64,000 nt of DNA from Thauera carbonicopians (lineage in GTDB: Bacteria > Pseudomonadota > Gammaproteobacteria > Burkholderiales > Rhodocyclaceae), in contig NZ_JANUXN010000012.1 in assembly GCF_025699485.1 (NCBI RefSeq), positions 62,001 to 126,000 of the forward strand, written 5' to 3'. Positions 1-64,000 of the stretch are shown here, in pieces (the stretch's first letter is position 1; every line of letters begins with the position of its first letter). The position numbers and the translations under genes were made by a program. The notes beneath the pieces are model-generated. The model did no database searches. It was given only the letters and a program-made list of their open reading frames with translations, and was not told where the DNA came from.

Positions 1-396
1 AGCTACCGCCGCCGGGATGGCGGCGAACTGCCGCCGCATCTGGCGGCGCGCCTGCGGGAGAACGACGAGGCCTACGAGCGCTGGCTCTGGTACCGCTTCT
101 CCTGCGGTTTCAGCACCACGCCGGAAGGCCTGCCTTACGGGCCTTGCGGCCTGTGTGCCATTCCCGCGCTGCGGCGCGGCAAAGTGGCGGCGATCAAGAT
201 CGCCGGGCGCGAGGCGCCGACGGCACGCAAGCTGGCGAGCGTGCGCATGGTGAAGTCGGTCGTCGACCGCGTGGGCGGCGGCGCGGACGATGCGGCGGTG
301 CGGGATTTCGCCATGGCCTTGAGACCCTCCGAAGCGCACTGCGCCACCGGCTTCATGTGCTACTACCCGGAAGTGCTGCGGGTGGAGGCGAACTGA
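1..396 (+). CDS. Probable U32-type (collagenase-like) peptidase, C-terminal part
   Basis: The gene is cut by the window start; the frame is open from base 1 and gives about 131 C-terminal residues. Visible features are a cysteine-rich stretch (CGF, then PYGPCGLC), a conserved-looking KIAGREAPTARKL segment and a terminal GFMCYYPE motif. Cysteine-rich C-terminal regions of this kind occur in peptidase U32 family proteins, which include proteases and the UbiU/UbiV iron-sulfur hydroxylase partners. The cysteines could hold an Fe-S cluster, but this is inference. The stop lies one base before the next gene, so the two are probably co-transcribed. The family assignment is only moderately certain because most of the protein is missing. 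Confidence 0.5.
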   Translation, partial: SYRRRDGGELPPHLAARLRENDEAYERWLWYRFSCGFSTTPEGLPYGPCGLCAIPALRRGKVAAIKIAGREAPTARKLASVRMVKSVVDRVGGGADDAAVRDFAMALRPSEAHCATGFMCYYPEVLRVEAN

Positions 397-397
397 A

Positions 398-2590
398 ATG
401 GGCGCGTCGTTTCGTGCCGTGCCGGCCTGGGCGATTGCCGTGGCTGCCGCGGCGCTGGCGGCCGGCTGGGCAGCGGCGGGGCAGGCCATGCTCGTGGTCG
501 CGGCCGTGCTGGCGCTGCATGCGGCGTTCAGGCCGGCCGGGCGTCCGCGCGTGCTGTCGCTGGCCGCGGCGCTGGCCTGGGGATGCGTGCTGGCGCTGGG
601 CTGGCATTTCGCCGCGGACGGCTTCGCGCTGCGCTACGTCTGGCTGTACAGCAGCGCCGAGCTGCCGCTGCATCTGAAGCTGGCCAATGTGTGGGGGGGC
701 GATGAAGGCACGACGCTGCTGCTGGCGGCCTGCTGCCTGAGCCTGGCCGCGAGCGGCGTGCGCGCCGGGGCGGATGCGGGCCGCTGGTCCGTCGCCGCGG
801 CGATCGCCGCCTGGTATGCGCTGACCGCGGTCTGGCTGGCGCCGTTCGCGGCGACGCCGGCCAAATGGCTGGCGCAAGCGCCGTCGCAGGGCATGAACGC
901 CCATCTGATGAAGATCTGGATGCTGTTCCATGCGCCGCTGGTGGTGCTGGCCTATGCCTGGACGCTGTCGCTGGCGGCGCCCGCGCTGGCCGCCCTGCGC
1001 GGTGCACAGCCGGCCTGGCCCGGCCTCGCCCGCGCACGGGCGCGGCGGGCCTGGGCGGTACTGACCGCCGGCATCGGCTTCGGCATGGTGTGGGCTTTCG
1101 AGGATGCGATGTACGGCCAGGTGTGGCACTGGGACCCGGTGCAGACCGCGGCCTTCTGCCTGTGGTGCTTTCTCAGCGCCCATCTGCATGGTGTCGCCGG
1201 CTGGGCGCCCGGGCGCAAGCGCGGCTGGGCCGTGCCCTGGGCGGCCTTGCTTGCCGCGCTGATGGCGCCGCTGGCGATGGCGGTGACGCGCAATCCGATG
1301 CTCGCCAGCTCGCACCGCTACGTGGGGGCGGATTCGTGGATCGTCCATCTCGCGCTCGCCATCGTGCTGCTGCTGGCCGGGCTGGGGTGTGCGCTGGCCC
1401 GGCGCGATCGCAGAAGCGTGCCGGGGCGGCCGGCGTCGGGCATCGGGCTGTGGCTGGCGCAGCTCGGCTTCCTGGCGGCCGGCGTCGCGGCGCTGGCGCA
1501 GTTGGCTTTCGCTTTCGGTGCGGAAGCCAGGGGGATGCCGCGCCCGGACGAGTACAAGCCCTTTCTCGCCATGCTGGTCAACCTGATGCCCGGCGGCAGC
1601 GAACTGGACGCCTTGCGCCGGGCCTTCGATCAATGGGACGTGGATGGCTACGTGCTGGCCCGTCTGCTGCTGGCACCGCTGGTGGTGCTCGGCGGCGTCG
1701 GCGGCTGGTATTTTTTCCGCCGGCTGTCGAAGCGCACGAGCTGGGTGACGCTGGTGCTGGCGGCAGCGCTCGCGATGCTGGGGGCCGAGTCCGGCGGCCT
1801 GTTGACGCGTGGTTATGCAGGCATGGGCATCCTGTCGCAGAACATCGTTGCGCTGCTGCCGCTGCTCGACGCCAGCCTGGTCGCAGGGGCCTATCTGGCG
1901 GCGGGCTGCCTGGTCTGGGCCGGCGTGACGGCATGGCGCCTGGGCTGGAAAGGCGTGTCGGTGTCGGTGCCGCTGGCGGCGATCCATGCCGGCGTGGTGC
2001 TGATGCTGTGGGGCGGCATGATGGCGATCGCGCTCAACAGCTATTCGCAGCACGAGCTGGTGCCGGAGGGCGGGCTGGAAGAGGCGACCAGCGGCTGGGT
2101 GAAGGACAGGCATGGCTATACCTTCCGCCTGGCCGGAATCCGCTTCGGCGATGCCGACGACGGCGCCCGGCGTGGCGAGAACGGCATCCGCGCAGTGACG
2201 ACGGTGGAAGTGCGCGGCGCGCGCGGCGAAATCATGGACGGACAGACGCTCTATCGCGACAGCCGCAGCCTGCCCGAGCGTTACGACGGCCCGATGCGGC
2301 AGGTCTGTGAGCTGCTGGACTACCGCTATGCCCGCCACGTCACGACGCCGGGCTACCTGCTCGACCCCCTGATCGACCACGGCTGGGGCCGCAGCGTGCA
2401 GTTCTGGATCTCGCCCGCGGCGCTGCTGGAAGCGGCTGCTGCAAATGGCGAGCCGCCGGTCGTGGTCGCCGTGGTGAAGGTCTTCCCGTTCGTGTCGCTG
2501 CTGTGGACGGGCCTGGTGCTGGCGGCGCTGGGCGGTGCCTGGCTGGCCCTGCTGCCGCAGCGTGAGGCGAGGGCGGCACGGGCTGGCTGA
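398..2590 (+). CDS. Divergent CcmF/CcsA-family cytochrome c haem lyase
   Basis: This is a 730-residue polytopic membrane protein, mostly Leu/Ala/Trp-rich helices. It has a WGGDEGT loop near residue 100, like the WGGHEG loop of CcmF, and a tryptophan-rich WHWDPVQT segment near residue 243 matching the WWD haem-handling region of the CcmF/CcmC/CcsA superfamily. A soluble-looking segment follows at about residues 550-690 before a last membrane helix. The known family role is presenting haem to apocytochrome c CXXCH sites at the periplasmic face. It starts one base after the preceding stop, so translation is probably coupled. The rest of a ccm operon is not visible, and the WWD motif is degenerate (WHWD). 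It may be a specialised lyase serving one cytochrome; that is inference. Confidence 0.7.
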   Translation: MGASFRAVPAWAIAVAAAALAAGWAAAGQAMLVVAAVLALHAAFRPAGRPRVLSLAAALAWGCVLALGWHFAADGFALRYVWLYSSAELPLHLKLANVWGGDEGTTLLLAACCLSLAASGVRAGADAGRWSVAAAIAAWYALTAVWLAPFAATPAKWLAQAPSQGMNAHLMKIWMLFHAPLVVLAYAWTLSLAAPALAALRGAQPAWPGLARARARRAWAVLTAGIGFGMVWAFEDAMYGQVWHWDPVQTAAFCLWCFLSAHLHGVAGWAPGRKRGWAVPWAALLAALMAPLAMAVTRNPMLASSHRYVGADSWIVHLALAIVLLLAGLGCALARRDRRSVPGRPASGIGLWLAQLGFLAAGVAALAQLAFAFGAEARGMPRPDEYKPFLAMLVNLMPGGSELDALRRAFDQWDVDGYVLARLLLAPLVVLGGVGGWYFFRRLSKRTSWVTLVLAAALAMLGAESGGLLTRGYAGMGILSQNIVALLPLLDASLVAGAYLAAGCLVWAGVTAWRLGWKGVSVSVPLAAIHAGVVLMLWGGMMAIALNSYSQHELVPEGGLEEATSGWVKDRHGYTFRLAGIRFGDADDGARRGENGIRAVTTVEVRGARGEIMDGQTLYRDSRSLPERYDGPMRQVCELLDYRYARHVTTPGYLLDPLIDHGWGRSVQFWISPAALLEAAAANGEPPVVVAVVKVFPFVSLLWTGLVLAALGGAWLALLPQREARAARAG

Positions 2591-2655
2591 CCCGGATCCC
2601 CGACCCGGATCCTTTTCCGCACCGTGCCCAGGTGCGCTCTGCAGTGGGAGCAAAT

Positions 2656-2686
2656 CCCGGCGCAGGGCCGCGCCCGGGCATTTTTT
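2656..2686 (+). terminator. Rho-independent terminator after the haem lyase gene
   Basis: An inverted repeat (CCCGGCGC at 2656-2663 and GCGCCCGGG at 2670-2678, with one bulged base) is followed by six T at 2681-2686. It lies downstream of the plus-strand haem lyase gene. Its T run overlaps the stop codon of the convergent gene on the other strand. Confidence 0.6.
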
Positions 2687-4208
2687 ACTTCGCCGTCGGC
2701 ATGGCGAATTCAGCGCCCTTGCCGATGCTCTCCGGCCAGCGCTGCATGATGGACTTCTGCTTGGTGTAGAAGCGCACGCCTTCTTCCCCATAGGCATGCA
2801 TGTCGCCGAACAGGCTCTTCTTCCAGCCGCCGAAACCGTGCCAGGCCATCGGCACCGGAATCGGCACGTTGATGCCCACCATGCCGACCTCGATGCGCCG
2901 CGCGAACTCGCGCGCCACATGGCCGTCGCGGGTGAAGCAGGCGACACCGTTGCCGAACTCGTGCTCATTGATCAGATTCACCGCCGCGGCGAAATCGGGC
3001 ACCCGCACGCACGACAGCACCGGGCCGAAGATTTCTTCCCGATAGATGCTCATGTCGGTGCCGACGTGATCGAACAGCGTGCCGCCGAGCCAGAATCCCT
3101 GTTCGCAGCCTTCGCCGGCAGCCGAGCCGTGGAAGCCGCGGCCATCGACGAGCAACCGGGCGCCGGCAGCGACGCCCTGCTCGATGTAGCCGGTGATGCG
3201 CGCGTGCGCGGCAGGCGTCACGATGGGGCCCATCTCGGCCGCCGGATTGCTGCCGTCGAGCACTTTCAAGGCCTTCGTGCGCTCCACCAGCTTCGGCACG
3301 ATCCTGTCCGCCACGTCGCCCACCAGCACCGCCACCGAAATCGCCATGCAGCGCTCGCCGGCCGAACCGTAGCCTGCGCCGATCAGGGCATCGACGGCCT
3401 GGTCGATGTCGGCATCCGGCATCACCACCATGTGGTTCTTGGCGCCGCCGAGCGCCTGCACGCGCTTGCCGTGCCGTGCGCCGGTCTCGTAGATGTAGTT
3501 GGCGATGGGCGTGGAGCCGACGAAGGAGAGGGCCTTCACGTCCGGATGCTCCAGCAGCGCATCGACGGCTTCCTTGTCGCCCTGCACCACGTTGAACACG
3601 CCGTCGGGCAGGCCGGCCTCCTTCAGCAGATCGGCGATGAACAGGCTGGGGCTGGGGTCGATGGGGCTGGGCTTGAGCACGAAGCAGTTGCCGGCCGCGA
3701 GAGCCACCGGGAACATCCACATCGGCACCATCACCGGGAAGTTGAACGGCGTGACGCCGGCGACCACACCCAGCGGCTGGCGCATCGTCCAGTTGTCCAT
3801 GCCGGTGCTGACCTGGTCGGTGAAATCGCCCTTCAGCAACTGCGGAATGCCGCAGGCGAACTCGACGATGTCGATGCCGCGGGCGACTTCCCCCTGGGCG
3901 TCGGTGAAGACCTTGCCATGCTCGGCGGTGATGAGCGCGGCCAGTTCGTCCTTGTGCCGGTTCAGCAACTCGAGGAAGCGGAACATCACGCGCGCGCGCC
4001 GGATCGGCGGCGTGTCCGCCCAGGCGGGAAAGGCCGCACGGGCAGCGGCCACCGCGGCCGCCACGTCCTCCCGGCTGCCGAGCCGTACCTGGCGGCTGAC
4101 CGCGCCGGTGGCGGGGTTGTAGACGGGCTGCGTGCGGGTGCCGCTGCCGGCCGTGCGGGTGCCGCCGATGTACTGGGCGATCTCGGTATTGCTGCTGCTC
4201 TGCGTCAT
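2685..4208 (-). CDS. mmsA: CoA-acylating methylmalonate-semialdehyde dehydrogenase
   Basis: This is a 507-residue aldehyde dehydrogenase superfamily protein. The family known as MmsA/IolA oxidises (methyl)malonate semialdehyde to propionyl-CoA or acetyl-CoA with NAD+ and CoA, with loss of CO2. The catalytic Cys287 sits in GSAGERCMA; the [14 protein letters not shown] cofactor-pocket segment and the GHVAREF and WKKSLFGD blocks are all present, and length is normal. The start at 4208 was chosen because AAGGAG lies about 8 bases upstream; a longer in-frame extension lacks such a site. It is last in a four-gene minus-strand operon after an acyl-CoA dehydrogenase, which suits a valine, propionate or related short-chain acyl-CoA pathway. 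Confidence 0.9.
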
Positions 4209-4278
4209 GGTGGAACTCCTTGTGGGTCGCGAATGGGTTTTCCGGGTTGACATGCCCGCAACGGGGGCTGAATGCCGT

Positions 4279-6072
4279 TCAGTAGTGCTCGGGTGCCAGG
4301 GCCATCGTGCTGTTCCCCCCGTCGATGGCGGCATCGCGGAGCGAAGGCACTCGGGTGAGCACGTGATCGGCGTAAAAATGTGCCGTGACGGTCTTTGCAT
4401 GCAGGAACACCGGATCGCCCTGGCAGCGCCTCAGCATTTCCTCCGCGCGCAGCAGCGCACGGGCCATCTGCCAGCCGGCAACCGTGATGCCGGCCAGCAT
4501 CAGGTATGGCACCGAGCCGGCATGGACTTCGTTCGGCCGTTGCCCGGCGTGCTCGACCACGAAGCCGATCACCTGCTCGAAAGCCTCCCGCGCCACACGC
4601 AGGCGCTTGTGCATGGCCCGCGCCGCGGCACTGTCCAGGGCGGCGAGCTCGGCTTCGGTGGCGGCAATCTGCGCGGCGACGGCGCGTGCCGTGCGTCCGC
4701 CGTCGCGCACCGTCTTGCGCCCCACCAGGTCGTTGGCCTGGATCGCGGTCGTGCCTTCGTAGATGGGCAGGATCCTGGCGTCGCGGTAATGCTGTGCTGC
4801 GCCGGTCTCCTCGATGAAGCCCATGCCGCCATGCACCTGCACGCCGAGCGAGGCGACTTCGAGGCTCATTTCGGTGCTGTAGCCCTTGACCAGCGGCACC
4901 AGGAATTCGTGGAAGGTGGCATTTTCCCTGCGCGTGGCGGCATCGGGATGGTGGTGTGCCGCGTCGTATGCGGCGGCCGCCACGGTAGCCATGGCCCGGC
5001 AGGCCTGCGTGTTGGCACGCATGGTCATGAGCATGCGGCGCACGTCGGGATGCTGGATGATCGATGCGCTGCCCGGCGTGGAGCCGTCCACGGGACGGCT
5101 TTGCACCCGTTCCTTCGCGTAGGCCGCGGCCTGCTGATAGGCTCGTTCGGCAATGGCGATGCCTTGCACGCCGACCGCGTATCTCGCCGCGTTCATCATG
5201 ATGAACATGTATTCGAGGCCGCGATTCTCCTTGCCCACCAGATGGCCCACCGCGCCCCCCTCGTCGCCGAACTGCAGCACGGCCGTCGGCGACGCCTTGA
5301 TGCCGAGCTTGTGCTCGATGGAAACGCAATGCACGTCGTTGCGTGCTCCTGGCTTGCCGGCCTGATCGACCAGGAACTTGGGCACCACGAACAGGCTGAT
5401 GCCCTTGATGCCTGCAGGCGCGCCGGGCACGCGGGCCAGTACCAGGTGGACGATGTTGTCCGCCATGTCGTGCTCGCCGTAGGTGATGAAGATCTTGGTG
5501 CCGAAGAGCCTGTAGCTGCCATCGGCCTGCGGCTCGGCCCGCGTGCGCACGAGCGAAAGGTCCGAGCCGGCCTGAGGCTCGGTGAGATTCATCGTCCCGG
5601 TCCATTCGCCCGTCACCAGCTTGTCGAGATAGGTTGCCTTGAGCCCGTCGCTGCCTGCCGTCAGCAGCGCTTCGATCGCGCCATCGGTCAGCAGCGGGCA
5701 GAGCGCGAAGCTCAGGTTGGCGCTGTTGAACATTTCGGCGCAGGCCGCGCCGATGATCTTGGGCAGGCCTTGCCCGCCGAACTCCGATGGGTGCTGCAGG
5801 CCCTGCCAGCCACCTTCGACGAACTGGCGGTAGGCGCTCCTGAAACCGGGCGCCGTCCTTACCTGTCCGGATTCCCAGGTCGAGGGCTCCCTGTCGCCCA
5901 TGACGTTGAGCGGAGCCACCACTCCCTGGCTGAACCTGGCGCACTCTTCCAGCACGGTCGCCGCGGTGTCCGGCCCCGCTTCCTCGAAGCCCGGCCACTG
6001 CGCGGTCTGCGCCAGCCCGGCAAGCTCCTGCATGCAGAACAGCATGTCGTCGATCGGCGCTTGGTAGCTCAT
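4279..6072 (-). CDS. Acyl-CoA dehydrogenase, DmdC/long-type family
   Basis: A 597-residue FAD-dependent acyl-CoA dehydrogenase with the extra C-terminal domain of the roughly 600-residue group, which contains the 3-methylmercaptopropionyl-CoA dehydrogenase DmdC. Visible motifs are the [13 protein letters not shown] flavin/substrate segment, FITYGEHDM, and the [20 protein letters not shown] block with [12 protein letters not shown] near the active site. The start at 6072 is preceded by AGGAGAG. It sits between a crotonase gene and mmsA in the same operon, so it should oxidise the CoA ester made by the ligase three genes upstream. The substrate cannot be read from sequence; DmdC-like activity is one option, a branched or medium-chain acyl-CoA another. 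Confidence 0.85.
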
Positions 6073-6118
6073 GTTTTTCTCTCCTGTATATGCATCTACA
6101 GCCACACGCCGGCGGCGG

Positions 6119-6913
6119 TCAGCTGTTCGGCTGGACCTTGTAGGCTTTCTTGTTCACGAATTCGCCCAGGCGCGACTGGACGTCGCGCCCGGTCTGCACC
6201 ACTGCGGCCATCAGGCCCTCGGCGAACAGACCTTCGGTCGCGGCCATGTCGGAGATGCGGTCGATGGAGGTGACGATGGCGTAGTTCGAGAGCACGGCGT
6301 TGCCCGCGATCCTGCGTGCCAGTTCCAGGCCGAGGTCGTAGGCCGACCGGGGATTGGCTTCGGTGTTGCAGACGTAGTGGGCGAGGCCCAGGCGTTCGCC
6401 TTCCACGGCATCGAGCACTCGTCCGGTCAGCATCAGCTCCACCATCCGGCTGGGCGAGATGATCTTCGCCGTGCGGACCGTCGCGCCGCCGCCGGTGAAG
6501 ATGCCGCGCGTGCCTTCGGGCAGGGCGAAGAAGGTGCTCTTGTCGGCGACGCGCACATGGGCCGCGCTGGCAAGCTCCAGACCGCCGCCGACCACTGCGC
6601 CCTGCAGGCAGGCGATGACCGGAATGCCGCCGTGCTGGATCTTGTCGAAAGCACGGTGCCAGCCCTGGCACACACGCAGGAAATCGACTGCGGTGCGCTC
6701 CTTGTCGTGGTGTTCCCTGAGATCCAGGCCGGCGCAGAAGTGATCCCCCTCAGCCGTCATCAGGATGGCGCGGATGTGGCGGGGCACGTTGGAAAAGTAG
6801 GCATCGATCTCGGCGATCGCACATTCGTCCAGCGCATTGCGTTTATGCGCCTTGTTCAGGGTGACGATGCCGATGTTGTCCAGCTCGGAAATCTTCAGGA
6901 AGGTTTCGGACAT
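6119..6913 (-). CDS. Enoyl-CoA hydratase/isomerase (crotonase) family protein
   Basis: A 264-residue crotonase-fold protein. The oxyanion-hole region reads FCAGLDLREH and GAVVGGGLELASAAH, and both glutamates used by hydratases are kept: one in GGGLELA, the other in ALPEGTRG. That favours hydration of an enoyl-CoA over pure isomerisation. The start at 6913 is preceded by GAGGAGAA. It is second in the minus-strand operon, after the acyl-CoA ligase and before the acyl-CoA dehydrogenase, so it should hydrate that enzyme's product. A DmdD-like methylthioacryloyl-CoA hydratase role is possible given the neighbours but is not proved. Confidence 0.85.
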   Translation of the reverse strand: MSETFLKISELDNIGIVTLNKAHKRNALDECAIAEIDAYFSNVPRHIRAILMTAEGDHFCAGLDLREHHDKERTAVDFLRVCQGWHRAFDKIQHGGIPVIACLQGAVVGGGLELASAAHVRVADKSTFFALPEGTRGIFTGGGATVRTAKIISPSRMVELMLTGRVLDAVEGERLGLAHYVCNTEANPRSAYDLGLELARRIAGNAVLSNYAIVTSIDRISDMAATEGLFAEGLMAAVVQTGRDVQSRLGEFVNKKAYKVQPNS

Positions 6914-6954
6914 GAATGTTCTCCTCTCTAGGGGTTGCGGCGTGGGTGCTTGAA

Positions 6955-8565
6955 CTATTGATCCCGGGTAGCGCGCATGACGAGCGCGCGAAGCGCGGCT
7001 TTCTGGATCTTTCCCGTCGCGGTCATCGGCATGTGCTCGATGAACACGACCTTGTCGGGAATCGACCACTTCGCCATGCGCCCCTGGTAACGGGCGAGAA
7101 TCCGCTCGGCGGATGGGCGGGTATCGGGCTTGGGGACGATGAAGAGCACCGGACGCTCGCCCCATTGCTCGTTCGCTTCGGCGACGCACGCGGCCAGTTC
7201 GACGCCGGGCTCTTCCATGGCGATGTTTTCGATCTCGATCGACGAAATCCACTCGCCGCCGGATTTGATGACGTCCTTGCTGCGATCCGTGATGCGCAGA
7301 TAGCCCTCCGCGTCGATGCTGCCGACATCGCCGGTGCGGAACCAGCCGTCCTCGGTGGCGGGTTCCGCCTTGCCGTAGTAGCGTGAGACGACCCAGTTGC
7401 CCTGCACCATGAGATGCCCCGTGGCCATGCCGTCGTGCGGCAGCCGCCTGCCGTCGTCGTCGATCAGTTTGAAGCGGGCTCCGAACAATGGACGTCCCTG
7501 CGATGCCAGCACTTGCAGCACATCATCGGCGGGCATCCCTGCATGCCTGGGCAGCAGTTGGCAGACGGTGCCCAGCGGGGATACTTCCGTCATGCCCCAG
7601 GCGTGGCGGACAGTGACATTGCGCGTGCCGAAGGCGGCGATCATGTGCGGCGGGCAGGCGGCACCGCCGATGACGATGCGCTGCAGCGTGCTGAATGCCA
7701 GGCCCTGGCTTTCGACGTGATCCAGCACGCCTTTCCATACCGTGGGCACGCCGGCCGACAAGGTCACGCCTGCCTGCTCGCACAAGGCGTAGATCCGCTC
7801 GCCCTGCATGTTCGAACCCGGCAGCACGATCCTGGCACCCGACATCAGCGCGGAGTACGGCAGGCCCCAGGCGTTGACGTGGAACATCGGCACCAGCGGC
7901 ATGACCGCGTCGCTGCCCGCAATCGCCAGCGCGTTCGGATGGCAGGACGCATAGGCATGCAGCAGGGTCGAGCGGTGCGAATACAGCACGCCTTTCGGCG
8001 CGCCGGTGGTGCCGGAGGTGTAGCAGAGACCGCAGGCCGTGTTCTCGTCGAAGGCCGGCCAGTCGAAATTCCGGCTGTCAGCGCCCAGCCAGTCGGCGTA
8101 GATCGCTCCCTCTGCGTGCCCGCCGGCGCTTTCGTCGAGCAGCACCCAATGCTCCACTGACGGGCACCGTTCCCGCAGGTACTCGATGAGCTCGGCGAAA
8201 TGCACGTCGTAGAACACCGCCGCGTCCCGAGCATCGTTGATGATGAATTCGATCTGTTCGTGGGTCAGGCGCGGATTGACCGTATGGCAGATGGCGCCGA
8301 TGCCCGCAGTGGCATAGTAGATTTCCAGATGGCGGTAGGTATTCCATGCCAAAGTCGCCACGCGAGCTCCTGGGGCCACGCCACGGCGTGCCAAACCGAC
8401 GGCCAGTTCCTTGACCCTGCGAGCGAACTCCCGATAGGAGTAGCGGTGCAGGCTGCCGTCATCGAGGGCGGTCACGATCTGCTGATCTGCGCTCGTTTCA
8501 AGGGCATGTTCGAGGATCGAACTGATGAGCAAGGGCATGCACATCATGTTTCCGGGCTGCTCCAT
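6955..8565 (-). CDS. AMP-forming acyl-CoA ligase (fatty-acid/DmdB-like)
   Basis: A 536-residue ANL-superfamily adenylate-forming enzyme. It carries the phosphate loop YTSGTTGAPKGVLYSH, the GMTEVSPLG A5 motif, the DGWFRTGDVG A7 motif, the DRSKDVIKSGGEWIS hinge and the C-terminal lysine in TATGKIQK. The enzyme activates a carboxylic acid as acyl-AMP and transfers it to CoA, starting the pathway encoded by the operon. The start at 8565 has AGGAGA upstream. It is the first gene of the operon and faces a divergent AraC-family regulator across 198 bases. Long/medium-chain ligases and methylmercaptopropionate-CoA ligase (DmdB) are close relatives and cannot be separated here. Confidence 0.88.
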   Translation of the reverse strand: MEQPGNMMCMPLLISSILEHALETSADQQIVTALDDGSLHRYSYREFARRVKELAVGLARRGVAPGARVATLAWNTYRHLEIYYATAGIGAICHTVNPRLTHEQIEFIINDARDAAVFYDVHFAELIEYLRERCPSVEHWVLLDESAGGHAEGAIYADWLGADSRNFDWPAFDENTACGLCYTSGTTGAPKGVLYSHRSTLLHAYASCHPNALAIAGSDAVMPLVPMFHVNAWGLPYSALMSGARIVLPGSNMQGERIYALCEQAGVTLSAGVPTVWKGVLDHVESQGLAFSTLQRIVIGGAACPPHMIAAFGTRNVTVRHAWGMTEVSPLGTVCQLLPRHAGMPADDVLQVLASQGRPLFGARFKLIDDDGRRLPHDGMATGHLMVQGNWVVSRYYGKAEPATEDGWFRTGDVGSIDAEGYLRITDRSKDVIKSGGEWISSIEIENIAMEEPGVELAACVAEANEQWGERPVLFIVPKPDTRPSAERILARYQGRMAKWSIPDKVVFIEHMPMTATGKIQKAALRALVMRATRDQ

Positions 8566-8763
8566 TTCGCTGTCTCCTGGTTTTTGTGCGCCCAGAGTAA
8601 ACAGCCCGAACGGGCATCCCAATTGCCGACGGCGACAATGAATATGCAAAAACTGACAATCGCCTGAATGCCGAAAGCCGCTTCGATACACTGCTCGAAA
8701 GGCTGTGACATGGGGTCGTCGGCCCTGGGAAACGAGCATCACGCAGGTCGAATCGGAGCATCA
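8566..8763. promoter_or_regulatory. Divergent control region between the ligase operon and the AraC-type regulator
   Basis: This 198-base gap separates divergent genes. It holds a 12-base palindrome (GCCCG-AA-CGGGC, 8604-8615) and a near-palindrome (ATTGCCG, 4-base spacer, CGACAAT at 8622-8639, one mismatch). These are candidate operator sites for the AraC-family protein; no clear -35/-10 pair was identified. Confidence 0.35.
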
Positions 8764-9879
8764 ATGCGCAAAGCAGGCGTCAGTGCCATGGACGGTTTGG
8801 AAGCTTCTGCCCGAATGGGCAGGATCGGCGCCATCGCCGACACGGCCTCCACCGCAACCGTCTCCTTCCACTTCGTGCAGGACTTGTTGCAGAGCCTTCG
8901 TTCGATATGTGCGGAGCCCGTCCTGGACCGTTGCTTGAAGCAGGCCGGCATTGCCAAGGAGTTCATCGAGCACCCTGGTTCCCGCCTGACGCACGATCAA
9001 CTCGTCCGGCTGTATCAGGAAAGCGCATCGGCCACGGGTGACGAGATGATGGGCTTGTGGAGCCGCCCGATTCGCGCAGGCGCACTGAAGTACATCGTCC
9101 GGGCAGTGATGGATGCGTCGACGATCAGTGTCGCACTGCATCGTTTCACGCAGGTCTGGAACCTGCTGCTGGATGACTACCGCCTGCATCTGTCCCAGGC
9201 GGACAACGCCATCAGCCTGGCACTGCTGCCCAGATCGCCGAAAGCGGTCGTGAACCGGTTCGGCCATGCGCTGATGCTGAAGCTCACGCATGGCATCGTT
9301 TCCTGGCTCGTCGGCCATGAAGTGCCGGTCCAGCGAGTGTCGTTCGTGTTCCCGCGTCCGCTCTTCGCTGCCGATTATCCGATTCTCTTTCCTGCGCCCA
9401 TCGACTTCGAAGGGCCTTTCTCGCAGATCATCTTCGATGCGGAGCTCGGGAGCATCCGGGCTGAACGCAATGCCAGCGATGTGCGCATGTTCCTGCAGCG
9501 TGCCCCTCGCGACTGGATCTTCACTTCGTACCATGAACACACCATGCGGCTGAAGGTGCGCGAATTGCTGTACGCGGACCTCGGGCGGACGCTGGAAGAC
9601 GTGTCGGGCAAACTCCACATGTCCTCGCGTACCTTGATCCGCAGATTGCAGGACGAGGGACTGTCCTTTCAGGGCATCAAGGACGAGCTGCGCAGGGATC
9701 TGGCCATCCTGAACCTCGCTCACCAGGACGTTTCGCTGGCCGAGATATCCTACTCGCTGGGCTTCAGTTCGCCAGCCGTTTTCCATCGCGCTTTTCGGTG
9801 CTGGACAGGCATGACGCCAGGCGTCTATCGGGTTGCCCAGCAGAAACTGCGTGGTTCCGATTTGGAGCCTCGGGGATAA
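8764..9879 (+). CDS. AraC-family transcriptional regulator (arabinose-binding-like N-terminal domain)
   Basis: A 371-residue protein. The N-terminal ~250 residues resemble the effector domain of OruR/ArgR-type AraC regulators, with an HDQLVRLY segment and the central block ending in FEGPFSQIIFD. The C-terminal ~100 residues form the double helix-turn-helix, with LHMSSRTLIRRLQDEG in the first HTH and the highly conserved SLAEISYSLGFSSPAVFHRAFRCWTGMTPG in the second. The ATG at 8764 was preferred because GGAG lies about 6 bases upstream; earlier in-frame ATGs at 8668 and 8710 are possible. It is divergent from the ligase-hydratase-dehydrogenase-mmsA operon and most likely activates it in response to the acid substrate or its CoA ester (inference). 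Confidence 0.85.
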   Translation: MRKAGVSAMDGLEASARMGRIGAIADTASTATVSFHFVQDLLQSLRSICAEPVLDRCLKQAGIAKEFIEHPGSRLTHDQLVRLYQESASATGDEMMGLWSRPIRAGALKYIVRAVMDASTISVALHRFTQVWNLLLDDYRLHLSQADNAISLALLPRSPKAVVNRFGHALMLKLTHGIVSWLVGHEVPVQRVSFVFPRPLFAADYPILFPAPIDFEGPFSQIIFDAELGSIRAERNASDVRMFLQRAPRDWIFTSYHEHTMRLKVRELLYADLGRTLEDVSGKLHMSSRTLIRRLQDEGLSFQGIKDELRRDLAILNLAHQDVSLAEISYSLGFSSPAVFHRAFRCWTGMTPGVYRVAQQKLRGSDLEPRG

Positions 9880-10080
9880 AGCGCAACAAGCAGATACAAT
9901 CGTGGTTCCCGGATCGGCAAGAATGCGCCGGAAATGGATCCGCGCGGAACGAAGTTCGTTCGTGCGCGGCAGGCACCCATTCCGGCTGGCGCCTGCTGCC
10001 GGATCGAAACGCCGATCCGCCGGTCGAAGGGCTTGAAGCGCGCCTGTATCTTGCGCGCCGTTTCCAGATCAAGAGGGACC

Positions 10081-10983
10081 ATGCAGATCGTACTCATCAG
10101 CGGCTTGTCGGGATCGGGCAAGAGCATTGCACTGAACGTGCTGGAGGATGCCGGCTACTACGTCGTGGATAACCTGCCGGCAGCGCTGCTGCCGCAACTG
10201 GTGACGCACCTGCGTGGCGCAGGCTGGGCGCGGGCGGCGATCGCGGTCGACATGCGCTCGGGCGCGAGCATCGCGGCCTTGCCGAGCCAGGTTGAGCAAC
10301 TGCGCGATACGGTCTCGGACCTGCGCTTCATCTTCCTCGACGCGCGCGACGAGACGCTGATCGCGCGCTTCTCCGAGACGCGCCGCCGCCACCCGCTGGC
10401 GGGCGAGGGCGTCACCGTGGAAGAGGCGATCAAGCGCGAGCGCGATGCGCTGGCGCGCATCGCCGAACTGGCCCATCGCATCGACACCAGCGATCTGCAC
10501 CCGAACACGCTGCGCGCCTGGGTCAAGGATTTCATCCGGGTCGAGGAAAGCCAGGGGCTGACGCTGATGTTCGAATCCTTCGGCTTCAAGTACGGCATCC
10601 CGCTTGATGCCGACCTGGTGTTCGACGTCCGCTGCCTGCCCAACCCGTACTACGATCCGCGCCTGCGGCCGTTGACCGGGTGCGACGAGCCGGTCAAGGA
10701 GTTCCTGCGCAAGATCCCCGAAGTCGCCCGCATGAGCGAGGACATCCGTCGCTTCATCGCCAACTGGCTGCCGGCCTACATGCGTGACAATCGCAGCTAC
10801 CTGACGGTGGCGATCGGTTGCACCGGCGGCCAGCACCGCTCGGTCTATATCGCCGAATGGCTGGCGGACCGCTTCCGCGACCAGCTCAGCGTGATCGTCC
10901 GCCACCGCTCCGCGGCGCGGCGGGCGGCGGATCGCGGCGCTGCGGCAGTGCATGCGCCGGCGGCCGAAGAAAAACAGTCGTGA
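10081..10983 (+). CDS. rapZ: RNase adapter protein / nucleotide-binding RapZ
   Basis: A 300-residue RapZ/YvcJ family protein. It has the P-loop GLSGSGKS at residues 8-15, a Walker-B-like FIFLDARDE and the C-terminal blocks ESFGFKYG, PNPYYDPRLRPLTG and IGCTGGQHRSVYIAE that are diagnostic of the family. In enterobacteria RapZ controls glucosamine-6-phosphate synthase by delivering the GlmZ sRNA to RNase E. In betaproteobacteria the target is unknown, and this gene usually follows hprK and PTS genes, which are not seen here. The start at 10081 is the ATG directly before the P-loop region, preceded by GAGGG. The final codons overlap the GTG start of the next gene. Confidence 0.93.
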   Translation: MQIVLISGLSGSGKSIALNVLEDAGYYVVDNLPAALLPQLVTHLRGAGWARAAIAVDMRSGASIAALPSQVEQLRDTVSDLRFIFLDARDETLIARFSETRRRHPLAGEGVTVEEAIKRERDALARIAELAHRIDTSDLHPNTLRAWVKDFIRVEESQGLTLMFESFGFKYGIPLDADLVFDVRCLPNPYYDPRLRPLTGCDEPVKEFLRKIPEVARMSEDIRRFIANWLPAYMRDNRSYLTVAIGCTGGQHRSVYIAEWLADRFRDQLSVIVRHRSAARRAADRGAAAVHAPAAEEKQS

Positions 10984-11369
10984 GCTTTCCGTTTGCCGCC
11001 TGGCGGGCGCTGCTGCGGCCGGGCGACGTGCTGATCGCGGCCGCCGGCCTGGCTCTCTGCGTCCATGCCGCGGCGCTGCTATGGCAGGGCGGGCGGCCCG
11101 AGACTGCGGTCGTGCGCGCCGGCGGCAAGGTCGTGGCCGAGATCGCGCTGTCGGCGCCGCGAATGCTCGATGTGGCAGGGCCGCTCGGCACCACGCGCAT
11201 CGAGATCCAGCCCGGCCGCGCACGCGTCGCCGCGGACCCCGGCCCGCGGCAGTATTGCGTGCGCCAGGGCTGGCTGACCCAGGCCGGCGCGGTGGCGATC
11301 TGCGCACCGAACGAAGTCAGCCTCAGCCTGACCGGCCGTGGGGCCGACTATGACTCACTCAACTATTGA
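10980..11369 (+). CDS. NusG domain II-containing membrane-anchored protein
   Basis: A 129-residue protein with one N-terminal membrane segment at about residues 14-34, followed by a small beta-rich domain. The motif YCVRQGWLTQAGAVAICAPNEV is typical of the NusG_II (DUF1312) family, extracytoplasmic domains of unknown role. The GTG start at 10980 overlaps the stop of rapZ by four bases, so translation is probably coupled. It overlaps the following Gx-family membrane protein gene by 20 bases. Pairing of NusG_II and Gx/HppS-type genes recurs in bacteria, often near flavinyl-transfer or electron-transport genes, although none is visible here. Confidence 0.8.
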   Translation: MSFPFAAWRALLRPGDVLIAAAGLALCVHAAALLWQGGRPETAVVRAGGKVVAEIALSAPRMLDVAGPLGTTRIEIQPGRARVAADPGPRQYCVRQGWLTQAGAVAICAPNEVSLSLTGRGADYDSLNY

Positions 11370-11916
11370 ACTCCTTCCTTCGCCGAAGGACCGCCGCATC
11401 GCGCGCCATGCGGCGGCAGCGATCGTGCTGACCGTGGCCGAGGCGGCGATCCCGCTGCCGCTGCCGGGCGTCAAGCCCGGGCTGGCGAACATCGTCACGC
11501 TGATCGTGCTGGCGCGCTGGGGCTGGCGCGAAGCCGTATGGGTGGCCTTGCTGCGGGTCTTTGCCGGCAGCTTGCTGCTGGGCCAGTTTCTGGCCCCGGG
11601 GTTCTTCCTGAGCTTGTCCGGCGCGCTCGCCAGCCTGGTGGTGCTGGGACTGGCGATGCATCTGCCGCGGCGCTGGTTCGGCCCGGTCAGCCACAGCATT
11701 CTGGCGGCGTTTGCGCATATCGGTGCGCAACTGGTGGTGGCGCGGCTGTGGCTGGTGCCGCACGACGGGGTGTTCTACCTCGTGCCGGTGTTTGCGCTGG
11801 CCGCGGTGGTGTTCGGCCTGGTCAATGGCCTGGTGGCGGCACGCCTGATGGAGGAGCTTGGCGGCGGCGGAGCGTCGGGGGACGGCAAGAGCAAGGAGGC
11901 CGTGCGGCCTTCTTGA
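11350..11916 (+). CDS. Gx transporter family protein (HppS component I-like, ECF-S-like)
   Basis: A 188-residue integral membrane protein with about five hydrophobic helices. The segment IPLPLPGVKPGLANIVTLI is the signature of the Gx transporter family, formerly annotated heptaprenyl diphosphate synthase component I and related to substrate-binding ECF-S proteins. The substrate is unknown. The start at ATG 11350 overlaps the preceding NusG_II gene; an in-frame GTG at 11338 is the alternative. The tail after about residue 172 is Gly/Ser/Lys-rich and probably cytosolic. A large perfect hairpin begins three bases after the stop. Confidence 0.82.
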   Translation: MTHSTIELLPSPKDRRIARHAAAAIVLTVAEAAIPLPLPGVKPGLANIVTLIVLARWGWREAVWVALLRVFAGSLLLGQFLAPGFFLSLSGALASLVVLGLAMHLPRRWFGPVSHSILAAFAHIGAQLVVARLWLVPHDGVFYLVPVFALAAVVFGLVNGLVAARLMEELGGGGASGDGKSKEAVRPS

Positions 11917-11919
11917 GTC

Positions 11920-11971
11920 GGGAGCTGGCGTTCCGGCGGCCAGCACTCCGGCCGCCGGAACGCCAGCTCCC
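11920..11971. terminator. Perfect 22-bp inverted repeat directly after the Gx gene
   Basis: The left arm (11920-11941) and right arm (11950-11971) are perfect reverse complements separated by 8 bases. The hairpin starts three bases beyond the stop codon. No T run follows on either strand, so it may act as a 3'-end stabiliser, a weak terminator or an interspersed palindromic element. Confidence 0.5.
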
Positions 11972-12151
11972 TGGAACGTCCGGGCGCCTGCCTGCGTCCA
12001 ATCCGCATTGCGAAGTGCCGTGAGCGGTTGGGGCGAAGCATGAAGGGGCGCTGGAGGAAATACCTGTCGGCCTTGCTGGCGGCGATCTGCGGCATTGCCT
12101 TCGGCTGGTTTGCCGGCCTCGGTGTGGCGCGCGCCGAGGCCGGCCATGTGA

Positions 12152-12193
12152 CGGCGGGCGCCCCGGCCATCCATGCGGCCGGGGCGCCCGCCG
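12152..12193. terminator. Perfect 17-bp GC-rich hairpin after the dienelactone hydrolase gene
   Basis: Arms at 12152-12168 and 12177-12193 are exact reverse complements with an 8-base loop. They lie four bases beyond the minus-strand stop at 12198. The stem is almost pure G+C and has no T run; transcript-end function is inferred from position. Confidence 0.5.
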
Positions 12194-12197
12194 GCGA

Positions 12198-13073
12198 TCA
12201 CAGCTTGGCCGAGAACCACTCCAGCAGGCGCTTCCAGCCGTCTTGCGCTTCAGTCTGGCGATAGCTCGGCCGATAGTCGGCATGGAAGGCGTGGGGCGCG
12301 TCGGGATAGACGATGATCTCGCTCGGCTTGCCGGCCGCATCGATGGCGGCGCGCATGGCTTCGACGTCGTCGAGCGGGATGCCCTGGTCCTGGCCGCCGT
12401 AGAGGCCGAGCACTGGCGCGTGGAGCTGCGCGGCGACGTCGATCGGATGCGCAGGTTGATTGTCCGAAGGAGCGCCGTCCAGCCGGCCATACCAGGCGAC
12501 GCCGGCTTTGAGCTTCGGGTTGTGCGCGGCATACAGCCAGGTGATGCGGCCGCCCCAGCAGAAACCCGTGATCGCCAGCCGCGACGCGTCGCCGCCCTTG
12601 CTCGAGGCCCACTCGGCGCAGGCGTCGAGATCGGCCATGACCTGGGCGTCCGGCACCTTGGGCACGATGGACGACAGGATGTCGGCGACGTTTTCGAGCT
12701 TGGATGGGTCGCCCTGGCGGAAGAACAGCTCCGGCGCGATGGCCAGGTAGCCTTGCTTGGCCAGGCGGCGGCAGACGTCGCGGATGTGCTCGTGCACGCC
12801 GAAGATTTCCTGTACCACCAGCACCACCGGCAGTTTGTCGCTTCCGGCGACACGGGCGAAGTACACCGGCAATTCGCCGTCGGCGGTCTGGACGGTGCTC
12901 GTGCCGGCGTCCAGGCCTCGTGCATCGGTGCTGATCACCGTGCTTGCCTGGACCGGGAGCACGGCAAGGGCGAAGCCGGTGGCGGCGATCGTCGTGACGA
13001 AGCCGCGGCGGTCCACCCGCGCGGCAGGCAGCAGGCTGTCGAACTCGGTCGTCGAGGTGTCGTGTGCATCCAT
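12198..13073 (-). CDS. Tat-exported dienelactone hydrolase family protein
   Basis: A 291-residue alpha/beta hydrolase of the dienelactone hydrolase family. The nucleophile motif GFCWGG carries the family's catalytic Cys in place of Ser; the acid is in GGQDQGIP and the His in PHAFHADYR. Near the N terminus a twin-arginine sequence ([10 protein letters not shown]) precedes a hydrophobic stretch ending in an alanine-rich cleavage region, so folded export by the Tat system is likely. The start at 13073 has GGAG six bases upstream; in-frame ATGs at 13079 and 13085 are alternatives. Such proteins hydrolyse lactones or carboxylesters; the substrate is not evident. It is transcribed alone and ends in a strong hairpin. 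Confidence 0.87.
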
Positions 13074-13201
13074 CTTCATCTCCATCCGTGAGGGTGTGAT
13101 TCGTGTGCAGCCCTGTGGTGACATCCGCAGCGAGGGTGATGTTCCCATGTCGTTCGATGCAGGTACAGGCTCGCTGCGAGCAGATGCCTGCGTCAACGAA
13201 A

Positions 13202-13228
13202 AAGCCCCTGCCGATCCGGCAGGGGCTT
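13202..13228 (-). terminator. Rho-independent terminator of infA
   Basis: A perfect 12-bp stem (13202-13213 with 13217-13228) has a 3-base loop. On the minus strand it is followed by a run of T (bases 13198-13201 and adjacent read as TTTTT). It lies 15 bases beyond the infA stop. Confidence 0.85.
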
Positions 13229-13243
13229 CGAAGGGCTGAATGC

Positions 13244-13510
13244 TCAGCGGCGGCGGGGCGGCGGGGCCGACGCGGTGCCGGCCGGACGGCCCGGCAAGTG
13301 GCGGAAAGTGATGCGGCCCTTGCTCAGGTCGTAGGGCGACATTTCGAGCGAGACGTTGTCGCCGGCGATGATGCGGATGTGGTGCTTGCGCATCTTGCCG
13401 CCGGAGTAGGCGATGAGGTTGTGGCCGTTGTCCAGGGTGACGCGGTAGCGTCCATCCGGCAGGACTTCGGTAACGGATCCGTGCATTTCGATGAGTTCTT
13501 CCTTGGCCAT
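13244..13510 (-). CDS. infA: Translation initiation factor IF-1
   Basis: An 88-residue OB-fold S1-like protein. Core segments [27 protein letters not shown] and [11 protein letters not shown] match IF-1, which binds the 30S A site with IF-2 and IF-3. The usual length is about 72 residues. Here the core is followed by a basic, proline-rich tail of roughly 16 residues ending PPPRRR. That fits the second, stand-alone IF-1 copy many betaproteobacteria carry outside the ribosomal-protein operon. The gene is monocistronic with its own terminator. Confidence 0.92.
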
Positions 13511-13936
13511 GTTCGGGCTCCTTGTCATTGTGCCGGAGCGCATGCCTCGGGCGCGCAGCGGCGATTTGCCCACCTCCGCCGGGGAAGGGCATCGGGCCGG
13601 GGGCTTGTGCGTGTGGCGCAAGGGGCGGACCGGCCGGGCCTGCGCAAAAGTGACAGGCCGCTTCAAAGCTGGGGCGATTGCACACCCGCATCATTCCGAA
13701 CGGGTGCGAGCCGTGCGTCGGATGCAAGCCGGCGCGCAGCGTGAGAGCGGTCCGGAACGCTTGTCGGGCGCGAAGACCACATCGGCCTGCGGCACACGGG
13801 TGCCGCAGCTTGTGTCTCGGAAAAACCGGGCGAACCCGCCAAAGGGCTCACCGGACGACACGATAGGTCATTGAAGGGGAAGGGCCGCCCCTCGCATGCG
13901 CCACGGCGTCATCCAGGCCATGGGCGGGTGAGGCGG
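13511..13936. other. Intergenic region upstream of infA with no supported gene
   Basis: Both strands were read. Short open frames here show no family motif, no convincing ribosome-binding site and no consistent codon bias. The region should contain the infA promoter, but no confident -35/-10 pair was identified. Confidence 0.4.
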
Positions 13937-14146
13937 TCATCGGCTCGATGTTTCCGCGGCCACGGCAACAGCGGCGCTGTGGGGACGGAAGCGGCTTCGC
14001 CAATCTTCAGTGGCGGGCATGATACCTGCCTCTCTGGTGGCCTGTCCAATCGGGGTGTTGTAATCAAGTGCGGCGGGCGGGCGTCCGGTGTGCACCGCCG
14101 CCGTCATCGCAATGGAAGCGGCAGTCGCTGCCGTGCCGGGCGGCAC
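13937..14146 (-). CDS. Possible small hypothetical protein (overlapping, GTG start)
   Basis: A 69-residue frame that begins inside the 3' part of the neighbouring small secreted-protein gene, in another frame. A GAGG lies about 8 bases before its GTG. The product has no recognised domain. It may be a translationally coupled small gene. It could equally be the true C-terminal half of the upstream secreted protein, displaced by a frameshift. It is listed because codon choice looks plausible, but support is weak. Confidence 0.25.
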   Translation of the reverse strand: MPPGTAATAASIAMTAAVHTGRPPAALDYNTPIGQATREAGIMPATEDWRSRFRPHSAAVAVAAETSSR

Positions 14147-14348
14147 GCCTGTCGCCTCGCTCCTTCGGCGTTCTCCCGCTGTCGGCGGTGACGACGACTT
14201 CCGGCAGCAGCCATTCCGTTTCGGCGGCCTGCATCACGAGCAGCCCTTCCTGAAAAGCCTCGCTGCGGGGTTGGATAGTGGCCGCAAAACCCAGCGCGTG
14301 CACTGCGATGACGCCCGTGGCGACCAGTGCCTTCGTCCATGTCTTCAT
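14064..14348 (-). CDS. Small secreted protein of unknown function
   Basis: A 94-residue product. Residues 1-23 form a good Sec signal peptide (MKTWTK, hydrophobic core, then ending near GFAAT). The mature part contains LLPEVVVTADSGR, a stretch like the periplasmic start of TonB-dependent receptors, but no barrel follows. GAGGAG lies 8 bases upstream of the ATG. After about residue 59 the sequence becomes Arg/His/Asp-rich and less protein-like. A second frame continues to 13937, so a frameshift is possible. Upstream are three copies of a TGTATCCCG motif. Function is unknown. Confidence 0.45.
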   Translation of the reverse strand: MKTWTKALVATGVIAVHALGFAATIQPRSEAFQEGLLVMQAAETEWLLPEVVVTADSGRTPKERGDRRAARHGSDCRFHCDDGGGAHRTPARRT

Positions 14349-14406
14349 GTGTCTGCTCCTCGGATCGGGGACCCGCCGTTCGGGCCGTGCTGCCATTTGA
14401 ACAGGC

Positions 14407-14490
14407 GGATGTATCCCGGATTTTTCCGGGGCGGACGGATTTGCAGAGGCATGTATCCCGATGCGGGTTGGACAATTCGGGATACATGCC
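14407..14490. promoter_or_regulatory. Triple TGTATCCCG element upstream of the small secreted-protein gene
   Basis: GGATGTATCCCGGA at 14407-14420 is followed by a perfect 14-bp inverted repeat with arms GGCATGTATCCCGA (14448-14461) and TCGGGATACATGCC (14477-14490). All three share TGTATCCCG. Two direct copies plus one inverted copy ahead of a gene suggest a protein-binding array; the regulator is unknown. Confidence 0.4.
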
Positions 14491-14534
14491 GGGGCTTGGG
14501 GGGGCCGGTGCTGCGGGGGGAGGCGAAAAAAACA

Positions 14535-14565
14535 AAACGCCAATCCTTTGGCAGGATTGGCGTTT
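14535..14565 (-). terminator. Rho-independent terminator of tRNA-Lys
   Basis: A perfect 12-bp stem (14535-14546 with 14554-14565) has a 7-base loop. On the minus strand it is followed by TGTTTTTTT. It lies 11 bases past the 3' end of the tRNA. Confidence 0.8.
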
Positions 14566-14575
14566 CATTTGAATT

Positions 14576-14651
14576 TGGTAGGCCGTGCAGGATTCGAACC
14601 TGCGACCAACGGATTAAAAGTCCGCTGCTCTACCAACTGAGCTAACGACCC
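14576..14651 (-). tRNA. tRNA-Lys (anticodon TTT)
   Basis: A complete 76-base cloverleaf on the minus strand. The acceptor stem GGGTCGT pairs with ACGGCCT (one G-U). The D arm contains AGCTCAGTTGGTAGAGC, the anticodon loop CTTTTAA gives TTT, and the T arm GCAGGTTCGAATCCTGC is followed by an encoded ACCA end. The gene stands alone and has its own terminator. Confidence 0.97.
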
Positions 14652-14721
14652 AAAAGAGAGGCAGAATTTTAGAAGCTGGGGGCAGCCACGTCAACAACGC
14701 ACCGCCGTCTCCCGGTCTGGC

Positions 14722-15828
14722 TCATGCTTCCCGCATCAGCAGCCAGTACTGGATCTTCATCGCGATGGCGCAGCCTGTGATGATGGCGGCGGTGGTGATG
14801 AAGGAACCGACGGCCAGGGTGGACAGGCCGGTGATACCCTGGCCGATGGTGCAGCCCAGCGCCGTCACGCCGCCGAAGCCCATCAGGATGCCGCCGATCA
14901 TGTGGCGGGCGAGGTCGGGGGCGTCGCGGAAGCCTTCGAGGCGGAAGCTCTTCGACAGCACGGCGTAGAGGGCCGAGCCGGTAATGACGCCGAGCACGCT
15001 GGCGATGCCGAAGGTGACGATGCGGCTGGTGTCGCTCCAGAACATCAGCAGTTCGAGCGTGAAGGCCAGCGGTCCGACGAAGGTGAGGGATTCGGCGCGG
15101 CCGCTGTTGGTGGCGATGAAGGCTTCTTCCAGGGTTTCGGGGTGTTCGGCGACGTAGCCGATGTGGCCGGAGACGTACCAGCCGGCGACCACGGTGGCAC
15201 CGACGATCACGCCGCCGAGCCAGACGTCGACAGTGCGCGCATCGCGGTCGGCGATGGCCCACAGCAGCAGGATGATGCCGATCAGGCCGGCGGCGATCGC
15301 CAGTGCGCTGGCCGGCTCGATGCCGGCGGCAGCGATGAAGGCAGGAATGTCCTGGGTATGTGGCAGCTCTGCGGCGACGGTATCGAGGACGTTGACGCGC
15401 CAGACCGCGAACAGGCCGCGCAGTGTCATGTAGGCACTGATGGCGAGGAAGACGAAGACCACCAGCGACTTGAGATTGCCGCCGCCGATGCGGATCAGGG
15501 TCTTGCTGCCGCAGCCCGAGGCCAGCGTCATGCCGACGCCGAAGGCGAGGCCGCCGACGACGTGCGACAGCCAGGTCAGTTTGCTGCCGGTGTAGATCGA
15601 GCGGGTGACGTCGATGAGTCCGGCCAGTTGCAATGCGGCGGTGCCGAGGATGGCGACCGCGATGGCAACGACCCACATGCGCATGCGGCTCCAGTCGCCC
15701 ATGTTGATGATGTCGGACACCGCACCCATGGTGCAGAAGTTGGTCCGATTGGCGACGAGGCCGAACACCGTGCTGACGGCGAAAGCGAGCCAGGCGATGG
15801 TGGAGGCGGAGACGATCGTTTCTTCCAT
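14722..15828 (-). CDS. YeeE/YedE family sulfur-compound transporter (TsuA-like)
   Basis: A 368-residue membrane protein with many hydrophobic helices and a two-half organisation. Each half has the conserved cysteine signature of the YeeE/YedE (sulf_transp) family: SGCGSKTL in the first and GCTIGQG in the second. An additional cysteine lies in RTNFCTMG near the N terminus. TsuA, the characterised member, imports thiosulfate through a chain of such cysteines. The start at 15828 gives a typical N terminus, but no strong ribosome-binding site is seen. The gene stands alone between tRNA-Lys and queC. The sulfate-assimilation genes are 13 kb away, so a link is only suggestive. Confidence 0.85.
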   Translation of the reverse strand: MEETIVSASTIAWLAFAVSTVFGLVANRTNFCTMGAVSDIINMGDWSRMRMWVVAIAVAILGTAALQLAGLIDVTRSIYTGSKLTWLSHVVGGLAFGVGMTLASGCGSKTLIRIGGGNLKSLVVFVFLAISAYMTLRGLFAVWRVNVLDTVAAELPHTQDIPAFIAAAGIEPASALAIAAGLIGIILLLWAIADRDARTVDVWLGGVIVGATVVAGWYVSGHIGYVAEHPETLEEAFIATNSGRAESLTFVGPLAFTLELLMFWSDTSRIVTFGIASVLGVITGSALYAVLSKSFRLEGFRDAPDLARHMIGGILMGFGGVTALGCTIGQGITGLSTLAVGSFITTAAIITGCAIAMKIQYWLLMREA

Positions 15829-15927
15829 GGTGCAGCCGGCAACGGGATGGCCGGCCATTCTAGGCGAAAACCCCGGCAGCGTTGAGCCGAAGGCTGCCGG
15901 GGCGATGAGTGGTCGTCGTCCGGCGGC

Positions 15928-16632
15928 TCAGGCGCTGCGCAACTGGTAGGGCGTGGGGTCCGCCACGCCTGCGCCTGCGAAGCCTGCGGCGCGCAGGCGG
16001 CAGGCTTCGCAGCGGCCACAGGCGCGGCCGGCATCGTCGGCCTGGTAGCAGGTGACGGTGATGCCGTAATCGACGCCGAGCGCGGTGCCGCGGCTGATGA
16101 TGTCGGCCTTGCTGAGATCGATCAGCGGCGCGTGGATGCGCAGGCGGGCGCCTTCGACGCCTGCCCGGGTGGCCAGGTTGGCCATCGTCTCGAAAGCCTG
16201 GATGAAGGCCGGGCGGCAGTCGGGGTAGCCGGAATAGTCCACCGCATTGACGCCGATGAAGATGTCGTTGGCGCCGAGGACTTCGGCCCAGGCCATGGCG
16301 ATCGACAGCATCACGGTGTTGCGGGCGGGCACGTAGGTGACGGGGATGCCGGTGCTCTCGCCGTCTGCGGGCATGTCCTCGGGCACCTCGATGGACGGGT
16401 CGGTCAGCGCGGAGCCGCCGAACTGGCCGAGGTCGATGCGCGCGAGCCGATGCTCGCGGGCGCCCAGCGCCTGGGCGACGCGCAGCGAGGCCGTCAGCTC
16501 CGCGGTGTGGCGCTGGCCGTAGGCGACCGACAGGGCATAGGCATCGAAGCCCTGGTCGTGGGCGATGGCGAGGCAGGTTGCGGAGTCGAGGCCGCCTGAC
16601 AGCAGGACGACGGCGCGTTTGGCTTGAGTCAT
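15928..16632 (-). CDS. queC: 7-cyano-7-deazaguanine synthase
   Basis: A 234-residue ATP-pyrophosphatase fold enzyme that converts 7-carboxy-7-deazaguanine to preQ0 in queuosine biosynthesis. The PP-loop is [13 protein letters not shown] at about residues 10-22; [27 protein letters not shown] and the C-terminal zinc site with four cysteines ([18 protein letters not shown]) are all present. The gene is directly downstream of queE, 31 bases apart on the same strand, so the two steps are co-expressed. Confidence 0.95.
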
Positions 16633-16663
16633 CGGGAAAGCTTCCGATCTGTGGTGCTGCGGC

Positions 16664-17335
16664 TCAGCGGCCGCGGGCGTCGTTCCACAGCACTTTGTGC
16701 AGTTGCAGTTGAAAACGGACCGGCAGGCGGTCGCGCACGACCCATTCCGCCAACTGCGCGGGCTCGAGCGAACCCGCGACCGGCGACAGCAGCACGGTAC
16801 AGCGCTCGGCGATGCGGTGCTCGGCGATCTGGCGCTTGGCCCATTCGTAGTCCGCTGCGTCGGCCAGCACGATCTTGACTTCGTCGTCGGGCGTGAGCAG
16901 GGCGATGTTGGCGTACAGATTGCGCTCGACTTCGCCGGAGCCGGGCGCCTTGAGGTCGACGACGCGCGATACGCGCGGATCGACCTTGCCGATGTCGAGC
17001 GCACCGCTGGTTTCGAGCGACACCGAGTAGCCGGCGTCGCACAGTGCGCGCATCAGTGCCAGGCAGTTCTTCTGCGACAGCGGTTCGCCGCCGGAGACGC
17101 AGACGTGCTTGAGGCCGTGGCTTGCGACCTCGTCCATGATGTCGTCGAGGCTGCGCGACTCGCCGCCGGTGAAGGCATAGGCGGTGTCGCACCAGGTACA
17201 GCGCAGCGGACAGCCGGTGAGGCGCACGAACACCGTCGGCAGGCCGACGCGGGTCGATTCGCCCTGCACCGAGGCGAAGATCTCGGTGATGCGCAGTTTG
17301 ACAGCCGTCGCCGTCGCTGTTTCGTTAACCGTCAC
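16664..17335 (-). CDS. queE: 7-carboxy-7-deazaguanine synthase (radical SAM)
   Basis: A 223-residue radical-SAM enzyme that contracts 6-carboxytetrahydropterin to 7-carboxy-7-deazaguanine. The cluster motif CPLRCTWC has the standard CX3CX2C spacing. The GES loop in VQGESTRVG and the glycine-rich SGGEPL segment are also typical. GTG at 17335 was chosen; it is 7 bases after the cpoB stop. Position behind the Tol-Pal genes and before queC is a common betaproteobacterial arrangement. Confidence 0.95.
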
Positions 17336-17342
17336 GCCGGCC

Positions 17343-18056
17343 TCAGCGCTGGCCGAGGCGCTGCCTGGCGACCTGGGCGGCGTTGCTCTGCGGATAGCGT
17401 TCGACCAGCGTCTGCAGCGTGCGGCGCGACGTGGCCGCGTCGCCGATCGACTGCTGGCTGTTGGCCAGGCCGAGCAGGGCGTCGGGGGCGACGTTCTCGT
17501 TGGGCCACTTGGTCAGCACGGTATTGAAGTGCTTGGTGGCGGCGTTGATGTCCTTGGCCTGCAGCGCGGCATTGCCTGCCCAGAAATGGGCGCCGGCGCT
17601 GAAATTGCCCGCGGGGTACCTGGCGACGAAGGCATCGAAGGCGGTCAGCGCCTCGCGATGCTTGCCTTCCTTGAGCAGGTTCAGCGCTGCTTCGTAGTCG
17701 GCGGATTCGGCCGCGGGGTCGCCGCCGGCGGCAGCGGCCGTTGCGCCGCCCGTCTCGATCTGGCGCAGACGGGTGTCGAGGTCGACGTAGAAGTCCCGCT
17801 GCCGCTGCTTGAGGGTTTCCACCTCGTTGACCAGCAGCTCGATCTGGCCGCGCAGGCGGGCGACTTCGGCACGCAGCTGTTCGTTCTGGTTGGCGAGTTC
17901 GAGCTGGCCGCGGCTGGTGGTTTCCAGCCGGCCCTCGATGTCCTGGCGCATGTCGGTGATCTGCCGGCGGGCCTCGTTGTCACCGAACAAAGCCGCTTGC
18001 GCGGCTCCGGCCGATGACAGGACGAGGATCACCGCCAGCGGCAGCAGGCGCTTCAT
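17343..18056 (-). CDS. cpoB: Tol-Pal system protein CpoB (YbgF)
   Basis: A 237-residue periplasmic protein with a signal peptide ending at about AQA. A predicted coiled coil spans roughly residues 30-90, rich in Q/E/L heptads, and mediates trimerisation in the family. An Ala/Gly linker follows, then three TPR-like repeats from about residue 115 (YEAALNLLKEGKHREAL, AHFWAGNAALQAKDI, PDALLGLANSQQSIGD). CpoB links peptidoglycan synthesis (PBP1B) with Tol-driven outer-membrane constriction. It follows pal by one base and precedes queE. Confidence 0.93.
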   Translation of the reverse strand: MKRLLPLAVILVLSSAGAAQAALFGDNEARRQITDMRQDIEGRLETTSRGQLELANQNEQLRAEVARLRGQIELLVNEVETLKQRQRDFYVDLDTRLRQIETGGATAAAAGGDPAAESADYEAALNLLKEGKHREALTAFDAFVARYPAGNFSAGAHFWAGNAALQAKDINAATKHFNTVLTKWPNENVAPDALLGLANSQQSIGDAATSRRTLQTLVERYPQSNAAQVARQRLGQR

Positions 18057-18057
18057 C

Positions 18058-18573
18058 TCAGAACTCGCCCGAGTAGAGCATGTCGCCGCGGCGGTTCTCG
18101 GCGAAGCACGCTTCGGTGGGCGCGTCGCAGCGCGGCTTTTCCTCGCCCAGGCTGACGGACTCGATCTGCGATTCGCGGGCGCCCAGCAGCAGCAGCGCCT
18201 GCTTGACCACGTCGGCGCGCTTCTGGCCCAGTGCGAGGTTGTATTCGCGGCTGCCGCGCTCGTCGGTGTTGCCCTGGATCAGCATCTTCATCTGCGGATT
18301 CTGCACCAGGAAGCGGGCGTGGGCTTCGATCAGCGGCTTGGCTTCCGGCTGGATGACGTAGCTGTCGAAGTCGAAGAATACGCTGCGCTTGGACAGGATG
18401 TTGTTCGGATCGGTCAGCGCGGCGATGCCCGAGCCGGCGGCGCTGTCGGCGGTGACGGTGGCGACGCCGGTGCCCGAGCGGTCTTCGACCTGGGCTGCAG
18501 TGTCGGTGGGGCCGGTGCTCGAGCACGCGGCCAGGATCAGCGACAGCAGGGCGGGGATTGCAAGCTTCTTCAT
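18058..18573 (-). CDS. pal: Peptidoglycan-associated lipoprotein Pal
   Basis: A 171-residue outer-membrane lipoprotein. The signal peptide ends with the lipobox LAAC, so the mature N terminus is a lipidated Cys. A Ser/Thr-rich linker leads to the OmpA-C peptidoglycan-binding domain at about residues 65-170, with VFFDFDSYVI, IQGNTDERGSREYNLALGQKRA and the expected Asp and Arg diaminopimelate-binding residues. It anchors the Tol complex to peptidoglycan. It is in the Tol operon between tolB and cpoB. Confidence 0.96.
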   Translation of the reverse strand: MKKLAIPALLSLILAACSSTGPTDTAAQVEDRSGTGVATVTADSAAGSGIAALTDPNNILSKRSVFFDFDSYVIQPEAKPLIEAHARFLVQNPQMKMLIQGNTDERGSREYNLALGQKRADVVKQALLLLGARESQIESVSLGEEKPRCDAPTEACFAENRRGDMLYSGEF

Positions 18574-18627
18574 GTGTGATGCTCCGGTATGTCTGGTTTT
18601 GAGACAGCAGTGGTTGTTACAGCTTTG

Positions 18628-19908
18628 TTATTGCCGTGGCTGCGGACCCCAGGCGGGTTCGCGGACATCGGCGGCCTTCACCGTCAGGCGCTGCTTGATC
18701 CGCCCATCCGACGACACCGCCGACAGCACGCCCCGCCCGCCGCTTTCGGTGGCGTAGAGGATCATGCGGCCGTTGGGGGCGAAGCTGGGCGATTCGTCGC
18801 GTGCCGAATCGGTGAGGATCGTTGTCTGGCGGGAGGCGAGGTCCTGCACGGCCACCTGGAAGCGGCCGGCATTGCGGGTGATGAAGGCAAGCAGCTTGCC
18901 GTCCGCCGACAGGCGCGGACTGACGTTGTAGTTGCCGTCGAAAGTCACCCGCTGGGCGCTGCCGCCGCCAGCGGAGATACGGTAGATCTGCGGACTGCCG
19001 CCGCGATCGGAAGTGAAGTAGATGTTGCTGTCCCGGCCCCAGAAGGGCTCGGTGTCGATGCCGGACGACGTGGCCAGGCGGCGCACGCCCGAACCGTCGG
19101 CGTTGAGCACGTAGAGCTGCGACTGGCCGTCCTTGGTCAGCACCACCGCAAGCTGGCTGCCGTCGGGCGACCAGGTGGGGGCGGAATTGGAGCCCTTGAA
19201 GTTGGAGACGACGCGGCGCTGGCCGGTGGCGAGCGTGTGCACGTAGATGATCGGCTTCTTCTGCTCGAACGAGACGTAGGCCAGGCGCTGGCCGTCCGGC
19301 GACCAGGCGGGCGAGATGATGGGTTCGCGCGAGCGCAGCGCGGTGGCCGCGTTCATGCCGTCGGCGTCGGCGACCTGCAGTTCGAAGTTGGGGCCGCTCT
19401 TGACCACGTAGGCGATGCGGGTGGAGAAGTAGCCGGGCTGGCCGGTGAGCTTTTCGTAGACGAAGTCGGCGATGCGGTGGCCGACGAGGCGGTTCTGCGC
19501 CGCCGTCATCGGCAGCGCCATGGCGCCGAGTTCGAGCTGGGTCTGGGTGTCGAACAGGCGGAAGCGCACTTCGTAGCGGCCGCTGCCTTGGGCGATGACG
19601 CTGCCGGTCAGCACCGCGTCGGCGCCGCGGCCGCGCATCGCCGGCAGGTCGGGCATGACGGATTCCGGCAGTGCCAGCGGACCGAGGTCGACCAGGCTGA
19701 ACAGCCCGCTGCGATCGAGGTCGGCGCGCACCACGTCGGTGACGCTGTTGGGCAACTGGCCCTCGTGCTCGAAGATCGGAATGATCACCGGAAAGCGCGA
19801 GGCGCCGGCGCCGGTGATCTCGATCGAAAGCTGCGCGCGCGCGCCCAGCGCGAAGCCGGCCAGCATGATGGCCAGCAAGAATCGGAAGAGGGTCAGGGTT
19901 CGTGTCAT
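18628..19908 (-). CDS. tolB: Tol-Pal system beta-propeller protein TolB
   Basis: A 426-residue periplasmic protein with a signal peptide ending near ARA. An N-terminal alpha/beta domain (residues ~25-160) is followed by a six-bladed WD40-like propeller. Repeated PAWSPDG, PTWSPDG, PRLSADG and PSFAPNG motifs mark the blades. TolB binds Pal and, at its N terminus, TolA. Length is normal. It lies 54 bases downstream of tolA in the same operon. Confidence 0.96.
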   Translation of the reverse strand: MTRTLTLFRFLLAIMLAGFALGARAQLSIEITGAGASRFPVIIPIFEHEGQLPNSVTDVVRADLDRSGLFSLVDLGPLALPESVMPDLPAMRGRGADAVLTGSVIAQGSGRYEVRFRLFDTQTQLELGAMALPMTAAQNRLVGHRIADFVYEKLTGQPGYFSTRIAYVVKSGPNFELQVADADGMNAATALRSREPIISPAWSPDGQRLAYVSFEQKKPIIYVHTLATGQRRVVSNFKGSNSAPTWSPDGSQLAVVLTKDGQSQLYVLNADGSGVRRLATSSGIDTEPFWGRDSNIYFTSDRGGSPQIYRISAGGGSAQRVTFDGNYNVSPRLSADGKLLAFITRNAGRFQVAVQDLASRQTTILTDSARDESPSFAPNGRMILYATESGGRGVLSAVSSDGRIKQRLTVKAADVREPAWGPQPRQ

Positions 19909-19962
19909 GTGAGGCTGCTCCAGCCGCAGATTATATCGATGGATTAAGTAGATAAAGCGTGC

Positions 19963-20856
19963 TTAGTTGTCGGCCAGCGGACGGAATCTGAGTTCGAGCG
20001 TGCGCTGGAACAGAGCCGGGTTCGAAGGCGTGGGCAAGGGGTCCGAGGCCAGGATCGCGCGCTCGATGGCCTGGTCCAGCGCGGGTACGCCGGATGAGCG
20101 CTTGAGCCGCACGGCGAGCACGACGCCGGTCGGAGTCTGATCGACCTCGAAAACCGCTTCGGGGTTTCCCGATAGCCCCGGCGGCGGCAGCAGCTTGCCG
20201 CGTACCTTGGTACGGATCGCATTCACGTACTTGTCCATGTCGCCCTGCGCGCCGGCGCGGGCGGCTTCCTGCCGCAGCATGCCTTCGAGCCGGGCGTCCT
20301 GCGCGGCCTGCGTTTCCTTTGCCAGCAATTCCTTCATGTAGTCGTCCTGCGCAGGCTTGGGCTGAGGCTTGGCCGGAGGTTTCGGCTCCGGTTTCGGCTG
20401 AGGCTTGGGCTCCGGTGCGGGCTTCGGCTCCGGTTTGGGTTCCGGTTTCTTCGGTTCGGGTTTCGGGGCCGGTTTCGGTTCCGGTTTCGGTGGCTCCGGC
20501 TTTTTCTCCGGCGCCTTGGTGGCGATCTCGGGCGCGGGTGCCGGCTTGGGCGGTTCGGGCTTCGGCTCCGGTTTCGGTTCGGGCTTGGGAGGCGGCGGTT
20601 CCGGTTTGGGCTCGGGTTTCGGTTCCGGCTTGGGTTCGGGCTTCGGCGCCGGTTCTGGCTTCGGTGCCGGCTTCGGTGCGGGCGTGGCCATTTCGGGCGC
20701 GCTGACGAGCCCGACTTCGAGCCCGGCCGGCGGCGGGCTTTGCCAGCGGATGCCGAAGAACAGGAACAGGAACAAGCCCAGATGGACCGCGACGGTCAGT
20801 CCGAGCGACCGCCATTTGCCCGGTGCCTTGCGGGGCGGTACGACGCGATCCCTCAT
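19963..20856 (-). CDS. tolA: Cell envelope integrity protein TolA
   Basis: A 297-residue protein. One N-terminal membrane helix at about residues 17-36 is followed by a very long Pro/Lys/Glu region (roughly 55-170) made of PKPEP-type repeats. The C-terminal domain at about residues 205-297 contains [16 protein letters not shown] and [14 protein letters not shown], the globular TolA-III/TonB-like fold that contacts TolB and Pal. In E. coli the linker is an alanine-rich helix; here it is polyproline-like and should be extended and stiff, as in TonB. The start overlaps tolR by four bases. Confidence 0.92.
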
Positions 20857-21269
20857 TTCTGTGGCGCACTGCTCTGGGTGATCAGGCTGATCCGGCGCAC
20901 GCCGGCGCCGCGGGCGACTTCGAGCACGTCGATCACCTTCTGGTAGTTCAGCGTGTTGTGGGCGGCGACGAGGAAAGCCTGCTCGGGATTCTTCTCCAGC
21001 GCTTCCAGCAGCGCGGGCTGGAGCTGGTCGTTGCGCAGGGCGCGGGAACTGCCGCTGCTGCTGGCGCGTAGCGCGAGCTGGCCCTCGGCGTCCACTTCGA
21101 TGACGAGCGCTTCGGCCTGCGGCGGGGGCGTGCCCGCGCCGGCCGACGGCACTTCGATGGTGCCGTGCTGGATCATCGGCGCCGTGACCATGAAGATCAC
21201 CAGCAGCACCAGCATCACGTCGATGTAGGGGACGACGTTGATCTGGTTCATCAGGCGGCGTTGACGCAT
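20853..21269 (-). CDS. tolR: Tol-Pal system protein TolR (ExbD family)
   Basis: A 138-residue inner-membrane protein. The single N-terminal helix contains the essential aspartate in [17 protein letters not shown] that uses the proton gradient. The periplasmic domain (about residues 45-138) matches ExbD/TolR. With TolQ it forms the motor that energises TolA. The stop overlaps the tolA start by four bases, consistent with translational coupling. Confidence 0.95.
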
Positions 21270-21287
21270 GGTGGTCCTCCGTGTCCG

Positions 21288-21956
21288 TCAGCGCAGGTTG
21301 CGCTGCAGGATGTTGGAAAACTCCTCGATGAAGCTCTCGAAGCGGATGCCCAGGCGGTCGATGTCGTGCGCGAAGCGGTTGTAGGCGACGACGGCCGGAA
21401 TCGCCGCGAACAGGCCGATCGCGGTCGCCACCAGCGCTTCGGCAATGCCGGGGGCGACCTGGGCGAGCGTGGCCGAGCCGACGCTGGACAGCCCGCGGAA
21501 GGAGTTCATGATGCCCCACACGGTGCCGAGCAGGCCGATGTAGGGCGACACCGAGCCGACCGAGGCGAGGAAGGCGAGGTGGGCTTCGAGGTCATCGACC
21601 TCGCGCTGGTAGGTCGCGCGCATCGCGCGCCGCGCGCCGTCGAGGATGGCCGGATGGTCGTGGCCCTTGGCCCGCAGCTTGGTGTATTCGCGGTAGCCCG
21701 ATTCGAAGATGCGCTCCATGCCGCCGTTTTCGTTGCGGGTGGCGGCGTCGAACAAGGTGTTGAGATCGCCGCCGCTCCAGAAGTCGCGCTCGAACTCGTC
21801 GGTCTCGTTGCGGGCGGCGCGAATCTGGAACCATTTGCGGAAGATCCAGTACCAGGACACCAGCGACAATGTCGCGAGCAAGGCCATGACGAGCTGGACG
21901 AGGACGCTGGCCTGGCTGATGAGGCTGAGGATGGAGAGGTCGTGGGTGACGGTCAT
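21288..21956 (-). CDS. tolQ: Tol-Pal system protein TolQ (MotA/ExbB family)
   Basis: A 222-residue inner-membrane protein with three membrane helices. The MotA/TolQ/ExbB domain includes [24 protein letters not shown] and the following [24 protein letters not shown]. It forms the ring around the TolR dimer. The start overlaps the ybgC stop by four bases and tolR follows after 18 bases. Confidence 0.96.
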
Positions 21957-22450
21957 GCTAGGCTTTCGAAGTGGGCATGGAGATTGGCGTACAGCGGGGC
22001 CGGAATCTGCACCGGCTTCTGCCGGCGCTGGTCGATGCAGGCGATTAGGACTTGGGCGGTGAACAGAAGTTGCCCGCCGCGCCGGATTTCCTGGTCGAAC
22101 ACCAGGCTGGCGCGGCGCAGGGTGGCGATGCGGCTGACGACCTGCAGGACGTCGTCGAGGCGGGCGGGCTGCAGATAGTCCGCCTTGACCGAGCGCACGA
22201 CGAAGGCGATGCCCGCCGAATCCAGCAGCGCCTGCTGCTCGACGCCGAGCGCGCGCAGCCACTCGGTGCGTGCGCGTTCGCAGAAGCGCAGGTAGTTGGC
22301 GTAGTAGACGACGCCGCCGGCGTCGGTGTCCTCGTAATAGACGCGGACCGGCAGGGCGAACGAAGCCGCCGTGGACGGCAGGCCCCGTGGCAGGCGATCC
22401 TGCGGCAGGCAATCCTGCGGTGGCGAGGCAGCGGCAATTTCTGGTTGCAT
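21953..22450 (-). CDS. ybgC: Tol-Pal system-associated acyl-CoA thioesterase YbgC
   Basis: A 165-residue hotdog-fold thioesterase. The active-site motif YYEDTDAGGVVYYANYL carries the catalytic aspartate, and RARTEWLRALG follows. Compared with the usual ~135 residues there is an N-terminal extension of about 30, including a tandem PQDCLPQDRLP encoded by a 15-bp DNA duplication. No later start codon precedes the core domain, so the ATG at 22450 is retained. It is the first gene of the Tol-Pal operon; the physiological substrate is unsettled in the family. Confidence 0.92.
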   Translation of the reverse strand: MQPEIAAASPPQDCLPQDRLPRGLPSTAASFALPVRVYYEDTDAGGVVYYANYLRFCERARTEWLRALGVEQQALLDSAGIAFVVRSVKADYLQPARLDDVLQVVSRIATLRRASLVFDQEIRRGGQLLFTAQVLIACIDQRRQKPVQIPAPLYANLHAHFESLA

Positions 22451-22630
22451 CGCAGCATTCTATCCGAGCCTGTGGGGCCGTCCAGTGGCGCGTGAAGATG
22501 GGGACATTTACAAAACGTAATCCCTGCGAATGGCCGCACGCGGGCCGGTTTCCGCAGGCGGATTGCGGGAAATGCTATCCTCCGAAAGGGCTCCTGGAGC
22601 CCGTGGTCAATACTTGGGACGAAGCACAGC

Positions 22631-23791
22631 GTGGCACTTTCCTTTTTCGGCCGGAAACGGCCGGGCGGTGAGCGGCAGACCGGGCTGGCCGAGGATCTCG
22701 GCGAAACCGGGCGTCCGCCACCGACCGTGCTGTCCGAACTCGATTTCAGCGGCACCGGAGCCGAGCGCGGCTTCTCCGTGGCCGCGGGCGGGGTCGAGGT
22801 CCAGGAGGTCGGGACCGGCATCGGTGCGGTGTTCGAAGAGGCGGCGATCCTCTACGCCAACGGCAGCGTGGCCGAGGCCGAGCAGGTGCTGACGGCGACG
22901 CTCGACGATCCGAAGGCGACGACGGGCGAGGGGCTGTGGATGATGCTGCTGGATCTGTATCGCCTGACCGGCCAGCGCGAGCGCTTCGAGGCGCGCGTGC
23001 TCGACTACGCCATGCGCTTCGAGCGTTCGCCGCCGCCGTGGGTGGATCTGTCGCCCAAGGGAGGGCGTACGAGCGGGGAGCGCATGCCGGTGGTCGGCCT
23101 GTCCGGCGACCTGAGCGGCCAGGGCGAAACACAGTTGAAGCAGATCGCAGTCGTTGCGCAGCGCAGCGGGGCAGTGCGCATCGATGTCGGCAAGCTGCGC
23201 AAGGTATCGGACGCCGGCTGTGCTGCCTTGCTGGGGCTGCTCGAGGCCCTGCTGGCCGAGCGGATCAAGCTCAGCCTGTCGAGCGTCGAACCGTTCATCG
23301 AGGATCTGGCGCGGCGGGCCATCGTCGGCCAGGCAGAAGGGCGCGATACCTGGCTGTTGCTGCTCGAATTGTTGCAATTCACCGGCGACCAGGAACGCTT
23401 CGAGAACCTCGCCATCGATTACGCGGTGACCTTCGAGGAGTCGCCGCCATCATGGAAAGGGATCGCGGTGGCGGTGCCGAAACGCGCCGAGGCCGATACC
23501 AATGCGGCTCTGGAGGGCGATGTGCCCCGCTTGTGCGGCGAACTGTGCGGGGCCTCGAACGAAGCGCTGAAACGGCTTGCCAGCCTCGCCGCGGACCGCA
23601 AGGAATTGAAGGTGGATTGCGCAGGGCTGCTCCGGGTCGATTTCGTCTGCGCGGGCCTGCTGTTCAACATTCTCGCCACGGTCAAGGCACAGGGTAAACT
23701 CGTGACCCTTTTCAACGTCAATGCCATGGTGGCGGCGCTGCTGCGCGTCATGAGCGTCGACCAGGTCGCACACATCACGCTGCGCCACTGA
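22631..23791 (+). CDS. Tandem-duplicated STAS-like domain protein upstream of hslVU
   Basis: A 386-residue protein built of two copies of one unit. Helical segments near residues 97-137 and 235-275 resemble each other closely ([20 protein letters not shown] against [20 protein letters not shown], each followed by SPP-W). Each is followed by a STAS-like alpha/beta domain (about residues 148-232 and 285-386) with [19 protein letters not shown] or [16 protein letters not shown] in the place of the STAS phospho-helix. The phosphorylatable serine is not obvious in the second copy. The first ~80 residues are low-complexity. The start is GTG 22631. hslV follows after 43 bases. Function is unknown; protein-protein interaction is likely. 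Confidence 0.75.
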
Positions 23792-23834
23792 AATCTATCT
23801 AGCAACGCCGGCCGCGAGCCGGCGGGGAATCGTC

Positions 23835-24371
23835 ATGGAACAATATCGCGGTACAACCATCCTGTCGGTGCGGCGCGGCAATCACGTCGCCCTCGGCGGC
23901 GACGGCCAGGTCACGCTGGGCAACATCGTCATCAAGGCTTCGGCGCGCAAGGTGCGCACGCTGTACGACGGCCAGATCCTGGCCGGCTTCGCCGGCGGCA
24001 CGGCCGATGCCTTCACGCTGTTCGAACGCTTCGAAGCCAAGCTCGACAAGCACCAGGGCAACCTGCTGCGCTCGGCGGTCGAACTGGCCAAGGACTGGCG
24101 CACCGACCGCATGCTGCGGCGGCTGGAGGCGATGCTGGCGGTTGCCGACCGCGACCACTCGCTGATCATCACCGGCAACGGCGACGTGCTCGAGCCCGAG
24201 CAGGGCATCGTCGCCATCGGCAGCGGCGGCGCCTATGCGCAGTCGGCGGCGCGCGCGCTGATCGAGAATACCGAACTGGCACCGGCCGAAGTCGTCTCCA
24301 AGGCGCTCGGCATCGCCGCCGACCTGTGCATCTACACCAATCACCATCACACCATCGAAGTGCTGGATTGA
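23835..24371 (+). CDS. hslV: ATP-dependent protease peptidase subunit HslV
   Basis: A 178-residue Ntn-hydrolase related to proteasome beta subunits. A six-residue propeptide (MEQYRG) precedes the catalytic threonine of [40 protein letters not shown] and [15 protein letters not shown] are family signatures. HslV forms two stacked hexamers and degrades proteins unfolded by HslU. hslU starts 10 bases downstream. Confidence 0.97.
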
Positions 24372-24381
24372 GAGCGAACGC

Positions 24382-25716
24382 ATGACCCAGATGACCCCGC
24401 CGGAGATCGTCTCCGAACTCGACAAGCATATCGTCGGCCAGGACAAGGCCAAGAAGGCCGTCGCCATCGCCCTGCGCAACCGCTGGCGCCGCGCCCAGGT
24501 GGAGGAGCCGCTGCGCAGCGAGATCACGCCCAAGAACATCCTGATGATCGGCCCCACCGGCGTCGGCAAGACCGAGATCGCCCGCCGCCTGGCGCGCCTG
24601 GCGAACGCACCCTTCATCAAGATCGAGGCGACCAAGTTCACCGAAGTGGGCTACGTCGGCCGCGACGTGGACACCATCATCCGCGACCTGATGGAAATCG
24701 CCATCAAGGACGGCCGCGAGCGGGCGATGAAGCGGGTGCGCGACCGCGCCCTCGACGCCGCCGAGGACCGCGTGCTCGACGCCCTGCTGCCGCCGGCGCG
24801 GGCGATGGGCTTCAATGCCGAACCCGAGCCGGCGCAGGATACGGCGACGCGGCAGAAATTCCGCAAGAAGCTGCGCGAAGGCGAACTCGACGACAAGGAG
24901 ATCGAGATCGAAGTGGCGGCGCCGTCGATGCAGGCCGAGATCTTCGCGCCGCCGGGCATGGAGGAACTGACCCAGCAGATCCAGGGCATGTTCCAGAACC
25001 TGGGCGGCGGCAAGAAGAAGCAGCGCAAGCTGAAGATCCGCGAGGCGCTGAAGCTGCTCGCCGACGAGGAAGCCGCGCGCATGATCAACGACGAAGAGGT
25101 CAAGCTCGAAGCGGTGCGCTCGGTGGAGCAGAACGGCATCGTCTTCCTCGACGAAGTCGACAAGATCGCCGCGCGCAGCGATGCCCACGGCGCCGACGTG
25201 TCGCGCCAGGGCGTGCAGCGCGACCTGCTGCCGCTGGTCGAAGGCACGACGATCTCGACCAAGTACGGCATGATCAAGACCGACCACATCCTGTTCATCG
25301 CCAGCGGCGCCTTCCACCTGTCGAAGCCGAGCGACCTGATCCCGGAATTGCAGGGCCGCTTCCCGATCCGCGTCGAACTCGAATCGCTGTCGGTCGGCGA
25401 TTTCGAGCGCATCCTCACCAGCACCGACGCCTGCCTGACGCGCCAGTACGAAGCCTTGCTGGCGACCGACGGCGTCGAACTGGCGTTCACGCCCGACGGC
25501 ATCCGCCGGCTGGCGGAAATCGCCTACCAAGTGAATGAAAAGACCGAGAACATCGGCGCCCGCCGCCTGTACACGGTGATGGAGAAGCTGCTCGAAGAGC
25601 TGTCCTTCGAAGCCGGCAAGGCCACGCTCGGCAAGCTCGTGATCGATGCAGCCTACGTCGACGGCCGGCTCGACATGCTGGCTCAGCGGGAAGACCTGGC
25701 GCGCTACGTGCTCTGA
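24382..25716 (+). CDS. hslU: ATP-dependent protease ATPase subunit HslU
   Basis: A 444-residue AAA+ unfoldase. N-domain start [20 protein letters not shown], Walker [10 protein letters not shown] at about residues 56-64, the GYVGRDVD pore loop, an intermediate domain at about residues 105-235, Walker [11 protein letters not shown] and the C-terminal tail that docks on HslV are all seen. Length is typical. It forms an operon with hslV and the STAS gene, and ends before a GC-rich hairpin. Confidence 0.97.
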
Positions 25717-25735
25717 GCGAATCCTCCGCTGCATG

Positions 25736-25770
25736 CGCCCCGGGGGCGGATCTCATCCGCTTCCGGGGCG
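25736..25770 (+). terminator. Hairpin terminator after hslU
   Basis: A 15-bp stem (25736-25750 with 25756-25770) has two G-U pairs and a 5-base loop. It lies 20 bases after the hslU stop and is followed by a moderately T-rich stretch. Confidence 0.55.
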
Positions 25771-25810
25771 TTCCTGTTCATGGACGTGGCTTCCTTTCTG
25801 CGAATTCCCC

Positions 25811-26686
25811 ATGCTGATCCGAATCGTCGAAATCCTCTTCCCGCTCTTCGCGATCACCGCGCTGGGCTATTTCGTCGGTCGCCGCGTCAAGCCCGACCTG
25901 TCGCACGCCAACAAGCTGAACATGGACGTGTTCGTGCCGGCGCTGGTGTTCGCGGCGCTCGCCAACAAGGCTTTCGACGTCAGCGCCTACCTGCCGCTGA
26001 TCCTTGCCACCACGCTGATGGTGGTCGGCTCCGGCCTCGTCGCCTGGGCGGTGGCGCGCGCGGCCGGCATCGAGCCGAAGACCCTGGTGCCGCCGATCAT
26101 GTTCAACAACTGCGGCAACCTCGGCCTGCCGCTGGCCGTGCTGGCCTTCGGCGAAGCCGCGCTGGCGCCGATGGTGGTGCTGTTCATGGTCTCGAACCTG
26201 ATCCACTTCTCGTTCGGCGCCTGGCTGTTCGACCATCGCGTCAATGTGTTCACGGTCTGGAAAGTGCCGTCGGTGCTGGCGACCTTCCTGGGCATCGCCG
26301 TCAGCCTGACCCAGTTCGAAGTCTGGCCGCCGCTGCTGACCGCGATCCGCATGCTGGGCGAAATCTCGATTCCGCTGATGCTGTTCGGCCTCGGCGTGCG
26401 CCTGGCGGGTTCGCGCATCGACTCGATCGGCTTCGGGCTTTTCGGCGCCGTGCTGCGCCCGGTCGTCGGCATGGCGCTGGCGTGGGCGATCATGCTGGTG
26501 ATCGAGCTGCCGCCGCGCGAGCAGGCGCTGCTGCTGGTATTCGGCGCGCTGCCGCCAGCGGTCCTCAACTACATGTTCGCCGAGCGCTACGGCCAGGAGC
26601 CGGACAAGGTGGCCTCGATGGTGCTGATCGGCAACGTCGCCGCCGTGCTGTTCCTGTCGATCGCGCTGGCCCTGGTGCTGGACTGA
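25811..26686 (+). CDS. AEC (auxin efflux carrier) family transporter
   Basis: A 291-residue membrane protein with about ten hydrophobic helices in two halves. The first half has FVPALVFAALANKAF and the polar FNNCGNLGLPLAVLAFG; the second has LGEISIPLMLFGLGVRL and ALPPAVLNYMFAERYG. These are hallmarks of the AEC/PIN-like permease family, which moves organic anions such as malate or malonate. The substrate cannot be deduced. The ATG at 25811 begins the first helix directly. A cupin gene starts one base after the stop. Confidence 0.85.
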   Translation: MLIRIVEILFPLFAITALGYFVGRRVKPDLSHANKLNMDVFVPALVFAALANKAFDVSAYLPLILATTLMVVGSGLVAWAVARAAGIEPKTLVPPIMFNNCGNLGLPLAVLAFGEAALAPMVVLFMVSNLIHFSFGAWLFDHRVNVFTVWKVPSVLATFLGIAVSLTQFEVWPPLLTAIRMLGEISIPLMLFGLGVRLAGSRIDSIGFGLFGAVLRPVVGMALAWAIMLVIELPPREQALLLVFGALPPAVLNYMFAERYGQEPDKVASMVLIGNVAAVLFLSIALALVLD

Positions 26687-26687
26687 C

Positions 26688-27029
26688 GTGAGCACCCTTC
26701 GGCCCAGGCGGGGCAATCTTTACGCGCCGCTGCCCGCGGCGGGGGCCGACGAGGATTTCCACACCGTGTTCGCCGGCGCGGCCTGCCGGGTCGAGCGCAT
26801 CGTGTCGCACGGCCACGCCAGCCCGCCGGGTTTCTGGTACGACCAGGCCGAAGACGAATGGGTCGTGCTGCTGCAGGGCGAGGCCGAACTCGGTTTTGCC
26901 GACGGCCAGCGCATCGGATTGCTGCCGGGAGACTGGGTGGAACTCCCCGCCGGCTGCCGGCACCGGGTGGAGTCGACCGCGCCGGCCACCGTGTGGCTGG
27001 CCGTGCATTGCGCACGCGGCGCGGATTGA
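26688..27029 (+). CDS. Small cupin-domain protein
   Basis: A 113-residue single-domain cupin. Cupin motif 1 is represented by WVVLLQGEAELGF and motif 2 by GDWVELPAGCRHRVEST; HGHASPPGFWYDQAEDEW may supply metal ligands (two His and acidic residues). Proteins of this size act as small-molecule binders, isomerases or regulatory sensors. GTG at 26688 is one base after the preceding stop, so it is co-transcribed with the AEC transporter. Function is unknown. Confidence 0.8.
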   Translation: MSTLRPRRGNLYAPLPAAGADEDFHTVFAGAACRVERIVSHGHASPPGFWYDQAEDEWVVLLQGEAELGFADGQRIGLLPGDWVELPAGCRHRVESTAPATVWLAVHCARGAD

Positions 27030-27162
27030 GCGGCGGGCAGGCGAAGATTCGCCGGTCGGCACCGGGGCAGGGGCTGGCTGGCTCCATGGGCCTGTACGCT
27101 CAGCGCTTGCAGTACCATGACGGTCCGGGTCTCGGCCGCCGCCTGCCGGAGGCAAAGGGGGA

Positions 27163-28320
27163 ATGAGGATGAGCGATCACATGCCTGATGACCTGTCTGC
27201 TGCGGGCAGGGATTTGAGAGCCTTCACCGATACCTTGCGCCCCCGGCACGGCGTGGTACGCAACGTCCATGGTGAGTGGGTGTTGCTGAGGCACGGGCTG
27301 GTGGTGGAGGCGGCGCTGGACGACGAGCGCTTCTCCAGCGCGGTGTCGAACCATCTGCAGATCCCGAACGGCCTGGATGGAGCCGAGCACACGGCATACC
27401 GGCAGGCCCTCGACGGCTTCCTCACCGCAGAGGCGCTGGCCCCTTTCCACGATGCATTCCGCCGGGTGGCGGCCGAGCTGATGGCGTCGCTGCCGAGGGG
27501 TGTTGCGATCGATGCGGTGTCGCAGGTGGGCGTGCGCTTTGCCGTGCGGGCGCAAAGTGTATGGCTGGGCTGGCCGGCCGATCTCGAGGATCGCCTCGTC
27601 GATTGGGTTGCCGAGAACCATGCCGCGACGCGTTCGGGCGACAAGGCGTGGACGCGGAAGGTGGCGGAGGCTTTCGACGACCTGATCCGCTGCGTACTGG
27701 CGCCGCGCCGCGGAACCGGGCGCGAGGACGGCGTCGAGGATGTCACCACCCGCCTGATGCGGACCGAAGTGAACGGCCGGCCTTTGACCGACGCCGAGAT
27801 CGTGTCGGTGCTGCGGAACTGGACGGGCGGGGACCTGGGTTCCATCGCGCAGTGCGTCGGCGTGCTGGTCCATTACCTGGCGACCCACCCCGTGCTGCAG
27901 AAGCGCCTGCGCTCGGGCGTTCCCGAGGCCGAGACCGATGCCGTCATCGACGAGATCCTTCGGATCGACGATCCCTTCGTGTCCAATCGCCGGGTGACGA
28001 CCTGTCCCGTGACGATCGGTGGCGTGGAACTGCCGCAAGGCGCGCGCGTGAAGCTGAACTGGACCTCCGCAAACCGCGACGAAGCGGTTTTCGGCGATCC
28101 GGACGCCCTGGATCCGGTGCGCAACGCCAGCCGCAACTTGGTGTACGGCATCGGCAGGCACGTGTGCCCCGGGCGTTTGCTGGCAACGCTGGAGCTGCGC
28201 ATCGCCTTGCAGGAACTGCTGACCGCAAGCTCGTCGATAGTGCTCGATCCGCGGCAAGCCGTCGAACGGGCGGTGTCTCCGGTCGGCGGCTGGCGCACGG
28301 TGCCGGTGGTGTTGGCCTAG
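27163..28320 (+). CDS. Cytochrome P450
   Basis: A 385-residue soluble P450. The haem-ligand Cys is at about residue 335 in YGIGRHVCPGRLLA; the K-helix ExxR is EILR, the C-helix motif is EHTAYRQ, and the I-helix reads GGDLGSIAQ, with Ser in place of the usual proton-relay Thr. ATG 27169 has better spacing from the AGGGGG upstream and may be the real start, which would make it six bases shorter. No ferredoxin or reductase gene is adjacent, so electrons must come from elsewhere. Substrate is unknown. The 120 bases to hslR hold nothing recognisable. Confidence 0.88.
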   Translation: MRMSDHMPDDLSAAGRDLRAFTDTLRPRHGVVRNVHGEWVLLRHGLVVEAALDDERFSSAVSNHLQIPNGLDGAEHTAYRQALDGFLTAEALAPFHDAFRRVAAELMASLPRGVAIDAVSQVGVRFAVRAQSVWLGWPADLEDRLVDWVAENHAATRSGDKAWTRKVAEAFDDLIRCVLAPRRGTGREDGVEDVTTRLMRTEVNGRPLTDAEIVSVLRNWTGGDLGSIAQCVGVLVHYLATHPVLQKRLRSGVPEAETDAVIDEILRIDDPFVSNRRVTTCPVTIGGVELPQGARVKLNWTSANRDEAVFGDPDALDPVRNASRNLVYGIGRHVCPGRLLATLELRIALQELLTASSSIVLDPRQAVERAVSPVGGWRTVPVVLA

Positions 28321-28440
28321 GTTGGTTTCGGCCTTGGGCAGCCGGGTGGAATGGAGCAGGCACCCAGGCCTTCGTCCAGTTGCATGATTCATGGCCGCCC
28401 GGATTCATGATCGAGCCGGCTGGCCGGCTGGTTCGAGCCT

Positions 28441-28842
28441 CTAGAACCAGCTGAAACGGTCGATCCGGCGGCGGTCACGCTTGGTCGGACGGCCGTGCAG
28501 GTCGGCGCCCGGCGTGGCGGCGAGCTTGCGCAGCTCGCGCGCCTTTTCGCGCTGTTCGGCGCTTTCCGGTGTTTCTTCGTACAAGGTCTGTGCGATCGCT
28601 GCGGAGCCGCGCTTGTCGGCGATTGCCCGCACGACGACGGTACGTGTTTCCTCGCCGATCGTGATATCGATGCGGTCGCCGGCCTTGACCTCGCGTGCAG
28701 GCTTGGCCGCGAGGCCGTTGAGCTTGACCTTGCCGCCATCCACCGCTTCCGTCGCCGCGGTGCGATGCTTGAAGAAACGGGCGGCCCACAGCCATTTGTC
28801 CAGGCGGGTGCGGGCGGTGTCGGCGGCGGGACGGTCAGGCAT
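28441..28842 (-). CDS. hslR: S4-domain ribosome-associated heat shock protein Hsp15
   Basis: A 133-residue RNA-binding protein. The S4 domain lies at about residues 13-60 (RLDKWLWAARFFKHR, DGGKVKLNGLAAKPAREVKAGDRI), followed by a basic C-terminal tail with KRDRRRIDRF. Hsp15 recognises stalled 50S subunits carrying nascent chains. Length is normal. It lies on the minus strand downstream of the cys genes but is separated from cysN by 118 bases with a small hairpin. Confidence 0.92.
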   Translation of the reverse strand: MPDRPAADTARTRLDKWLWAARFFKHRTAATEAVDGGKVKLNGLAAKPAREVKAGDRIDITIGEETRTVVVRAIADKRGSAAIAQTLYEETPESAEQREKARELRKLAATPGADLHGRPTKRDRRRIDRFSWF

Positions 28843-28871
28843 GGCGGTTGCGGAGATCTGAAAAAGGACAT

Positions 28872-28898
28872 GGGGCCACCGACATTATCGATGGCCCC
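28872..28898 (-). terminator. Small hairpin between cysN and hslR
   Basis: GGGGCCA (28872-28878) and TGGCCCC (28892-28898) form a 7-bp stem with a 13-base loop. On the minus strand it is followed by CCTTTTTC. It may end the cys operon transcript; the stem is short. Confidence 0.4.
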
Positions 28899-28960
28899 GT
28901 GTATCGGGGCAAAGGCTCAAGCGCTGCAGTGCTACGCGGCTCGGCCTGGCGCGGCCCGGC

Positions 28961-30247
28961 TCATCCGATCATCCCGGCGCCGACGGTGTTGTTGGTGCTC
29001 TCGTCGATGATGATGAAGGCGCCGGTGGCGCGGTTGCCCGCATAGCGGTCGGCGACGATGGGCTGGGCGAGCTTGAGCGTGACGCGGGCGATGTCGTTCA
29101 TCGCCAGGCCGGTCGCGGCTTCGTGTTCCAGCGTGTTCACGTCCAGGCGGTAGTCGATCCTGGCGAGCTTGGCCTTCACTTCACGCGTGGTGTGGCGCAC
29201 GAGATAGGTGCGCGCCGGCGACAGCGGCGCTTCGGCCAGCCAGCAGACGGTGGCGTCGATCTGCTTGACCGGCTCGGGCGCTTCGGCGGACTTGACGATG
29301 AGGTCGCCGCGCGAGATGTCGATCTCGTCTTCCAGCAGCAGCGCCACCGACTGTTCGTGGATCGCGCGCTCCAGCGGCACGCCGCCGATCTCGATCCGCC
29401 TGACCTTGCTGGTGGCGCCCGAAGGCAGCACCGTGACGGCGTCGCCGACGGCGATCTCGCCCGACTCCACCCGACCCATGAAGCCGCGGTAGTCGTGCAG
29501 CTCGGGGTTGGCCGAGTCCTGCGGGCGGCAGACGAACTGCACCGGGAAGCGGAAGTCCTCGGCCTGCTCGGTGTGGGCGGCGGGGGCGTTCTCGAGGATG
29601 TCGAGCAGGGTGGGGCCGTCGTACCAGGACAGGCGATCGCCGCGGTCGACGATCATGTCGCCGGCCAGCGCCGAGATCGGGATGAAGCGCACGTCCTTGA
29701 TGCCGAGCTTGTCGGCGAAGGCGAGGTAGTCGGCCTTGATGCGCTCGAACACCGCCTGGTCGTAGTCGACCAAGTCCATCTTGTTGACCGCGACCAGCAG
29801 GTGCGGGATGCCGACCAGGCTGGCGAGGTAGGAGTGGCGGCGGGTCTGGGTCAGCACGCCCTTGCGCGCATCGACCAGGATGATGGCCAGGTTGGCGGTG
29901 GAGGCCGCGGTGACCATGTTGCGGGTGTACTGCTCGTGGCCCGGGGCGTCGGCGATGATGTACTTGCGCCGGCCGGTGGAGAAATAGCGGTAGGCGACGT
30001 CGATGGTGATGCCCTGCTCGCGCTCGGCCTGCAGGCCGTCGGTGAGCAGCGACAGGTCGACCGCGCTCATGCCGCGCTTGGCCGAGGTCTTCTCGATGGC
30101 GTTGAGGGTGTCGGCGAGGATGGTCTTGCTGTCGAACAGCAGGCGGCCGATCAGGGTGCTCTTGCCGTCATCGACGCTGCCGCAGGTCAGGAAGCGCAGC
30201 AGGCCGTTGTCGATCTCGGGCAGTTGTTCGGGGGCGGACATGGTCAT
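28961..30247 (-). CDS. cysN: Sulfate adenylyltransferase subunit 1 (GTPase)
   Basis: A 428-residue EF-Tu-like GTPase that drives formation of APS from sulfate and ATP with CysD. G motifs are GSVDDGKSTLIGRLL, DAPGHEQYTRN and NKMDLVDY. Beta-barrel domains follow, and the protein ends without a CysC-type APS kinase domain. The start may be ATG 30241 (better spacing from AAGGA) instead of 30247. It is last in the cysI-DUF934-cysH-cysD-cysN operon. Confidence 0.95.
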   Translation of the reverse strand: MTMSAPEQLPEIDNGLLRFLTCGSVDDGKSTLIGRLLFDSKTILADTLNAIEKTSAKRGMSAVDLSLLTDGLQAEREQGITIDVAYRYFSTGRRKYIIADAPGHEQYTRNMVTAASTANLAIILVDARKGVLTQTRRHSYLASLVGIPHLLVAVNKMDLVDYDQAVFERIKADYLAFADKLGIKDVRFIPISALAGDMIVDRGDRLSWYDGPTLLDILENAPAAHTEQAEDFRFPVQFVCRPQDSANPELHDYRGFMGRVESGEIAVGDAVTVLPSGATSKVRRIEIGGVPLERAIHEQSVALLLEDEIDISRGDLIVKSAEAPEPVKQIDATVCWLAEAPLSPARTYLVRHTTREVKAKLARIDYRLDVNTLEHEAATGLAMNDIARVTLKLAQPIVADRYAGNRATGAFIIIDESTNNTVGAGMIG

Positions 30248-30305
30248 GATTCCTTCAAGCTTTCTTCAGATTCGGTAGCAGTGCGCAGTGGGCGGTGCTG
30301 CTCGT

Positions 30306-31220
30306 TCAGAAATACCCTTCCTTCTTGCGCTGCTCCATCGAGGCTTCGGAGGTCTGGTCGTCCATTCGCGTCGCGCCGCGCTCGGTGATCGTCGTCGTCG
30401 CCGTCTCGGCCAGGATCTTCTCCACCGTGTCGGCGTCCGACTCGACCGGCGCCGTGCAGGTGATGTCGCCGACGGTGCGGAAGCGCACCTGGACGTCTTC
30501 GACCTTGTCGCCCGGCCTGGCCGGCGTCAGTTCGGTCACCGGCTGCAGCAGGCCGTTCTTGCGCACCACCGGGCGGACGTGGGCGAAATAGATCGACGGC
30601 AGCTCCAACTGCTCGCGCTGGATGTACTGCCACACGTCCAGCTCCGTCCAGTTGCTGATCGGGAAGGCGCGGATGTTCTCGCCCTTGTGGCTGCGGGCGT
30701 TGTACAGGTTCCACAGCTCCGGGCGCTGGTTCTTCGGGTCCCATTGGCCGAACTCGTCGCGGAAGCTCATGATCCGCTCCTTGGCGCGCGCCTTCTCCTC
30801 GTCGCGGCGGGCGCCGCCGATGCAGGCGTCGAAACCGAATTCCTCGATCGCTTCCAGCAGGGTCACCGACTGGTGCTTGTTGCGCGACTCGTCGGCATGC
30901 TTCAGCACCACGGTGCCGCGCGCCATCGAATCCTCCACCGAGCGCACGATCAGGCGCTCGCCCAGCTCGGCGGCGCGCTTGTCGCGGAAGTCGGTCACTT
31001 CCTTGTAGTTGTGGCCGGTGTCGATGTGCATCAGCGGGAAGGGGAAGCGGCCCGGGCGGAAGGCCTTCTCGGCCAGGCGCAGCAGGCAGATCGAATCCTT
31101 GCCGCCGGAGAACAGCAGCACCGGGTTCGAGCACTGGCCGGCGACTTCGCGCAGGATGTGGATGGCTTCGGCTTCGAGCCAGTCGAGATGGGAAAGCGTC
31201 TGTTTGGTCAGCGTCGACAT
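30306..31220 (-). CDS. cysD: Sulfate adenylyltransferase subunit 2
   Basis: A 304-residue PAPS-reductase-like ATP pyrophosphatase. The PP-loop is LLFSGGKDSICLL at about residues 34-46; HIDTGHNYKEV, the FDACIGGARRDEEKARAKER block and PISNWTELDVWQYI are conserved. It forms the catalytic half of ATP sulfurylase with CysN, 58 bases downstream. The C-terminal part ends with EQRKKEGYF as in other CysD proteins. Confidence 0.96.
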   Translation of the reverse strand: MSTLTKQTLSHLDWLEAEAIHILREVAGQCSNPVLLFSGGKDSICLLRLAEKAFRPGRFPFPLMHIDTGHNYKEVTDFRDKRAAELGERLIVRSVEDSMARGTVVLKHADESRNKHQSVTLLEAIEEFGFDACIGGARRDEEKARAKERIMSFRDEFGQWDPKNQRPELWNLYNARSHKGENIRAFPISNWTELDVWQYIQREQLELPSIYFAHVRPVVRKNGLLQPVTELTPARPGDKVEDVQVRFRTVGDITCTAPVESDADTVEKILAETATTTITERGATRMDDQTSEASMEQRKKEGYF

Positions 31221-31280
31221 GATGTGATTACCGTTGCGAATGCGTGTTCGGGGGCGCGAGGGAGAGTACGGGAGCAGGCT

Positions 31281-32051
31281 TCAGCCCTTCTTGGCGTGAA
31301 GGCCGCATTCCTTGGTTTCGGGATCTTCCCACCACCAGCGTCCGGCGCGGACGTCCTCGCCCAGGGCGATGGCGCGCGTACAGGGGGCACAGCCGATGCT
31401 GGGGTAGAACTGGTCGTGCAGCGCGTTGTAGGGCACCTCGTTGATGCGGATGTAGGCCCACACTTCGGTCTCGCTCCAGTCCGACAGCGGGTTGAGTTTT
31501 TCCAGGCCGTTGCCCTGGTCGAACTCGCGCAAGGGCAGGCCGCTGCGCGTCACCGACTGGGCGGCGCGCAGGCCGGTGATCCAGGCCTTCTTGCCGGCCA
31601 GGGCGCGGCGCAGGGGCTCCATCTTGCGCACGCCGCAACAGGCCTTGCGCAGCTCGATCGAGTCGTAGAAGGCATTGATGCCGTGGCTGCGGACGAAGTT
31701 TTCCACCGACGAGGAGTCGGGGAAGAAGACTTTCAGCCTGGTGCCGTAGCGCTGCTCGACTTCGCCCATCAGCGTGTAGGTCTCCGCCGGCAGGCGGCCG
31801 GTATCGAGCGAGAAGACCTCGATCGGCAGCGCGTTCGACAGGATCAGGTCGGTCAGCACCATGTCCTCGGCGCCGAAGCTGTTGGCGAAGGTGAGCTCGC
31901 CGGCCGTGCCGAACTCCGCCACCGACTCGCGCAGCAGGGCGAGCGCGGCAGCGGCCTTGGCGCCGACCGTGGCGCGCAGGGCGTCGCTCAGCTCGGGCCG
32001 GGTCGCCGGGTTGCCGGGGGGCGGACGCAGCAGGGAGACGCTGGCGTTCAT
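31281..32051 (-). CDS. cysH: Adenylylsulfate (APS) reductase, [4Fe-4S] assimilatory type
   Basis: A 256-residue CysH family reductase. Besides the catalytic ECGLH near the C terminus it has the cysteine pairs CC (in RKACCGVRK) and CAPC (in IGCAPCTRA) that bind a [4Fe-4S] cluster. This cluster type favours APS over PAPS as substrate and uses thioredoxin as donor. No APS kinase gene is visible nearby, which agrees. The start overlaps the stop of the DUF934 gene in TGATG fashion. Confidence 0.94.
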   Translation of the reverse strand: MNASVSLLRPPPGNPATRPELSDALRATVGAKAAAALALLRESVAEFGTAGELTFANSFGAEDMVLTDLILSNALPIEVFSLDTGRLPAETYTLMGEVEQRYGTRLKVFFPDSSSVENFVRSHGINAFYDSIELRKACCGVRKMEPLRRALAGKKAWITGLRAAQSVTRSGLPLREFDQGNGLEKLNPLSDWSETEVWAYIRINEVPYNALHDQFYPSIGCAPCTRAIALGEDVRAGRWWWEDPETKECGLHAKKG

Positions 32052-32602
32052 CAGGCGGCGTCCTTCTGCAGCGGGGTGCGCGTCTGGCGTCGGAACAGCG
32101 GCTCGGGCACGTCGACGGCGCCCTGGTAGGGATTGCTGAAAGCCTTCAGGCTGGTCAGCGCGGCTTCGAGCTGGGCGGTGGTGTATTTGCCTTCGCTCGG
32201 CTGCAGCACGCTGAAGCCGCAGCGCAGCATGAAGAAGAACTGGTCGCGCAGCACGTCGCCGATCGCGCGCAGCTCGCCGCCATAACCCAGGCGGGTGCGC
32301 AGCAGGGTGGCGATCGAATAGCCGCGGCCGTCGGCGAACTTGGGGAAGTCCACCGCGACCAGCTGCAGCGCCGGCAGGTCGGCTTCGAGGGCGAAGGGGT
32401 CTTCGTCGCCCGCCAGCCAGACGCCGAGCACGCCGGCTTCGGCCTTCGGCAGCAGTTCGTCGCGGCGCGCCTGCCACACGGCCAGCGGCACGATGATGCG
32501 GCCGGCGGGCAGCGCGACGTCGGCCGCGGCCTCGCCTTCGGCCAGGCGGAGCACCTGCCAGTCGTCGGGCTGGATGAGGCCGTTCTTGATGATGTCAGAC
32601 AT
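32051..32602 (-). CDS. DUF934 domain protein of the sulfate-assimilation operon
   Basis: A 183-residue protein. The C-terminal part (GYSIATLLRTRLGYGGELRAIGDVLRDQF and LRCGFSVLQ) is the DUF934 signature; the N-terminal part has GRIIVPLAVWQAR. DUF934 genes are nearly always found between sulfite reductase and cysH in proteobacteria and are thought to help sulfite reduction, but their molecular role is not established. The start at 32602 overlaps the end of cysI by 8 bases. Confidence 0.88.
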   Translation of the reverse strand: MSDIIKNGLIQPDDWQVLRLAEGEAAADVALPAGRIIVPLAVWQARRDELLPKAEAGVLGVWLAGDEDPFALEADLPALQLVAVDFPKFADGRGYSIATLLRTRLGYGGELRAIGDVLRDQFFFMLRCGFSVLQPSEGKYTTAQLEAALTSLKAFSNPYQGAVDVPEPLFRRQTRTPLQKDAA

Positions 32603-34283
32603 TGGCGGTCTCCCGGGCTTCGATGCGTGCAGTGCGCTCGGCATAGACGCGGGTCTTGAACGAGTCGATGCCGATGCGGCGCACGGTGTCGATGAAGCGT
32701 TCGTCTTCGTGGCGGTTGTCGATGTAGTTGTTGATCAGCGAAGTGATCACGTCCGGCATTTCGGCGGCGGCGAAGGACGGGCCGATCACCTTGCCCAGCG
32801 AGGCCTGGTTGCCCTGCGAGCCGCCGATCGTCACCTGGTAGAACTCCTGGCCGTTCTTGTCGACGCCGAGAATGCCGATGTGGCCGACGTGGTGGTGGCC
32901 ACAGGCGTTCATGCAGCCGGAGATGTTCAGTTCGAGCTCGCCGAGGTCGTACAGGTAGTCGAGGTCGGTGAAGCGGTCCTGGATCGCGTTGGCGATCGGG
33001 ATCGACTTGGCGTTGGCCAGCGCACAGAAGTCGCCGCCGGGGCAGGAGATGATGTCCGTCAGCAGGCCGACGTTCGGCGTTGCCAGGCCCAGCTCGCGCG
33101 CCTGCTGCCAGACCTCGAACAGGTCGGCTTCGCGCACGCTGGCGAGCAGCACGTTCTGTTCGTGGGTGTTGCGCACTTCGCCGAAGGCATGGCGGTCGGC
33201 GAGGTCGGCGATGGCATCGAACTGCTCGGCGGTGAGGTCGCCCGGCGCCACGCCATAGGGCTTCAGCGACAGCACCACGCTGGCGTAGCCCTGCACCTGG
33301 TGGGCGCGCACGTTGCGCCGTGCCCAGGCGGCGAAGGCCTTGTTCTCCGCCAGCTGGGCGCGATAGCCGGCGTCCTGCGGCAGCGGCTCCAGCACCGGGT
33401 CGTCGAAGCGGCCGGCGACACGGTCGATCTCGGCCTGCGTCAGCGTCGACGGGCCGTCCTTCAGATGGACGAACTCGGCCTCGACCTGGCGGGCGAATTC
33501 TTCCACGCCCAGGGCCTTCACCAGGATCTTGATGCGCGCCTTGTAGGCGTTGTCGCGGCGGCCGTGCAGGTTATAGACGCGCAGGATGGCGCTGCAGTAG
33601 TTGAGGATCTGCTGCCAGGGCACGAAGGCGGAGACTTCCGCGCCGATGATCGGCGTACGGCCCAGGCCGCCGCCCACCAGCACGCGGAAGCCCAACTCGC
33701 CGGCCTCGTTGTACACCAGGTCCAGGCCGATGTCGTGCGCCTGGATCAGCGCGCGGTCCTGCTTGGCGCCATTCACCGCGATCTTGAACTTGCGCGGCAG
33801 GAAGGCGAATTCCGGATGGAAGGTGCTCCACTGGCGCAGGATCTCGCACCACGGGCGCGGATCGGCGATCTCGTCGGCGGCGACGCCGGCGAAGGGGTCG
33901 GAGGTGACGTTGCGGATGCAGTTGCCCGAAGTCTGGATGGCGTGCATCTGCACGCTGGAGAGCAGGCCGAGGATCTCGGGCACGTCTTCCAGCTTGGGCC
34001 AGTTGAACTGGATGTTGTGGCGCGTGGTGACATGGGCGTAGCCGTGGTCGTAGCGGCGGGCGATGTGGCCCAGCATGCGCAGCTGCCTGGAATCCAGGTT
34101 GCCGTAGGGCACGGCGATGCGCAGCATCGGCGCATGGCGCTGGATGTAGATGCCGTTCTGCAGCCGCAGCGGACGGAACTCGTCCTCGCTCAGCTCGCCG
34201 GCGAAGTAGCGCCGGGTCTGATCGGCGAACTGGGCGACGCGCTCGTCGACGATGCGCTGGTCGTATTCGTCGTATCTGTACAT
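32595..34283 (-). CDS. cysI: Sulfite reductase (haemoprotein, siroheme/[4Fe-4S])
   Basis: A 562-residue nitrite/sulfite reductase family protein with two ferredoxin-like and two sirohaem-binding halves. Cluster and sirohaem ligands are CPGGDFC and CMNACGHHH in the C-terminal half; RHNIQFNWPKLEDV and TSGNCIRNVT are the first-half signatures. It reduces sulfite to sulfide with six electrons. No flavoprotein partner (CysJ) is encoded nearby, so a ferredoxin or another donor is likely. It is the first gene of the operon, 62 bases from the TauE-type exporter gene. Confidence 0.93.
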   Translation of the reverse strand: MYRYDEYDQRIVDERVAQFADQTRRYFAGELSEDEFRPLRLQNGIYIQRHAPMLRIAVPYGNLDSRQLRMLGHIARRYDHGYAHVTTRHNIQFNWPKLEDVPEILGLLSSVQMHAIQTSGNCIRNVTSDPFAGVAADEIADPRPWCEILRQWSTFHPEFAFLPRKFKIAVNGAKQDRALIQAHDIGLDLVYNEAGELGFRVLVGGGLGRTPIIGAEVSAFVPWQQILNYCSAILRVYNLHGRRDNAYKARIKILVKALGVEEFARQVEAEFVHLKDGPSTLTQAEIDRVAGRFDDPVLEPLPQDAGYRAQLAENKAFAAWARRNVRAHQVQGYASVVLSLKPYGVAPGDLTAEQFDAIADLADRHAFGEVRNTHEQNVLLASVREADLFEVWQQARELGLATPNVGLLTDIISCPGGDFCALANAKSIPIANAIQDRFTDLDYLYDLGELELNISGCMNACGHHHVGHIGILGVDKNGQEFYQVTIGGSQGNQASLGKVIGPSFAAAEMPDVITSLINNYIDNRHEDERFIDTVRRIGIDSFKTRVYAERTARIEARETANV

Positions 34284-34345
34284 GGGGTTCGTCTCTCTGG
34301 GGTTCGGGGATTCGTTGGCGCAGGACCTATGCCTGCGCCGTGGTG

Positions 34346-35125
34346 TCAGTGGGCGATCAGCTTGGCGCCGACCAGCACCAGCATGGTGGCCAGGATCGGG
34401 CGCAGGAAGTGGTCGGGCACCTTGGTCGAGATGTGGCTGCCGAGCCAGATGCCGGGCAGCGAGCCGACCAGCAGGCTGCCCAGCAGCAGCCAGTCGACGC
34501 TGCCCAGCATCCAGTGGCCGATGCCGGCGACGGCGGTCAGCGGTACGGCGTGGGCGATGTCCGAGCCGACGATGCGCAGCGCGGGCATCGTCGGGTACAG
34601 GAAGAACAGCGCGGTGACGCCGAGCGCGCCGGCGCCCACCGACGAGATCGACACCAGCACGCCCAGGATTGCGCCGGTCACGATGGTGAGGCGCGCGGTG
34701 CGCGCAGGATCGGGCTCACCGCCGAAGCGGGCGAGAGCGAAAGCCTGGATGCGCTTGCGGAAGATCAGGGCGACGGCGGTCAGCACCAGGGCGACACCGA
34801 GCGCCACCTTGATCAGGCTGGCGGCGCCTTCGATGCCACCCGGCGCGTAGCGGCCGACCAGGATCAGCGTGATCGCCGCGGCCGGGATGCTGCCGGTGGC
34901 CAGCAGCCGGGTGATCTTCCAGTCCACCGTGCCCTTGAGGCCGTGGGCGAGCGTGCCCCCCGCCTTGGTGATGGCGGCGTACAGCAGATCGGTGCCGACC
35001 GCGACCGACGGATGGATGCCGAACATCAACACCAGCAGCGGCGTCATCAGCGAGCCGCCGCCGACGCCGGTCAGGCCGACGATGGCGCCCACGGCGAATC
35101 CGGCAAGGGTGTACGCAAAATCCAT
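34346..35125 (-). CDS. Sulfite exporter TauE/SafE family protein
   Basis: A 259-residue membrane permease with about eight helices. It carries the repeated GxxxGxxGxGGG element (VGAIVGLTGVGGGSLMTPLL) and its second-half counterpart (GAILGVLVSISSVGAGALG) typical of TauE/SafE proteins, which export sulfite, sulfoacetate or related anions. The start at 35125 has AGGA nine bases upstream. It heads the minus-strand sulfur block and is divergent from cysB, which suggests a role in sulfite balance or sulfate handling. Confidence 0.85.
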   Translation of the reverse strand: MDFAYTLAGFAVGAIVGLTGVGGGSLMTPLLVLMFGIHPSVAVGTDLLYAAITKAGGTLAHGLKGTVDWKITRLLATGSIPAAAITLILVGRYAPGGIEGAASLIKVALGVALVLTAVALIFRKRIQAFALARFGGEPDPARTARLTIVTGAILGVLVSISSVGAGALGVTALFFLYPTMPALRIVGSDIAHAVPLTAVAGIGHWMLGSVDWLLLGSLLVGSLPGIWLGSHISTKVPDHFLRPILATMLVLVGAKLIAH

Positions 35126-35232
35126 GAAGGGCATCCTGTGAAGTGCGCGGATCGTAGAGGTTTGGCTTAGCCATATAAAGCGGTTTGCGGTTAGACTTTT
35201 AGAATTGAAAGTTATATGTAGCAGAATGGACA
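35126..35232. promoter_or_regulatory. Divergent tauE/cysB control region
   Basis: This 107-base gap is markedly AT-rich from 35165 to 35230, unlike its surroundings. A TAGAAT hexamer at 35200-35205 is a possible -10 box for cysB. CysB-family regulators bind AT-rich degenerate sites, so this is the likely control point for both directions; no exact CysB site can be named. Confidence 0.35.
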
Positions 35233-36174
35233 ATGAATCTACAGCAGCTTCGCTATATCCATGAGGTTGCGCGCCGTGGGCTCAACGTCACGGAAGCCGC
35301 CGAGGCATTGTTTACTTCCCAGCCGGGTGTCTCGAAGCAGATCCGGCAGTTCGAGGCCGAACTGGGCATCGAGATCTTCGAGCGCCACGGCAAGCGCCTG
35401 GTGGCGATCACCGAGCCGGGGCGGGCGGTGCTGGCGATTGCCGAACGGGTGCTGCGCGACCTCGACGACCTGCAGCAGGTCGGCAGCGAGTTCGCCAACG
35501 AGACGGTGGGCAGCCTGAGCATCGCCACCACCCACACCCAGGCGCGCTACGTGCTGCCGGCCGTGGTGCGCGACTTCATGCGCCGCTACCCGCAGGTCAA
35601 GCTGTCGCTGCACCAGGGCAACCCGCGCCAGGTGTGCGAAATGGTGCTGGATGGCGCCGCCGACATCGGCATCGCCACCGAGGCCATCGCCGATTACGAC
35701 GACCTCGTGATGCTGCCGTGCTACCAGTGGAACCGCTGCGTGGTCGCCACGCCGCGCCACCCCATCCTGCACGAATCGCCGCTGACGCTGGAGGCGATCG
35801 CCCGCTATCCGATCATCACCTACGACGACGCCTTTACCGGCCGCAGCCTGATCAACAAGGCCTTCCTCGGGCGCGGCCTGAAACCCAACGTGGTGCTGTC
35901 GGCGATCGATTCCGACGTGATCAAGAAGTACGTGGAAATGGACCTGGGCATCGGCATCCTGGCGCGCATGGCCTACGACGCCGAGGAGGACCGGCGGCTG
36001 GGCATGGTGGATGCATCGCACCTGTTCGAGTCCAGCACGACCCGCATCGGCCTGCGCAAGCGGGCCTGGCTCAGGACTTACGTCTTTGCCTTCATCGAGG
36101 GCTTCGCGCCCCACCTGACGCGGCGCATCGTCGAAAGCGCGCTGATCGGCGGCGGCAGCGACCCGGGTCTCTGA
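35233..36174 (+). CDS. cysB: LysR-family regulator of cysteine biosynthesis
   Basis: A 313-residue LysR protein. The N-terminal winged HTH begins MNLQQLRYIHEVARRGLNVTEAAEALFTSQ and continues with PGVSKQIRQFEAELGIEIFERHGKRL; the effector domain contains TTHTQARYVLP and DADIGIATE-like ADIGIATEAIADYDD typical of CysB/Cbl. CysB activates sulfate-assimilation genes when N-acetylserine is present. It is divergent from the tauE-cysI-cysH-cysD-cysN block, its expected target. It converges on the asparaginase gene with a 10-base gap. Confidence 0.93.
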   Translation: MNLQQLRYIHEVARRGLNVTEAAEALFTSQPGVSKQIRQFEAELGIEIFERHGKRLVAITEPGRAVLAIAERVLRDLDDLQQVGSEFANETVGSLSIATTHTQARYVLPAVVRDFMRRYPQVKLSLHQGNPRQVCEMVLDGAADIGIATEAIADYDDLVMLPCYQWNRCVVATPRHPILHESPLTLEAIARYPIITYDDAFTGRSLINKAFLGRGLKPNVVLSAIDSDVIKKYVEMDLGIGILARMAYDAEEDRRLGMVDASHLFESSTTRIGLRKRAWLRTYVFAFIEGFAPHLTRRIVESALIGGGSDPGL

Positions 36175-36184
36175 GCGGCGGGTT

Positions 36185-37180
36185 TCAGACGCGCTCGAAC
36201 CAGCGCTTCAGGCGGGCGCCGCGCAGCCCGGCGCCGAGGCCGGCGATCAGGCGGACGCGTGCCTTCAGCGGATCGAGCGTGCGGCATTGCAGCCAGTTGC
36301 CCGGCCGATCGGCGCGATGTGCGGTCGCGCCGGCGCCGCAGCGGCTGGCCAGCACGACCGGCACCGCAGCTGGCAGGTCTTCGGCGAGCACCGTTTCCCA
36401 GCTTGCGGGCAGGCTGGCGTTGCCCGGCAGCGCCAGCACCAGGCCGGCGCGCCCGGCCGCCTGGCTGGCGCGGGCCAGCGCGCGCACCACGGCCGAGGCC
36501 AGTGCGGGGGAACTGCCTGCGCTCACCGTCAGCAGTTCGACCGGCGGCAGCGCCTGCACGCCGTCGGGCAGGTCGATGCGGTGGTGGCGAGGAGACGGAA
36601 GGGCCTGCAGCTGGGTGTCGCCGGCGTCGATGGTCAGCGCGCCGGGCGAACTGAAGGCGTCGATCGCGGACGGGTGGCGCTTGGCGAGATGGGCCGCAGG
36701 CAGGATGCGGTCGCCGAGCACGGCGAGTACGCCGGCGCGGCCCGCTGCCGGACGGCAGGCGAGCTGTACCGCCTGGTAGAGGTTCAGCGGACCGTCGGCC
36801 GACAGCGCGGTGGCCGGGCGCATCGCTGCGGTCATCACCACCGGCTTGCCGGTGGCGAGCGCGACATGGAGGAAATAAGCGGTTTCCTCCAGCGTGTCGG
36901 TGCCGTGGGTGACGACGATGCCGTCGATGTCGCCGTCGTCGGCCAGTGCCTGCACGCGCCGCAGCAGCGGTAGCCAGTGGGTCGGGCCCATGTCCTTGCT
37001 GTCGATGTTGAACAATTGCTCGGCATGCACTTCGGCCAGCGCGGATAGCTGCGGCACGGCGCCGAGCAGCGCTGCGGCGCCCAACTGGCCGGCGGTGTAG
37101 CCGGTGGTGTCGGTCGGCGAGGCGGCGGTGCCGGCGATGGTGCCGCCGGTGGCGACGAGGGCGATGCGGGGTCTGCGCAT
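36185..37180 (-). CDS. L-asparaginase
   Basis: A 331-residue type I/II asparaginase. Both catalytic threonine motifs are present: ATGGTIAGTA near the N terminus and GIVVTHGTDTLEETAYFL at about residues 85-102. AMRPATALSADGPLNL is also conserved. It hydrolyses asparagine to aspartate and ammonia. With the start at 37180 there is no signal peptide, so the enzyme is probably cytoplasmic; an in-frame upstream extension looks non-coding. The C terminus, with several Arg, is slightly divergent. Confidence 0.88.
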   Translation of the reverse strand: MRRPRIALVATGGTIAGTAASPTDTTGYTAGQLGAAALLGAVPQLSALAEVHAEQLFNIDSKDMGPTHWLPLLRRVQALADDGDIDGIVVTHGTDTLEETAYFLHVALATGKPVVMTAAMRPATALSADGPLNLYQAVQLACRPAAGRAGVLAVLGDRILPAAHLAKRHPSAIDAFSSPGALTIDAGDTQLQALPSPRHHRIDLPDGVQALPPVELLTVSAGSSPALASAVVRALARASQAAGRAGLVLALPGNASLPASWETVLAEDLPAAVPVVLASRCGAGATAHRADRPGNWLQCRTLDPLKARVRLIAGLGAGLRGARLKRWFERV

Positions 37181-37408
37181 GTTCGAGCTGCGGGTGTGGG
37201 CGGATCCTGAATATATGGGGGCCGGCGGGATGGAGCCCGCTGGCCTGCCCGCGATTCTACGGGATGGCGCGTGCACCGGTGTGGCGTCGAGCACGCGGTG
37301 AATATGTCATCGATGTCGTTTGCGTTGACAATGACGAATTCCACGGAGCCGATTCGGTGTCCCCCATATACTCGCTCCACCCTCCTGAAACCGGATGAAC
37401 CCTAGCTC

Positions 37409-40213
37409 ATGAAACGCTCTGCCCGACTGCTGGCCCGTACGCTCGCCACCGGTGCCGTCTCGCTGCTCCTGTCCGTGCCTGCGCTGGCCGACCCGGCGGC
37501 GGCCAGCCGCTATTACGAGGACGGCCTGAAGCGCTTCGAGGCACAGGATGTCGCCGGTGCCATCATCCAGCTCAAGAACGCCCTGCAGCAGGACCGCAAC
37601 ATGCTTGCCGCGCATCTGCTGCTGGCGCGCGCTTATCTCAGTGATGGCGATGTGGGGCCGGCGGAGGTCGAATTCCGCGAAGCGCTCCGGCTCGGCGTGA
37701 GCCGCGCCGAAGTGGCGGTGCCGATGGCGCGTATCTATCTGCTGCAGGGGAAGCCAGGCAAGCTGATCGAATCCGTCCCTGCCGACGGCCTGCCGGCGGG
37801 AATCCGGCTCGAAGTTCTGACCCAGCGTGGGATTGCCTATGCAGCTTTGGACAAGCGTAGCGATGCCGAACGCAGCTTCGCCGATGCCCGCGCCATCGAT
37901 CTGTCGTCGCCAGTGCCGCTGGTGGCGGAAGTGCCGATGCTGATCTCCTCAGGCCGTCTGGACCTCGCACGCGAGCGCGCAGTTGAAGCGGTGCAGCTTG
38001 GGCCGACCCATGCCGGTGCCTACAATGCGCGCGGCTCGGTGGAGCATGCGGCAGGCGACATCGCTGCCGCGCTGCAGGATTACGAGCGTGCCATCGAACT
38101 GCAGCCGAGTCTTGTCGACGCGCGTATCGCACGCGCCGGCATCCTGATCGATCTCGGCCGGGATGCCGAGGCACGCGCCGATCTCGAGCAACTGACCATG
38201 GGTGGTCCGGTCGAGCCGCGTGCCTCCTACCTGCTGGCGCTGCTGGCCAGCCGGCGAGGAGAGGGTGGCGGCGCGGCGCGCTATTTTGCCGAAGCGGCAG
38301 GTCTGGTGGATGCCTTGCCCATCGAATGGCTGTCGGGCCATGAGCAGTTGCTGATGGTCGGTGGGCTTGCTCACCATGCCGGACGCCAGTACGAGAAGGC
38401 ACGAAAGTACCTGGAGGCGCTGACTGCCCGCTATCCGCGCAACCTTGGGGCGCGCAAACTGCTGGCCTCGATCTACTTCGAGACGGGCGACCATGCGCGC
38501 GCAATGGGCTTGCTCGAACAGGTGCTGCGCGTGCAGCCGGATGATCCGCAGGCCACCTACCTGCTCGGGCGTGTTCATCTTGCGCAGAAACGCTATGCCA
38601 AGGCGACCGAACTGCTGGAGAAGGCAGCCCGGGCCGGCGAGTCGCGTGCTCAGGTCGCACTCGGCTTCAGCCGCCTGGCGGAAGGTGATTCTCCAGCGGC
38701 GACCCGGGACCTGCTGGCCGCGTTCGACAAGAGCCCGGGCGATCTCGGCCTGGCAATCACCCTGTCGAACACCTTGATGCGTGAAGGAGACGGGAAGACG
38801 GCTCTGGATATCGCACAGCGGGCGAACAGCGCGCTTCCCGGAAATCCCGCTGCGCTGAACCTGCTGGGTGCGATCAAGGGTGCTGGTAGTGATCTGAGCG
38901 GAGCACGGGCTGCTTATGCCGAAGCGCTCAAGCGTGATGCGGGCTTCACTCCGGCCAGGCTGAACCTGGCCAGACTCGACGTCGCCGAAGGCCGTTTCGA
39001 TGATGCCCGCCTCGCCTACGGCGAGTTGCTGAAGAAGAACAAGCGCGATACCACCGCGATGTACGAATCGGCATTGCTGGAGCAGCGTGCCGGCCGGCCT
39101 GCGGAAGCGCTGCGTTGGCTGGAGAAGGCTGCCGCCGAGCGCCCCGACGACGTACGCATCGGCCTCGCGTTGATCCAGGCGAAAGGTCGGGCAGGTGATC
39201 GGCAGGGGGCACTGGAAGCGGCCAAGGCCTTGTCGGCCCGGCGTTCCGGCGACCTGTCGGTGCTGGGGGCGCTGGCGGAAGCCCAGATCGACGCCGGCGA
39301 TGCCAAGGCTGCCCAGCACACCCTGCGTGAAATGGTGAAATTCGCCGAATTCGACACCACAGCGCTGGTCCGCATCGGCTACTTGCAGATTGCGACCGGT
39401 CATCCGACAGATGCGGCCTATGCCGCGCAGAAAGCATTGCAGGGAACGCCCGGAGATAGGGCTGCACTGGTTCTCGCAGCCGAGGCAGCGCTGGTGGCAG
39501 GGACCCCCGATGCCGCTTCGCAACTGGTCGCCGAATTGCGCAGCCGGCATCTCAGCAGTCCCGACGGTTTGCGTCTGGCCGGCGACCTGGCCATGGCGGG
39601 TGGCCAGCATGCTGTGGCGGCGAACGCCTATCGCCAGGCTTTCGACATGCAGCCGTCCACGCCGCTGCTGCTGCGCCGCGTACAGGTGCTGATGACCCAG
39701 GGTAATCCCGCAGCGGGCGTCACGATGCTTCGCGACTGGCTACAGACCGGGGAGGGGGATGTGGAGGCGCGGAAGGCGCTGGCGGAACTGCACATGCACA
39801 TGTCGGACTGGACCGCGGCCAGGCGCGAATACGAGAAGCTCGTCGCCGCCGGTGCGGGCGATGCCATGGTGATGAACAACCTCGCCAATGCCCTGCTCGG
39901 TCTGAAGGACCCGAAAGCACTCGAAATCGCCCAGGCCGCCGTTGCGCTGAATGCTTCATCGCCGCTCGTGCTCGACACGCTGGGCTGGGCGCTGGCGCAG
40001 GCGGGGCGTACCGACGAGGCGATAGGCGCCCTGCGCGAGGCACGGCTGCGCGACCCGTCAAATGCCGAGATCCGTTACCACCTGGCCAGTGTGCTGGCGT
40101 CCAAGGGACGGCAGGACGAGGCACGTACGGAGCTGCGCGCAGCGCTGGAAGCCGTGGGTGTTGCCGGAATGCCAGCCGAAGCGAAACCTCTGCTCGTGGA
40201 GCTCGGTTTGTGA
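37409..40213 (+). CDS. prsT: PEP-CTERM/exosortase-system TPR-repeat protein PrsT
   Basis: A 934-residue secreted or lipid-associated TPR protein. Residues 1-26 are a Sec signal peptide (ends ALADPAA). Then YYEDGLKRFEAQDVAGAIIQLKNALQQ starts a series of roughly twenty TPR units running to the C terminus (for example YLLGRVHLAQKRYAKATELLEKAA and VLDTLGWALAQAGRTDEAIGALREA). PrsT is known from clusters of exosortase XrtA and EPS synthesis and is thought to assist surface-protein or polysaccharide export. Here it stands next to one PEP-CTERM gene only, with no exosortase visible. Confidence 0.87.
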   Translation: MKRSARLLARTLATGAVSLLLSVPALADPAAASRYYEDGLKRFEAQDVAGAIIQLKNALQQDRNMLAAHLLLARAYLSDGDVGPAEVEFREALRLGVSRAEVAVPMARIYLLQGKPGKLIESVPADGLPAGIRLEVLTQRGIAYAALDKRSDAERSFADARAIDLSSPVPLVAEVPMLISSGRLDLARERAVEAVQLGPTHAGAYNARGSVEHAAGDIAAALQDYERAIELQPSLVDARIARAGILIDLGRDAEARADLEQLTMGGPVEPRASYLLALLASRRGEGGGAARYFAEAAGLVDALPIEWLSGHEQLLMVGGLAHHAGRQYEKARKYLEALTARYPRNLGARKLLASIYFETGDHARAMGLLEQVLRVQPDDPQATYLLGRVHLAQKRYAKATELLEKAARAGESRAQVALGFSRLAEGDSPAATRDLLAAFDKSPGDLGLAITLSNTLMREGDGKTALDIAQRANSALPGNPAALNLLGAIKGAGSDLSGARAAYAEALKRDAGFTPARLNLARLDVAEGRFDDARLAYGELLKKNKRDTTAMYESALLEQRAGRPAEALRWLEKAAAERPDDVRIGLALIQAKGRAGDRQGALEAAKALSARRSGDLSVLGALAEAQIDAGDAKAAQHTLREMVKFAEFDTTALVRIGYLQIATGHPTDAAYAAQKALQGTPGDRAALVLAAEAALVAGTPDAASQLVAELRSRHLSSPDGLRLAGDLAMAGGQHAVAANAYRQAFDMQPSTPLLLRRVQVLMTQGNPAAGVTMLRDWLQTGEGDVEARKALAELHMHMSDWTAARREYEKLVAAGAGDAMVMNNLANALLGLKDPKALEIAQAAVALNASSPLVLDTLGWALAQAGRTDEAIGALREARLRDPSNAEIRYHLASVLASKGRQDEARTELRAALEAVGVAGMPAEAKPLLVELGL

Positions 40214-40309
40214 GATTTTTGACTTATTTGATTTATTTGAGTCGCATTGTTTTACACAATGTAAGCAACATATTTATCAAGTAATTGAAAATTAATGAAT
40301 TTACTGATC

Positions 40310-40325
40310 TGGCTCGGTTTGTGCT
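40310..40325 (+). promoter_or_regulatory. Sigma-54 type -24/-12 promoter of the PEP-CTERM gene
   Basis: The sequence TGGCTCG-N4-GTGCT matches the sigma-54 consensus TGGCACG-N4-TTGCT except at two positions. The invariant GG (40311-40312) and GC (40323-40324) are kept with the required 10-base gap. The gene starts 34 bases further on. An AT-rich stretch upstream (40214-40300) could hold activator or IHF sites. PrsK/PrsR-sigma-54 control of PEP-CTERM genes is established in related systems. Confidence 0.65.
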
Positions 40326-40358
40326 TGTAATGACGCAAACCGTCTAGGGAGAGAAAAA

Positions 40359-41249
40359 ATGACCAAGAACCGCATTCGGATCGCAGCCGCTGCCATCGTG
40401 GGGCTGATGGCCATGCCGGCGTTTGCCGCGACCAATTTCACGCTGAATACCAACACCGGGGGCAACGTTAGTTCGATCAAGTCGTCGGATTGGGGCAACA
40501 CGCGGACTTACAGCAACAATGGCGTCAGCGCCAATGCCAACGCTTATGCAGGCACGGGCAACAACTCGACGGATGTCAACAAGATGAACCTCGAAAGTGC
40601 CTACCTGTCGGTGTGGGATGGTGGCCTGGGGGTGATCAACAGGGATGGTTCTACTGGAGATGCCGGCGAGTCGCTGAACAGCCAGCCCGAGCACGCGATG
40701 GACAACAACCAGCGCAATGACGTGATCCTGTTCTCGTTCATTGATCAGGTGGCGCTGAACTCGCTGAAATTGAACTACTTCAGTACTGATTCCGATCTTT
40801 ATGTGTTGGCCTGGACCGGTAGCTCGGCTCCGACCTTGACCGGGCAGTCTTTCCAGAACATTGCGACCAGCGGAAGCGGCTGGGAACTCGTGAGCCTCGT
40901 TTCCAACGCGGGCACAGGGGAGAAAAAATTCAACAATGGTCTGGATATTGTCTATTCGAGCTACTGGCTCATCGGTGCGGGCGGTTTCGCGGCTGGGACC
41001 GGTGTGACGTCCGGCGATGTCAAGAACAATGGCTCTGCGGCGGGTTTCGGCGACAAGTGCGCTACTACCGGCTCGGGCAAGAATACGACTTGCGGCCTGT
41101 ACGACTATGTCAAGCTGGCATCCGTTGGTGGCACGGTCAAGCCCCCCAGCAATGGCGGCGGCAACGTGCCCGAGCCCGGTTCGCTGGCGCTGGCCGGCAT
41201 TGCCCTACTCGGCATGGTCGGCATGCGTCGCCGGAAGAACGCGGCCTGA
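40359..41249 (+). CDS. PEP-CTERM sorted surface protein (XDP1-like)
   Basis: A 296-residue exported protein. Residues 1-24 are a signal peptide ending AFA. The mature region is Asn/Ser/Thr/Gly-rich and weakly conserved, with one cysteine pair (GDKCATTG and TTCGLYD) that could form a disulfide. The last ~25 residues are a full PEP-CTERM sorting signal: VPEPGSLALAG, a hydrophobic helix and MRRRKNAA. Exosortase cleaves such tails and links the protein to the cell surface or EPS. AGGGAGAG precedes the ATG. The gene has its own sigma-54 type promoter and a strong terminator. It resembles the XDP1 group of exosortase-dependent proteins. Confidence 0.87.
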   Translation: MTKNRIRIAAAAIVGLMAMPAFAATNFTLNTNTGGNVSSIKSSDWGNTRTYSNNGVSANANAYAGTGNNSTDVNKMNLESAYLSVWDGGLGVINRDGSTGDAGESLNSQPEHAMDNNQRNDVILFSFIDQVALNSLKLNYFSTDSDLYVLAWTGSSAPTLTGQSFQNIATSGSGWELVSLVSNAGTGEKKFNNGLDIVYSSYWLIGAGGFAAGTGVTSGDVKNNGSAAGFGDKCATTGSGKNTTCGLYDYVKLASVGGTVKPPSNGGGNVPEPGSLALAGIALLGMVGMRRRKNAA

Positions 41250-41278
41250 AGTCCGGGCGGATCTTTTGCCAGGTGTGG

Positions 41279-41304
41279 CGGCGCCGGAAGGCGCCGTTTT
41301 TTTT
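41279..41304 (+). terminator. Rho-independent terminator of the PEP-CTERM gene
   Basis: CGGCGCC (41279-41285) and GGCGCCG (41290-41296) flank a GGAA tetraloop, followed by eight T (41297-41304). This is a textbook intrinsic terminator, only nine bases before the convergent ABC transporter stop. Confidence 0.92.
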
Positions 41305-41312
41305 GCCTGTGC

Positions 41313-43127
41313 TCAGCCGGGCGGGGCGTTCGTGGCGGCCTCTTCCTGCTGCAGCAGCCACATCTGCGCGTAGGCGCCGCCGCTTGCCAGCAGCGCGCCG
41401 TGCCGTCCGCATTCGACGATGCGGCCGCCGTCGAGCACGATGATCTCGTCCGCATCCATGATCGTCGATAGCCGGTGGGCGATGACGAGCGCGGTGCGAC
41501 CTTCGGCGGCACGCTCGATCTGGGCCTGGATGGCTTTCTCGGTCCTGGAGTCCAGTGCCGAGGTGGCCTCGTCGAAGATCAGGATCGCAGGGTTCTTCAG
41601 CAGTGCGCGGGCGATCGCAACGCGCTGCTTCTCACCGCCCGACAGTTTCAGGCCGCGCTCGCCGACACGGGTTTCGTAGCCGTCCGGCAACTGGCGGATG
41701 AAGTTTTCCAGTTGGGCGGCGCGCGCGGCGGCTTCGACTTCCTCCCGGCTCGCGCTCGGGCGGCCGTACTGGATGTTGTAGAACAAGGTGTCGTTGAACA
41801 GCACCGTGTCCTGCGGCACGATGCCGATCGCCGCGCGCAGGCTGTCCTGCGACAACTGGCGGATGTCGTGGCCATTGATCCGGATCGCGCCCTGCTGCAC
41901 GTCGTAGAAGCGGTACAGCAGGCGCGCCAGGGTCGATTTGCCCGAGCCCGAATGGCCGACGACCGCGACCGTGCTGCCGGCGGGAATGTCGAAGCCGAGA
42001 TCGAACAGGATCGGCCGCTTGGCATCGTAGGCGAAGCCGACGCCGTCGAAGCGCACGCTGGCCGGGCCGGCGGGCAGGCTGAGCGCATCCGGTGCGTCGG
42101 CGATCTCGCGGTGCTGGTTCATCAGCCCGAACATGCGCTCGATGTCGGTCAGCGACTGGCGGATCTCGCGGTAGATCACGCCGAGGAAGTTCAGCGGCGC
42201 GTACAGCTGGATCAGGAAGGCGTTGACCAGCACGATGTCGCCGATCGTCATCTCGCCGCTGGCCACCCGGATCGCGGCCTGCCACATCATCGCCGTGACG
42301 GCGACCGCGACGATCACCGCCTGGCCGATGTTGAGGCCGGACAGCGAATACTGGTTGGTGATCTGGGCCTGCATCCACTTGCCGAGCTGCTCGTCGTAGC
42401 GGCGCGCCTCGAATTCCTCGTTGTTGAAGTACTTGACGGTTTCGAAGTTGATCAGGCTGTCGATCGCGCGTGCGTTGGCGGCGGAGTCGAGTTCGTTGGT
42501 GCGCCGGCGCAGCACCGTGCGCCAGTTGGTGACCTTGACCGTGAAGCCGATGTAGGCCACCAGCGCCGCCAGCGTGATCAGCGCGAACACCGGGTCGTAC
42601 TGCACCAGCAGGATGCCGATGACCAGACCGATCTCGATCAGCGTCGGCAGGATCGAATACAGCGTGTAGCTGATCAGCGAGCCGATCGAACGGGTGCCGC
42701 GCTCGATGTCGCGCGTCAGGCCGCCGGTCTGGCGCTCCAGGTGGAAGCGCAGCGACAGCGCGTGCAGGTGGCGGAACACCCGCAGCGAAATCTCGCGTAC
42801 CGCCTGCTGGGTGACACGGGCGAAGACGATCTCGCGCAGTTCGGTGAACAGCGAGGTCGAGAAGCGGAACACGCCGTAGGCGAGCAGCAGCGAAGCGGGT
42901 ACGACGATGAAGGCCTGTTCGCGCGTGATGCTCAGGTCGTCGATCAGGTGCTTGAAGACGATCGGCACCGTCACGTTGGCGCCCTTGGCCGCCAGCAGAC
43001 AGCCGAGCGCGAAGATCACCCTGCCCTTGTAGGCCCAGATGAAGGGAAGCAGGCTTTTCAGCGTCTGCCAGTCGTGGCGCTCGGTGGGTTCGGGGCCGGG
43101 CAGGGCGGTGGCGGAGGAGCGTCTCAT
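41313..43127 (-). CDS. ABC exporter, Atm1/ABCB7-like (fused permease-ATPase)
   Basis: A 604-residue half-transporter. The six-helix membrane domain spans about residues 25-320 and contains LIDSLINFETVKYFNNEEFEARRY-like text typical of the Atm1/ABCB7/HMT1 group. The ATPase domain has Walker A GHSGSGKST, signature LSGGEKQR, Walker B ILIFDEATSALD and the H-loop IAHRLST. Relatives export glutathione-metal or glutathione-polysulfide conjugates. The start at 43127 was chosen because the ORF upstream overlaps the promoter of the divergent regulator. It is divergent from the psrA-like gene, but functional linkage is not obvious. Confidence 0.88.
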   Translation of the reverse strand: MRRSSATALPGPEPTERHDWQTLKSLLPFIWAYKGRVIFALGCLLAAKGANVTVPIVFKHLIDDLSITREQAFIVVPASLLLAYGVFRFSTSLFTELREIVFARVTQQAVREISLRVFRHLHALSLRFHLERQTGGLTRDIERGTRSIGSLISYTLYSILPTLIEIGLVIGILLVQYDPVFALITLAALVAYIGFTVKVTNWRTVLRRRTNELDSAANARAIDSLINFETVKYFNNEEFEARRYDEQLGKWMQAQITNQYSLSGLNIGQAVIVAVAVTAMMWQAAIRVASGEMTIGDIVLVNAFLIQLYAPLNFLGVIYREIRQSLTDIERMFGLMNQHREIADAPDALSLPAGPASVRFDGVGFAYDAKRPILFDLGFDIPAGSTVAVVGHSGSGKSTLARLLYRFYDVQQGAIRINGHDIRQLSQDSLRAAIGIVPQDTVLFNDTLFYNIQYGRPSASREEVEAAARAAQLENFIRQLPDGYETRVGERGLKLSGGEKQRVAIARALLKNPAILIFDEATSALDSRTEKAIQAQIERAAEGRTALVIAHRLSTIMDADEIIVLDGGRIVECGRHGALLASGGAYAQMWLLQQEEAATNAPPG

Positions 43128-43212
43128 GGTTTCGTCGGGGAGGGCGGCAAGCGCGCGATTCTGTTGCCGGGGCCGTGGCGAGTCAAACCGCAAGTCTTTT
43201 GATCGATCATGC

Positions 43213-43240
43213 TTGACAGGAAATAAATTGAACGTATGAT
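43213..43240 (+). promoter_or_regulatory. Sigma-70 promoter of the PsrA-type regulator
   Basis: TTGACA (43213-43218) and TATGAT (43235-43240) are separated by 16 bases, a near-consensus promoter. Transcription would start near 43247, inside the operator described next. Confidence 0.7.
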
Positions 43241-43258
43241 TCAAACAAACGTTTGAAT
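43239..43258. promoter_or_regulatory. PsrA-type fatty-acid operator over the psrA promoter
   Basis: ATTCAAAC-AAAC-GTTTGAAT is a perfect 8-bp inverted repeat with a 4-base spacer. Its core CAAAC-N4-GTTTG equals the published PsrA recognition pattern (G/C AAAC N2-4 GTTT G/C). It overlaps the end of the -10 box and the start site, so autorepression is expected. Confidence 0.7.
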
Positions 43259-43269
43259 TGAGAGTACCG

Positions 43270-43947
43270 ATGCCCGTCGAGCCACGCCTGCCGCAGTCCG
43301 AAACGCGCGATCGCATCCTCGATGCCGCCGAACGGCTGTTCATGGAGCACGGTTTCGAAGGCACGTCGATGCGCATGATCACCGGTGCGGCGAATGCCAA
43401 CCTGGCTGCGGTGAATTACCACTTCGGCAGCAAGGACGCGCTGATCCAGGCCGTGTTCCGCCGCCGCCTGACGGCATTGAACGAAACCCGGCTGGCGGCG
43501 CTCGATCGTCTGGAGGCGGAAGCCGGCGGCGAGGCGATCAAGCCCAGCCGCATCGTCGAGGCCTTCTTCGGCACGGCGCTGGAACTGGCCGCGGACACCG
43601 AGCATGGCGGCAACACCTTCATGCGCCTGCTCAGCCGCACCTACAACGAACCCAACGCCTTCGTGCGCCAGTTCCTCGCCGAGGAATACGCCGAGGTGAT
43701 GGACCGCTTCCTGGGGGCGCTCTTCCGCGCGCTGCCGGGGGTGCCGCGCGACGAGATCATGTGGCGCTTCCACTACATGATGGGGGCGATGTCGTTTGCG
43801 ATCGCGGGTATCGAAAGCGTGTATGCGATGGCGGGCCTGCCCTGCGAGAAGGAGCCGCCGTCGCGGATGCTGCCGCGGCTGATGAGCTTCCTGCTCGGCG
43901 GCCTGCGCGCGCCGCTGCCGGATTTCGGCGCGGCGGCAACGGATTGA
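43270..43947 (+). CDS. psrA: TetR-family fatty-acid-responsive regulator, PsrA type
   Basis: A 225-residue TetR protein. The HTH region reads SETRDRILDAAERLFMEHGFEGTS-, then NLAAVNYHFGSKDALIQAVF, which agrees almost word for word with Pseudomonas PsrA (recalled sequence). The C-terminal domain contains WRFHYMMGAMSFAIAGIESV, also like PsrA. PsrA is released from DNA by long-chain fatty acids or acyl-CoAs and represses beta-oxidation genes. A PsrA-like operator overlaps its promoter. fadE and a beta-oxidation series follow after 52 bases, its expected targets. Confidence 0.85.
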   Translation: MPVEPRLPQSETRDRILDAAERLFMEHGFEGTSMRMITGAANANLAAVNYHFGSKDALIQAVFRRRLTALNETRLAALDRLEAEAGGEAIKPSRIVEAFFGTALELAADTEHGGNTFMRLLSRTYNEPNAFVRQFLAEEYAEVMDRFLGALFRALPGVPRDEIMWRFHYMMGAMSFAIAGIESVYAMAGLPCEKEPPSRMLPRLMSFLLGGLRAPLPDFGAAATD

Positions 43948-43999
43948 CGGCGATTGACTCGAGAACGGCCGGGGCGGCGCCCGGCATGAGGAGAATGTG

Positions 44000-46486
44000 A
44001 TGGTCTGGTTGCTACTGGTTTGCCTCCCTCCCTTGGCAGGTGCGCGCGCCTCCGGGCGAGCGCCACTTTTTGCCTGGCTGCTGGCGGGGCTGGTGTGGAT
44101 CGCGGCATTGGGCTGGGCGGGCGACTGGCCGGCGCTGCTGACCTTCCTGGTGCTGGCGCTCTATGCGGGGGCGATGAGCGTCTTCCTGGTCGATTCGCTG
44201 CGCCGCCAGCGGGTGACGGCGCCAATCTTCAAGGCTTTCCGCAATGCCCTGCCGACGATGTCGCAGACCGAGAAGGATGCGCTCGAAGCCGGCACGGTGT
44301 GGTGGGAGGGCGAGCTTTTCAAGGGCAACCCGGACTGGCGCAAGCTGGACGGCTATCCCTGGCCCAGGCTGAGCGAGGAGGAGCAGGCCTTCCTCGACAA
44401 CGAAGTCGAGGAACTGTGCCGCCTGACCAATGATTGGGATTGCACCCAGCGGCAGGACATGCCGCTCGAAGTGTGGCAGCACATCAAGGACAAGGGCTTC
44501 CTCGGGATGATCATTCCCAGGGAGTATGGCGGCAAGGGCTTCTCGGCCTACGCCCACTCGCAGGTCATCACCAAGCTGTCGACCCGCTCGTCGGCGCCCG
44601 CGGTGACGGTGATGGTGCCGAACTCGCTCGGCCCGGCCGAACTGCTGCTGCACTACGGCACGCCCGAGCAGAAGCAGCACTACCTGCCCGGCCTCGCCAG
44701 CGGGCGGGAGATTCCGGCCTTCGCGCTGACCAGCCCGTGGGCGGGTTCCGACGCGGCTTCGATTCCCGATGCCGGCGTGGTGTGCAAGGGCATGTGGCAG
44801 GGCGAGGAAGTGCTTGGCATGCGCGTCAGCTTCGACAAGCGCTACATCACGCTGGCGCCGGTGTGCACCGTGTTCGGCCTCGCCTTCCGCCTGTACGACC
44901 CGGACGGGCTGCTCGGCGGCGAGCAGGACATCGGCATCACCTGCGCACTGGTGCCGCACGACCACCCGGGCGTGGACATCGGCCGCCGCCATTTCCCGCT
45001 CAACGCGGTGTGGATGAACGGTCCGGTGCGCGGCAAGGACGTGTTCATGCCGCTGGACTTCATCATCGGCGGACCGGCGATGGCCGGCCAGGGCTGGCGG
45101 ATGCTGATGGAGTGCCTGGCGGCCGGACGCTCGATCTCGCTGCCGGGCTCCAACGTCGGCATGCAGAAGCTCACCGCGCGCACCGTGGGCGCCTACGCCC
45201 GCGTCCGCTACCAGTTCAGGACCCAGATCGGCCGCTTCGAAGGGGTCGAGGAGGCGCTGACCCGGATCGGCGCCAACACCTATCTGTGCGACGCGGCGCG
45301 CACGATGACCGCCGGCGCGGTCGATCTCGGCGAGAAGCCCGCGGTGGTGTCGGCGATCGTCAAGTACCACGTCACCGAACGTGCGCGCCAGGTGGTCAAT
45401 GACGGCATGGACGTGATCGGCGGCAAGGGCATCTGCCTCGGGCCGCAGAACTTCCTCGGCCGCGCCTACCAGCAGATTCCGGTCGGCATCACGGTCGAAG
45501 GCGCCAACATCCTGACGCGCAGCCTGATCCTGTTCGGCCAGGGGGCGATCCGCTGCCATCCCTTCGTGCTCGCCGAAATGGATGCGGCGCAGCGCAACGA
45601 CGAAGGCGGTTTCGACCATATCCTGCGCGAGCACGTCGCCTTCACCGTCAACAATGCCGGCCGCGCCTTCGTCATGGGGCTGACCGGCTCGCACTTCGTC
45701 AAGCTGCCGATCGACGTCGCGCCCGAGACGCGCCGCTACTACCAGCAGCTCACCCGCTTCTCCGCCGCCTTCGCCTTCATCGCCGACATTTCGATGGGCA
45801 CGCTGGGCGGCGCGCTGAAGCGCAAGGAAAAGCTGTCGGCGCGGCTGGGCGACATCCTGTCGCTGATGTATCTCGCCACCGCCACGCTCAAGCGCTACGA
45901 GGCCGAAGGCCGCCAGCCCGCCGATGCGCCGCTGATGCACTGGGCGATCTGGGACTGCATGTTCCGCATCCAGCTCGCCTTCGAAGGCGTGATCGCCAAC
46001 TTCCCGAACAAGCTGTTCGCCTTCCTGCTGCGCCGTCTCGTGGTGTTCCCGCTCGGCCGCCCCTACGTGGTGCCGTCCGACCGCCTGGGCCACGACGTCG
46101 CTGCGCTGCTGATCGGGCCGTCGGCCACGCGTGACCGCCTCACCGCCGATGTCCATCTGCCGGAAGACGTCGAGGAGCCGGTCGGCGCGCTCGAGGCGGC
46201 GCTGCTGGCGACGATCGCGGTCGAGCCGATCGAGGACAAGCTCAAGCAGGCGCAGCGTTCCGGCGCCTTCCAGTCGGGCCTGATGACGGGGGGCGACGTC
46301 GATGAAGTCTGGCGCCGCGCACGCGACGCCGGCGTGATCACCGACGACGAATACCTGCTCGTCGAGCGCCGCAACATGCTGCGCGACAAGGTCATCCGCG
46401 TGGACGACTTCCCCTACGACTTCGATCAGCGCGCGGCGGTGGAAACCATGCCGGCGGCGTCGCCGGCACGCGGGGAGGCTGCATGA
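44000..46486 (+). CDS. fadE: Acyl-CoA dehydrogenase FadE (membrane-associated, long-chain)
   Basis: An 828-residue FadE-type enzyme. Two N-terminal hydrophobic helices (about residues 1-60) precede the flavoprotein dehydrogenase body, with GMIIPREYGGKGFSAYAHS, ALTSPWAGSDAASIPD and the C-terminal DUF1974 region (AFAFIADISMGTLGGALKRKEKLSARLGD). It performs the first beta-oxidation step, acyl-CoA to trans-2-enoyl-CoA. ATG 44000 has AGGAGA upstream; GTG 43997 is adjacent. Its stop overlaps the thiolase start by four bases. Confidence 0.93.
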   Translation: MVWLLLVCLPPLAGARASGRAPLFAWLLAGLVWIAALGWAGDWPALLTFLVLALYAGAMSVFLVDSLRRQRVTAPIFKAFRNALPTMSQTEKDALEAGTVWWEGELFKGNPDWRKLDGYPWPRLSEEEQAFLDNEVEELCRLTNDWDCTQRQDMPLEVWQHIKDKGFLGMIIPREYGGKGFSAYAHSQVITKLSTRSSAPAVTVMVPNSLGPAELLLHYGTPEQKQHYLPGLASGREIPAFALTSPWAGSDAASIPDAGVVCKGMWQGEEVLGMRVSFDKRYITLAPVCTVFGLAFRLYDPDGLLGGEQDIGITCALVPHDHPGVDIGRRHFPLNAVWMNGPVRGKDVFMPLDFIIGGPAMAGQGWRMLMECLAAGRSISLPGSNVGMQKLTARTVGAYARVRYQFRTQIGRFEGVEEALTRIGANTYLCDAARTMTAGAVDLGEKPAVVSAIVKYHVTERARQVVNDGMDVIGGKGICLGPQNFLGRAYQQIPVGITVEGANILTRSLILFGQGAIRCHPFVLAEMDAAQRNDEGGFDHILREHVAFTVNNAGRAFVMGLTGSHFVKLPIDVAPETRRYYQQLTRFSAAFAFIADISMGTLGGALKRKEKLSARLGDILSLMYLATATLKRYEAEGRQPADAPLMHWAIWDCMFRIQLAFEGVIANFPNKLFAFLLRRLVVFPLGRPYVVPSDRLGHDVAALLIGPSATRDRLTADVHLPEDVEEPVGALEAALLATIAVEPIEDKLKQAQRSGAFQSGLMTGGDVDEVWRRARDAGVITDDEYLLVERRNMLRDKVIRVDDFPYDFDQRAAVETMPAASPARGEAA

Positions 46487-47769
46487 GCAGGGATGTGTTC
46501 GTCGTCGATGGTGCGCGCACGCCCTTCCTGAAGGCGCGCACCGGGCCCGGTCCCTTCACCGCCGCCGACCTGGCGACGGCGGCCGGCACGGCGCTGCTGA
46601 TGCGCCAGCCCTTCGGTCCCGGGCAGCTCGACGAAGTGATCCTGGGCTGCGCCAGCCCTTCGGCCGACGAGGTCAACATCGGCCGCGTAGTGGCGCTGCG
46701 CATGGGCTGCGGCAACGCCGTGCCCGGCTGGACGGTGATGCGCAACTGCGCCTCGGGCATGCAGGCGCTGGATTCCGCGATCGCGAACATCCAGTGCGGC
46801 CGATCCGGCCTGGTGCTGGCGGGCGGCGTCGATGCGCTGTCGCATGCGCCGCTGCTGTTCTCCGACAAGATGGTGCGCTGGCTGGCGAACTGGTACGCGG
46901 CGAAGACGCCCGGCCAGAAGCTGGCGGCGCTGAAGGATTTCCGCCCCGCCAACCTGGCGCCGGTGATCGGCATCATGAAAGGGCTCACCGACCCGATCGT
47001 CGGCCAGTTGATGGGGCAGACCGCCGAGAACCTCGCGTTCGCCTTCGGCATCAGCCGCGAGGAGATGGATGCCTTCGCGCTCGAGAGCCATCGCCGCGTC
47101 GCGGCGGCGCAGGACGCCGGGCATTTCACCGCCGAACTTGCCCCGCTGATCGGCCGCGACGGCAGCGTCTACGGCGCCGACGACGGCGTGCGGCGCGATG
47201 CGTCGATGGCGGGGCTGGCCAAGCTGAAACCCTTCTTCGACAAGAAATACGGCCGGGTCACGCCCGGCAACAGCTCGCAGATCAGCGACGGCGCCGCATG
47301 GCTGCTGCTGGCTTCGGCCGAAGCGGTCGGGCGCCACGGCCTGAGACCGCTCGGGCGCATCGTCGACAGCCAGTGGGCAGGGCTGGCGCCGGACCAGATG
47401 GGGCTCGGCCCGGTGCATGCGACGCTGCCGATTCTGCAGCGTCATGGCCTGACCCCGGCCGACATCGACGCCTGGGAACTGAACGAGGCGTTTGCCGCGC
47501 AGGTGATCGCCTGCCTGCGTGCATTCGCCGACGACGCCTACTGCCGCACCCACTTCGGCCTCGAAGCCGCGCCGGGTGCACCGGACGAAGCGAAACTCAA
47601 CATCGACGGCGGCGCGGTGGCGCTGGGCCATCCGGTCGGCGCCAGCGGCGCGCGCATCGTGCTGCATCTGCTGCAGGTGCTGCGCCGCAGCGGCGGCAGG
47701 CGCGGGCTGGCGTCGATCTGCATCGGTGGTGGTCAAGGAGGAGCGATGCTGGTGGAGGCCGTGCAATGA
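46483..47769 (+). CDS. Acetyl-CoA C-acyltransferase (FadI-type thiolase)
   Basis: A 428-residue thiolase. The nucleophilic Cys is in MRNCASGMQALDSAI (about residue 90); the His is in ALGHPVGASGARI and the second Cys in SICIGGGQGGAM. NEAFAAQVIACL is also conserved. It cleaves 3-ketoacyl-CoA to acetyl-CoA and a shortened acyl-CoA. It is translationally coupled (ATGA overlaps) to fadE upstream and to the multifunctional enzyme downstream, an arrangement like fadIJ. Confidence 0.92.
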   Translation: MSRDVFVVDGARTPFLKARTGPGPFTAADLATAAGTALLMRQPFGPGQLDEVILGCASPSADEVNIGRVVALRMGCGNAVPGWTVMRNCASGMQALDSAIANIQCGRSGLVLAGGVDALSHAPLLFSDKMVRWLANWYAAKTPGQKLAALKDFRPANLAPVIGIMKGLTDPIVGQLMGQTAENLAFAFGISREEMDAFALESHRRVAAAQDAGHFTAELAPLIGRDGSVYGADDGVRRDASMAGLAKLKPFFDKKYGRVTPGNSSQISDGAAWLLLASAEAVGRHGLRPLGRIVDSQWAGLAPDQMGLGPVHATLPILQRHGLTPADIDAWELNEAFAAQVIACLRAFADDAYCRTHFGLEAAPGAPDEAKLNIDGGAVALGHPVGASGARIVLHLLQVLRRSGGRRGLASICIGGGQGGAMLVEAVQ

Positions 47770-49793
47770 GCCAACGGAACTGGATGCACTGGACTTTGCG
47801 CCGCGAGGCGGACGGCCTGGCCTGGCTGGAAATCGACTGCGCCGGCGCCGCGGCCAACACCTTGTCGGCCGAAGTGATGGCCGAGTTCTCGCAGGTGCTC
47901 GACGAGCTCGACCGCCAGCCGCCGGCCGCGCTGGTGATTGCCTCCGCCAAGCCGGCCGGCTTCATCGCCGGCGCCGACATCGAGGAATTCTCGCGGCTGG
48001 ACTCGCCGGCAGCGGCGCGTGCGCTGGTCGAGCGCGGCTGGAGCCTGTTCAACCGCCTGGCGGCGGTGCGCTACCCCACGCTGGCGTTGATCCGCGGCCA
48101 CTGCCTGGGCGGCGGCCTGGAGCTTGCGCTCGCCTGCCGCTACCGGCTGGCGATCGATGAGCCGTCGACCAAGCTCGCGCTGCCGGAAGTCATGCTCGGC
48201 ATCGTGCCGGGCTGGGGCGGCATGCTGCGCCTGCCCGCGGCGATCGGCCCGGCTGCGGCGCTGGACATGATGCTGACCGGCAAGAGTGTCGATGCGCGCA
48301 AGGCGAAGCGCCTGGGCCTGGTCGACGACTGCGTGCCGCCGCGGGTGATGGCGTCCGCCGCGCGCATCGTCGCGCTGTCCGGCGCGCCGGCGCGCAAGCC
48401 CGCGCTGAAGGAGCGCCTGCTGCGCAAGGTCATGGACGGCCCGCTGCGCAGCAAGGTGGCGGAGAAGGCGCGCAAGCAGACCGAGGCCAAGGTTTCGCGC
48501 GACAACTATCCGGCGCCTTTCGCCATCATCGAGATCTGGGAAAAGCATCAGGGCAACGCCTTGGCGGTGCCGGCGGGCGATCCTGCCTCGCTGGAGGCCA
48601 TCTTCGCCTCGCCGACGACCAAGAACCTGGTGCGGGTGTTCTTCCTGCAGGAGCGGCTGAAGGCCTTCGGCAAGGGCATCGACTTCGCGCCGCGGCACGT
48701 CCATGTGGTCGGCGCCGGCGTCATGGGCGGCGACATCGCCGCGGTGTGCGCGCTGCGCGGCATGCGGGTGACGCTGCAGGACCAGTCGGTCGAACGCATC
48801 GCACCGGCGATCAAGCGTGCAGCCAAGTTGTTCGAACGCCGTAGCAAGGGCGACGCACGCGCAGCGCGTTTCGCCCTCGACCGCCTGATCCCCGATCCCC
48901 AGGGCCATGGCGCGGCCCATGCCGACCTGATCATCGAAGCCATCTTCGAGAACCTGGAGGCCAAGCGCAGCCTGTTCGCCGAGCTCGAACGCCGCGCCAG
49001 GCCGGATGCGGCGCTGGCGACCAACACCTCCAGCCTTCGCCTGGAAGACATCGCCACGGCGCTGCAGCAGCCATCGCGGCTGGTCGGCATCCATTTCTTC
49101 AACCCGGTGCCGCAACTGCCGCTGGTCGAAGTGGTGCAGGGCGAAGCCAGCGACGAAGAAATGCTGCGCCGTGCGATCGGCTTCGTGCGCGCGATCGACA
49201 AGCTGCCGCTGCCGGTCAAGAGCGCGCCGGGCTTCCTGGTCAACGCGGTGCTCGGCCCCTACATGCTCGAAGCGCTGCGCTGCGTCGAGGAAGGGCGCTC
49301 GCCGGAGACCGTGGATGCGGCGCTGCTGCGTTTCGGCATGCCGATCGGGCCGGTGGAGCTGGTCGATACCGTGGGCCTGGACATCGCCCTGGCGGCCGGT
49401 GAAGCCCTGACCGGCGATGCCGCGTCCGGCCAGCCTGTGGCGCCGCCGCAACGCCTGCTGCAACTGGTCGAGGCCGGCAAGCTGGGCCGCAAGAGCGGCG
49501 AAGGCTATTACCGCTGGGTCGATGGCAAGGCGCAGAAGGGCGAGGCGGGTGCCGTCGATGCCGCGCTGGTGGAGCGCATTCTGGCGCCGCTGCTGGCCGT
49601 CGCCGAGCGCTGCGTGCGCGACGGCGTGGTCGCCGATGCCGAGCTCGCCGATGCCGGCGTGATTTTCGGCACCGGCTTCGCGCCGCACACCGGCGGCCCG
49701 CTCAATTATGCCGCCGGCTTGGGGAAAACCCGGATTGGCGAGGCTCCGGCAGTGGCCGAACGTGCTGACCAGACCACCGGACAGGAGAGCTAG
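47766..49793 (+). CDS. Multifunctional enoyl-CoA hydratase/3-hydroxyacyl-CoA dehydrogenase (FadJ/FadB type)
   Basis: A 675-residue two-domain enzyme. The N-terminal crotonase domain (about 1-185) has GFIAGADIEEFS and GHCLGGGLELALACRYR with both catalytic glutamates (LELA and LPEVMLG). The dehydrogenase (about 305-600) starts with the NAD-binding HVVGAGVMGGDIAAV and has AIFENLEAKRSLF, TNTSSL and HFFNPVPQLPLVEVV. It hydrates enoyl-CoA and oxidises the product, between the FadE and thiolase steps. The domain order is hydratase first. Four-base overlap with the thiolase gene. Confidence 0.93.
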   Translation: MSQRNWMHWTLRREADGLAWLEIDCAGAAANTLSAEVMAEFSQVLDELDRQPPAALVIASAKPAGFIAGADIEEFSRLDSPAAARALVERGWSLFNRLAAVRYPTLALIRGHCLGGGLELALACRYRLAIDEPSTKLALPEVMLGIVPGWGGMLRLPAAIGPAAALDMMLTGKSVDARKAKRLGLVDDCVPPRVMASAARIVALSGAPARKPALKERLLRKVMDGPLRSKVAEKARKQTEAKVSRDNYPAPFAIIEIWEKHQGNALAVPAGDPASLEAIFASPTTKNLVRVFFLQERLKAFGKGIDFAPRHVHVVGAGVMGGDIAAVCALRGMRVTLQDQSVERIAPAIKRAAKLFERRSKGDARAARFALDRLIPDPQGHGAAHADLIIEAIFENLEAKRSLFAELERRARPDAALATNTSSLRLEDIATALQQPSRLVGIHFFNPVPQLPLVEVVQGEASDEEMLRRAIGFVRAIDKLPLPVKSAPGFLVNAVLGPYMLEALRCVEEGRSPETVDAALLRFGMPIGPVELVDTVGLDIALAAGEALTGDAASGQPVAPPQRLLQLVEAGKLGRKSGEGYYRWVDGKAQKGEAGAVDAALVERILAPLLAVAERCVRDGVVADAELADAGVIFGTGFAPHTGGPLNYAAGLGKTRIGEAPAVAERADQTTGQES

Positions 49794-50201
49794 ATGAACG
49801 ATTTCGCCGATGTCCTCAGCACATTGCCGCACGACAAGCAGCCCGCGCTGCGCGTGATGCCGATGCCGGCCGATCTCAACCCCGCAGGCGACGTGTTCGG
49901 CGGCTGGGTGATGTCGATGGTGGACATCGCCGGCGCGATCCCGGCGGTGCGCAGGGCGCGCTCGCGGGTGGCGACGGTGGCGGTCAACTCCTTCGTCTTC
50001 AAGCAGCCGGTTTCGGTGGGCGACCTCGTCAGCTTCTATGCCGAGGTGATCGCGGTCGGGCGGACCTCGATCACCGTGGATGTCGAGGTTTTCGCCGAAC
50101 GCGACCCGGAAAACCCGGTCGTGGTCAAGGTGACGGAGGCGCAACTGACCTATGTTGCGCTGGATGACAAGGGGCGCAAGCGGCCGCTGCCGGCCGCTTA
50201 G
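49794..50201 (+). CDS. Acyl-CoA thioesterase, YciA-like hotdog protein
   Basis: A 135-residue hotdog-fold thioesterase with NPAGDVFGGWVMSMVDIAG, the YciA/ACOT12 active-site region (catalytic Asp in GDVFGGW/MVDIAG), and VGDLVSFYAEV. Such enzymes hydrolyse acyl-CoAs to free acid and CoA. It begins directly after the stop of the multifunctional enzyme and is presumably a release valve for CoA during beta-oxidation. Confidence 0.88.
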   Translation: MNDFADVLSTLPHDKQPALRVMPMPADLNPAGDVFGGWVMSMVDIAGAIPAVRRARSRVATVAVNSFVFKQPVSVGDLVSFYAEVIAVGRTSITVDVEVFAERDPENPVVVKVTEAQLTYVALDDKGRKRPLPAA

Positions 50202-50276
50202 GTATTGGTTGGGGAGCAATCCTTTTTCAGCAGCGCGGGTTGGACCCGCAAATCATAAAAGGTGAGGGGACACGAT

Positions 50277-51563
50277 ATGCAACTCAAGCGTTTGACGATC
50301 AAGGTCGCAGCGGCGACCGCCATGCTGGCGGCAGGCAACGCGATGGCTGCGGGTTTCATGCTGCAGAACCAGAACGGCGCCGGCACGGGCTACGCCTACG
50401 CCGGCTCGGCTGCGGTGGCAGAGGATGCGAGCACTATCTTCTTCAACCCGGCGGGCATGCTGTACCTGAGTGAAGGGCACCATGTTTCGGGCGCGCTGAC
50501 GGTGCTCGACCGCAAGCTCGAGTTTTCCGACCGGGGTTCGAATGCGCTGCGCGTTGCTGCGCCGCCGGTGCCGGGCTATCCCTTGGGGAACGATGGCGGC
50601 GACGCCGGCGGCTCCTCCCTGGTGCCGGCCGTGTATTGGGCCATGTCCTTGAGCAAGGATCTTCGCCTCGGCCTGGGCATCTCGCCGACCTTCGGCAATG
50701 CGACGGAATGGGACGATGCCTTCATCGGCCGCTACCAGGGCGCCTATTCGGAGATCAAGGCGATCAACATCAATCCGAGCGTCGCGTACAGGGTCAATGA
50801 CATGGTTTCCCTGGGCTTCGGCCTGAATTACGTGAAGTTCGAGGCCGACCTGCGGGGCATGCAGCCCATCACCGCGCTGCTGCCCAATACCGTGGACATC
50901 GAAAGCAAGCTGTCGGGCGACGATACCGGCTGGGGCTGGAACGCCGGCGTGATCTTCCAGCTGAATCCGGCGTTGCGCGTGGGGCTCACCTACCGCTCGA
51001 AGATCGACCTGGATGTCGAAGGCAAGGTCGAGGCGGGGCCGACGTCGACGCCGGCCAAAGTGTCCATCGAGCTGCCGGACATGGCTTCGCTGGCACTGGC
51101 CTACCAGGCCAGCGACAAGCTGCAGATCCTCGCCGACTACACCTGGACCGGCTGGAGCTCCATCCCGCGGCTGAAGGTCCAGCATCGCAACTTCGGCGTG
51201 GTGCTGACCGACGAATACCTCGGCTTCAAGGACAGCTATCGTGTCGGCATCGGCATGCAGTACCAGTACACCGATGCGCTGCGCCTGCGTGCGGGCGTGG
51301 CCTACGACCAGTCGCCCATCCGCAAGGCCGAGGACCGCACCGTGCGCCTGCCCGACTCCGACCGTACCTGGCTCGCGATCGGCTTCAACTACAAGCTGAA
51401 CAAGCAGACCTCGATCGATGCCGGCTATGCCCGCCTGTTCTTCGACAAGGAGAAGATCGACCGTCGTACCGTGCTCGGCACCAATGCGACCGGCCAGTTC
51501 GTCCGCGGCTCGTTCGACACCTCGGTGAACATCTTCTCGGTTCAGCTCAATCACGCTTTCTGA
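50277..51563 (+). CDS. fadL: FadL/OmpP1-family long-chain fatty-acid outer-membrane transporter
   Basis: A 428-residue outer-membrane beta-barrel. Residues 1-24 are a signal peptide ending AMA. The hatch segment GFMLQNQNGAGTGYAYAGSAAVAEDASTIF with FNPAGM is the FadL signature. A series of amphipathic strands ends with VQLNHAF, and the C-terminal Phe is required for barrel assembly. It takes up long-chain fatty acids or hydrophobic compounds, feeding the surrounding enzymes. GGTGAGGGG lies about 10 bases upstream of the ATG. A 6-bp hairpin (GCGGGT-TGG-ACCCGC) is just upstream. Confidence 0.92.
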   Translation: MQLKRLTIKVAAATAMLAAGNAMAAGFMLQNQNGAGTGYAYAGSAAVAEDASTIFFNPAGMLYLSEGHHVSGALTVLDRKLEFSDRGSNALRVAAPPVPGYPLGNDGGDAGGSSLVPAVYWAMSLSKDLRLGLGISPTFGNATEWDDAFIGRYQGAYSEIKAININPSVAYRVNDMVSLGFGLNYVKFEADLRGMQPITALLPNTVDIESKLSGDDTGWGWNAGVIFQLNPALRVGLTYRSKIDLDVEGKVEAGPTSTPAKVSIELPDMASLALAYQASDKLQILADYTWTGWSSIPRLKVQHRNFGVVLTDEYLGFKDSYRVGIGMQYQYTDALRLRAGVAYDQSPIRKAEDRTVRLPDSDRTWLAIGFNYKLNKQTSIDAGYARLFFDKEKIDRRTVLGTNATGQFVRGSFDTSVNIFSVQLNHAF

Positions 51564-51621
51564 CCGCTGCAGAGGGTGGCGACCGGCCCCTTGGCCGGTC
51601 GCCCAGCATCCGGAGAACCTC

Positions 51622-54003
51622 ATGAGTCGTCTCATCATCCGCAAGGTTGCCGTGCTCGGTGCCGGCGTCATGGGCGCGCAGATCGCCGCCCATTGCGCCA
51701 ATGCCGACCTGCCGGTGATCCTGTTCGATCTTCCCGCCGGCGAAGGCGACGCCAACGGCGTCGTCACCAAGGCGCTTGCCGCGATGAAGAAGCTCGATCC
51801 CGCGCCGTTCGCGGCCAAGGATCGCGGCCGCTTCGTCGAAGCGGCGAATTACGCCAGCGATCTGGCCCGCCTGGGTGAGTGCGACCTCGTCATCGAGGCC
51901 ATCGCCGAGAAGATGGAGTGGAAGCTCGACCTGTATGCCAAGGTCGCGCCGCACCTGAAACCGGGCGTGGTGTTCGCGTCCAATACCTCGGGCCTGTCGA
52001 TCCACGCCCTCGCCGCCGGCATGCCGGAAGGCCTGCGCAGCCGCTTCTGCGGCATCCATTTCTTCAATCCGCCGCGCTACATGCCGCTGGTGGAGCTGAT
52101 CCCGGCCGCCGAGACCGATCCGGCGATGCTCGATGCGCTGGAAGCCTGGCTGACCACCCGCCTGGGCAAGAGCATCGTGCGCGCCAAGGACACGCCCAAC
52201 TTCGTCGCCAACCGCGTCGGCGTGTTCTCGATCCTGGCCGTGCTGCACCACACCGCCCGGCTCGGGCTGGCCTTCGACGAGGTCGACCTGCTGACCGGAC
52301 CGCGCATCGGCCGGCCCAAGAGCGCGACCTTCCGCACCGCGGACGTGGTCGGCCTGGACACCCTGGCGCACGTCGTCGGCACCATGCAGGCGACGCTGCC
52401 CAACGATCCCTGGCACGCTTATTTCGAATCGCCCGAATGGCTGCGGGCGCTGATCGCCAAGGGTGCGCTGGGGCAGAAGACCCGCGGCGGCATCTACCGC
52501 AAGCAGGGCAAGCAGATCCAGGTGCTGGACCTCGGCCTGCAGGACTACCGCGACAGCGGCGACGAGGTCTTCCCCGACGTCGACGCGATCCTGAAGCTGA
52601 AGAACCCGGCCGAGAAGTTCGCCCAACTTGCCGCCCATCCGCACCCGCAGGCGCAGTTCCTGTGGTCCATCTTCCGCGACGTGTTCCACTACTGCGCAGT
52701 GCATCTGGGCGACATCGCCGACAATGCGCGCGACGTCGACCTGGCGATGCGCTGGGGCTTCGGCTGGGCGCAGGGGCCGTTCGAAACCTGGCAGGCCGCC
52801 GGCTGGGGCGAGGTGGCGAAGATGATCGACGACGACATCCGCCACGGCCGCGCGATGTCGAACGTGCCGCTGCCGCCCTGGGTGTTCGAGCGCGACGGCG
52901 TGCATGCGCCGGAAGGCTCCTGGAGCGCGGCGCAGGGCGCGCTGAAGCCGCGCGCGAGCCTGCCGGTGTACCAGCGCCAGCTCTACCCGGATCGCGTGTT
53001 CGGCGAAGCGCCGGACGATCGCGGCGAAACCCTGTGGGAGAACGCCGGCGTGCGGCTGTGGCGGCGCGCCGACCAGGATGCGCGCATCGGCATCGTCTCG
53101 ATCACATCCAAGATGCACGCCATCGGCGAGGAAGTCATGGACGGCATGCTGGAGGCCATCGCCCATGCCGAAACCGATCTCGACGGCCTGGTGATCTGGC
53201 ATCCGGCGCCGTTCGCAGTCGGCGCCAACCTGCAGCAGGTGGGCGAAGCCTGCCGTGCCGGCCGGTTCGAGCTACTGGAAAGGATGGTGGCGAAGTTCCA
53301 GCAGACTTCGATGGCGATCAAGCATGCGCAGATACCGGTCGTGGCCGCGGTGCAGGGCATGGCGCTGGGCGGCGGCTGCGAGTTCGCGATGCATGCGGCG
53401 CACCGGGTGCTGGCACTGGAAAGCTATGTCGGCCTGGTCGAAGCCGGCGTGGGCCTGATTCCGGCGGGTGGCGGCAGCAAGGAGTTCGCGCTGCAGGCGC
53501 ACACGATGGCCAGGCGTACCGCGGGCGGCGACGTCTTCCCGTTCATCCAGACCACGTTCCAGACCATCGCCATGGCAACGGTGGCGAAGAGCGCGATCGA
53601 GGCTGTCGAGCTCGGCTTCGCCCGCGCCTCGGACGACGTCGTCTTCAACGCCGCCGAACTGCTCCATGCGGCCATCCGTCGCGCCCGGGCGCTGGCCGAA
53701 TCGGCCTGGCGGCCGGCGCTGATCGATTCCGCGGTCAAGGTGGCGGGGCGCGACGGCATCGCCACCTGCGAACTGATGCTGGTGAACATGGCCGAAGGCG
53801 GCTTCATCTCGGCGCACGATTACCGCGTCGCCAAGGCTGCCGCGACGGCGCTGTGCGGCGGTGAAGTGAACAGCAACAGCCGGGTGGGCGAGCAATGGAT
53901 TCTCGACGTCGAGCGTGCGCAGTTCGTCGAACTGCTGAAGACCGAAAAGACCCAGCAGCGCATCGCGCACATGCTCGAAACGGGCAAGCCGCTGCGCAAT
54001 TGA
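51622..54003 (+). CDS. 3-hydroxyacyl-CoA dehydrogenase/enoyl-CoA hydratase, FadN type
   Basis: A 793-residue multifunctional enzyme with the reverse domain order: NAD-binding dehydrogenase first (VAVLGAGVMGAQIAAHC at residues 9-25, then SNTSGLSIH and HFFNPPRYMPLVEL), crotonase domain last (about 480-720, with MALGGGCEFAMHA and LVEAGVGLIPAGGGS). This architecture is that of Bacillus FadN and many actinobacterial or betaproteobacterial proteins. Both crotonase glutamates are kept. It probably handles other acyl chains than the FadJ-type enzyme upstream. fadA follows after 15 bases. Confidence 0.92.
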   Translation: MSRLIIRKVAVLGAGVMGAQIAAHCANADLPVILFDLPAGEGDANGVVTKALAAMKKLDPAPFAAKDRGRFVEAANYASDLARLGECDLVIEAIAEKMEWKLDLYAKVAPHLKPGVVFASNTSGLSIHALAAGMPEGLRSRFCGIHFFNPPRYMPLVELIPAAETDPAMLDALEAWLTTRLGKSIVRAKDTPNFVANRVGVFSILAVLHHTARLGLAFDEVDLLTGPRIGRPKSATFRTADVVGLDTLAHVVGTMQATLPNDPWHAYFESPEWLRALIAKGALGQKTRGGIYRKQGKQIQVLDLGLQDYRDSGDEVFPDVDAILKLKNPAEKFAQLAAHPHPQAQFLWSIFRDVFHYCAVHLGDIADNARDVDLAMRWGFGWAQGPFETWQAAGWGEVAKMIDDDIRHGRAMSNVPLPPWVFERDGVHAPEGSWSAAQGALKPRASLPVYQRQLYPDRVFGEAPDDRGETLWENAGVRLWRRADQDARIGIVSITSKMHAIGEEVMDGMLEAIAHAETDLDGLVIWHPAPFAVGANLQQVGEACRAGRFELLERMVAKFQQTSMAIKHAQIPVVAAVQGMALGGGCEFAMHAAHRVLALESYVGLVEAGVGLIPAGGGSKEFALQAHTMARRTAGGDVFPFIQTTFQTIAMATVAKSAIEAVELGFARASDDVVFNAAELLHAAIRRARALAESAWRPALIDSAVKVAGRDGIATCELMLVNMAEGGFISAHDYRVAKAAATALCGGEVNSNSRVGEQWILDVERAQFVELLKTEKTQQRIAHMLETGKPLRN

Positions 54004-54018
54004 CGGAGAACGGACGGA

Positions 54019-55218
54019 ATGAGCAAACAGATTCAGGACGCCTACATCGTCGCCGCGGTGCGTACGCCGGTGGCCAGGCGCAACGGTGCCTTCCGCCATG
54101 TGCGGCCCGACGACATGCTGGCTGCGGTGCTGCGCGAACTGGTGGCCCGCGTGCCCAACCTCGACGGCAACGAAATCGGCGACGTCATCACCGGCTGCGC
54201 GATGCCGGAGGCCGAGCAGGGCATGAACGTGTCGCGCATCGGCCTGCTGCTGGCCGGTCTGCCGGATGCGGTGCCCGGCATCACGATCAACCGCTTCTGC
54301 GCCTCGGGCCTGCAGGCGGTGGCGGATGCTGCCAACCGCATCCGGCTCGGCGAGGCCGACGTGATGATCGCCGCCGGTACCGAGAGCATGAGCGCGATGC
54401 CGCAGATCATGGGCAACAAGGTCAGCCTCAACCCGGAGATCTTCGCCCACGCCGAGAACGTCGACATCGCCTACGGCATGGGCCTGACCGCCGAGCGCGT
54501 CGCCGCGCAATGGTCGGTGAGCCGTGAGGACCAGGATGCCTTCGCGGCCGAATCCCATCGCCGCGCCTGCGCCGCGATCGCGGCCGGGCAGTTCGATGCT
54601 GAAATCATGCCTTATGCGGTGAAGTCCTGGCTGCCGGGCGAAGGTGGCACGGTGCGCATCGCCGAGCGCGTGCTGTCGCACGACGAGGGGCCGCGGCTGG
54701 ACTCGACGGCGGCAACGCTGGCGAAGCTGCGGCCGGTGTTCGCCGCGCGCGGCTCGGTGACGGCGGGCAACAGCTCGCAGATGTCCGATGGCGCTGCCGC
54801 CGTGCTGCTGATGAGCGAGGTCGCGATCAAGCGCTACAACCTGGCGCCGATCGCCCGCTTCGCATCCTACGCGGTGGCCGGCGTACCGCCCGAGGTGATG
54901 GGCATCGGCCCGGTGGAGGCCATTCCGCGTGCGCTGCGGCGGGCCGGGCTGGGCATCGACGACATCGGCTGGACCGAGCTCAACGAGGCTTTTGCCGCCC
55001 AGGCGCTGGCGGTGATGCGCCAGCTCGACCTGGATCCGGTGAAGGTGAATCCGCTCGGCGGCGCGATCGCGCTCGGCCATCCGCTGGGGGCGACCGGCGC
55101 GATCCGCACCGCGACGCTGATGGCCGCGATGCAGCGCGATCCAGGGCTGCGCCACGGTATGATCAGCATGTGCATCGGCACCGGCATGGGGGCGGCGGGC
55201 ATCTTCGAGCGGGTCTGA
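54019..55218 (+). CDS. fadA: Acetyl-CoA C-acyltransferase (FadA-type thiolase)
   Basis: A 399-residue thiolase paired with the FadN-type enzyme. The catalytic Cys lies in NRFCASGLQAVADAANRI, the His in LGHPLGATGAIR and the second Cys in SMCIGTGMGAAG; NEAFAAQALAVMR is conserved. It performs the last beta-oxidation step. It completes the second of two enzyme sets in this island. Confidence 0.94.
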   Translation: MSKQIQDAYIVAAVRTPVARRNGAFRHVRPDDMLAAVLRELVARVPNLDGNEIGDVITGCAMPEAEQGMNVSRIGLLLAGLPDAVPGITINRFCASGLQAVADAANRIRLGEADVMIAAGTESMSAMPQIMGNKVSLNPEIFAHAENVDIAYGMGLTAERVAAQWSVSREDQDAFAAESHRRACAAIAAGQFDAEIMPYAVKSWLPGEGGTVRIAERVLSHDEGPRLDSTAATLAKLRPVFAARGSVTAGNSSQMSDGAAAVLLMSEVAIKRYNLAPIARFASYAVAGVPPEVMGIGPVEAIPRALRRAGLGIDDIGWTELNEAFAAQALAVMRQLDLDPVKVNPLGGAIALGHPLGATGAIRTATLMAAMQRDPGLRHGMISMCIGTGMGAAGIFERV

Positions 55219-55220
55219 CG

Positions 55221-55260
55221 GTTTTCCTCCGACGGCGGCGGGAGCCGCCTCGGGGGAAAC
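55221..55260. terminator. Bidirectional hairpin between fadA and the YdcF-family gene
   Basis: An imperfect long stem (55221-55239 against 55244-55260) with a GGGA loop lies between convergent stops at 55218 and 55267. The outer part pairs T-rich with A-rich bases, which suits termination in both directions. Confidence 0.5.
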
Positions 55261-55266
55261 GCCTGC

Positions 55267-56043
55267 TCAGCGCGACAGGCGATAGGCGAGCCGCCCCAGC
55301 GCTTCATGCAGGGCGAACCAGCCGGCGTAGGCGCTGTTCGGGTTGGGCAGTTCCGCCAGCATGCTGTGTTCGGCTGCCTGTTCGCCATGGTCGACAAGCC
55401 AGGCGGTCGGCGCCGGCTGCACGATCAGTCCCGCCGCTTCGAATTCGGCCTGGGCACGCGGCATGTGGGCGGCGTGGGTCACCAGCAGAATGCGCCGCAT
55501 GCCGGTCGTATCGAGAATCGCACTGGCGTAGCGGGCATTCTCCCGGGTGTCGCGCGAGCGCTCTTCCACCCATTGCACGGCCAGGCCGAAATCCTCTTCC
55601 AGCGCGGCTTTCATCAGCACCGCTTCCGGCGTCTTGCCGGCGGCACCGCCGCCGCTCACCAGAATGGGCAGCCCGGTCGCACGCGCCAGGTGTGCGCCAT
55701 AGCGCAAGCGTTCGAGTGCCAGGCGGTTCACCGTTTCGCCGCCGAATTCGGGCGCGTAGGAGCGCCGGCCGGCGCCGAGGATCACGATGGCGTCCGCATT
55801 GCGGGCAGCGTCGGGCGGCAGCGGCGCGGGGTCTTCGACCTGCGCTGCCAGCCAGTTCACGCTTGCAGGCGTGCTCAGCAACAGGCCGAGGGCCAGGCCG
55901 CTCCAGCCCAGGGTTCGCCCCAGGCGTGGAAAGCGGCCGAGCATGGCCAGGCCGAGGGCAATCGGCAGCAGCGGCAGCAGCGGCGGCAGGGCGAATGCGG
56001 CAGCCAGCTTCTTGAGCGAGAAGAGCAGCAGGGAAAGATCCAT
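55267..56043 (-). CDS. YdcF/ElyC-family envelope protein (DUF218)
   Basis: A 258-residue protein. Two N-terminal membrane helices (about residues 8-65) are followed by a DUF218 domain from residue ~80, with ADAIVILGAG, LVSGGG and the ERSRDTRENARYA segment characteristic of the ElyC/SanA/YdcF group. Some relatives influence undecaprenyl-phosphate lipid use and envelope integrity; the reaction is unknown. It converges on fadA. Confidence 0.85.
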   Translation of the reverse strand: MDLSLLLFSLKKLAAAFALPPLLPLLPIALGLAMLGRFPRLGRTLGWSGLALGLLLSTPASVNWLAAQVEDPAPLPPDAARNADAIVILGAGRRSYAPEFGGETVNRLALERLRYGAHLARATGLPILVSGGGAAGKTPEAVLMKAALEEDFGLAVQWVEERSRDTRENARYASAILDTTGMRRILLVTHAAHMPRAQAEFEAAGLIVQPAPTAWLVDHGEQAAEHSMLAELPNPNSAYAGWFALHEALGRLAYRLSR

Positions 56044-56240
56044 CGGGCTTCGGGTTCCTGGGTTCGTGCCTGGGTTTGTGGTCGGCAGAGGCGGGCAGTA
56101 TTATCGGGCGAATTCCGTCCCGGGCCGTGTTTGCCGATGATGCCTCTACTGCCGATGCCAGCGAGTACCGCATGCCTGTCCGATTTCGGCGCTGCCGCTG
56201 CCGGCGATTCGATGCCGTTGCCGGGCAGGAGGGTGGCCGG

Positions 56241-56795
56241 ATGAGTTTGCGGCAAGCCCTGTGGATTCTCGTCCTGCTGCTGCTGGTGCTGGCCGGCTGG
56301 CAGTTCCTGCGTGCGGTGTGGCTCAGCCGCGATCCGATGTCCCCGTCCGAGGCCACGGCTGCTTCGGCCACCGCTCCCGGGCAGCCGGTGATGACTGCTG
56401 CGGCAGGCGAGGAGGACGGCGGCGAAGGCTTCGACTATGCACCAAGACTGAATGCGGCCACTGCCGATGCCGCTGTCGGGAACGAGCCGGAAGCATTCCG
56501 TTCGACATTGGAAACACAGCGCTTGCGGCGCCTGCTCGACGGTCAGCAGGCGCTGGTCGATCAGCAGCGTGCCGAGATCGAGACACTGCAGGCCGAAGTC
56601 GCCGGGTTGCGGCAGCAGCTCGAAGAGTCTCTGCATGCGCAGCCGCCACAGTCGATGGCTTCGCCCGAATACGCCGAAGCCACGCGCCTGGCCGAGCAGG
56701 GCCTGGACGCCGAAGAGATTGCGGCGCGCTGCGGCATCAGCATTGCCGAAGCGGGCTTGCTGGTGTCCCTTGCACGCAGCGGAGGCCACCGGTGA
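56241..56795 (+). CDS. DUF2802 domain protein, membrane-anchored
   Basis: A 184-residue protein with one N-terminal membrane helix (about residues 8-27). An acidic linker follows, then a coiled coil (about 88-130: RRLLDGQQALVDQQRAEIETLQAE), and finally a C-terminal helix-turn-helix-like segment ATRLAEQGLDAEEIAARCGISIAEAGLLVSLA, the DUF2802 signature. GGAGGG lies about 8 bases upstream of ATG 56241. Such genes commonly lie in flagellar or motility loci; here the next genes are a SPOR protein and fliW. Function is unknown. Confidence 0.75.
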   Translation: MSLRQALWILVLLLLVLAGWQFLRAVWLSRDPMSPSEATAASATAPGQPVMTAAAGEEDGGEGFDYAPRLNAATADAAVGNEPEAFRSTLETQRLRRLLDGQQALVDQQRAEIETLQAEVAGLRQQLEESLHAQPPQSMASPEYAEATRLAEQGLDAEEIAARCGISIAEAGLLVSLARSGGHR

Positions 56796-57364
56796 CGGCA
56801 GCGCGGCGAAGCCAACGCAATGCCGCGCTACGCATGGCTGGTGCTGCCCTGCTGGCGGCGATTGCCGCCCTGCTTGCGGCGCTGACGCTCGAACAGAAGG
56901 TGCCTGACGATGGCGCCCGCCCGATGGCGGATGCCGTCGCACCGGCGCCTTCGCTCGGCAGCGGCTTGTTCGCACCGATGGAGGCGGGTATCGCCGCAGC
57001 AGGCGATTCAGCCGCCGTCCGCGGGGCTGCTCCGGAGCCGGTGCAGACGCCTGTGGAGACGGCCGTGCCCGTGCCGTCGCCCGCAAGCAGCCCGGCAACC
57101 GAAGCCGCGGTGCCGGTGCTGGCCGACGCGCCGCCGGCGCCGGCGGAGGGATACCGGATCCAGCTCGGCGTGTTCGGCGATCCGGCCAATGCGCTTGCGC
57201 TGCAGCGGACGCTTGCCGCCCAGGGTTTGCAGGCCGGCATCCAGAGCCGCGTCGTGCTCGGCCCCTTCGCCGACCGCGAGGCCGCGCAAAAAGCCCAGGC
57301 CGCACTGCGCTCGGCGGGGGTCGAGGCGGGTATGCTATTGGCACCAGAGAAGAAAAGGCGCTGA
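56792..57364 (+). CDS. SPOR-domain protein
   Basis: A 190-residue protein. Residues ~14-34 form a membrane anchor. A Pro/Ala/Val-rich linker spans about 45-115. The C-terminal SPOR domain (about 118-190) has YRIQLGVFGDPANALALQRTL and VVLGPFADREAAQKAQAAL. SPOR domains bind denuded peptidoglycan glycans at division septa. GTG 56792 overlaps the preceding stop by four bases, with GGAGG upstream. Confidence 0.82.
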   Translation: MTAARRSQRNAALRMAGAALLAAIAALLAALTLEQKVPDDGARPMADAVAPAPSLGSGLFAPMEAGIAAAGDSAAVRGAAPEPVQTPVETAVPVPSPASSPATEAAVPVLADAPPAPAEGYRIQLGVFGDPANALALQRTLAAQGLQAGIQSRVVLGPFADREAAQKAQAALRSAGVEAGMLLAPEKKRR

Positions 57365-57407
57365 GGCCCGATATCTGGCCCGATTCATTCCATCCAGGGG
57401 AGCATCC

Positions 57408-57851
57408 ATGCAAATCAGGAGTCCGGAGTTCGGTACCGTCGAGGTTGCCGACGATCGCATCATCGAGTTTCCCGCCGGCCTGCCCGGTTTCGAGCAATGC
57501 CGCCGCTTCGCGCTGGTGCATGAAGAAGGGCGCGAGGCAGAGGTCTTCCTGCTGCAGTCGGTGGACGAACCCGATGTGGCATTCTCGATCACCGCACCGA
57601 TGCGGCTCGGCGTGAATCTCGAATTCGCCCTGAGCGACGAGGACGTGGCCTTGTTGGAGCTCGAAGGCGTCGACGACGTCGCGGTGGCGATCATCGTGCG
57701 CTCTCAAAGCGCTGAAGAAGCCGGGCCGGCCAGCGCCGGGCTGAGCGCCAACTTCATGGCGCCGCTCGTCTTCAATACCCGGGCCCGCAAGGGGATGCAG
57801 AAAGTGATCAACCGCCTCGGCTGCGAGGTCACGCTGCGCCAGCAGGACTGA
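57408..57851 (+). CDS. fliW: Flagellar assembly factor FliW
   Basis: A 147-residue FliW. Motifs FGTVEVADDRIIEFPAGLPGFE, SVDEPDVAFSI and APLVFNTRARKGMQKVI are family signatures. FliW binds flagellin and, in partner species, antagonises CsrA to match flagellin translation to assembly. No flagellin or csrA gene is visible in the window, so it is detached from its partners. It follows the DUF2802-SPOR pair by 43 bases. Confidence 0.9.
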   Translation: MQIRSPEFGTVEVADDRIIEFPAGLPGFEQCRRFALVHEEGREAEVFLLQSVDEPDVAFSITAPMRLGVNLEFALSDEDVALLELEGVDDVAVAIIVRSQSAEEAGPASAGLSANFMAPLVFNTRARKGMQKVINRLGCEVTLRQQD

Positions 57852-57925
57852 ACGAAGCGCCGGCCTGCCTGCGGGAGACTGGCGTGCGGTTTAGAATGTG
57901 GGCCTTTGTCCAACGAGGTTGAACC

Positions 57926-58306
57926 ATGGCCCGCACCATCATCTCCACGCCCAACGCGCCTGCCGCCATCGGCCCCTATTCGCAGGCCGTCAAGGTCGGC
58001 AACCAGGTCTTCCTGTCCGGCCAGATCGGCCTCGATCCCGCCAGCATGCAGATGGTCGAAGGCATCGAAGCCCAGGCCGTGCGGGTGTTCGAGAACCTGA
58101 AGGCGGTGGCCGAAGCGGCCGGCACCTCGTTCGCCGCCGTCGCCAAGATCACCATCTATCTGACCGACCTGGCCAATTTCGGTGTCGTCAATGAAGTGAT
58201 GACGCGCTATTTCGCCGAGCCCTATCCGGCCCGCGCCACCGTCGGCGTGCGCGAGCTGCCGCGCGGCGCACTGGTCGAGGCCGACCTGACCATCGTGCTC
58301 GACTGA
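57926..58306 (+). CDS. ridA: Reactive intermediate/imine deaminase RidA
   Basis: A 126-residue RidA (YjgF/YER057c/UK114) protein. [31 protein letters not shown], and [20 protein letters not shown], with the catalytic Arg in PARATV, are all present. It hydrolyses toxic 2-aminoacrylate-type enamines. recG starts 13 bases downstream, a conserved pairing. Confidence 0.95.
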
Positions 58307-58319
58307 TACCGGCTCCGCA

Positions 58320-60446
58320 GTGGCCCGCGCGAAGCAAGCCGCCGCCCGGACCGATGCCGCCGATGCAAAGCCCGGCCGGGAGGCGTCATCTCCCGCCCGG
58401 CCCCCCGCGCCGCAGCCGTGGCCGGGCGTGGGAGCACAGCTCGCCGGACTGCTGGCCAAGCTCGACCTTCGTGGCCCGCGGGATCTGCTGCTGCACCTGC
58501 CGCTGCGCTACGAGGACGAAACCCGGCTGACGCCGATTGCCGACGCCCGGCCGGGTTTCCTCGCCCAGGTCGAAGGCGAGGTAGCGTCGTGCGAAGTGGT
58601 ATTGCGCCCTCGGCGGCAGCTCGTCGTCCGCATTCGCGATGCTTCGGGCGTGCTGGTGGCACGCTGGCTCAATTTCTACCCCTCGCAGCAGAAGCAGCTT
58701 GCCGTGGGGCGCCGGGTGCGCCTGTTCGGCGAGCCGCGCGTCGGCTTCTTCGGCGTCGAGATGGTGCACCCCCGCGTGCGGCCGGTGGAAGAGGGCGAGC
58801 CGCTGCCCGAAGCCTTGACGCCGGTCTATCCGGCTACCGCCGGGGTGGGCCAGGCGACGCTGCGCAAGCTGATCGACCGTGCGCTGACGAGCGAGCCGCT
58901 CGACGATCCGCTGCCGCCGGACGTACTGCGCGCACTGCGTCTACCGGGCTTCGCCGAAGCCTTGCGCGCGCTGCATCATCCGGCGCCCGATGCCGACCCG
59001 GCGGCGCTCGAGCTGCGCGAACACCCCGCCTGGCGCCGCATCAAGTTCGAGGAACTGCTGGTGCAGCAGATGTCGCTGCGGCGTGCCTACAACGCCCGCC
59101 GCGCGCGCCGGGCGGTGCCGCTGCCGGTGCAGGACCGCCTGCCGCGCGCGCTGCTCGAAAACCTGCCTTTCCGGCCCACCGGCGCGCAGCGGCGCGCCGT
59201 GGCCGAGATCGCCGCCGACCTGGCTGCGCCGCATCCGATGCAGCGCCTGCTGCAGGGCGATGTCGGCAGCGGCAAGACCCTGGTCGCCGCGCTGGTGATG
59301 CTGCAGGCAGTGGATAACGGCTGGCAGGCGGCGATGATGGCGCCCACCGAGATCCTCGCCGAACAGCACTGGCGCAAGCTGTCGGACTGGCTCGCGCCGC
59401 TCGGCCTCGAAGTCGCCTGGCTGTCGGGCAGCCGCAGGAAGCGCGAGCGCGAAGCCATGCTCGAACGCCTGCACAGCGGCGAGCTGCTGCTCGCCGTCGG
59501 CACCCATGCGCTGATCGAAAATCCGGTGACGATGCCGCGGCTGGCGCTGGCGGTGGTCGACGAGCAGCACCGCTTCGGCGTGCGCCAGCGCCTGGCCCTG
59601 CGCGAGAAAGGCGAGGAAAACCGCCGCCCGCACATGCTGATGATGTCGGCGACGCCGATCCCGCGCACGCTGGCGATGACGCACTACGCCGACCTCGACG
59701 TCTCGGTGCTGGACGAACTGCCGCCCGGACGCACGCCGATCCGCACCAAGCTCGCATCCGACGCCCGCCGCGACGAAGTGGTCGAACGCGTGCGCCAGGC
59801 CTGCCTCGGCGGCCGCCAGGCCTATTGGGTGTGCCCGCTGATCGAGGAATCCGAAGCCCTGCAGTTGCAGACGGCGGTCGAGACTTTCGAGGCCCTGGCC
59901 GAAGCGCTGCCCGAACTGCGTGTCGGCCTGGTGCACGGCCGGCTCAAGGCGGACGAAAAGTCGGCGACGATGAAAGCCTTCGCCGCCGGCGAAATCGACG
60001 TGCTGGTCGCCACCACCGTCATCGAGGTCGGTGTCGACGTGCCGAATGCCAGCCTGATGGTCATCGAGCACGCCGAACGCTTCGGCCTCGCCCAGCTGCA
60101 CCAGCTGCGCGGCCGCGTCGGCCGCGGCAGCGCCGAATCGGCCTGCATCCTGATCTACGCCCAGCCGCTGTCGCAGACCGGCCGCGAACGCCTGAAAGTG
60201 ATCTACGAGAACACCGACGGCTTCGAGATCGCCCGCGCCGACCTGCGCATCCGCGGCCCCGGCGAATTCGTCGGCGCCCGCCAGAGCGGCCTGCCGCTGC
60301 TGCGCTACGCGAGCCTGGAGAACGACACCGGCCTGATCGAGCCCGCGCGCGAACTCGCCGAGCGCATGCTGCGCGACATGCCGGAAGCGGCCGAACGCCT
60401 GATGCAGCGCTGGCTGGGCGGGCGCGAGGCGCTGCTGCGGGCGTAG
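58320..60446 (+). CDS. recG: ATP-dependent DNA helicase RecG
   Basis: A 708-residue replication-fork remodelling helicase. An N-terminal wedge/OB domain (about residues 40-250) is followed by helicase motifs I (LLQGDVGSGKTLVA), Ia (MAPTEILAEQHW), II (VVDEQHRFGVRQR), III (MMSATPIPRTLAMT), V (VATTVIEVGVDVPNA) and VI (QLHQLRGRVGRG). The C-terminal end (RGPGEFVGARQSGLPLLRYA) is the RecG hook region. GTG at 58320 is the start. It converges on the integron integrase with a 26-base gap. Confidence 0.95.
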   Translation: MARAKQAAARTDAADAKPGREASSPARPPAPQPWPGVGAQLAGLLAKLDLRGPRDLLLHLPLRYEDETRLTPIADARPGFLAQVEGEVASCEVVLRPRRQLVVRIRDASGVLVARWLNFYPSQQKQLAVGRRVRLFGEPRVGFFGVEMVHPRVRPVEEGEPLPEALTPVYPATAGVGQATLRKLIDRALTSEPLDDPLPPDVLRALRLPGFAEALRALHHPAPDADPAALELREHPAWRRIKFEELLVQQMSLRRAYNARRARRAVPLPVQDRLPRALLENLPFRPTGAQRRAVAEIAADLAAPHPMQRLLQGDVGSGKTLVAALVMLQAVDNGWQAAMMAPTEILAEQHWRKLSDWLAPLGLEVAWLSGSRRKREREAMLERLHSGELLLAVGTHALIENPVTMPRLALAVVDEQHRFGVRQRLALREKGEENRRPHMLMMSATPIPRTLAMTHYADLDVSVLDELPPGRTPIRTKLASDARRDEVVERVRQACLGGRQAYWVCPLIEESEALQLQTAVETFEALAEALPELRVGLVHGRLKADEKSATMKAFAAGEIDVLVATTVIEVGVDVPNASLMVIEHAERFGLAQLHQLRGRVGRGSAESACILIYAQPLSQTGRERLKVIYENTDGFEIARADLRIRGPGEFVGARQSGLPLLRYASLENDTGLIEPARELAERMLRDMPEAAERLMQRWLGGREALLRA

Positions 60447-60472
60447 CCGGAAAAGCGTCCGGGATCTGCTTC

Positions 60473-61837
60473 TCAAACCCTGTCCAGCGGACTCACCACC
60501 CCCAGCCCGCCGCGGTTGAGCACATGGGTGTAGATCATCGTCGTCTTCACATCGGCGTGACCAAGCAATTCCTGCACGGTACGGATGTCGTAGCCACCTT
60601 CCAGCATGTGGGTGGCAAAACTGTGGCGCAAGGCATGGCAGCTCACCGGCTTGTCGATGCCCGCCGCTTTCGCCGCAGCATGAACCGCCTTCTGCAAGCT
60701 GCTCTCATGCAGGTGATGACGCCTCACGGTGCCGTCGCGCGGGTCGGCCGCCAGCCGACTGGCGGGAAAAACATACTGCCAACCCCATTCTCGCGCCGCA
60801 CCCGGATACTTGCGCGCCAGCGCATCAGGCAGATACACGGCCCCGGCCCCCAGCGCGAGGTCGTCACGATGCAAGGACCGGACTTTGTCCAGATGGCGCC
60901 GCAGCGGCTCAATCAGACGCTGCGGTAGCGGAACCACGCGATCCTTCTGGCCCTTGCCGTCGCGCACCACGATCTGGCCATAGGCAAAGTCGACATCCTT
61001 GATCCTCACGCGCAAGCATTCCATCAGGCGCATTCCGGTTCCGTACAGCAGTGCAGCCATCGTCGCCGGCATGCCCTGCAAAGCCGCCAGCAGTCGCCTC
61101 ACCTCGTCCGCCGTCAACACCACCGGCAAGCGCTGCGGACGCTTCGCGCACGCAAAAGCGCCCAGCTCGCCCAAGGGCTGTTCCAGCGCCTGAGCGTAAA
61201 AGAACACCAGCGCATTGAGCGCCTGATTCTGCGTATTGGCCGCCACTTGCCCCTGCACTGCAAGAGCTTGCAGAAAAGCCTTCACCTGTGCTGCCCCCAC
61301 CTGCGCTGGGTCGCGACCGCCGATAAAGCGCAGATAGCGCTCAAGCCATCCAAGATAGGCTTGCTCAGTGCGAATCGAATAATTGCGCTGTCGGATCACC
61401 GCTACCAGGCGGTCACCCGGTGTAGGCCGCGAACCGCCATCGTCATTTCCCGTGGGCAAGGACGGCGGACTGGTCATTGCGCGTGCAATCGTTGGATGGC
61501 TTGCCCCCAGGGTACGCCCCCCTTCGCGCCAGAACGCCCAATCCACCTCGGTCGCTGCAGGCGCCCCCACCATTGTCAACAAGTGGCGCACCGCATCAAC
61601 CGCCTGCGTAAACTGCCACGCAGGAATTCCGTCTACCCTGCCCAGCTCACCCAACCAGGACTCCACTGTGGCTGCCGAGTGAGTGGCGAGGCGCTGGCCG
61701 TCAGCGGCCTTGACATAGGCCGCGGCGTGGCGGGCGTACCACTGCAGCGCCGCCGGTTTCACACCGGATTCAGTGAGTGAAAACCGGTACTTACGCCAGA
61801 AGCGGGCTACCGTGTCGGAGTGGTTTGACAAGGTCAT
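60473..61837 (-). CDS. intI: Integron integrase with N-terminal extension
   Basis: A 454-residue tyrosine recombinase. Catalytic residues are R270 ([14 protein letters not shown]), H401/R404 ([12 protein letters not shown]), H427 and nucleophile Y436 ([10 protein letters not shown]). The segment around residues 340-360 ([20 protein letters not shown]) is the extra patch found only in integron integrases, where it binds bases flipped from folded attC sites. The usual length is about 320-340 residues. Here a second, diverged core-binding-like domain (about residues 1-115) and a linker precede the normal one (138-235). It is divergent from the cassette array and preceded by attI. Confidence 0.93.
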
Positions 61838-61971
61838 GAGCCTGGACTAACGTCATCGCCGATGCAGTTTGAAGTTGTAGGCGTAAATGCTAAACAAATA
61901 ATTTGGGGCGAGCAATATGTGGATTCCGCCTACTCATCCACCGGCCCGTTCCGTCTACTACACTGTTAGGC
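61838..61971 (+). other. attI recombination site region
   Basis: This non-coding stretch lies between the integrase start and the first cassette, and ends with GTTAGGC at 61965-61971, the simple-site sequence cut by IntI (G|TT). It is far more AT-rich than the genome. Possible promoter-like hexamers (TTGTAG at 61875-61880 and AATAAT about 16 bases later) could drive cassettes rightward, but are weak. Confidence 0.6.
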
Positions 61972-62338
61972 GGCTCAAGGAGGCTTCATGGCTAGGCACG
62001 ATTTCTCGGAACTACTTGCACTCTATCCTCAGGTCATAGAAGAGATGCCAGATATATTTACCAGCCACGAGTTCATTCTGCGCATTGCTCAACGTAACCA
62101 ACCTGCCTATGTGGAGGCCCTGTACGCCTACCGTGACGGGGGTGAGCCTTTCATGTCCGTCCACAAACAGCTCTCTACACTCCTCAATAAATGCACCGAT
62201 CTTATAGAGCCATTCGGTAGGGCATCCAGCCATGACATCTTTGGGCACTCCAACAGTTGCAGTCGGTGGCGCAAACGGTCTGCCGCCTAACAATTCATTC
62301 AAGCCGACGCCGCTTCGCGGCGCGGCTTAATTCAGGCG
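61966..62338 (+). mobile_element. Integron gene cassette 1
   Basis: The cassette starts at the T after G61965 (GTTAGGCGGC) and its attC begins with GCCGCCTAAC (62282-62291), the exact reverse complement of that start. This self-complementarity defines the cassette as one circularisable unit of 373 bases. It carries one gene on the plus strand. Confidence 0.88.
61988..62290 (+). CDS. Cassette 1 hypothetical protein
   Basis: A 100-residue, mostly helical protein with no domain I recognise. AAGGAGG lies 4 bases before the ATG, an ideal site for translation in a cassette without its own promoter. The stop TAA lies inside the first core site of attC, common for cassette genes. The end [15 protein letters not shown] resembles ends of other small cassette proteins (recalled impression). 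No signal peptide or membrane segment. Function is unknown. Confidence 0.7.
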
Positions 62339-62344
62339 TTAGAG
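62285..62344 (+). repeat. attC site of cassette 1
   Basis: GCCTAAC (62285-62291) and GTTAGAG (62338-62344) are the outer core sites. Between them AAGCCG-A-CGCCGC-TTC-GCGGCG-CGGCTT folds into a long imperfect stem with one bulged base, as needed for bottom-strand recombination. Length is 60 bases, the classical 59-base element size. Confidence 0.92.
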
Positions 62345-63617
62345 CTACACAGGGAACCAGCAATTGGAAGGATTAATTGAAGAGAAAGTGGTAATAAAAC
62401 CGCGTCGACAGATTTCCACCAAACTTCGTCAACTGTTATTGAAAAAGCATAATCACACATGTGTTTCATGCGGAATAAGTGATGATATTGTTCCGCTTGA
62501 AATGGCATCAATAGTGCCAACCTCAGAAGGCGGAGACTTTAGTGAAGAAAACTTCACCATTCTTTGCCCTAATTGCCATCGATCTTTTGATAGGCAGCCT
62601 AGAGAACACGAATTCATAAGTTTTCTATCTGAAATAATAAATGCTAATGACTCCTATAGTAATGTCCAAATAGAGCCGCTTTTAGGCCGTAGCACGCGTT
62701 ACCGAGCCGACCTTATAGTTAAGCGAGCAAGAGAAACCCTGCTGATTGAATGTAAATCATACCTAATAGGAAGCATGGCTCGCTCGAAAAACATCATCAG
62801 TCAACTTAATAAATACAAAGAAGAATACGGTGACTGTCAGATGGTATTGGCGGTCCCTGGTTCGCTAAAAGAAAGGGAGTTAGAAATATTCTCAGGAGAG
62901 AATGTTGAGGTCTGGGACATAGGATTTATTGCTCATAACTTCAAGCAGCAAATTATAGATGCCTCACCAAGTTACTATAAAACTCTATTTTTAACCCAAC
63001 TTGCGCGCGCCTCTAAACCGACTAGAGAAGAAGAACTTATTAAGTCTTTAGAGAAATGCCCTCCCGGGAGAGCTGATTGCTACGTTTATCAAAGTTTAGT
63101 CGGTGATATTCTAGAACACCTGTTCACGCCTCCTCTAAACAAGCCTATTCCAGAACTTTCTGATAAAACATTGGCAAATCGCCGTGATTTCATCATGCCA
63201 AATTATTCCGACAAGGGATTTTGGGCATTCATGAGGGGAAAGTACGGCGCTGATTATGTCATTATTGATGCAAAAAACTACGCAAGAAAGGTAAAGAAAA
63301 CAGAAGTTTTTCAAATGGCCAATTATCTGAAACAGCATGGTGCGGGTCTATTTGGAATCATCGTATCTCGACAGGGAGGGGATTCTGCGGGATGCGAACA
63401 TACACTCAGAGAGCAATGGCTAATTAGCCAGAAAATGATCTTGGCTTTAAGTGATGAGGACATTATTGAAATGTTGATGGCAAAGTCAGATGGTCGTCCA
63501 CCAGAGGATGTATTGGGAAGAAAAATTGAACAGTTTAGGTTGTCGATGTAGCTCTAACAAAGTGCTGCACACGGAAAAATTACTCGCTACGCTCCCAATT
63601 TTCCGGTGAGCACAGCG
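62339..63617 (+). mobile_element. Integron gene cassette 2
   Basis: The cassette begins after G62338 (GTTAGAGCTAC) and its attC starts with GTAGCTCTAAC (63548-63558), an 11-base exact reverse complement. The 1279-base unit is strongly AT-richer than the chromosome (many A/T third codon positions), a sign of distant origin. It holds a single gene. Confidence 0.9.
62364..63551 (+). CDS. Degenerate HNH zinc module fused to two PD-(D/E)XK nuclease-like domains
   Basis: A 395-residue protein, TTG start with GGGA 8 bases upstream (no earlier or nearby ATG). Residues ~30-75 form an HNH-like zinc knuckle (CVSC at 33-36, CPNCH at 68-72), but the catalytic His position reads LEMASIVP where active HNH proteins have (D/H)HI, so this module is probably a DNA-binding remnant. 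A first PD-(D/E)XK core follows: D116 in YRADLIV, E129-C-K131 in LIECKS, and Q147xxxY151. A second core occupies about 247-345: D275 in NRRDFIM, D302-A-K304 in IIDAKNY, and Q317xxxY321. Both cores keep their metal-binding residues. Known relatives cleave DNA; a restriction or phage-defence role is inferred from architecture and cassette location. Confidence 0.75.
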   Translation: MEGLIEEKVVIKPRRQISTKLRQLLLKKHNHTCVSCGISDDIVPLEMASIVPTSEGGDFSEENFTILCPNCHRSFDRQPREHEFISFLSEIINANDSYSNVQIEPLLGRSTRYRADLIVKRARETLLIECKSYLIGSMARSKNIISQLNKYKEEYGDCQMVLAVPGSLKERELEIFSGENVEVWDIGFIAHNFKQQIIDASPSYYKTLFLTQLARASKPTREEELIKSLEKCPPGRADCYVYQSLVGDILEHLFTPPLNKPIPELSDKTLANRRDFIMPNYSDKGFWAFMRGKYGADYVIIDAKNYARKVKKTEVFQMANYLKQHGAGLFGIIVSRQGGDSAGCEHTLREQWLISQKMILALSDEDIIEMLMAKSDGRPPEDVLGRKIEQFRLSM

Positions 63618-63623
63618 TTCGGC
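63552..63623 (+). repeat. attC site of cassette 2
   Basis: Core sites are CTCTAAC (63552-63558) and GTTCGGC (63617-63623). Inner arms GTGCT and CGGAAAAATT pair with AATTTTCCG and AGCAC around a roughly 15-base loop. The right core site departs from the usual GTTRRRY at one position (C for R). Length is 72 bases. Confidence 0.82.
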
Positions 63624-63659
63624 GTCACCATCACGCAGGCAGTACAGGGGGGTAATTTC

Positions 63660-63947
63660 ATGACTCGAAAAGACGCAATCCACAAACTGCTAGACGATGC
63701 TGCCATGGAGTTACTTGGGTTCATCAAAGATTGCGAGTCAAAGCTCAAGGACCGCGATCGCTGGGTGCCTGCGGCTGAGATTAAGGACAGCCTCGACCTC
63801 AATTTTGTCGCCGTTCCGCGGAGCGGAAAGCAGTACGGTCCGAAAGGATGGGTGTTTGCCACGCTCGCACGGATGCTTAAGGACAAGTCGCTCGTCGAAT
63901 ACAAAAAGACCGGGAGCCGCGCTTTTTATAGGTCTGCTCACAAGTGA
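63660..63947 (+). CDS. Cassette 3 hypothetical protein, possible winged-helix
   Basis: A 95-residue basic protein. The C-terminal half (GWVFATLARMLKDKSLVEYKKTGSRAFYR) looks like a recognition helix followed by a beta wing, so a winged helix-turn-helix is possible. The N-terminal half is helical. AGGGGGG lies about 8 bases before ATG 63660. An in-frame GTG further upstream (63606) is rejected because it lies before the cassette junction at 63617/63618. Function is unknown. Confidence 0.65.
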   Translation: MTRKDAIHKLLDDAAMELLGFIKDCESKLKDRDRWVPAAEIKDSLDLNFVAVPRSGKQYGPKGWVFATLARMLKDKSLVEYKKTGSRAFYRSAHK

Positions 63948-63975
63948 ACGAAAAGCACGCTACCCACTGCACGAC

Positions 63976-64000
63976 GCCGAACCCGGCAGTCGAGCGGACC
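63976..64000 (+). repeat. Partial attC site of cassette 3
   Basis: GCCGAAC (63976-63982) is the left core site, complementary to the cassette's first bases GTTCGGC. It begins 29 bases after the stop of the cassette 3 gene. The rest of the site is outside the window. Confidence 0.75.

Follow-up and report, generated by a model that had tools for sequence, protein, structure and literature searches.

The 64,000-nucleotide stretch of Thauera carbonicopians DNA analysed here (the window) carries an integron in which an integrase gene is followed by an array of short open reading frames and attC sites, and the nuclease gene that concerns us is the second cassette ORF behind the integrase (Table 1). 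The upstream attC folds well (z -4.0, none of 200 shuffles as good); the likely downstream one is weak on its own (z -1.5, 18 of 200 shuffles as good), and its stem layout equals that of another attC in an array of Psychromonas sp. RZ5. That strain holds, at a contig edge (L001), a copy of the nuclease gene which is also a cassette, with the same GTTAGAGCTACA start followed by a TTG start codon, its own attC (z -5.6) and a further attC downstream (z -3.65). With an integrase matching TIGR02249 beside an ORF-attC array, a well-folding upstream site and the same gene found as a cassette elsewhere, the cassette-borne nature of the gene, which a first-pass annotation of the sequence had proposed, is borne out. 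The two cassettes have the gene in common and differ in their attC sequences (L001:1303-1420 compared with 63548-63628 of the window), the attC of the window nuclease resembling that of the following cassette in Psychromonas. As for the remainder of the integron, about 144 extra residues precede the TIGR02249 portion of the integrase, and the 128,194-base contig extends 2.2 kb past the window end with further short ORFs, one of them a cassette ORF (L008:4039-4299) that in our own reading looks like a small helix-hairpin-helix protein.

Table 1. Features of the integron and modules of the nuclease (window coordinates).
Feature	Position	Strand	Basis or remark
Integron integrase IntI, divergent from the cassettes	60473..61837	-	TIGR02249 1.3e-138, residues 145-454 of 454
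First recombination junction GTTAGGC, start of the cassette array	61965..61971	+	Pattern scan
Cassette 1 ORF, 100 aa	61988..62290	+	Family searches: no significant match
attC of cassette 1, bordering the nuclease cassette on its upstream side	62285..62344	+	Sequence, fold
Three-module nuclease gene (HNH-like zinc module, Mrr/AF1548-like core, FokI-like core)	62364..63551	+	395 aa
HNH-like zinc module, residues 33-73 (C33, C36, C68, C71; A48-S49 at the catalytic D/H-H position)	62460..62582	+	Pfam HNH, McrA alignment
Core 1, residues 80-203, PD-(D/E)XK fold (D116, E129, K131)	62601..62972	+	Mrr_cat, structural match, conservation
Core 2, residues 218-395, FokI-cleavage-domain-like fold (D275, D302, K304, N305, Y321, K357)	63015..63548	+	Structure, PDC-M36A, conservation
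Likely attC of the nuclease cassette, beginning directly after the stop codon	63552..63623	+	Sequence, fold
Cassette 3 ORF, 95 aa from ATG	63660..63947	+	Family searches: no significant match

The nuclease ORF begins with a TTG codon and stays open for 395 codons, in which every residue singled out by the first-pass annotation was located (C33, C36, C68, C71, A48-S49, D116, E129-C-K131, Q147/Y151, D275, D302-A-K304 and Q317/Y321). The Psychromonas homologue is 85% identical to it in protein and 78.8% in nucleotide sequence. Between these two copies dN is 0.091 and dS 1.72, and the protein is therefore under purifying selection, the dN/dS of about 0.05 being rough given that a dS of 1.72 is close to saturation. 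By module, the identity between the two copies is 90% in core 2, 82% in the HNH part and 79% in core 1, making core 2 the most conserved. Sequence matches beyond chance were obtained to Pfam HNH and Mrr_cat, both above the curated whole-protein cut-offs, and to PDC-M36A and phrog_31260 for the carboxy-terminal half. The AlphaFold2 model, built on 16 aligned sequences, has a pLDDT of 83.3 and a pTM of 0.53, and because of the latter value the mutual placement of the three modules is uncertain. It predicts two separate restriction-endonuclease folds in one chain; the first-pass annotation had named two PD-(D/E)XK cores and had stated that a model with one such fold or none would speak against them, and the model, its structural matches and the conserved residues all agree with its claim. 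The three-module anatomy of the nuclease is thus well supported.

At the amino terminus, Pfam HNH (PF01844) is matched with an E-value of 5.5e-6, and the closest named relatives of the module by sequence are IscB and McrA. What it has in common with this type of HNH comprises the zinc cysteines and their surrounding sequence, about 60 residues only, and in the alignment with McrA the A48-S49 of the window protein replace the catalytic pair, standing opposite H-H. A separate model of residues 1-95 is of low confidence (pLDDT 67.9), and the structural matches listed for it are mostly HNH (Cas9 HNH, Cap5, EndoVII and McrA), plus DotN and a few unrelated proteins, with a best Z of only 5.4, low enough for a common arrangement. 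Five proteins with all three modules were found, namely those of the window, of Psychromonas, of two viral contigs (L036 and L037) and of Escherichia coli strain I4. All five keep the four zinc cysteines, and the canonical (D/H)-H pair is absent in each of the five compared: both cassette copies (window and Psychromonas) have A-S at this position, the E. coli protein has A-H, and L037 and L036 carry S-H and E-H, respectively. Since the cysteines are retained and the catalytic pair is altered, the HNH knuckle was kept while its active site degraded, in agreement with the Ala-Ser noted on first inspection, and this degradation is most advanced in the two cassette copies.

Core 1 gives a match to Mrr_cat of 1.2e-5 for the whole protein, the Mrr_cat stretch by itself failing 0.01. 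When the AlphaFold2 model was compared by VIA-align, core 1 matched AF1548 with a Z of 12.9 (rmsd 2.4 over 116 residues), and it also resembles VC1899, Cdn1, Card1, Can2 and EndoMS in structure, with Z of 8.5-11.7 for Cdn1, Card1 and Can2. The AF1548/Card1/Can2/Mrr group has the fold in common with core 1, which in the window protein is fused to a second core and comes without a matched CARF (ligand) domain; to Type IV restriction enzymes, the likeness seen in the window protein is its Mrr_cat match. In a conservation set of 22 relatives (counting L042, a near-copy of L041, with the E. coli copy outside the set), D116 and the D/E at position 129 are present in 22/22 and K131 in 20/22, the exceptions being L036 (E) and L038 (R). 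Because some active restriction enzymes carry a different residue at the lysine position, these replacements are no proof of lost activity. Core 1 therefore shows both the fold and the D...ExK residues of a PD-(D/E)XK nuclease, and the E. coli copy retains the catalytic residues of both cores. The QxxxY motifs, which had been cited as marks of the fold, are literally present in the window protein; among the 22 relatives Q147 is found in 12, Y151 in 5 and Q317 in 5, only Y321 being kept in all, and because the motif is not conserved we rejected it as evidence for the fold.

Core 2 had been taken for a second Mrr/RecB-like core, and here the model points elsewhere. By VIA-align it resembles the cleavage domain of FokI (2fok, Z 12.7, rmsd 3.0, 155 residues), along with both subunits of BspD6I (Z around 12), AspBHI (Z 10.5) and MspJI (Z 10.2), so that it is predicted to be FokI-like in fold, without a significant sequence link to FokI. 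In a plain Foldseek search of the PDB, proteins of the core 1 type lead the matches listed, with TM-scores of 0.2-0.3 by query length, and FokI is not among the 50 listed, BspD6I being one of them; a BFVD fold search gave weak matches, several of them named restriction endonuclease. When the sequence profiles of core 2 and FokI were compared, no significant similarity emerged, and only the motif round D302-x-K304 aligns (VIIDAKNYA in core 2, VIVDTKAYS in FokI, the latter checked against 1fok), the catalytic residues of FokI being D450, D467 and K469. The FokI cleavage-domain family PF09254 (FokI_cleav_dom) has no match listed for the window protein at E-values up to 1, nor is it among the families listed for 16 family members up to 0.01, and the FokI family model found nothing in 249 genomes, where the controls were equally silent. 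Searching PDB sequences with a profile of core 2 yielded 12 matches at chance level, to cellulases and endoglucanases, which were discarded. The recognition domains of FokI are unmatched in the window protein. Each of D275, D/E302, K304, N305, Y321 and K357 is present in 22/22 relatives, so that all of them keep the D...(D/E)xK residues that accompany the fold in the window protein. When seven PDC-M36A-type proteins and a stand-alone copy are added, D275, D/E302, K304 and N305 are kept in 30/30 carboxy-terminal modules, and Y321 and K357 in 24/30.

In regards to distribution, matches turned up in 10 of the 398 genomes searched from the phylum and in 6 of 399 from the order, the window's own genome included, and a scan of viral contigs with the alignment of the carboxy-terminal module brought up 14 relatives; a second scan with the three-module alignment returned the two viral contigs already named and no others. 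The plasmid search gave 37 records, some of them matching through the HNH part alone (e.g. IscB), from which four loci were taken; no close DNA copies of the window gene were found on plasmids, nor did a protein search reveal relatives of L037 there at 1e-20. Among 369 genomes searched from the class, the window's own is the only one with the three-module form, and among 5426 E. coli genomes it is that of strain I4 alone, whose protein is 62% identical to that of the window. Of the five copies of this form, two are integron cassettes, two come from viral contigs and one lies in an island. It could be argued that such a protein is a domesticated nuclease of DNA repair or maintenance without a role in defence, since the structural matches of core 1 include EndoMS (Z 9.7) and a repair endonuclease from archaea (Z 9.5), but so patchy an occurrence, and copies found only on cassettes, viral contigs and an island, make this highly improbable.

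To place the three-module proteins, we built a tree of 30 carboxy-terminal modules, for which L042 was omitted (as it was from the neighbour ORF set) and ORFs were taken from 16 of the 26 loci L010-L035, with L024, L029 and L031 among those outside the tree. The five form one group (98/92) which is sister to L038 (100/100). This topology fits a single gain of the HNH module, a reading of the sequences that is to be qualified by the long branches of the tree (L025, L023 and others) and by L038, which begins at a contig edge and whose missing HNH module is therefore unsure. The carboxy-terminal module is found in four contexts, preceded by HNH and core 1, by core 1 without HNH, by the amino terminus of PDC-M36A, or by no other module. 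The stand-alone core-2 protein (L023:1471-2022) has about 184 aa.

Two families described by others contain this module. The first, phrog_31260, is a two-core family with no function assigned, which matches 16/16 members scanned (best 2.8e-206); its 365 positions lack an HNH-like module, unlike the window protein, to which it matches with 6.9e-24 over residues 211-393, the best stretch covering core 2 and its lead-in only. The second is PDC-M36A of PADLOC, whose positions 288-452 of 457 match residues 225-392 of the window protein (3.7e-14) and whose carboxy-terminal module is common to 16/16 family members scanned. Its amino-terminal half (about 1-250 of 457) is unmatched in the window protein, and a different amino terminus of about 270-310 aa stands where the window protein has the HNH module and core 1. 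PDC-M36A-type proteins keep the D, E/D, K and N in 7/7 and have lost Y321 and K357 in 6/7. The name PDC-M36 did not occur in the papers listed by the literature searches; according to PMC12988326, the PDCs of PADLOC are guilt-by-embedding candidates, mostly untested.

That the core-2 module is joined to unrelated amino termini, as effector domains are, and that in PDC-M36A another amino terminus replaces the nuclease core, would suit an infection-triggered suicide nuclease, in which, once the amino-terminal modules have detected a phage product, core 2 destroys the DNA of host and phage alike (abortive infection). The resemblance of core 1 to the cores of Card1 and Can2, listed as bound to or activated by cyclic oligoadenylate, points the same way. 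We nevertheless consider this unlikely, since core 1 keeps its catalytic residues in 20/22 relatives, which is unexpected for a pure sensor, and no ligand-binding domain was matched.

The neighbourhoods of the relatives were analysed through 71 hand-chosen ORFs of 137, at 16 of 17 loci (L036 omitted), and known defence genes were found near them at 5/16 loci. Because no background set was scanned, this is an association and not a measured enrichment. The LmuA, B and C genes of Lamassu directly adjoin the nuclease gene in L003, GajB and part of GajA (Gabija) lie about 3.6 kb from it in L004, IetA and IetS (IetAS) directly 3′ of it in L005, HsdS about 1.3 kb from it in L048, and AbiH (3.4e-58) directly 3′ of it in L037. 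Given the HsdS, a modification enzyme may stand close to the L048 relative. Matches to PtuA and Aga_Nuclease, among the 25 of 217 families listed in the neighbour scan, have no assigned locus. The first-pass annotation had called for homologues to be sought in integrons and defence islands, and besides the Psychromonas cassette the search yielded the E. coli copy, which sits in an island of yfj/ypj genes. About 8 kb upstream of it the record annotates SAVED, Mov34 and ThiF proteins with a nucleotidyltransferase, a set we take to be CBASS-type genes.

Further observations were made at some of these loci. The E. coli homologue stands in its island between two more genes annotated as HNH endonucleases (L053:8046-9086 and 14310-15005). 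On a Rhizobium plasmid, a gene annotated GASH (L005:433-1503) lies upstream, and IetAS downstream, of the two-core relative. In L037, ORFs that we read as UmuC-like polymerases (1740-3071 and 6525-7787) bracket the nuclease and AbiH genes, perhaps marking an insertion hot spot.

In the phage locus L041, the nuclease gene lies between tail completion and baseplate genes, and in L043 and L045 a comparable arrangement of ORFs is seen, judged by size and position only. The L041 position is one that an accessory gene of a prophage could occupy whatever its purpose. Together with the HNH ancestry of the amino-terminal module and the 14 relatives on viral contigs, it could also speak for a selfish nuclease of mobility or competition, homing-like or serving phage-phage exclusion, spread by integrons and prophages with no benefit to the defence of the cell. 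This seems to us quite improbable, as cassettes are moved by IntI and attC without requiring an endonuclease, the HNH module has a degraded active site and some relatives stand near defence genes.

We infer a link to defence because the carboxy-terminal module is that of the defence candidate PDC-M36A and because defence genes occur near relatives. The same evidence (the module, the 5/16 loci and the genes about 8 kb away in E. coli) makes the defence-linked, self-contained cleaver of the first-pass annotation plausible. A review (PMC12409362) describes integrons as a reservoir of anti-phage cassettes reported in 2025, with restriction-type systems reduced in size. In the DefensePredictor study (PMC13092281), PD-(D/E)XK domains occur in 13 of the 31 additional systems that were validated; among 24 low-score remote-homology units, including six PD-(D/E)XK nucleases, only one protected. 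Homology alone is thus a weak predictor of defence, and our claim is a moderate one: with a probability of about 0.55, the gene would encode a self-contained DNA endonuclease, spread as an integron cassette and most likely acting in defence against phage or foreign DNA, with no methylase in the cassette.

Pfam showed no methyltransferase families in cassettes 1 and 3 of the window, in two neighbours each of L037 and L001, or in two further cassettes of L008. Since no methyltransferase was found to accompany the gene, host DNA must escape cleavage in some other way, and the presence of two cores, an HNH without its catalytic pair and no methyltransferase in the scanned neighbours suggests that the nuclease itself distinguishes foreign from own DNA. 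In the mechanism we propose, the zinc module with its degraded HNH site would, together with the Mrr-like core 1, find and hold foreign DNA, and the FokI-like core 2 would cut once two cores meet on it, whether it pairs with core 1 within one chain or with the core 2 of a second chain. Modification of the target, as in Type IV restriction, or a trigger present only during infection would be the likeliest means of sparing the host. This division into modules that hold and a core that cuts follows from two precedents in PMC4081073, which holds that FokI-type cleavage is thought to require two domains meeting and describes as Type IIT those enzymes (Mva1269I, BtsCI, AciI and BsrI) that unite two different catalytic domains in a single chain. 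DNA cleavage, the target, the division of labour between modules and an anti-phage effect are what we infer from the anatomy and its relatives.

By fold and residues, the window protein is like the Type IIT enzymes Mva1269I, BtsCI and BsrI in having two different catalytic sites per chain; unlike them, it has no methyltransferase beside its gene among the neighbours scanned, carries a zinc HNH-like amino terminus and is borne on a cassette. It could function in their manner, core 1 and core 2 each making a cut in one strand at, or close to, a single asymmetric site, with host DNA spared by the rarity of the site or by methylation from an unlinked enzyme. Both catalytic triads are conserved in 20/22 members, the precedents of PMC4081073 exist in single chains, and the subunits of BspD6I rank high among the structures that core 2 matches. 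We regard this as possible but doubtful, given that no methyltransferase was seen in the cassette or the Pfam-scanned neighbours (which bears on linked genes only), that the core-1 lysine is missing in 2/22 and that no target-recognition domain was matched in the window protein.

Returning to the cassette-borne defence nuclease that we prefer, each of its parts and the two-core family are known, and what is new within the limits of our search is the order of the parts in one chain. The first-pass annotation knew of no described system with that order. Two catalytic domains per chain already exist in Type IIT enzymes (PMC4081073), and the two-core family is phrog_31260; for the exact domain order we found no published description among titles and the openings of abstracts, the cassettes of Darracq and Kieffer (2025) lying outside this comparison. 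Overall, what that annotation observed is confirmed and its interpretation is supported in part. More tentatively, and at somewhat less than even odds, the protein may be the first recognised member of a one-gene, methylase-free family of anti-phage nucleases, in which a disarmed, DNA-reading HNH finger was added once to an older two-core nuclease and which integrons spread between bacteria.

The HNH knuckle has lost its catalytic residues and kept its zinc cysteines beside two cores with intact residues, which makes it testable whether such a knuckle has turned from a cutting into a recognition part. The anatomy also gives the function-less phrog_31260 and the carboxy terminus of PDC-M36A a testable mechanism, with two different cores that can each be removed by point mutation, and with it the defence reservoir of integrons, reported in 2025 and reviewed in PMC12409362, gains a compact candidate of cassette size.
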